Notes under the pieces: model-generated
Told to the model about the DNA's origin: nothing
The model's database searches: none
Seen by the model: only the letters and a program-made list of their open reading frames with translations
Shown: positions 1-24,425 of the stretch, piece after piece
How positions within the stretch are numbered: position 1 is the stretch's first letter
Layout: each line of letters opens with the position of its first letter
Translations under genes and position numbers: made by a program
Source of the DNA: a virus
Length of the DNA stretch: 24,425 nt
Reading direction: 5' to 3' (one strand)
Virus record (IMG/VR): IMGVR_UViG_3300023439_000005
Span: 1-24,425 of that record

Positions 1-334
1 AAAATTATTTAAAACATGTAATTCTTAATAGTAGAAATCCACATTAAATCGCATTAAAACAGTTATTTTTTTAAAAAAAATTATTTAAAAAATTATTTAA
101 AACATGTAATTCTTAATAGTAGAAACCTATATTAAATCACATTAAAACAGTTATTTTTTAAAAAAAAATTATTTAAAAAATTATTTAAAACGTAGAATTC
201 TTAATAGTAGAAATCCACATTAAATCACATTAAAACAGTTATTTTTTTTAAAAAAAATTATTTAAAAAATTATTTAAAACATGTAATTCTTAATAGTAGA
301 AACCTATATTAAATCGCATTAAAACAGTTATTTT
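1..334. repeat. Tandem array of four AT-rich ~88-bp units
   Basis: Four head-to-tail copies of a unit of 88-89 bp fill this gene-free stretch. The conserved core ATTCTTAATAGTAGAAA begins at 21, 109, 197 and 286. Each core is followed by two (C/T)ATTAAA heptamers exactly 10 bp apart (for example 42-48 and 52-58), then CAGTTATTTTTT and an A/T-only stretch with repeated AATTATTTAAA. Units 1 and 3 share AATCCACATT where units 2 and 4 share AACCTATATT, so the array is a duplicated dimer of about 177 bp. The fourth unit runs into the stop codon of the minus-strand endonuclease gene at 335. The array may continue to the left of the window. No ORF, tRNA or clear terminator is seen. An iteron-like binding array or a recombination-prone spacer are both possible; the function is unknown. 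Confidence 0.93.
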
Positions 335-1324
335 TTAATAAATTTTCAACACGAAATTATAGCCGGCATTTTTCACAGATTGAAATTTAGATTTATTCAT
401 TTCGACGTCGCATTTTATTGTCCATTTAGATTTAACTTCAAAAATTGTGGATGTGCTTGGTATGAACACGTCTGGGAAATAGCGATGTTTTTTATCATTT
501 AATGTATACCAAAATTCAGGCATATCTGAGCGGTTTGTTTTAATTTCGGATTCTGGATAAATTTTTAATAATTCGTCCAACAAAAAATTTTCATATCCTT
601 GAATTTTTATAATTTTGCCTGATGGTAAAACATATGATTTCCATCGATAACCGTTTGTAGATAATGGAGATTGTGAAAAATTGGGTACACCATATTTTTT
701 CAAACATGTTTCACGCGATTTTTGCTTAATTTCTTCTTTTTGGACTATGTATTCAACACCGTATTTTTGAAGATTTTTAACTTTGTTCATTTCTACGGAC
801 ATTTTACCGTGGCATACATACGAACAAGTTTTGTTATATTCATTCGTGAATTCATTAAATACCAATTTGTTACCGCATGAGCATTGTGCGGTATCAATAT
901 TATTTAACAATCTGTAAATAGTTTCTTTGTCACTTTCATTGGGTGTATTTTTTGCATTGTCGATAAATTGTCTTAAATTGTGATATTTTAGAAATTCATC
1001 ATATTTTACACCGTGCGGCCTATTTTTAAGGATGACGACGGGATCATTGGATTTTATTCCCATACGGCATTTATTCGAACAAAATTGCTGATATTTATTT
1101 TTATTAATGCTAAATTTGGTCCGGTTGTGACATTTAGTATTTAGGCATTCCGGGATTTCCTGAATATTATTAGATAAGCGGTATTTGATTTCTTGTACAG
1201 ATTCTCTCTGGTATAATTTAACATTGTCAATTTCGTGTTGGAGATTATGGGTTCGGATGAAATGCGCCCAAATTTTTTTTGGTTTTTTTGTTTTTAAAAT
1301 GTTGAGTAATTCATGTTTAGTCAT
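335..1324 (-). CDS. Putative free-standing homing endonuclease, PD-(D/E)XK-like with two zinc-knuckle modules
   Basis: This 329-residue protein carries two Cys-rich modules, C60-x4-C65-x16-C82-x3-C86 and C148-x-C150-x16-C167-x3-C171. Each is preceded by a similar helix ending YRL(S/L)NNI, so the N-terminal half is an internal duplication. Next come KYGV-type motifs (187-214) of the kind seen in phage homing-endonuclease DNA-binding regions. The C-terminus fits a PD-(D/E)XK/Vsr-like nuclease: a candidate E245, then YFPD with D285, then FEVK with E296 and K298. It would nick or cut DNA to spread its own gene. It lies downstream of the capsid gene and its terminator on the same strand, and no good Shine-Dalgarno is seen before the ATG. 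The last codon abuts the repeat array. The nuclease call is inferred from motifs; the exact family is uncertain. Confidence 0.66.
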   Translation of the reverse strand: MTKHELLNILKTKKPKKIWAHFIRTHNLQHEIDNVKLYQRESVQEIKYRLSNNIQEIPECLNTKCHNRTKFSINKNKYQQFCSNKCRMGIKSNDPVVILKNRPHGVKYDEFLKYHNLRQFIDNAKNTPNESDKETIYRLLNNIDTAQCSCGNKLVFNEFTNEYNKTCSYVCHGKMSVEMNKVKNLQKYGVEYIVQKEEIKQKSRETCLKKYGVPNFSQSPLSTNGYRWKSYVLPSGKIIKIQGYENFLLDELLKIYPESEIKTNRSDMPEFWYTLNDKKHRYFPDVFIPSTSTIFEVKSKWTIKCDVEMNKSKFQSVKNAGYNFVLKIY

Positions 1325-1340
1325 AGATGCGTCTATAATT

Positions 1341-1390
1341 TAATTTTTAGGAACCTTGGTCCGCGCATGGCCCAAAATTCCTAAAAATTA
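1341..1390 (-). promoter_or_regulatory. Long hairpin in the leader of the endonuclease gene
   Basis: A perfect 13-bp inverted repeat (TAATTTTTAGGAA at 1341-1353, its complement at 1378-1390) encloses 24 nt. Inside, TTGG/CCAA and CC/GG can pair further. It lies between the capsid terminator and the endonuclease ATG at 1324, with its base 16 nt from the start codon. It could restrict ribosome access, as hairpins do for some T4 homing endonucleases, or act as a second transcription stop. The structure is seen in the sequence; the role is inferred. Confidence 0.55.
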
Positions 1391-1392
1391 AA

Positions 1393-1408
1393 CCCTCCCG
1401 AAGGAGGG
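1393..1408 (-). terminator. Rho-independent terminator of the major capsid gene
   Basis: Read on the minus strand this is CCCTCC-TTCG-GGAGGG followed by TTTAATTTTT. A 6-bp GC-rich stem is closed by the very stable UUCG tetraloop and followed by a U-rich tract. It lies 26 nt beyond the capsid stop codon, which fits termination of the abundant late capsid transcript. Confidence 0.88.
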
Positions 1409-1434
1409 CTTAACTGTTTTACACTTTTACGGTA

Positions 1435-2823
1435 TTAAATACCGATGACCGTATGTGAAAAATTAACACCAAACGACCGTGCATACAAAGCTGCGCGATC
1501 ATTAGAGGTTGGGCTGCTGATACCGGGAATAGTATCGAGCGCATACCTGCACTTGGCAATTACGGCTGGTTGGCCAGAGTCGGGATGTGTAACCTTTGTG
1601 AAGGACATTGGCACATATGGTGCGAAGAATCCCATTGCGTCACGTCGATCGGCGCCTTTATACAGTACCGTGCAATAATCAGCGGTTGCATACTGGTCAA
1701 CGATCACCTTATAGCGTCCGTCATATGTACCAGCGATACCACCGGCGGTTGGCTGAGTTACGTCGGAAGCTTGTTCGGCGGCCTTGAAGGTACCGACTTG
1801 TTCCAGCATAGTTGCAACCTTAGGTGACACCAACAGGATGTTACCTTGGCCGCGTTTAGTACCCAGACCAATTTGTGCAGATTCAACAGAGATGCGGATA
1901 GCTTGAGCGCGGTAGCGTTCAATTTCCCAACGTCCATCAACACCGACGGCGGCTGAGAAAGTGGTATCAACGAGTTGCGTAGCATTTGCATTGACAAAAG
2001 ATACGATTTCGCGATCCAGTTCAGCCTGCATTTCGTAAGACATTAAGGACATGATTTCTTCATCGGCTAACAGACCATGTTGTGCTTTCAGGTCTTGATA
2101 CATTTCAACCGTATACTGGCCTTTCAAAGCGCGAGATACAGCTGTAACGTTTTTGCGAGCGATGGTGAAACCGACTTCCTTCATGTTTACGCCGAGCTGT
2201 TCAGCAGCAGCAGTGCTATAAGAGCCAGTATAACCAGGCAGAATGCTACCAAATGCAGCTTCATTTGAGAAAACGCCGGTTACGGTGAGGATATCATCGG
2301 TTTGGCCGGTAACGCCGGTAATTGTTTCTGCGGCAGCAACAGCGCCTGAGATGTTTACAACTAATGCGCGGAAGCCTGCGGTGGTGGAGCCGCTCAAGTA
2401 ACCGATGGAACCGGTAGAACCGCCTGAGAATGTGACTGCGTCACCGACGGCTGGGGTTGAATTAATTACAGCATTTGCACCAGCGGCAACTGTGAAGTCA
2501 ACGACAACGGCAGCGGAATTAGGATTTGCAGAATTAGTACCATCACCGGTATATTCATTAGTCAGTGAATAAATGAAGCCAGTAGGCATAGACATAGGTT
2601 GCACGCCCAGGATTTCATTGGCAATCAGCTGTGGGTATACCCTGCGAACCATTGGCATCATAATTGGGGTAAACGCCTGCACGTCGCCGGACAGTGTACC
2701 TTCGTTAATCAGTCGCTGGTGTTCAGCTTCCGTATTTTTAAGCAGCATTGACATTGCAGCAGAATCAGATGCACTCAATGGCTTATATTTTGTGCTTTCA
2801 AGTAAAGCTTGGATTTTTTCCAT
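1435..2823 (-). CDS. 23: Major capsid protein precursor (T4 gp23 family)
   Basis: The protein has 462 residues, slightly shorter than T4 gp23 (521). It forms the hexamers of the head shell. Family features are the N-terminal segment ending in VRRVYPQLIANEI (about 59-71), the LTNEYTGDG region (87-95), and the C-terminal half with the conserved ADEEIMSLMSYEMQAELDREIV stretch. A Gly/Ala/Thr/Ser-rich beta segment (about 96-200) is probably the insertion domain. Candidate gp21 cleavage sites of the (L/I)xE type are LLE at 7-9 and INE at 39-41; the second would remove the N-terminal delta piece. The ATG is preceded by AGGAG. TATAAAAATA lies upstream, a near miss to the late box, so much transcription may come from the promoter ahead of gene 22. 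The gene is visibly richer in G and C than its neighbours, as expected for codon selection in a very highly expressed gene. Confidence 0.95.
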   Translation of the reverse strand: MEKIQALLESTKYKPLSASDSAAMSMLLKNTEAEHQRLINEGTLSGDVQAFTPIMMPMVRRVYPQLIANEILGVQPMSMPTGFIYSLTNEYTGDGTNSANPNSAAVVVDFTVAAGANAVINSTPAVGDAVTFSGGSTGSIGYLSGSTTAGFRALVVNISGAVAAAETITGVTGQTDDILTVTGVFSNEAAFGSILPGYTGSYSTAAAEQLGVNMKEVGFTIARKNVTAVSRALKGQYTVEMYQDLKAQHGLLADEEIMSLMSYEMQAELDREIVSFVNANATQLVDTTFSAAVGVDGRWEIERYRAQAIRISVESAQIGLGTKRGQGNILLVSPKVATMLEQVGTFKAAEQASDVTQPTAGGIAGTYDGRYKVIVDQYATADYCTVLYKGADRRDAMGFFAPYVPMSFTKVTHPDSGQPAVIAKCRYALDTIPGISSPTSNDRAALYARSFGVNFSHTVIGI

Positions 2824-2847
2824 TTTAATTTTTCTCCTATTTTATTT

Positions 2848-3579
2848 TTATACTAAATGAGCCCATACGGGTGCAGATTCATCCAATTGGCGCTGTTGTA
2901 CATTTGTATCGGCGCCTGTGCTGTTGTCAGCACATTTTACAGATTCTCTGATTGTTGCAAGTTTGTCAGCATAGCTAGCATCCTTAGAGAATTCTACGAG
3001 TTCTGCAAGTTTTGTGAACTTATCGGCTTCAACTAGGGTTAAGCCTTCTTTAAGTTCGGCGATGACGCCCATTTTGATGAGTTGTTCATTTTCTGCACGC
3101 AGAGCAATACTTTCATCAATAAGTGTGTCATATTTTTCAATAGATTCTTTTAAAGCGGTTTCTGTGCTTGAATCATCTTTTGATTCTACAATTTTAGCGA
3201 CTTCAACGCCGGCGGCAACCAGCATAGAATCGAAAGCTTCGATAATGGTGTCGGCTTTTTCATTTTTAATACTTTCCTCGAGGGATTCTTTGGCCTCGAC
3301 AATGAATTCTTCAACGACGCGTTCCATATAAGCATCTAAAGATTCTACCATTTCAGTTTGCTTCATTTCTGTAAATTCTTCGGCTTTTTCTGACAAAAAG
3401 TCAATATGTCGTTCTGACTTTTCGGAAAGTGCCTCAATTTCTTCTTCCAGGCGCTCAGCAGCGATAAGTTCAGCTTTTTCACTTACTGCATTTTCAAACT
3501 GCTCGGTGAGCGAATTTTTCAAATCAGCAGTAAAAACTTTATCGTCTAATGACTCAAACAGTTTTTCTAAATTTTGCAT
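2848..3579 (-). CDS. 22: Prohead core scaffolding protein (T4 gp22-like)
   Basis: This 243-residue, strongly acidic protein is predicted to be almost entirely helical, with long Glu/Lys/Ala coiled-coil stretches (about 25-150). That matches the gp22 core scaffold around which gp23 assembles and which the prohead protease later destroys. Many (L/I)xE triplets (LFE, LTE, LEE, LSE and others) are candidate gp21 cleavage sites. The gene lies directly between protease gene 21 and capsid gene 23, the T4 order 21-22-23. The ATG is preceded by AAGGAG, with an exact late promoter box 20 nt upstream. Coiled-coil proteins diverge fast, so the call rests on composition plus synteny. Confidence 0.86.
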   Translation of the reverse strand: MQNLEKLFESLDDKVFTADLKNSLTEQFENAVSEKAELIAAERLEEEIEALSEKSERHIDFLSEKAEEFTEMKQTEMVESLDAYMERVVEEFIVEAKESLEESIKNEKADTIIEAFDSMLVAAGVEVAKIVESKDDSSTETALKESIEKYDTLIDESIALRAENEQLIKMGVIAELKEGLTLVEADKFTKLAELVEFSKDASYADKLATIRESVKCADNSTGADTNVQQRQLDESAPVWAHLV

Positions 3580-3598
3580 GATTTCTCCTTATTTTATT

Positions 3599-3606
3599 TA
3601 TTTATA
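3599..3606 (-). promoter_or_regulatory. T4-type late promoter for genes 22-23
   Basis: TATAAATA on the minus strand, followed by an AT-rich leader, AAGGAG and the gene 22 ATG at 3579. It matches the T4 late consensus exactly. In T4 such boxes are read by host RNA polymerase carrying the gp55 sigma factor and the gp33/gp45 coactivation system; neither gene is in this window. Confidence 0.82.
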
Positions 3607-3636
3607 ATTTTCGTAAAATTTTTGTAAAACTTGTGT

Positions 3637-4284
3637 TTATGACTTTAAGCCATTTATTAGTTCGGCAAATTTAGCTTTAACCGCATCTTCTAAATCATTT
3701 TGTGTAAATTCATTATCACTAGTTTCTGTTATTTCACCGGATTCATTAATGGTGAATGTTTTATCTTGTAAAACACCTTCCACAATGCCGTACATTTCGG
3801 CGCCATAATCGGAAGCGCCAAGATTGGGAATAATATCAAAAGTGATCAATTTGTAAGATTCTACCAAATCCCCTTTAACAGAACCCAATCCTCTAGAAGA
3901 TACCGACATTTTAATCCCGGCATCAATTAATGATTTAAGATGGTTTGCTTTTGGGTTATCTAATAAAACAGCCTCGCCAATAACATAACCGTCTTTCATG
4001 TATAATTTGTTCATTTTTGCAACAGCTTGCATCATATCAACATTACTTCGCGGTGGATGCTCAAGCTCCATTAAAGAATTTGTAAGACCGCGCTCCATGA
4101 CATCTTGATATTTTGCAACTTCAGCTTCCCATAAATGAGTCGGATAAATTCGGCCATTTTTATTTTTCTTACCCGGGGAACTGAATATGCCTTTTAAAAT
4201 ATATTTCTTCTGACCCGTGGATTCGTTAATAACTTGCTCAAATTTAGCATCAGTCGAATCGTAAAATAATTGTAAATTATCCAT
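3637..4284 (-). CDS. 21: Prohead core protease (T4 gp21 family)
   Basis: This is the serine protease (T4 prohead endopeptidase family) that cleaves the scaffold and capsid precursors after assembly of the prohead. Recognisable family motifs, counted from the ATG at 4284, are the NGRIYP segment near residue 40, the catalytic histidine in MELEHP near 75, the catalytic serine in the SVSSRGLG block near 130, and a conserved Asp in ITFDIIPN. A TTG codon at 4296 extends the frame by four codons, but the ATG at 4284 has GGGAG at a proper distance, so I take a 215-residue protein, close to T4 gp21 (212). The C-terminal tail is acidic and probably autocleaved. It sits just upstream of genes 22 and 23 as in T4. 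Confidence 0.92.
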   Translation of the reverse strand: MDNLQLFYDSTDAKFEQVINESTGQKKYILKGIFSSPGKKNKNGRIYPTHLWEAEVAKYQDVMERGLTNSLMELEHPPRSNVDMMQAVAKMNKLYMKDGYVIGEAVLLDNPKANHLKSLIDAGIKMSVSSRGLGSVKGDLVESYKLITFDIIPNLGASDYGAEMYGIVEGVLQDKTFTINESGEITETSDNEFTQNDLEDAVKAKFAELINGLKS

Positions 4285-4309
4285 TATTACTCCCAAACTT
4301 TAAACAAAT

Positions 4310-4498
4310 TCAATCTTCAGCATTAATTGTCGCAAATTGTTGCTTCAATGTCTTTAACCTATTTAATTCCGCGGAATAATTAGCAATTTCCGGATGCTCA
4401 GATAATTTTTGCTTTAAAATAGGTTTAATTTTTGATGCAAATTCGGAATAATGGCTATCCGCTGCTGCAGTTATCGCTGTTTTGATTGTTTCATTCAT
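4310..4498 (-). CDS. Small helical protein in the gp67/gp68 prohead-core position
   Basis: The protein has 62 residues and is predicted all-helical: an N-terminal ETIKTAITAAADSHYSEF segment, then a Lys/Glu/Leu helix. It has its own exact late promoter box 19 nt upstream and a GAGG ribosome site before the ATG, so it is a real late gene. It occupies the slot just ahead of gene 21 where T4 keeps the small prohead core genes 67 and 68. Sequence likeness to those proteins is too weak to assert; the role as a minor core protein is an inference from position, size and promoter. Confidence 0.6.
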   Translation of the reverse strand: MNETIKTAITAAADSHYSEFASKIKPILKQKLSEHPEIANYSAELNRLKTLKQQFATINAED

Positions 4499-4515
4499 AG
4501 TTAACCTCGTTTTAA

Positions 4516-5064
4516 TTATTTATATTTTTTAGCATTTGCATACATTTTATTTGCTGATACGCCACCGGTAAAAGTTTCAGTTTTTAATTTGGCAACTTCG
4601 AGCAACCGTTCTGGTGGTATAACTACACCCAATGACCCTATTCTACTATTAATGTATAAACGAATAACAGGGGCATAACCATATCTTTTTAATAATGGTT
4701 TTAGTTGCCGATAATCAAATTCAAGACGTTTATTATTTTTAATATTTTGCGCATTCATTTTGATAATAACTTTAACTAAATTTATACGCATATTCATGGG
4801 TAACCAATGAAAATTTAAAACTAATGTATGATGGCTATTTCTTCGGAGTACCAATGCCAAAGGTGTTTTATCAAACACTCTGGTTTTATCCTTGGCATTG
4901 TATCGTGTAAAAATTAGATTACCGGGTTTAAAATCAGCAGACGTTATCCTTTTTCGCTCGCGTATTAATAAATCCCGCGCAGCTTTTTTGGATTGTGGAA
5001 TACTTAACTCTTTTATTTTTGTTAAAATATTTCTGCCGAATTTGGATATTTTTGAAATACTCAT
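4516..5064 (-). CDS. Conserved phage protein of unknown function between tube and head genes
   Basis: This 182-residue basic protein of unknown role has a Lys/Arg-rich N-terminus (1-45). A central block contains PGNLIFTRYNAKD (about 47-59), a TPLALVL strand (about 67-73) and LVLNFHWLPMNMR (about 81-93). I recall similar PG-(L)-xxF-Y-AK ... PL-x-LVL ... LNxHWLP patterns in unannotated proteins of other myoviruses, but cannot assign a function. The start overlaps the TGA of the GIY-YIG gene (ATGA), and no clear Shine-Dalgarno precedes it. An upstream signal may therefore have been replaced by the endonuclease insertion, or translation may be coupled. The T4 slot between gp19 and gp21 belongs to portal gp20, but this protein is far too short to be a portal. 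Confidence 0.72.
   Translation of the reverse strand: MSISKISKFGRNILTKIKELSIPQSKKAARDLLIRERKRITSADFKPGNLIFTRYNAKDKTRVFDKTPLALVLRRNSHHTLVLNFHWLPMNMRINLVKVIIKMNAQNIKNNKRLEFDYRQLKPLLKRYGYAPVIRLYINSRIGSLGVVIPPERLLEVAKLKTETFTGGVSANKMYANAKKYK
4517..4524 (-). promoter_or_regulatory. T4-type late promoter for the small core-like gene and gene 21
   Basis: TATAAATA on the minus strand, lying inside the last codons of the upstream 182-residue gene. It is followed after 19 nt by the ATG at 4498 with a GAGG site between. Exact consensus and correct spacing. Confidence 0.8.
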
Positions 5065-5888
5065 AATTTTTTAAAGTTTATTCCATTTATAATTTCTTCA
5101 GAATGAAACATCGCTTCTTCTATAGTCTTTGGATATATAATATCAAATCCAAGTTCTTTCCTAGTTTTACCCAAGTCGCATTCTTTTAAAAAATTATTAT
5201 TACGGATTGATTGAATAACTATTTTACGTGACGCATTTTTACACCAATGTCGCACATTTGTATGTGACATTGTATGTTTTTCTGTTATTTTTACACTTGG
5301 TGGAAGTGATATATATCGTTTTAGTGGTGTTATAAAAATTCCAAGCAATGCGCGGTCAGGACTATTTAAATTTATCAATCGGCTAATACTTTTTTTAATA
5401 TTTATTTCGGGGTGATTTTTCGCATATTCTATTGCTATTTTGCGTTTTTTTAATTTATTTTGTGGATCGCTAAAATATTTTTTAAGTGAATGTGAGATAG
5501 ATTTGCCGCGTTCTGGATGGTTTTTATTGTATTCTAACGCGCGCTTGGACATATTTAATTTATCTAAGTCTGTCAAACATCCGCAAAAATCAAACCCAGT
5601 GCTCGTTTGATTGGCTTTATTGTAAAACGCTTTATTTGATTTAACATTCAATTTTTTGTGCAATTTTATTTCAAAATTTATTGCATGATGTCTATGCTTA
5701 AATATTTTAATTATTTTATATTTGTATTTCGTGTTATTTGCTTTTTGATCGGCAATGAAGTCTTTATTCGAGCTAGAACTAAAATATTTAATGCCCAAAT
5801 CATTTACTGGCGCGCATTTAGAACTTCTGGCACCATAATAATGTTTGTTATCTGTAATGTTTGTTATCCTATATACGTAATGATTCAT
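5061..5888 (-). CDS. GIY-YIG homing endonuclease (free-standing)
   Basis: This 275-residue protein opens with a GIY-YIG nuclease domain. The GIY element appears as YVY (4-6) and the YIG element as YYG (17-19), with the catalytic Arg at R21 and the conserved Glu at E73 in NFEIKLHKKL. The middle (about 115-175) has repeated basic helices such as ALEYNKNHPERGKSIS and AIEYAKNHPEINIKKSIS, resembling NUMOD3-type DNA-binding repeats. The C-terminus (about 190-235) resembles a further DNA-binding module. It lies between a tube gene and the prohead block, where T4-like phages normally have the portal gene. The ATG follows the U-tract of a terminator directly and has no Shine-Dalgarno. A degenerate late box (TATAAATG at 5917-5924) precedes the hairpin. 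The stop overlaps the next start (ATGA). Confidence 0.86.
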   Translation of the reverse strand: MNHYVYRITNITDNKHYYGARSSKCAPVNDLGIKYFSSSSNKDFIADQKANNTKYKYKIIKIFKHRHHAINFEIKLHKKLNVKSNKAFYNKANQTSTGFDFCGCLTDLDKLNMSKRALEYNKNHPERGKSISHSLKKYFSDPQNKLKKRKIAIEYAKNHPEINIKKSISRLINLNSPDRALLGIFITPLKRYISLPPSVKITEKHTMSHTNVRHWCKNASRKIVIQSIRNNNFLKECDLGKTRKELGFDIIYPKTIEEAMFHSEEIINGINFKKL

Positions 5889-5894
5889 AAAAAA

Positions 5895-5911
5895 GGGCTC
5901 AAAATGAGCCC
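5895..5911 (-). terminator. Rho-independent terminator behind the tail-tube gene
   Basis: On the minus strand this reads GGGCTCA-TTT-TGAGCCC followed at once by TTTTTT: a perfect 7-bp stem, 3-nt loop and U-tract. It begins 8 nt beyond the stop of the tube gene. The U-tract touches the ATG of the GIY-YIG endonuclease at 5888. Confidence 0.9.
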
Positions 5912-5919
5912 ATTCTCAT

Positions 5920-6498
5920 TTATACTGCAATATCATTCAATGTTGCAGCATTTCCACTTGCAGGATCATTCAATTCACCATCACCGACGACCCAATCAGT
6001 AAAACTGAATACACACTCCCATTCTTGAATGGCATCTTGTGTTTCGGCTTCTACGGATAATTCAGATACTTCTTGGACATATACATTGTGGAATGTATAT
6101 TTAACGGTGGCATTGCCCGCAGAATCAAGCTGTTCAACTGATAATTCGCCCATAACTGCAGCCGGATTGCCAGAATGCTGGTTATTTTGAAAATGATCTG
6201 CGGCTTTCATCCATGCAATCATATCTTTACGTAAAGCATGGTCTTCGGTATTATAAAATGTTAATGACCATGTATTTGTATAAGTAGTATCACCCGGAAT
6301 AAGCAATTTACGGCCTTGATTGAATACTTCGATTTGCCCAATTGTCATACTAGGAAAATTACTTGCTTTACACAGTGCATTTGCATTTTGGAGTGTTGAT
6401 GTAGTAGGGACTGCTGCAGGAACAGCAAAATTTACCCTGTATTTGCTCACACGGGCGCCTGCGCCGAGTGCGTGTTTTAATTCTGATAATTTGTTCAT
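5920..6498 (-). CDS. 19: Tail tube protein (T4 gp19-like), probable main tube subunit
   Basis: The protein has 192 residues; T4 gp19 has 163. Its fold signature is shared with two upstream neighbours: an N-terminal basic ARVSKYRVNF strand, PSMTIGQIEVFNQGRKLLIPGD (an ordered F-x-GR loop), a TWSLTFYNTEDHALRKDMIAWMKA strand-helix block, and a C-terminal YTFHNVYVQEVSEL...WECVFSFTDW beta pair. Tube proteins polymerise as stacked hexamer rings around the DNA channel. It is the most compact of the three minus-strand paralogues and alone is followed by a strong terminator. Those facts and the gp19-before-head order favour it as the major tube subunit. The ATG is preceded by GAGGT. No exact late promoter box is seen directly upstream. 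Confidence 0.82.
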   Translation of the reverse strand: MNKLSELKHALGAGARVSKYRVNFAVPAAVPTTSTLQNANALCKASNFPSMTIGQIEVFNQGRKLLIPGDTTYTNTWSLTFYNTEDHALRKDMIAWMKAADHFQNNQHSGNPAAVMGELSVEQLDSAGNATVKYTFHNVYVQEVSELSVEAETQDAIQEWECVFSFTDWVVGDGELNDPASGNAATLNDIAV

Positions 6499-6521
6499 AT
6501 TTTACCTCTTTTATTTTATTT

Positions 6522-7286
6522 TTATCTAACTAGCGTTTCAATTCCACTTTTTATATCTTGACCAGCTGTTCCTATTAACGCATCGAAAATCTGGGATGGT
6601 GGTGAAATGCCTTCTAGTGGCACAAATTCACTGAATGTAAATGTTATAGTGAATTCGGATAAAGTGTTTGGATTGCCGTCGTCTAGCGAAACGATTCCAA
6701 TTTGTGTTGGGAAAGCGTTTTGCAATTTGTAGCCATAAACATTATCCCCGGTAACACTAAGTTGCCAAATGTTTATATCTGTTTGATATTTTGCTGTGGG
6801 TGTAGCTAAACCTGGGTCAACAACACCCAAGAAAAAATTGGTTGCATCTGATACAGGTGTTTTAGCAAAACTTTTAATTTGGTTTGCTAACCCCACACCG
6901 GATCGGATTGCATCAAGGGCTTGTCCTATGCCAGTTTCATAAGAACCCCCGGCAAACATCCCGGCATTTGCGGGTTTAGAATCATCTATGAGTTTTAACC
7001 ACGCGTCGAATCTTTTGCGGATATCCATATTTGAATCATCAACAATAGATACGTCATAAGTGGTGCCATAATCCGTTTCGCCGCGTACATTATATTGCCG
7101 GCCTTTATGAAACATATTTACGGTAGTTATTGTGCGTTCGGGTAACCCCGCGGAACGAGCTAGAACATTTAATTTGGCGCCGTCAATACCCGGGACTGGT
7201 ATTTCTAGCATATACTTATTTTTTCGTAAGCCTAGACCTGGGCCTAAATGTTTTTTTAATGATTCTATTGAAAATGTAGTTGGCAT
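6522..7286 (-). CDS. Tail-tube-fold protein, second paralogue
   Basis: This 254-residue gp19-fold protein has LRKNKYMLEIPVPG (about 21-34), PERTITTVNMFHKGRQYNVRG (about 49-69), and the strand-helix DVSIVDDSNMDIRKRFDAWLKLID (about 78-101). A Gly/Ala-rich insertion (about 105-150) precedes the closing LQNAFPTQIGIVSL...EFTITFTFSEFVP beta block (about 188-228). The start overlaps the upstream gene's stop by one base (TAATG), so translation is probably coupled. The extra insertion suggests a specialised ring at the tube end or junction rather than the repeated subunit. Its exact role (tube initiator, terminator or a second tube protein) cannot be read from the sequence. Confidence 0.75.
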   Translation of the reverse strand: MPTTFSIESLKKHLGPGLGLRKNKYMLEIPVPGIDGAKLNVLARSAGLPERTITTVNMFHKGRQYNVRGETDYGTTYDVSIVDDSNMDIRKRFDAWLKLIDDSKPANAGMFAGGSYETGIGQALDAIRSGVGLANQIKSFAKTPVSDATNFFLGVVDPGLATPTAKYQTDINIWQLSVTGDNVYGYKLQNAFPTQIGIVSLDDGNPNTLSEFTITFTFSEFVPLEGISPPSQIFDALIGTAGQDIKSGIETLVR

Positions 7287-8107
7287 TATTTAATACCCAC
7301 GGCTGTTAATGTTTTTACTTGTGTATTCGGTCCAGCCCCACCATGTTGTGCGGATCGTTGGTCAGATATTCCTGAACTTGAATTGAAATTATTAGCCCAC
7401 GTATTCAATTTGGAAAGTGTTTCACCGACATTATTAGACACAAAATTATTTATTTGTGCGCCTAATTTATTTAAATTCAATGATAATGAATCTTTGAGTG
7501 CTTGTGTCGCCTTACCAACAATTTCATCAATGAAGTTATCATCTTTACCACGTTTCACTTCGGATGTATAATGTGAATATGCGAATGTAACCGAAAATTC
7601 TTGAAGTTGCCCGCGGCTCTCGTAGCTAGTTTGAACCGGTGAAACAACCGTTGGAAATGCGTTATGTAATCTATAATTTGCGGTGACACGATCAGCACGA
7701 AAATTTAATTGGGATATGACAATTTCGGTTGTATAATTTGGTTGGTGTTGTATATTTTGAACATTTGAATTGCCTGACACGTCATAATAATTATGCTGTT
7801 GGTCAAGCGCCTCTATCCAATTTTCAAAGGCATTTTTTAAAACATGATCTTCAGTAAGGTAAAATGTGCATTCCCAAGTTTGGGTATATTTAATTTGACC
7901 CTTTATAGGAATACTACGACCTTTGAATTTAAAATCCATTGTCGTGTGTTCTTTCCCGGGAAAAGTGGCAGTTTTACCCATAACAACTAAATCATCATTA
8001 TTCACTTGCGGTTGCGGATCTATAAATGCAAAAGCCACTTCATATTTTGTAGGCCGTGCACCATCACCAATTGCGCGATTTAGTATATTTTGAATTGCCG
8101 AACTCAC
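7286..8107 (-). CDS. Tail-tube-fold protein, third paralogue with a C-terminal extension
   Basis: This 273-residue gp19-fold protein starts with ARPTKYEVAFAF, then FPGKEHTTMDFKFKGRSIPIKG, the strand-helix TWECTFYLTEDHVLKNAFENWIEAL and the closing YRLHNAFPTVVSPV...EFSVTFAYSHYT. A roughly 80-residue helical/low-complexity C-terminal tail follows (from about 190). The start is GTG at 8107 with a very strong AAGGAGG site. A divergent late promoter lies 24 nt further upstream. It is the first gene of the minus-strand operon. The tail extension may contact the baseplate or tape measure; that is inference. Confidence 0.77.
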   Translation of the reverse strand: MSSAIQNILNRAIGDGARPTKYEVAFAFIDPQPQVNNDDLVVMGKTATFPGKEHTTMDFKFKGRSIPIKGQIKYTQTWECTFYLTEDHVLKNAFENWIEALDQQHNYYDVSGNSNVQNIQHQPNYTTEIVISQLNFRADRVTANYRLHNAFPTVVSPVQTSYESRGQLQEFSVTFAYSHYTSEVKRGKDDNFIDEIVGKATQALKDSLSLNLNKLGAQINNFVSNNVGETLSKLNTWANNFNSSSGISDQRSAQHGGAGPNTQVKTLTAVGIK

Positions 8108-8130
8108 GCAACCTCCTTAACCGTTTCTTA

Positions 8131-8138
8131 TATTTATA
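8131..8138 (-). promoter_or_regulatory. T4-type late promoter driving the tube operon (leftward)
   Basis: TATAAATA on the minus strand, 24 nt upstream of the GTG at 8107, with an AAGGAGG ribosome site between. Its partner box on the plus strand starts 13 bp away, giving a compact back-to-back pair. Confidence 0.85.
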
Positions 8139-8150
8139 TTTTTTGTTCAA

Positions 8151-8158
8151 TATAAATA
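8151..8158 (+). promoter_or_regulatory. T4-type late promoter driving the baseplate operon (rightward)
   Basis: TATAAATA on the plus strand, followed by AAATAGCGAGGTCATTT and the ATG at 8175. It matches the late consensus exactly and is divergent from the box at 8131-8138. Confidence 0.86.
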
Positions 8159-8174
8159 AATAGCGAGGTCATTT

Positions 8175-8723
8175 ATGAATTTTAAAGAAGGGTTACAGCG
8201 CGCTTATAATACTAAGTGGACGTATATCAACACATTTACAGTTCAATTTGATTGGGGACCGGCAGCAAAAGCTGCAGGATTTACTGAAGAAGACCGCCTT
8301 GGGTTGAACATAAATATTAAAAATTGTAACACCCCCCAATACACCAATCAAAGCATTGAAGTATATACGGGTGATCGTTGGTTTATACATAATGGTCGTA
8401 ATGAAATGTGGAAATTTACCATGACATTTAGAGACCACGACCAGTTGTCGATTTATCGGAAATTCGTTAAATTATATGCATGGCAAAAAACAGATTATTT
8501 TGATAATGTAAAAAACACAATTATTTTATATAAAGATTCTGATTATATTGGGCAACCGCAGTCGCCAGTATTTGAATTCCACGATGTAATGATAGAGTCT
8601 ATTGGTTCTTTATCTTTTAGTAATGAAACGGAAGCCCAAATTGCCGAATTTGATGTTCAATTTAAAACATCGTACCCCGAAGTTGACCCGTTTGAAAACC
8701 CTGGCGCACCAGTAGGAGCATAG
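8175..8723 (+). CDS. Tail-tube-fold protein, fourth paralogue, first gene of the baseplate operon
   Basis: This 182-residue protein has the overall layout of the gp19 tube fold: an N-terminal NTFTVQFDW strand, QSIEVYTGDRWFIHNGRNEMWKFTMTFRDHDQLSIYRKFVKLYAWQ (strand-loop-strand-helix) and a closing FEFHDVMIESIGSLSFSNE...AEFDVQFKTSYPEV pair. It differs from the three minus-strand copies in lacking the GR(S/K/Q) loop form. It opens the hub and wedge operon. That suggests a baseplate-proximal ring, comparable in job to the T4 gp54 or gp48 tube-fold caps, but this is inference. A GAGG site precedes the ATG, under its own late promoter. Confidence 0.72.
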   Translation: MNFKEGLQRAYNTKWTYINTFTVQFDWGPAAKAAGFTEEDRLGLNINIKNCNTPQYTNQSIEVYTGDRWFIHNGRNEMWKFTMTFRDHDQLSIYRKFVKLYAWQKTDYFDNVKNTIILYKDSDYIGQPQSPVFEFHDVMIESIGSLSFSNETEAQIAEFDVQFKTSYPEVDPFENPGAPVGA

Positions 8724-8724
8724 T

Positions 8725-9372
8725 TTGTATATATTTAAAACCAAAATTATGGGAAAACAAGTCAAATTTCGTAAATGGAAAGTTAAAGATAAAAATAAAA
8801 TAATACTAGCAAATGGCGACCGGAATATTATTAAAAACGGTTTGGTATACGATTGTTTAGAAAAGAATATGGTTCTCGACGAAGAAGAATACAAATACAT
8901 GCTCTTTCAAATCCGCAATATTTCTTTACATAATCCCATTGAATATAATTTTAAATGTTCGGCATGCAAAACACAATTTAATTATATACTAAATCTTGAT
9001 GATTGTAAACCACGTTTTGAAAAATATGGAATAATTAAATCCAATAATCATGAATTTATTATGCAACGTATAAAAAATCAAGAAATTTATGATGAGTCAA
9101 TGTCTCAATCGGATGATGTAACGAAACCCCTGCTTGATTTTATTTTTCATTGTACGTCATACAACGGAAATGATGCGTTATCATTTGAAGAATTAAATAA
9201 TATCATTAATGATTTAGATGTTGAAGATTTTGAGGAAATAATGGATAAGTGGAATAAAATGCGTTTTAGGGTTGACAATGTTCTAGACGTAGAGTGTCCA
9301 CATTGTAATAATTCTGAATTATATGAATTTGATGCAATGCCAGGTTTTTTCCCCCCATCATGGGAGATTTAA
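8725..9372 (+). CDS. Baseplate hub assembly protein, T4 gp26/gp51 family (first copy), TTG start
   Basis: This 215-residue protein belongs by pattern to the T4 baseplate family that includes gp26 and gp51, which help assemble the central hub. Two CxxC pairs, FKCSACKTQF near residue 75 and VECPHCNN near 194, look like a split zinc site. The acidic helical middle (about 120-185) has DVEDFEEIMDKWNKMRFRVD. The start is TTG at 8725, chosen because AGGAG lies at ideal spacing (8714-8718). The first in-frame ATG at 8749 has no ribosome site. The C-terminus GFFPPSWEI is encoded by a T6C6 run. It overlaps nothing and is followed after 1 nt by its paralogue. Confidence 0.72.
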   Translation: MYIFKTKIMGKQVKFRKWKVKDKNKIILANGDRNIIKNGLVYDCLEKNMVLDEEEYKYMLFQIRNISLHNPIEYNFKCSACKTQFNYILNLDDCKPRFEKYGIIKSNNHEFIMQRIKNQEIYDESMSQSDDVTKPLLDFIFHCTSYNGNDALSFEELNNIINDLDVEDFEEIMDKWNKMRFRVDNVLDVECPHCNNSELYEFDAMPGFFPPSWEI

Positions 9373-9373
9373 A

Positions 9374-10054
9374 TTGCAAGTTAAATATGCGTATTCTGGC
9401 AAATCTTTTTTATTGACACCATATAAAACACACCAAGAAAAGGATTTGTTATTATTTGATGCTGTTGGGGGGGATGTCGATCGCGCATTAGAAGTATGCG
9501 GAATGGATGTAAATGACTACGATTTATCCATGGACGAAAAAATAGCGATGTTATTAAAGTTTAGGGAAATATCCGTTGGCGCGGATGTAAATGTTGAATT
9601 TAAATGTTCATTTTGTAATGCAACTAATCAAAATGAAATCAATATTGAAAATATTGTTATGGGTGCCACCAAAACCGCTGATACTCGTATAAAAGATTGT
9701 TTTAAAGAAATAACGGATGAAAATGTTTCAGATTTTATAGGAATTGAAACATCTGATATGGATTTAGATGAATATGAAGATTTGATCACCCATATACGTG
9801 AATCTGTAACAAAATTTAATTTTTCAAGAAAAAGTAGTTGCCAAAAATGTTCAAAAGATAATTATATCGACGTCAAAAGTTTTAAATTTGTCATCAGTAT
9901 AATGAGTGAAGATTCGTTGATGAGTTTATATCAAACATATAATGATCTGATTTTTCATGGTAATTATTCAAAACAGGATATAGATACAATGTATCCCTTC
10001 GAGCGTGTAATTTTTGTAAATCTTTTAAATAAATCACAAGAAGATAGTACATGA
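9374..10054 (+). CDS. Baseplate hub assembly protein, T4 gp26/gp51 family (second copy), TTG start
   Basis: This 226-residue protein starts at TTG 9374, placed 7 nt behind GGGAG. An ATG at 9323 in the same frame lies deep inside the upstream gene and has no ribosome site, so I reject it. The N-terminus YSGKSFLLTPYKTHQEKDLL is typical of the family. Cys pairs FKCSFCNA and SSCQKCSKD again suggest a zinc-bound fold, and the C-terminal MYPFERVIFVNLL segment is family-like. It is a paralogue of the preceding gene, matching the T4 use of two related proteins, gp26 and gp51. Which is which cannot be told. The stop overlaps the next start (ATGA). Confidence 0.75.
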   Translation: MQVKYAYSGKSFLLTPYKTHQEKDLLLFDAVGGDVDRALEVCGMDVNDYDLSMDEKIAMLLKFREISVGADVNVEFKCSFCNATNQNEINIENIVMGATKTADTRIKDCFKEITDENVSDFIGIETSDMDLDEYEDLITHIRESVTKFNFSRKSSCQKCSKDNYIDVKSFKFVISIMSEDSLMSLYQTYNDLIFHGNYSKQDIDTMYPFERVIFVNLLNKSQEDST

Positions 10055-12306
10055 GTAATTTTGATGATATGACTAACGATATGCATAGCCCGGATGAGGC
10101 TATACCAAAAAAGAATGAAAAATTCAATACACGCTTGAACCCGGATATAGCCACTCCGGAACAAATCGCTGACACTGATCAAAAACTCATTAATTACATG
10201 AAAAAGAAAGGTGAAGATGTGGCGGCGGACCGGATAGCCGCACTTTCTGAAAAAACAGGGGACCCGCGACAGCCTAAGCAGATCGACGCAAATTCTTTTA
10301 AATTATTAACGGTAAATAAAAAAATTCTTGCAGTATTACGCAAAATTCAACGTGATAGTATTGATGAGCAGGATACTACGATACATGGTGACAATTCTAA
10401 AAAAACCATAACTCGAATTAAAAAAACTTCTGAAAAATCCAGCAAGTCCGCGGAAACTAATGGCTTTGGATTCTTAGATATTGCCGGTGGTGCGTTAAGT
10501 GGGATTATGCAAGCACTTGGGGCGGCATTCGGGCTTAAAAAAATAAAAAATTTGGCCCGCGACATTAAAAAGACGTCAAATTCAACCAAAATTGAAAAAC
10601 ATTCTGAAAAAGATTCAAGAAAATCAGAAAAAGATTTAGAAAAAGATTCAAGAAAATCAGAAAAAGATTTAGAAAAAGATTCAAGAAAATCAGAAAAACA
10701 TTCTGAAAAAGATTCAAGAAAAATTGAAAAACATTCTGAAAAAGATTCAAGAAAATCAGAAAAAGATTTAGAAAAAGATTCAAGAAAAATTGAAAAACAT
10801 TCTGAAAAAGATTCAAGAAAAATTGAAAAACATTCTGAAAAAGATTCAAGAAAAATTGAAAAACATTCTGAAAAAGATTCAAGAAAAATTGAAAAGGGGA
10901 CAAGAAAATCTGAAAAACCAGTTGTCAAGAAAACCTCGAAACTCTTAAAACGGGGTATGAAAAGTGCCTTGCGATTCGCCAAATTCTTAGGCCCCCTGGG
11001 GGTGGTGATTGGTGGCGCGATGGCTGTTTCCGATGGCATTGATGGATATGAACACGCCGCTGATTCACTGGGAATAGATAAAGATAAACTTACAACAGGG
11101 AATAAAGTATCTGCTGCAGCTGGTTCGATTATTTCTGGTATAACTTTTGGCGCTATAGATAATGGTGATGCTGCTAAAGGTATTAATAACCTATTTAGTA
11201 ATCCAACAATCGAAAAATATTCAAAAGATAAAATAATTAGTCATCATACGTTAGGCGATTCGGAAATCCTTGATTGGAAAAAGCTTAGCACATTACCACC
11301 AGATGAAATCCAAAAAATTATTGATATTGACGATTGGTCTGCAGATGATACAACGAAATTACACTTACTTAAGCAATCTGCCGTTGCGGCGCCTCAAGCG
11401 ATTAAAGATATAGAACGTTTTGATTTGCAAAAAACGGCAAATGCTGATTTACCAAAAATAAATTATACCATGCGGAAACCCATATATGATCAGAGTGGTT
11501 CAACGGGTTCAATGACGTCACACCCGAATAATTCGACGAACCCGGATGATTATAAAACTAATGAATTATTTAAATTTTATAAAGTAAAAGAATCGGATTT
11601 TGAAAAATTGCAACCTAACATGCTTAGCAATGTTAAAGCAATGGGTGCTGAATATTTGGACACTTATGGTGAAAAGATTCAAATTAACTCGGCATTCCGG
11701 TCAGTGAAAGAACAGGCAGCGCTTAAAGAAAAGTACGGCACCCGCGCGGCCCAGCCGGGAATGTCAATGCATAATTATGGCCTTGCTGTTGATATGAATA
11801 CTAAAAATGCGCAAAAAGCAATTGATGCAGGCTTGTTTGATAAATACGGATTTACACGACCGGTGCCTGGTGAAACGTGGCACGTTGAACCAAAAAATAT
11901 TGACAGAGTTAAAATTAGAACGCAAGGCACAAAAGTAATTGCCAAAAATGATGTTTCAGCCCATTCTGTACAACGCCCACCTAGTGCGGAATTTGCCGAA
12001 TCCGAGAAATCCCCAAAAGATGTGGTTGCAGCCAAAAAAACATCGAGCATTAAACCGATTAACGCGAAAGATGTAACATTAGAAACCCAACAAATTGATA
12101 AAATGGTTAAGAGCGTTGTTGTTGATAAAACTTTAAAAGAACACGCAGTATTTAAAAAATCAAAAGATATTAATAAGCCGCGCGCTGCTATAACCCCAGT
12201 TCAAAACATGGCATCAGATAAAATTAAAACCAATCCACAAGTGATAATTTCACCATATGATATAAATACACAAACAAGTATTTTAGATGTATTTTCGAGT
12301 ACTTAA
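10051..12306 (+). CDS. Tape-measure/hub-like tail protein with M15-type peptidoglycan peptidase domain
   Basis: The protein has 751 residues. Its place, after the gp26/gp51-like genes and before the gp48/gp54-like gene, is that of T4 gp29, the tail-length tape measure. A polar helical N-terminus (1-180) is followed by nine 11-residue repeats of type EK(H/D)(S/L)EKDSRK(I/S) (182-280). Then come a Gly-rich hydrophobic segment around 303-327 that could insert in a membrane, and a linker. Residues about 510-620 form a metallopeptidase M15 (VanY/endolysin-like) domain: INSAFRS at 545-551, SMHNYGLAVDM with zinc ligands H574 and D581, and GETWHVE with E608 and H611. All expected catalytic residues are present. 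The C-terminal 130 residues look unstructured. It may set tail length and cut peptidoglycan cross-links on entry. Tape-measure identity is inferred; the peptidase domain is clear. Confidence 0.82.
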   Translation: MSNFDDMTNDMHSPDEAIPKKNEKFNTRLNPDIATPEQIADTDQKLINYMKKKGEDVAADRIAALSEKTGDPRQPKQIDANSFKLLTVNKKILAVLRKIQRDSIDEQDTTIHGDNSKKTITRIKKTSEKSSKSAETNGFGFLDIAGGALSGIMQALGAAFGLKKIKNLARDIKKTSNSTKIEKHSEKDSRKSEKDLEKDSRKSEKDLEKDSRKSEKHSEKDSRKIEKHSEKDSRKSEKDLEKDSRKIEKHSEKDSRKIEKHSEKDSRKIEKHSEKDSRKIEKGTRKSEKPVVKKTSKLLKRGMKSALRFAKFLGPLGVVIGGAMAVSDGIDGYEHAADSLGIDKDKLTTGNKVSAAAGSIISGITFGAIDNGDAAKGINNLFSNPTIEKYSKDKIISHHTLGDSEILDWKKLSTLPPDEIQKIIDIDDWSADDTTKLHLLKQSAVAAPQAIKDIERFDLQKTANADLPKINYTMRKPIYDQSGSTGSMTSHPNNSTNPDDYKTNELFKFYKVKESDFEKLQPNMLSNVKAMGAEYLDTYGEKIQINSAFRSVKEQAALKEKYGTRAAQPGMSMHNYGLAVDMNTKNAQKAIDAGLFDKYGFTRPVPGETWHVEPKNIDRVKIRTQGTKVIAKNDVSAHSVQRPPSAEFAESEKSPKDVVAAKKTSSIKPINAKDVTLETQQIDKMVKSVVVDKTLKEHAVFKKSKDINKPRAAITPVQNMASDKIKTNPQVIISPYDINTQTSILDVFSST
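10594..10890 (+). repeat. Nine tandem 33-bp repeats coding a hendecad helix
   Basis: Nine exact-length 33-bp units inside the tape-measure-like gene encode EK(H/D)(S/L)EKDSRK(I/S). Two main sub-types occur, HS and DL at positions 3-4, and the last position switches between Ser and Ile. A tenth unit is truncated (EKGTRKSEK). The near identity at the DNA level indicates recent expansion by slippage or unequal recombination. Confidence 0.95.
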
Positions 12307-12318
12307 TAGGAGATACAC

Positions 12319-13212
12319 ATGAACCAAAACGCAAAATCTTCAGACGCCGTTAATCTTGTGTATCCTGATTTTTTAAGAAATAGTGCTTATCAAAACAGAA
12401 CATTTAAAATAAGTGTTAAAAAGACGATAATGTCAAATGATGCAAAGACGTTATATAATAAAGCTATATCTACCGTAAATTCGGCGATTGATGCCGGTAT
12501 TACATCGGCGAATACACTCTCAAAGAGTACATTAGGCACAAATGTTATTTCCACTGAACATGCCAAAAATGATATAAATGCCACAAATATCAATGCGAGT
12601 ATTACCTTACCAATTCCCAATACATTTTTAGATTCGCAGAATCATGGGTGGTCAAATGAAACTGGTGTAATCGGCGAGGTCGGCATCGCGGCAATGCAAA
12701 AATTGAATATTTTGGGCATAAATGCTGACAAAATACTCGGATCCGCGGCGCAAAGTGCTGGATTACGGAAACAATTGATAGACCCGGGATATTTTCAAAA
12801 TTATACTGGCTCGGACCCTAGAACATTTTCGGTATCATGGGGACTTGTTCCAAATTCAGCAGAGGATGCCGCGCAAATAATCAAAATCGTGATGCGGCTT
12901 AAACAATATGCATCGCCCACCAAAGAAATTACTGGTGTATCTTTATTATCGCCATATGTTTTCGATATTGAAATCGGGAATCCCCATATCAGCACAATGG
13001 CCGATTTGAAAGATGTAGTTATATCATCCATTGAATTAAATTATGGTGCGGATGGTGCAATGCAAATGACAGCCGACGGGGTGCCAAAATACATGGAGTT
13101 ATCTATGACATTGAATGAAACTCAAATGAAAACTTCCACCGACTATTTTAAAAATGTGCCAGAGTTACCAACAAAAACATCCGCACCGACTAAAAATGTG
13201 CAGAGGTTTTAA
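12319..13212 (+). CDS. Baseplate tail-tube cap protein (T4 gp48/gp54-like)
   Basis: This 297-residue protein begins with a YPxFLRNSAYQNRTFKISV-type opening (about 20-38). It continues with ITLPIPNTFLDSQNHGWSNETG (about 95-116), and has a C-terminal tube-like domain: DPRTFSVSWGLVPNSAEDAAQIIKIVMRLKQYASP, SPYVFDIEIGNP and VVISSIELNYGADGAMQMTADGVPKYMELSMTLNE. This layout fits the gp48/gp54 proteins that cap the baseplate hub and start tube polymerisation. It follows the tape-measure-like gene as gene 48 follows 29 in T4. A TAGGAG site precedes the ATG. Assignment to gp48 rather than gp54 is not certain. A TATAAATA at 12261-12268 inside the upstream gene could add a promoter. Confidence 0.78.
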   Translation: MNQNAKSSDAVNLVYPDFLRNSAYQNRTFKISVKKTIMSNDAKTLYNKAISTVNSAIDAGITSANTLSKSTLGTNVISTEHAKNDINATNINASITLPIPNTFLDSQNHGWSNETGVIGEVGIAAMQKLNILGINADKILGSAAQSAGLRKQLIDPGYFQNYTGSDPRTFSVSWGLVPNSAEDAAQIIKIVMRLKQYASPTKEITGVSLLSPYVFDIEIGNPHISTMADLKDVVISSIELNYGADGAMQMTADGVPKYMELSMTLNETQMKTSTDYFKNVPELPTKTSAPTKNVQRF

Positions 13213-13214
13213 TT

Positions 13215-13688
13215 ATGTCATACCTTTCAAATACTATTTTAAAGTATAACCACCGAACAATTGATGGATATGACATAGCTGATTATCAAAGCTTGAACAT
13301 CCAACAAATAAAAACTTTTTTAAAAAATTTACCCGATTCAATATTTAAATATTACACGGTTCAAGATAATGATAAATTTGAAAGAATTTCTCAAGAGCTT
13401 TATGGTAATCCTGATTATTGGGATATCATCATGTTGATAAATGATCGTAATCCATTAACCGGGTTACCATTTGATACTGATACTATAATGAATTTATCAG
13501 ACAATAAAATAAAAGATTATGAAATAACCCAATTGAAACAATCATTATCGACAACTACAAAAGATATACTTGGGGCTGGTTTTATTGATGACTTAACAAA
13601 AAAATCAGACCAGCGCACTATTAAATATATTATTCCTTCCGCGATGAGTTCTTTTTTACAAATGGCTCATGACCAAGGCGTATTTTGA
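13215..13688 (+). CDS. 53: Baseplate wedge protein gp53-like with LysM-type domain
   Basis: This 157-residue protein is a little shorter than T4 gp53 (196). Residues about 45-95 form the LysM-like module characteristic of gp53: YYTVQDNDKFERISQELYGNPDYWDIIMLINDRNP, followed by a C-terminal helix. In T4, gp53 joins wedges to each other and to the hub. An AGAGG site precedes the ATG, which starts 2 nt after the previous stop. The gene lies between the tube cap and the gp27-like hub gene, so wedge and hub genes are intermixed here. Confidence 0.82.
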   Translation: MSYLSNTILKYNHRTIDGYDIADYQSLNIQQIKTFLKNLPDSIFKYYTVQDNDKFERISQELYGNPDYWDIIMLINDRNPLTGLPFDTDTIMNLSDNKIKDYEITQLKQSLSTTTKDILGAGFIDDLTKKSDQRTIKYIIPSAMSSFLQMAHDQGVF

Positions 13689-14857
13689 TGTTTGAAAAAA
13701 TTCTTAATGAAACATCTACATTAAAAAATATATCATTAAAAATTGATGGGGTACAAATAGTTCAAGATGATATAATGTCATTGGAGGTCATACAATCGAT
13801 CGATAAGTTTGGTTTAATTGGAACAGTTGATGTTAAAGACACTTACGATTTTAATAATAGTGGATTATTTGATTTTAATGGTGATAATGTTATGGATATT
13901 TCATTAATGGATATCGCAGATAACAAATCATTCAGAACATACCGAATTATAGATACTGAAGTTGTTCATGTACAAGAACGCCATAAAGCGTTTAGATTCC
14001 ATATAATTGATGAGATTTCATTTGTTTTGCAGAACACATATATGAGTAAGAGTTTTAATTGTACGCCGGTAGAAGCTTTTCGGCAATATATTAAAGAATT
14101 AAAAATAGATGTTCTTTTAAAAAATAATCAATTGAAGGAAAATATACACGATACAAGTATTAAGCATGCATTTGTGGTTCCCCAAAATGTAAGTGTTTAT
14201 GATTTTTTTGTTGAAAAATTTAAAGAAAGTAATATCCATATATATCAAGATCGTTACACATTACATGTGCATGAAATAAATATTCCCGCATTAACAACCG
14301 CGCAAGACAATAACGGGAAAAATGTGATATATACCAATAAAACGACGAATAACTTTTATTTGTATAAAATACATGAGTTTAAAGAAATAAGAAATAGTAC
14401 AAGAAAAATAATGCGCGAATATCCCCAAAGCAAAATATTTCGGTTTGACAATAATAAAATCATTAATGACAGCACATTTAATGTGTCAGACGTTCAAAAA
14501 AAATTAGCTTTGGCATCTTCAGATATGAGAAAATTGGTTATATCAAGAGGTGAAAAATATGGAACCCAAAGTAATAGCCAAAATACAAATATCAACCAAA
14601 AATTTGAGTTATTTAATACATATATGAAAGCGTGTGTTTTCCAGATGGCTGTCCCATGTGAACTGAAAGCATCTAATATAGGAATGGCTGCTGATCTTGT
14701 TTTAAAGGGCAACATTGGTTCAATTGATTCATCACAAAAGGGCGATCAAGTTAGTTCTGGCAAATATTTTATAAATACTGTACACGACCGCGTTATTGGT
14801 GATAAGCTGATACACAAATTAACATTAATTCGAGCGGATTCAAGGGTGGCAAAATGA
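13688..14857 (+). CDS. 27: Baseplate central hub protein (T4 gp27-like)
   Basis: From the ATG at 13688 this gives 389 residues, almost the T4 gp27 length (391). Features are the opening SLKIDGVQI...SLEVIQSIDKFGLIGTVDVKDTYDF domain, a fold also found in type VI secretion VgrG, then YRIIDTEVVHVQERHKAFRFHIIDEISFVL and later FELFNTYMKACVFQMAVPCELKASNIGMAADLVLKG (about 315-350). The protein forms the trimeric ring that adapts the threefold spike to the sixfold tube. The preceding TTG codon at 13685 would add one residue, but the ATG overlaps the previous TGA in the usual TGATG way. The next gene is the matching gp5 spike, overlapping by 4 nt. Confidence 0.84.
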   Translation: MFEKILNETSTLKNISLKIDGVQIVQDDIMSLEVIQSIDKFGLIGTVDVKDTYDFNNSGLFDFNGDNVMDISLMDIADNKSFRTYRIIDTEVVHVQERHKAFRFHIIDEISFVLQNTYMSKSFNCTPVEAFRQYIKELKIDVLLKNNQLKENIHDTSIKHAFVVPQNVSVYDFFVEKFKESNIHIYQDRYTLHVHEINIPALTTAQDNNGKNVIYTNKTTNNFYLYKIHEFKEIRNSTRKIMREYPQSKIFRFDNNKIINDSTFNVSDVQKKLALASSDMRKLVISRGEKYGTQSNSQNTNINQKFELFNTYMKACVFQMAVPCELKASNIGMAADLVLKGNIGSIDSSQKGDQVSSGKYFINTVHDRVIGDKLIHKLTLIRADSRVAK

Positions 14858-15774
14858 AAATGTTTAGAGGTGTTATTGAAGATAACAACGATCCTTTGAA
14901 AATCGGTCGAGTCCGGGTCAGAATATTTGGATTACATACTCCTAATAATGAAAATACCGGGGCGCCATTTAATTTTATAGATTCTAAAGATTTGCCATGG
15001 GCCGAAGTAATAGGCGGAACCGAGTTTGGTTTAATTTCGGGCATAGGTCTTAGCAACATACTTAAACAAGGTACATGGGTTTGGGTTGTGCTAGACCATG
15101 ATAATGTAAATAAACCAATAATTATTGGCGTAATTAAAGGATATTCAAAAAAACGCAAAACATATAAAAGTGGTGAAGGTTTTAATGATAAAGATGATGT
15201 TTATCCATTAAGTGCACGTGTTGAAGAATCAGATTTAAACCGTATTGCACGTGGCGGCGACCTTTCTGACCCCACATATAATTCACCACATAAACATATT
15301 AATGATAATATAGATAATGTAAGTATTTCGGATGCATCTTCTGGTGCAAATGTTTCTCAAACTGAGCCATTGAGCACATCTGATTTAAGCACATATCCCG
15401 AATGCTCAGTGCTTGAAACTGCATCCGGCCATATGATAGAAATAGATGATACCCCGAATAATGAGCGATTGCGGTTATATCATAAATCTGGTTCTTATAT
15501 TGAAATTCAACCAGATGGCTCTATAATTCAAAAAAGTACTGGCCCCGCAAGCCATTACATTCATGTTGGTGATATTAAAAAACATGTTATTGCTGGTGTA
15601 AAAGAATACATCGAAATGAATAAAGAAGAAATTATTGGCGGTAGTTTATTATCTAATGTAAAAGGAAATGTAAAACTACATGTTCAAGGAAATCTTGATT
15701 GGGTAGTTGATGGAAATATAACCATTTCTACTGGCAATTACAAAGTTGCCGCCGCAAGAATAGATTTGAATTAA
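14854..15774 (+). CDS. 5: Baseplate spike protein, gp5-like, lacking the lysozyme domain
   Basis: This 306-residue protein is much shorter than T4 gp5 (575). Residues 1 to about 105 are an OB-fold: MFRGVIEDNNDPLKIGRVRVRIFGLHT, LPWAEVIGG, GTWVWVVLDHDNVNKPIIIGVIKG. A short linker (about 106-180) includes YNSPHKH. Residues about 185-306 are a VgrG/gp5-type beta-prism with ETASGHMIEIDDTPNNERLRLYHKSGSYIEIQPDGSI and the repeats that follow. The lysozyme domain that sits between these in T4 is missing. The protein would form the trimeric membrane-piercing needle tipped by the PAAR protein encoded next. It starts within the gp27-like stop (ATGA) and ends TAATG, so hub, spike and tip are translationally coupled. 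Confidence 0.9.
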   Translation: MKMFRGVIEDNNDPLKIGRVRVRIFGLHTPNNENTGAPFNFIDSKDLPWAEVIGGTEFGLISGIGLSNILKQGTWVWVVLDHDNVNKPIIIGVIKGYSKKRKTYKSGEGFNDKDDVYPLSARVEESDLNRIARGGDLSDPTYNSPHKHINDNIDNVSISDASSGANVSQTEPLSTSDLSTYPECSVLETASGHMIEIDDTPNNERLRLYHKSGSYIEIQPDGSIIQKSTGPASHYIHVGDIKKHVIAGVKEYIEMNKEEIIGGSLLSNVKGNVKLHVQGNLDWVVDGNITISTGNYKVAAARIDLN

Positions 15775-16085
15775 TGCCGGCAGTTGCAAGAGAAACAGAT
15801 ACGATATTAACAGGTCATTTATGTGATACTGTATCAACAATAAAACCGGGAACAACGGGAAATAGTGTTAATGTTTTTGCGAACAATCTTGGAATAGCTT
15901 GTTCTGGCGATGCTATAACCGTTCACACTACACCCTCCGGGCCAGCGTGTGTTCCACATAATGCATTCACTGGGCAAGGTTCGGCTACAGTATTTATTGG
16001 TGGGAAAAGTGTAAATAGAATAAGCGACCCGGCCGATTTGGGCTCAATAAATGGCGGTTCCAACAATGTTTTCGTGGGAGGTTAA
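15774..16085 (+). CDS. PAAR-repeat spike tip protein (gp5.4-like)
   Basis: This 103-residue protein has the PAAR-domain layout. MPAVARETD is followed by TGHLCDTV (H15, C17), a Gly/Asn-rich strand series, THTTPSGPACVPH (with H51, C59, H62) and a GSATVFIGGKSVNRISDP closing motif. PAAR proteins form a small metal-bound cone on the end of the gp5/VgrG needle; the His and Cys residues are the likely ligands. The ATG overlaps the gp5 stop (TAATG), which supports direct pairing with that spike. It is predicted to be the first part of the particle to cross the outer membrane. Confidence 0.92.
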   Translation: MPAVARETDTILTGHLCDTVSTIKPGTTGNSVNVFANNLGIACSGDAITVHTTPSGPACVPHNAFTGQGSATVFIGGKSVNRISDPADLGSINGGSNNVFVGG

Positions 16086-16439
16086 GTGCCATTATATACA
16101 GATTTTAGGTCGCCTGATGCTGTTGTAACAGATGCAGCAGCTATAAATGACGCAATTAAAAATATATTATTAACAGATATTGGAAGTGTCCCGGGCAATC
16201 CGACATTTGGTAGTAATATAGCGAAAACATTATTTTCACAACTTGACCATATAACTATAAGTATTTTAAAAACACAAATATCGGATGCATTAGCTAAGTG
16301 GGAAAACCGCATATATATTAACGATGTGACCGTTCGGGAAATTCCCGAGTACAATAAAGTCGTGATTGATATTTCATACCAATATGCTGATGCGGCATTA
16401 AATATTAATGAAACTGTGTCAGTTGCGTTTGTTCAATAG
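16086..16439 (+). CDS. 25: Baseplate wedge protein gp25 family
   Basis: This 117-residue protein starts with GTG at 16086, directly after the previous TAA and behind a strong GGGAGG site. It shows the gp25/W family pattern: YTDFRSPD, AINDAIKNILLTDIGSVPGNPTFGSNIAKTLFSQLD, then ISDALAKWENRIYINDVTVREIPEYNKVVIDISYQ. gp25 is one of the most conserved parts of contractile injection machines and starts sheath assembly on the baseplate. T4 gp25 has 132 residues. Confidence 0.93.
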   Translation: MPLYTDFRSPDAVVTDAAAINDAIKNILLTDIGSVPGNPTFGSNIAKTLFSQLDHITISILKTQISDALAKWENRIYINDVTVREIPEYNKVVIDISYQYADAALNINETVSVAFVQ

Positions 16440-16440
16440 C

Positions 16441-16448
16441 TATAAATA
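16441..16448 (+). promoter_or_regulatory. T4-type late promoter for the gp6 wedge operon
   Basis: TATAAATA in the 30-nt gap between gene 25 and gene 6, 21 nt before the ATG at 16470. Exact consensus. Confidence 0.82.
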
Positions 16449-16469
16449 TAAATTAAAAGCGGTGGCAAA

Positions 16470-19058
16470 ATGGCAATAACTGAAACAGTACCATATAATT
16501 ATAATGAATTATATACTAGCTTACAAAATAAGTTCGCTGCGGCAAATTATGACGTTGCACCCGGTTCTAATGTTTCACAACTTATTACAGCCATGGCATA
16601 TTTTACTAGTATGCTTAATGTAAACACATCCGCAAATATCAATGAAACATTACTTTCACAAGCAACCACACGAGACAACGCCATTGTAGATGCCCGCGAA
16701 CTTGGATATGAAATTCAACATAAACGTTCATATATGTATGATATAACATTACATCTTGCCGGCTCATCAAATAATACTTATTCTATACCAAAATACACCG
16801 AATTCAAAGAAAATGGGAAAAGTTATTGGTATATGGGTAAACAATTGGATTTCGCATTACCACCAGACGTTGCTAACCCCACTGTGCCGCCAACTAAAGA
16901 TATTACAATACCCGTTATTGAAGGCGTATTATATCATTATAAAGATTTTTCCGATTTAACTACAACCATTGCACAAGTGCTGGATGAATCTGGGCAGCTT
17001 GTTCCCCAATCTTATGTTGATATCCCGTTTGCAAATATTGAAGATAATGGCATTGAATGTTTCGTTACATATTATGATGATTTCGGGAATCTTGTTACTA
17101 ATGAACAATGGGCGAAATCTCCGCAATTCATGATAGATAATGATTTAATCGTTGTTAACAAATTTTTTAGAATGGATAATGTAAAAACGCGCACACCTCG
17201 CATTTATTTTAAAATTGCCGGTGCTGGCAATGGCCTGCGTGTAGGAACTACTGTTAATATCACCGCATTAAATTCATCGGGCACACTGGGCGCCATGTCT
17301 TCACCATTGTCTAATGTGAATATCACAACAGCTTTACCTAATGTGGCAGTAACTAATGCAACGCTTATTACAACTGGCGCGGATGAAGAATCATTGGCCA
17401 GTATTAAACATAATGCACCGCGATTCTATAATAGTGCCAATCGCGTCGTTACTGCAAACGATTACAAAGCCGTTTGTAACCGACAATCAAGTGTGAAAGA
17501 TTCTGTAATATGGGGTGGGGATGATGAAATGCCCAAAGCACCGGGGCATATTTGGTTTAGTTTTTTACCAAGTACATTAGAACGAATCCATACGCCAACA
17601 TTATATAATCAAGAATTTTTATTACAAAATTTTTCATTTACTACTTGGGATTATACGCTAGCGCCGTCGGTTGACCCCGTCAATGCACCGGGGCCATATG
17701 AAGCTCAACAAATTGCGGCAGCTGCATATTATGCCCTCCGATTTATTGAAGATAAAGAAATAAAATCTACGGCGGCTGACTCGTCTGGAAATTTGATACA
17801 ACCCGGGATTTGGAATGTTCTAAGTAATTTTCAAATACCAACATTACAATTTCATAACCGTCACCCGTTTTATTTGGATTTTGAATACGATCTTAATATA
17901 ATGAAATATGATATCGTTACGTCAAAATCCGATATACACCAAAGTGTTTTTAATGTTATAGATAACTTTTTTACTGGCACAAATGATACATTTGCGGTCG
18001 AACGATTTGGAATTGAGTATTTCCATAGTTCGTTAACTAAGCGGATTGACTCTTTTTTAACTGATGCATCCGGTTATCATAGTGCATTATCAACCAAAAT
18101 ATTGATTACTGAAAAAAATATAGCAAGCGAAAATGTCAATCAATCATATAAAGATATTTTTATACCATTAGCGGTGCCGTTCGAATCATATTTTGACGCC
18201 AATGGATATCTATTATATAACACACTTCCGAATATAGATACGTCAAATTTTATTGATACCCGTTCGCAATCAGATATAGTAGCCGGCGTTCCAGCGCCAG
18301 GTACTGATTTATATACAGATTGGTCCAATATACAAACACAAATCAATAATGGTGTTAATCAAATATCAGAAACGGCGCTAATCGCACCAGTTCGCGTTAA
18401 AAATTCAGAAACTATTGCTGGGGCAAATAGTGCAAATATTACGCTAGCCCACCCAGTATACCCAGATGATCCATCAATTATAGATACAAATCCACAAGGC
18501 ACATGGCCATTTACGAAAACGGTCGTAACAAAAATTGTAAATGGGGTTGAAAGTGTTTTGGTACACGGCACAGATTGGTCAATTAACACGGCTTTACCAT
18601 TTAATCCAAATCTGATAACCTTAACTACACCATTGGCTGTGGGTGAATCAATTCGGGTAGACACAAATAATCAAGCAGGAAATTATATTTTATTTAATTC
18701 TTATAAAAAATATATAACCGTCCAATTATTTGTTGATGCATCTTTAATTATTGGCACAAGCGGGCAATTGTATAATATACCAGCATCATATTTAACAACA
18801 TCGGACGGTTTATATGATTTTACAACGGATACGAAATATTTAACAACTTTTGGGTATTCGCTATCAGCAGCGTCACAAGCAAACGCAATAACCGGGCCAA
18901 TTATTAAAACAATCTCACCAAGCACATACACCAGTTCACCATTACAATACAATTTATTCAAAAATGACAGATATTTAAATATGCGTTATAGCTCTAATAA
19001 TTTTGCAGTTGAACGGAATGTGATGCCCCGATTAAAGCGAGTGACTTTTAATGGCTGA
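16470..19058 (+). CDS. 6: Baseplate wedge protein gp6-like (baseplate_J type), enlarged
   Basis: This 862-residue protein is about 200 residues longer than T4 gp6 (660). Family marks are the N-terminal YNELYTSLQNKFAA...NINETLLSQATTRDNAIVDARELGYEIQHKRSYMYDITLHL, a central LASIKHNAPRFYNSANRVVTANDYKAVCNRQSSVKDSVIWGGDDE (about 310-354), and a FHNRHPFYLDFEYDLNIM region. A segment around residues 640-740 (LIAPVRVKNSETIAGANSANITL, then TWPFTKTVVTKIVNGVESVLVHGTDWSI) looks like an added beta domain. gp6 dimers form the ring joining the six wedges. A late promoter lies in front. The stop overlaps the next start by 8 nt. Confidence 0.9.
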   Translation: MAITETVPYNYNELYTSLQNKFAAANYDVAPGSNVSQLITAMAYFTSMLNVNTSANINETLLSQATTRDNAIVDARELGYEIQHKRSYMYDITLHLAGSSNNTYSIPKYTEFKENGKSYWYMGKQLDFALPPDVANPTVPPTKDITIPVIEGVLYHYKDFSDLTTTIAQVLDESGQLVPQSYVDIPFANIEDNGIECFVTYYDDFGNLVTNEQWAKSPQFMIDNDLIVVNKFFRMDNVKTRTPRIYFKIAGAGNGLRVGTTVNITALNSSGTLGAMSSPLSNVNITTALPNVAVTNATLITTGADEESLASIKHNAPRFYNSANRVVTANDYKAVCNRQSSVKDSVIWGGDDEMPKAPGHIWFSFLPSTLERIHTPTLYNQEFLLQNFSFTTWDYTLAPSVDPVNAPGPYEAQQIAAAAYYALRFIEDKEIKSTAADSSGNLIQPGIWNVLSNFQIPTLQFHNRHPFYLDFEYDLNIMKYDIVTSKSDIHQSVFNVIDNFFTGTNDTFAVERFGIEYFHSSLTKRIDSFLTDASGYHSALSTKILITEKNIASENVNQSYKDIFIPLAVPFESYFDANGYLLYNTLPNIDTSNFIDTRSQSDIVAGVPAPGTDLYTDWSNIQTQINNGVNQISETALIAPVRVKNSETIAGANSANITLAHPVYPDDPSIIDTNPQGTWPFTKTVVTKIVNGVESVLVHGTDWSINTALPFNPNLITLTTPLAVGESIRVDTNNQAGNYILFNSYKKYITVQLFVDASLIIGTSGQLYNIPASYLTTSDGLYDFTTDTKYLTTFGYSLSAASQANAITGPIIKTISPSTYTSSPLQYNLFKNDRYLNMRYSSNNFAVERNVMPRLKRVTFNG

Positions 19059-20439
19059 TTTAAGGAGTATATTCGAAGCATTAGTTCCTGAAAACATTAA
19101 AAATATACCATTAATAAAAACAGCAATGGATGTATTTTTAACAAACCTTGAAGAAAATGCCGCGATCGCTTTAGACATTAAAAACATATATGACCATGAT
19201 TTAAATGGACTTGAACCACCTATAATTGTTAAATCAAAAAAAGAACTAAAAAAGAGTATGTTGAATGTATATTTACAAGCGTTATATGATGTAATAAGTG
19301 CTGCACAAAAAAATCAAGCCTTAATAAAAAAATTAGAACTACAAGGTAATGTTTCAACTGCGATTTTAAAACAATCAGCAGAAACAATGTTATCATCTGG
19401 TTATTTTGCTGGCAATAAAAAATTCAAAGAATCAGTCGGCACATTGGCGAGTATTAAATATTCACACAATTTGGCTAGAATGTTAGAATCAAATCCAGAT
19501 ACAACATTACCCACAATTAATGAATCAAAACCATTCCATTTGGATATTTCGGGTCCGCTTACCAGTGAAATGTATTCATCTATTGTTACGCCATTATCGC
19601 ACCCGTTGGGATTTACATATGCGTATAATCAAACAATTGCAGAATCTTTAGTTGATTTATTCGGACTCGATAAAATTTATAATATAAATGCATTCCAAAT
19701 AAGAAATTCCGATTTTTCATATATTGTATTTTCCGAATTATCCGGGGTACAGTCAAATGGTTATATTATTTCTGGTGCCGCATATGATTCGGTGCAGAGC
19801 AGTTTTTTATCAACAGTTAATCCCAAAACTGGGGTTAATTTTACAATACAAGACTTCCAAAATCAAGTCAAAATTATAGGAAACAAACATGTTTCTAATA
19901 TAGAAGAAACTATATTATATGGGAGTCGTGATGTTCGTGTGGAGTTCACAGACGGTACATTTTTACACCAAAAACCAACTCGCCCCGGCACAGCCATAAT
20001 TTATAATGACGGCACAGTAAATTTCGTTACCCCAAATGGAGTACATTCGACATTATTACTAGATTATAATACTACTCTAAAAATAAATTATTCAGATTCG
20101 GTTGTCCCAACATCTTGGGATTGTTCGTCAACATTTTCAAATGATATACATCCCCTCCCGACAGACACGATGATTCTTGATCAATTTGTGTCCGCAGGTG
20201 TATATGCAACTGATGCTTCAACATATTATTTCACATCAGTCGAGCCAACAACCAATTCAGGCACAGTATTCCCATCGAATCCGCAAATTAGCGAAATATT
20301 TTATAGAACCGATTTGGCAGCCTTTTATATTTGGGATTACCATAACAATACATGGGTACAGGATAATACAATAACAGGCAACATAAATACTGGTGTCACC
20401 GCGCCAGGGGCAAGTTATTATTTCGCGTTTGCAAAGTAA
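19051..20439 (+). CDS. Probable baseplate wedge partner of gp6 (gp7-position), function not certain
   Basis: This 462-residue protein has a helical N-terminus (1-150: IFEALVPENIKNIPLIKTAMDVFLTNLEENAAIALDIKNIYD and following). Its C-terminus is beta-rich, with a STYYFTSVEPTTNSG...EIFYRTDLAAFYIWDYHNNTW module (about 385-440). It overlaps the gp6 gene by 8 nt, the position of gp7 in T4 and of tail protein I in simpler phages, where the partner forms the core wedge bundle with gp6. It is far shorter than T4 gp7 (1032). The N-terminal helices would fit the bundle role, while the C-terminal module resembles small display or fibre-contact domains. The assignment is inferred from position. Confidence 0.55.
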   Translation: MADLRSIFEALVPENIKNIPLIKTAMDVFLTNLEENAAIALDIKNIYDHDLNGLEPPIIVKSKKELKKSMLNVYLQALYDVISAAQKNQALIKKLELQGNVSTAILKQSAETMLSSGYFAGNKKFKESVGTLASIKYSHNLARMLESNPDTTLPTINESKPFHLDISGPLTSEMYSSIVTPLSHPLGFTYAYNQTIAESLVDLFGLDKIYNINAFQIRNSDFSYIVFSELSGVQSNGYIISGAAYDSVQSSFLSTVNPKTGVNFTIQDFQNQVKIIGNKHVSNIEETILYGSRDVRVEFTDGTFLHQKPTRPGTAIIYNDGTVNFVTPNGVHSTLLLDYNTTLKINYSDSVVPTSWDCSSTFSNDIHPLPTDTMILDQFVSAGVYATDASTYYFTSVEPTTNSGTVFPSNPQISEIFYRTDLAAFYIWDYHNNTWVQDNTITGNINTGVTAPGASYYFAFAK

Positions 20440-20463
20440 TAAATAACATCAAGAGGTACTAAC

Positions 20464-20745
20464 ATGGCTACAGCAGATGGATACGCACCATATCCTTTAA
20501 ATTTAACAGCATTGCAAGTGAAAGATGCGATCACCCGGGCTTTTAATTTAGACACCGAATTCCTTGGGAAGGTGTCTTATTTTGATACTCCAACACCGCC
20601 CGCGCTTTCGGCGTTGCCCAATAGTATAAAAACTGGTGATTTTTGGCATGATTCCAGCACCGGTATAAACGGCGATAAGTTATATCAAGCGAAAGTGGAC
20701 AATTCGGATGCATTAAACCCCGTTTTAGTGCTATTCGAGGTATAA
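20464..20745 (+). CDS. Small structural protein of unknown function
   Basis: The protein has 93 residues with an AGAGGT site before the ATG. It begins MATADGYAPYPLNLTALQVKDAITRAFN, a short helix, then a beta module: KVSYFDTPTPPALSALPNSIKTGDFWHDSSTG and LYQAKVDNS. The module echoes the C-terminal YYFTSVEPTT...EIFYRTD...YIWD motif of the preceding protein, so the two may share a small beta domain of fibre or baseplate type. No family was recognised. Its operon position, between a wedge gene and another structural gene, suggests a virion component. Confidence 0.6.
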   Translation: MATADGYAPYPLNLTALQVKDAITRAFNLDTEFLGKVSYFDTPTPPALSALPNSIKTGDFWHDSSTGINGDKLYQAKVDNSDALNPVLVLFEV

Positions 20746-20746
20746 T

Positions 20747-21538
20747 ATGGAAAAATTTAATTTTAAGGGCCATTTTAAAATAGAAATGCTTGATAAAAAT
20801 CGGCAAGTGATCGACGTTTATGAAGACCCGAATCTCATTATGACGCTTGCCCGAACAACTATGAGCGAAATATTTACTAATTTAAATACCGGGTTTGTGA
20901 ATAAATTTGTGATCGGCACAAATGGGCATATCGGGACAAATTTATTAACACCGAAAACCGCAAACGAAAACTTTGTGGATACGCGTACCACATTGTTCAG
21001 CACACCAATTACAACGCCCGCTAGCCCCACGGTTTTAACTAATACAATAGCACAAATCTACGAGGGAGATATATATTATGTATCAAACGCGACCGTGCCT
21101 GGATATTATGAATATGTTGGTGCACCAGCCACAAATTTACAAGTAACACAAACTGCGCTCGATAATGCCGCTTTATTTGTGATATTTACACCAAGTAATC
21201 CAACAATGACACCGTACCAATATGCTATAAATTTCACAATTCCCGGTACCAACAACAATATCACAACTGGTGACCCAGCCCTCATCGTATCCGAATCCGA
21301 TTCTACCGGCACATTGGCGCCAACCGGCTCAATTGTAAATGTGTTACATTCTGGAACATCGACAACATTCAATATTGAACTTAGTAATACGGCTGGTAAT
21401 GGTCAAAATTTAACAAATTCCGCATTTACCGAAGCTGCTTTGTTTTCTGGCAATAACATTTTCAGTATGAAAACATTTGTCGGTAAAATAAAAGATAATA
21501 CCACGACATTGCGAGTTGCTTGGACTATAACCTTTTGA
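20747..21538 (+). CDS. Virion structural protein, baseplate/fibre associated (unassigned)
   Basis: This 263-residue protein begins KFNFKGHFKIEMLDKNRQVIDVYEDPNLIMTLARTTMSEIFTN. That opening (GHFKIE-x-LD ... VY-E-x-NLIM-x-AR) looks familiar from structural proteins of marine T4-like phages. The rest (about 60-263) is Thr/Asn-rich beta sequence without Cys, ending TTTLRVAWTITF, typical of surface or fibre-linked proteins. A GAGG site overlaps the end of the preceding gene, so it is translated with its neighbours. It is the last virion gene before the nrd genes. No definite T4 equivalent can be named. Confidence 0.62.
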   Translation: MEKFNFKGHFKIEMLDKNRQVIDVYEDPNLIMTLARTTMSEIFTNLNTGFVNKFVIGTNGHIGTNLLTPKTANENFVDTRTTLFSTPITTPASPTVLTNTIAQIYEGDIYYVSNATVPGYYEYVGAPATNLQVTQTALDNAALFVIFTPSNPTMTPYQYAINFTIPGTNNNITTGDPALIVSESDSTGTLAPTGSIVNVLHSGTSTTFNIELSNTAGNGQNLTNSAFTEAALFSGNNIFSMKTFVGKIKDNTTTLRVAWTITF

Positions 21539-21554
21539 TATATTATTAATGGTG

Positions 21555-21587
21555 CCCCGTATATAATTGATTTATTAAATTAGGGGG
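21555..21587 (+). promoter_or_regulatory. Possible leader hairpin over the nrdB ribosome site, with a -10-like TATAAT
   Basis: In the 54-nt gap before nrdB, CCCC (21555-21558) can pair with GGGG (21583-21586), and TAATT (21564-21568) with AATTA (21578-21582). This would bury the AGGGGG ribosome site. TATAAT at 21562-21567 could be the -10 of an early or middle promoter, but a TTGATA upstream is 21 nt away, which is too far to be convincing. Both calls are tentative. Confidence 0.3.
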
Positions 21588-21592
21588 TTTCT

Positions 21593-22681
21593 GTGAAATA
21601 TATTTTGAATACTAAAAACTTGGTCCCAAAAAAAACATTAGAGCGAATTTTCTTTGGTGAGTTTTCGGGGTTCCAGCGTTATGATAACCCCATGTATAAA
21701 TTTGCAGTTTCCATGGAAGAAAAACAACGGAACGCGTTTTGGAATCCCAATGAGATTTCAATGCAAACAGACTCACAAAAGTTTTTTGATATGCCTGAAC
21801 CCATGCAGTCCGTAATGATCCGCATTTGGCTATTTCAAACACTTATGGACTCCGGTCAAAATTCGGGCATTGAGGGCATTCTCGCCGAAATGTGTACTAA
21901 CCCAGAATTTCAAGCCATGTTTAAGACATGGGGATATTTTGAATTAATACATTCATTGAGTTATTCACACATTCTCAGGGGTATTTTTTCCAGCAGTTCA
22001 GAAATTTTTGATAAAATTAAAGATTATCCAGAAATTCAACAACGGATAGATAAAGAAATTGAGTTGTACTCCCGTGTGAAAAATATATCCAACATTGGAA
22101 ATATTGAAGATAAAAAGAAATTAGTACTGGAATTGTTGGTTAATATATTTGCGCTAGAAGGAATTAAATTTTATGTATCATTTTTAATTACATATGTTAT
22201 CAATGATTCATTCAAAAATTCCATTCAAGGTGCAACAAGAATAATCAAATTAATCAATTTCGATGAAGATTTACATACATCTATGTGTAATGGCTTATTA
22301 AATATTTTGAAAAAAGAAAAAACTGAGGGGTTTTCTGAATTAATGAATTCTGAGTGGTATTCTGATATGATTCAAACCACTATGAAACAAGTCCATGAAG
22401 ACGAAATTATATTTGCTAAATACTTACTAAATACCGGCGAAATACCATCATTAACAATCCCAGTGATTGATCAATTTTTGAAATATTATGTGGATTTACG
22501 AACCGCGCAGCTCGGACAACCCAAGATTTATAATCAGGAAAAAACCGACATTGTACGATTTTTCGAACACTATAAAGATATGAATTTGGATAATTCAGCA
22601 CTGCAAGAATCAGATGCCGCGGTTTATTCAATTGCCATTATGAATTCTGATATTCCGGACGGCCCATTAAATATCGAGTAA
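21593..22681 (+). CDS. nrdB: Ribonucleotide reductase class Ia small (beta) subunit
   Basis: This 362-residue protein starts at GTG 21593 behind AGGGGG. It makes the diferric-tyrosyl radical that NrdA uses to reduce ribonucleotides for phage DNA synthesis. Iron ligands line up with the E. coli set: D86 (TLMDS), E117 and H120 (YFELIHS), E189 (ALEGIKFYVSF), E225 and H228 (FDEDLH). The radical tyrosine is Y124 in SLSYSHILR, so the enzyme looks active and not a Mn or Tyr-less variant. The C-terminus is acidic and probably docks in NrdA. It is the first non-virion gene of the strand. In T4, nrdA precedes nrdB; here the order is reversed. Confidence 0.96.
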   Translation: MKYILNTKNLVPKKTLERIFFGEFSGFQRYDNPMYKFAVSMEEKQRNAFWNPNEISMQTDSQKFFDMPEPMQSVMIRIWLFQTLMDSGQNSGIEGILAEMCTNPEFQAMFKTWGYFELIHSLSYSHILRGIFSSSSEIFDKIKDYPEIQQRIDKEIELYSRVKNISNIGNIEDKKKLVLELLVNIFALEGIKFYVSFLITYVINDSFKNSIQGATRIIKLINFDEDLHTSMCNGLLNILKKEKTEGFSELMNSEWYSDMIQTTMKQVHEDEIIFAKYLLNTGEIPSLTIPVIDQFLKYYVDLRTAQLGQPKIYNQEKTDIVRFFEHYKDMNLDNSALQESDAAVYSIAIMNSDIPDGPLNIE

Positions 22682-22699
22682 AATTTGGGAATACTAAAT

Positions 22700-22870
22700 A
22701 TGATAAGAATTATAGCAACCGCGAGTGAAAAACAACAACTCATCGAAGAATCACGTTTTTTACATGATGAGTGCGATTTTGATAGTGATAAAATTAATAG
22801 TTTAATGCATTTACATGCTTTACCAAGTGACGCATGGATAATTATAAAGGATTCTTATGACGAAAGCTAA
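22700..22870 (+). CDS. Small ORF between nrdB and nrdA
   Basis: This 56-residue protein starts at the ATG at 22700, with GGGA about 9 nt upstream. A TTG at 22685 would add five residues but has no ribosome site. The sequence is acidic and mostly helical: a SEKQQLIEESRFLHDECDFDSDKI helix, then LHALPSDAWIIIKDSYD. It is squeezed between the two nrd genes and overlaps nrdA by 14 nt, so it should be co-expressed with them. No family was recognised. A glutaredoxin is excluded, because there is a single Cys and no CxxC motif. Confidence 0.6.
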   Translation: MIRIIATASEKQQLIEESRFLHDECDFDSDKINSLMHLHALPSDAWIIIKDSYDES

Positions 22871-24425
22871 ACGTTACAATAAATTATCTTTAAATGACTT
22901 GGGTTCCGCGGTCAAACATAAAGAAAAAATTTCAATTAGCAACCAAGATAATATAAACGCCGCCAAAATTGTAGTTATTAAACGCGATGGTCGGAAAGAA
23001 CCATTCCAGCCTATTAAAATGCGTAAAGTTTGCCATTGGGCAACCGGACAAAAATCTTGGATGACTGATGAATTAATTAAAGACACCGAAATTAAACTAC
23101 ATAAAGAAATACATATTAAAAATATGTTCCAACAGCTTATTGTGACAGCTGTTAATAAAATTTCCATGTTAAACCCTGATTGGGAAGACGTCGCCGCAAA
23201 ATTGCAACTAATGAGCTATTATAAAGAAACACATAATATTAGTTTAATGGATAATTATTGGAGCATGTCCGATGTTATTGAGAAGGGACTAGAATATAAA
23301 ATTTACGATAAATTATCGGTGCAACAATATACAGAAGATGAATTGAAAAAAATTGATTCATTCATTGTGCCTGAACGCGATATGTTGTTCAATTATAAAG
23401 GCTTGGTTACATTTTATTCCAAATATTGCTTAAATTATACCAAAACAAAAAAACTCGAACTACCGCAGCATGCATATATGCGTGTAGCAATGGCATTAAT
23501 GATAAATGAAAATAACCGCGTGGAACGGGTTAAAGACGTATATGACGCCATAAGTCAACACCATTATACCAAAGCAACCCCGATTATGCTAAACGCATTA
23601 ACACCTGGACAACAATTATCTAGCTGTGTTCTCAATACAGTAAGCGACGATTCTCATAATATTCTAGATACAGGTAAGAATCTCGGCATTTACAGCAAAT
23701 ATAAAGGGGGAACCGCGCTTGATATAAGCGCACTGCGGGCAAAGGGCTCATATATTGAAGGAACACAGGGACGTTCATCTGGTCCCGTGCCATTTATGAA
23801 ATTTTATGAATCAATCATGCGTGCATGGAATCAAGGCGGCGCCCGACCCGGTGCATGCTGCGTATATTTTTCATGGTGGCATTATGATGTTTTTGATTTA
23901 TTGTGTTTGAAGTCAAATGGCGGTACAGATGAAAACCGGGCGCGAGGCCTACAATATGGCTTTAAAATGAATCAATTATTTATTGACGCCGTTTTAGATG
24001 ATAAGGAAATCGCTTTATTTGATCCCAAAGACACCCCGAATTTAATTGGGTCAACAGGCGAAAAATTTAATAATTATTATAATGAATATTTGGGCAAACC
24101 ATCTATTAAACGTACTATTATTAAAGCCCGAGAATTATTGACTGCATTATTCAAAAATAGGTCCGAAACCGGGAATATTTATTTGTTCCATGAAGAAAAT
24201 GTTAATAACGCCACATTGTTGAAGCGTTATATCGGTTCTTCAAATTTGTGTTTATCTGGTGAAACACTTATTCAAACCGACAAGGGCCAAAAAAAATTAA
24301 AACATATTGAACCCGGTGATTTTGTCAAATCTTATAATATTGAAACAAATAAAACGGAATTTAAAAAAGTTACCGATTCTGCCCAGACAAATCCAGCAGC
24401 CAATGTCATGAAAATAACCGACGAA
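22857..24425 (+). CDS. nrdA: Ribonucleotide reductase class Ia large (alpha) subunit, interrupted by an intein, 3' end outside window
   Basis: The frame is open for 523 codons to the window end. The start is ATG 22857 behind AAAGGA, overlapping the small ORF. Residues about 37-125 are an ATP-cone allosteric domain (KIVVIKRDGRKEPFQPIKMRKV). The catalytic barrel follows: TPIMLNA and QQLSSCVL with the first redox cysteine C257, AKGSYIEGTQGRSSG, NQGGARPGACCVYFSWWHYDV and ENRARGLQYGFKMN. The conserved motif S-N-L-C-(L/M)-E, which holds the thiyl-radical cysteine (E. coli C439), appears as SSNLC at 461-465 and is then followed by LSGETLIQT instead of the usual EIALPT. That is an intein junction, described separately. 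The second redox cysteine and the C-terminal CxxC tail lie beyond the window. Confidence 0.96.
   Translation, partial: MTKAKRYNKLSLNDLGSAVKHKEKISISNQDNINAAKIVVIKRDGRKEPFQPIKMRKVCHWATGQKSWMTDELIKDTEIKLHKEIHIKNMFQQLIVTAVNKISMLNPDWEDVAAKLQLMSYYKETHNISLMDNYWSMSDVIEKGLEYKIYDKLSVQQYTEDELKKIDSFIVPERDMLFNYKGLVTFYSKYCLNYTKTKKLELPQHAYMRVAMALMINENNRVERVKDVYDAISQHHYTKATPIMLNALTPGQQLSSCVLNTVSDDSHNILDTGKNLGIYSKYKGGTALDISALRAKGSYIEGTQGRSSGPVPFMKFYESIMRAWNQGGARPGACCVYFSWWHYDVFDLLCLKSNGGTDENRARGLQYGFKMNQLFIDAVLDDKEIALFDPKDTPNLIGSTGEKFNNYYNEYLGKPSIKRTIIKARELLTALFKNRSETGNIYLFHEENVNNATLLKRYIGSSNLCLSGETLIQTDKGQKKLKHIEPGDFVKSYNIETNKTEFKKVTDSAQTNPAANVMKITDE
24249..24425 (+). other. N-terminal part of an intein inserted at the catalytic cysteine of NrdA
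   Basis: From codon TGT at 24249 (C465) the protein leaves the NrdA pattern and follows intein block A: CLSGETLIQT, then GQKKLKHIEPGDFVKSYN. This is the Hint-domain form Cys1-LxGxTxI-x-T ... G ... I-x-x-GD-x-V-x-S. Cys1 would be the splicing nucleophile. After splicing the host cysteine (+1) would be the thiyl-radical residue itself. Only 59 residues are visible. Block B (TxxH), any homing endonuclease domain and the C-terminal His-Asn block lie outside the window, so size, endonuclease type and activity are unknown. Confidence 0.9.

What the first reader, a model, noticed from the sequence alone, without database searches (positions are those of the whole stretch)
24240..24425. Intein placed exactly at the thiyl-radical cysteine of phage NrdA
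The class Ia motif S-N-L-C-L-E is present up to SNLC and then switches to intein block A (CLSGETLIQT ... IEPGDFV). No functional reductase can form unless the intein splices, and the +1 residue restored would be the catalytic radical cysteine. Inteins in ribonucleotide reductase genes are known, so the class is not new; the particular allele and its DOD, HNH or absent endonuclease are not visible and may be novel. Splicing could also act as a switch on nucleotide supply during infection.
Basis: partly seen in the sequence, partly recalled or inferred. Interest (0 to 1): 0.78.

Follow-up and report, generated by a model that had tools for sequence, protein, structure and literature searches.

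The report
Split intein in phage ribonucleotide reductase
A phage gene for making DNA building blocks is interrupted exactly at its key catalytic cysteine by the first part of a self-splicing protein element, and close relatives show that this element is almost certainly made as two separate pieces that must find each other and join the two halves of the enzyme; this arrangement is already known in phages.

Summary
A class Ia NrdA frame (22857-24425) runs to SSNL and, at nt 24249, switches to 59 residues of intein before the contig ends. The +1 residue that splicing would restore aligns with the thiyl-radical cysteine. Intein-free relatives read SSNL|CTEI at the same codon. The window is the whole public record, so its intein cannot be completed.

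Relatives change the mechanism. Homologous inteins at this site in the closest phages (L003, L009, L037, L124) are split. The N-intein (94-98 aa) ends at a stop. A separate ORF with its own ribosome-binding site starts the C-intein (33-36 aa), which ends VHN|C-x-E-I. Across 77 distinct I_N/I_C pairs at this site, 71 are split and 6 are contiguous mini-inteins. The break usually holds a free-standing homing endonuclease (GIY-YIG, HNH or phrog_3339), sometimes none. Carriers do not form one clade on the NrdA tree, so the intein has moved or been lost repeatedly.

Best reading: a fractured nrdA gene with a trans-splicing split intein. This is the kind reported by Dassa et al. 2009, and it is present but not named as such in Yersinia phage TG1. 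New member of a known kind; interest modest.

The parts
22857..24248 (+). N-terminal extein of class Ia ribonucleotide reductase large subunit NrdA (464 aa, ATP cone, all-alpha and start of barrel domain), ending ...RYIGSSNL
   Evidence: 70% identical to intein-free NrdA of L002 and Vibrio phage pv27
24249..24425 (+). First 59 residues of the intein (Cys1, block A CLSGETLIQT, ...KITDE), cut by the contig end; predicted N-half (I_N) of a split intein
21593..22681 (+). nrdB, class Ia small subunit, directly upstream (same order nrdB-nrdA in L002, L003, L004, L005)
22700..22870 (+). small ORF between nrdB and nrdA, overlapping the nrdA start; no function assigned

Best explanation
The window ends inside the N-half of a split intein that fractures the phage nrdA gene at the codon of the catalytic thiyl-radical cysteine. 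Beyond the contig end, I_N should run about 35-40 more residues through block B (CTPEHKIWTxNRGYV) to a stop codon. Then comes either a free-standing homing endonuclease gene or almost nothing. Then a separate ORF encodes a ~35-aa I_C (KIEYLEEExPVYDITVxDNHNFxANDILVHN) fused to the rest of NrdA, starting C-T-E-I. After translation the two precursors associate through the intein halves and splice in trans: N-S acyl shift at Cys1, transfer to Cys+1, Asn cyclisation, S-N shift. This joins SSNL to CTEI and so creates the radical cysteine in its proper context. The endonuclease, encoded between the halves, would copy the whole cassette into intein-free nrdA genes during coinfection. Shown here: the N-junction in the window, the same site intein-free in relatives, and the split architecture with separate ribosome-binding sites in close relatives. 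Inferred: that the window's own copy is split, that it splices, and that the endonuclease drives its spread.
For: Window I_N is 54-59% identical to the I_N of L003, L009 and L037. In L003 and L009, I_N stops after 96 and 94 aa, and an endonuclease ORF follows (542 aa phrog_3339; 310 aa HNH type phrog_655). I_C of 33 and 36 aa then begins after a Shine-Dalgarno-like AAGGA or AAAGGAAG and ends VHN|CTEI. L037 is split with a 4-nt start/stop overlap (ATGA) and no endonuclease. L124 has I_C on a separate ORF, directly after the tail of a reading frame that by eye resembles the end of the L003 endonuclease (compare). Among 77 distinct I_N/I_C pairs at this site, 71 are split and 6 contiguous. +1 is always Cys, followed by x-E in 75 of 77. 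Annotated phage TG1 has the same layout: NrdA-N, HNH endonuclease, NrdA-C. Intein carriers window, L003, L009 and L024 do not form a clade on the NrdA tree (p-AU 0.0004). The best solved relative of the I_N is the NrdJ-1 intein, then gp41-1.
Against: The window itself ends before any block that separates split from contiguous, so its split state is inferred. Six contiguous mini-inteins (138-161 aa) of the same family exist at this site, two of them matching the window's I_N over its 59 residues at 44% and 53% identity (L132, L153). The locus sample was gathered with patterns from split members and is biased towards them. Splicing was not tested.
Confidence: 0.87

Rival explanations
1. A contiguous, cis-splicing mini-intein (no endonuclease) or an intein with an internal endonuclease interrupts nrdA in one frame.
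For: Six of 77 distinct family members at the site are contiguous mini-inteins. Vibrio phage ICP1 (LAGLIDADG-like motif LAGYLDADG), Rheinheimera phage Barba8S and Caulobacter phage Karma carry large contiguous inteins at the same SNL|C site.
Against: All four close-lineage relatives in which the break is visible are split. The ICP1 intein is only 26% identical to the window's I_N.
Confidence: 0.11
2. A decaying or dead allele: intein remnant in a pseudogene, so no functional NrdA is made.
For: The nrdA of some Campylobacter phages with inteins is described as degenerating (PMC3653736).
Against: The 523-codon frame is intact; Cys1 and the other columns identical in the window, L003 and L009 are kept across the junction; nrdB upstream is intact.
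Confidence: 0.02

Closest known systems
Split inteins in fractured phage genes (Dassa et al. 2009, NAR 37:2560; NrdA-2 is listed as metagenome-derived in PMC7090010)
   Same: Phage NrdA, split intein, free-standing endonuclease between the halves in relatives
   Different: The paper itself is not held here; I could not compare sequences with NrdA-2 directly or confirm its insertion site. The endonucleases at the break in the nearest relatives are HNH or phrog_3339; the wider set is mostly GIY-YIG.
Yersinia phage vB_YenM_TG1 nrdA (KP202158, locus L117)
   Same: Same insertion codon (QSNL|C), N-part, HNH endonuclease, C-part with I_C ending VHN|CAEI
   Different: I_N 41% identical to the window; annotated as two NrdA genes and an endonuclease, no split intein named in the record
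IMG/VR contigs 3300026484_000248 (L003), 3300003873_000069 (L009), 3300013233_000458 (L037)
   Same: Closest homologous elements at the same codon, all split
   Different: Different occupant of the break in each: phrog_3339 endonuclease, HNH-type endonuclease, nothing
ICP1 NrdA intein (NC_015157, ORF203; PMC10448857)
   Same: Same SNL|C site
   Different: Contiguous intein of about 328 aa with a LAGLIDADG-like motif, ending in Gln; only 26% identity over the visible part

Membership tests
Class Ia ribonucleotide reductase large subunit (NrdA) | ATP cone, all-alpha and barrel domains | tested here: met
   Pfam PF03477, PF00317, PF02867 all above cut-off
Class Ia ribonucleotide reductase large subunit (NrdA) | Radical cysteine in S-N-L-C-x-E at the intein junction | tested here: met
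   Query C465 aligns at the ends with yeast R1 residue 428 and NrdE residue 388; intein-free relatives read SSNLCTEI
Intein | Cys1 and N-terminal splicing block at an in-frame junction in a conserved gene, with intein-free alleles known | tested here: met
Intein | Block B TxxH, C-terminal HN and Cys/Ser/Thr +1 | tested here: inconclusive
   Beyond the window's end; present in L003, L009 and L037 (CTPEHK, VHN|C)
Intein | Protein splicing activity | not testable with these tools
   Needs expression
Fractured-gene split intein | I_N ends at a stop and I_C is on a separate ORF fused to the C-extein | tested here: inconclusive
   Met in all four close relatives as far as visible; the window ends too early
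Fractured-gene split intein | Free-standing endonuclease gene between the halves | tested here: inconclusive
   L003, L009 and TG1 yes, L037 no; not visible in the window
LAGLIDADG intein of the ICP1 type | Close sequence similarity of the N-part | tested here: not met
   26% identity against 54-59% for the close split members

The most novel reading that the evidence does not exclude
The SNL|C site of phage NrdA is a long-lived split-intein locus in which the nuclease at the break is exchangeable (GIY-YIG, HNH, phrog_3339 or none) while the two intein halves stay. The window would carry a further combination, and the split state, which needs two proteins to meet before the radical cysteine exists, may be kept for regulation and not only for nuclease spread.
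Probability: 0.12. Interest if true: 0.55.

Novelty: new member of a known kind. Interest (0 to 1): 0.32.

Why it matters
It adds a divergent lineage of naturally split inteins (short I_N of 94-98 aa, I_C of 33-36 aa) to a class that supplies fast protein-ligation tools. It also gives a natural series, with carriers, intein-free phages, endonuclease-free splits and fused mini-inteins all at one codon, in which the birth and loss of split inteins can be ordered. For annotation, phages with two 'NrdA' genes around an endonuclease, such as TG1, should be read as one trans-spliced enzyme and not as broken or duplicated genes.

Tried and rejected
Completing the intein from the window's own assembly: the window is the whole record. 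An exact 29-base search for an overlapping contig in IMG/VR found none. Looking for an I_C elsewhere in the window: no hit. Fletchervirus Campylobacter phages first looked like intein carriers, because the match ran past the junction; they read SNLCCEI and have no intein there. The first call to Pfam for the endonucleases failed on wrong coordinates and was repeated. My first count of split versus contiguous forms missed MSNLC exteins; the corrected count is. Dassa 2009 itself is not held. A bacterial-genome scan gave only distant inteins in other or unclear proteins. Structure prediction was not run, since sequence homology already settles the fold and two separate chains could not be modelled together here.

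Full report
What is in the window. The window is a complete 24425-base virus record. It reads like a T4-type phage structural region (my reading of the ORFs) with, at its right end, nrdB (21593-22681) and nrdA (22857 onward). The nrdA frame is open to the last base. Its first 464 residues are an ordinary class Ia large subunit, about 70% identical to intein-free NrdA in Vibrio phage pv27 and in IMG/VR contig L002. After ...RYIGSSNL the codon TGT at 24249 starts 59 residues that do not belong to NrdA.

The site. Nine intein-free relatives keep the same TGT or TGC codon and go on as CTEI or CQEI, so the junction lies exactly between Leu and Cys. In the PDB comparison the last query residue (C465) falls on residue 428 of yeast R1 and residue 388 of Salmonella NrdE. 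From established knowledge those are the thiyl-radical cysteines, equivalent to C439 of E. coli. The residue after it is Thr in this lineage, not Leu.

It is an intein, and which one. The 59 residues align to the N-inteins of L003 (59% identity), L009 (56%) and L037 (54%) at the same site; for all three the score lies 21-26 standard deviations above shuffled sequences. The closest solved structure to this family of N-inteins is the NrdJ-1 intein, then gp41-1.

What the relatives show. In L003 and L009 the N-intein ends at a stop after 96 and 94 residues. A complete endonuclease ORF follows. A new ORF, preceded by a Shine-Dalgarno-like sequence, then encodes an I_C of 33 or 36 residues ending VHN, fused to CTEI and the rest of NrdA. 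In L037 the I_N stop and the I_C start overlap by four bases and there is no endonuclease. In L124 the contig begins just upstream of a separate I_C ORF; by eye, the reading frame before it ends like the L003 endonuclease (compare). L024, like the window, is cut inside I_N by the contig end. No contiguous form was found in this close lineage.

The wider family. Searches with the I_C and I_N alignments returned 80 loci each (some are the same contigs). After removing identical pairs there are 77 I_N/I_C combinations at the NrdA site: 71 split and 6 contiguous mini-inteins of 138-161 residues. The break holds a GIY-YIG-like endonuclease ORF in at least 42 cases by motif (two representatives confirmed by Pfam). 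It holds HNH-type or other ORFs in 21, and no ORF of 90 residues or more in 8. Not every one of the 77 extein pairs was checked by a family search to be class Ia NrdA; the test was the extein motif on both sides. The sample was collected with patterns from split members, so the 92% is not an unbiased frequency. Larger contiguous inteins occupy the same codon in ICP1, Barbavirus and Caulobacter phage Karma; the ICP1 one is only 26% identical.

Mobility. On a tree of the N-exteins, the four carriers in the window's lineage (window, L003, L009, L024) are scattered among intein-free phages. The tree needs 4 changes within that lineage, and holding the carriers together is rejected (p-AU 0.0004). 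This fits repeated gain by homing or repeated loss; it does not distinguish them.

Mechanism. Most likely NrdA-N-I_N and I_C-NrdA-C are translated separately, associate through the intein halves and splice in trans, which makes the active-site sequence SSNL-CTEI. Until then no chain contains a complete barrel with the radical cysteine in place. The nuclease between the halves would spread the cassette. For the window's own copy the split state is inference (about 0.87), and splicing and homing are untested anywhere in this work. The idea of a regulatory switch is open and unsupported.

Known or new. Split inteins in fractured phage genes, including NrdA, were reported by Dassa et al. 2009. That paper is not held, but it is cited as the source of NrdA-2 in PMC7090010. 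Yersinia phage TG1 carries the same layout in an annotated record. The finding is a new, divergent member of that kind.

Noticed in passing
L003:10076-11364; L011, L012, L013, L124: A second intein site in the same nrdA, at APTA|TSGK. It is split in L003, L012 and L013 and a contiguous mini-intein in L124. In L003 the N-half seems to lie on two ORFs (stop at 10353; 10628-10885) before the C-half at 10906, a possible three-piece intein or a decayed insert; single locus.
   Followed up: partly
L007:5974-7359, L008:5589-6962 (Campylobacter Fletchervirus): NrdA ends about 25 residues after SNLC without an intein, and the C-half (from about residue 22 after the cysteine) lies tens of kb away in the same genome: a gene in two pieces broken near the same point.
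   Followed up: partly
window 335-1324, - strand: DUF7487 / phrog_3339-like free-standing homing endonuclease (Pfam 1.1e-32), the same Pfam domain and PHROG family as the endonuclease inside the L003 nrdA split intein.
   Followed up: partly
window 5061-5888, - strand: Free-standing endonuclease-like ORF (phrog_314, 3.3e-17) between structural genes; by eye a similar ORF follows nrdA in L124.
   Followed up: no
window 10051-12306, + strand: 751-aa ORF with a long run of KDSRKSEKHSEKDSRKIEK-type repeats in its first half; by eye a linker in a structural protein with a peptidase-looking C-terminal part.
   Followed up: no
[quoted passage not shown] the middle one lies at the SNLC site and is 46% identical to the window's I_N.
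   Followed up: no
L126-L128:3992-5377: A close relative of this I_N (63% to L009) after a different junction (TTSQL|C), also on two ORFs: the same intein type apparently outside NrdA.
   Followed up: no
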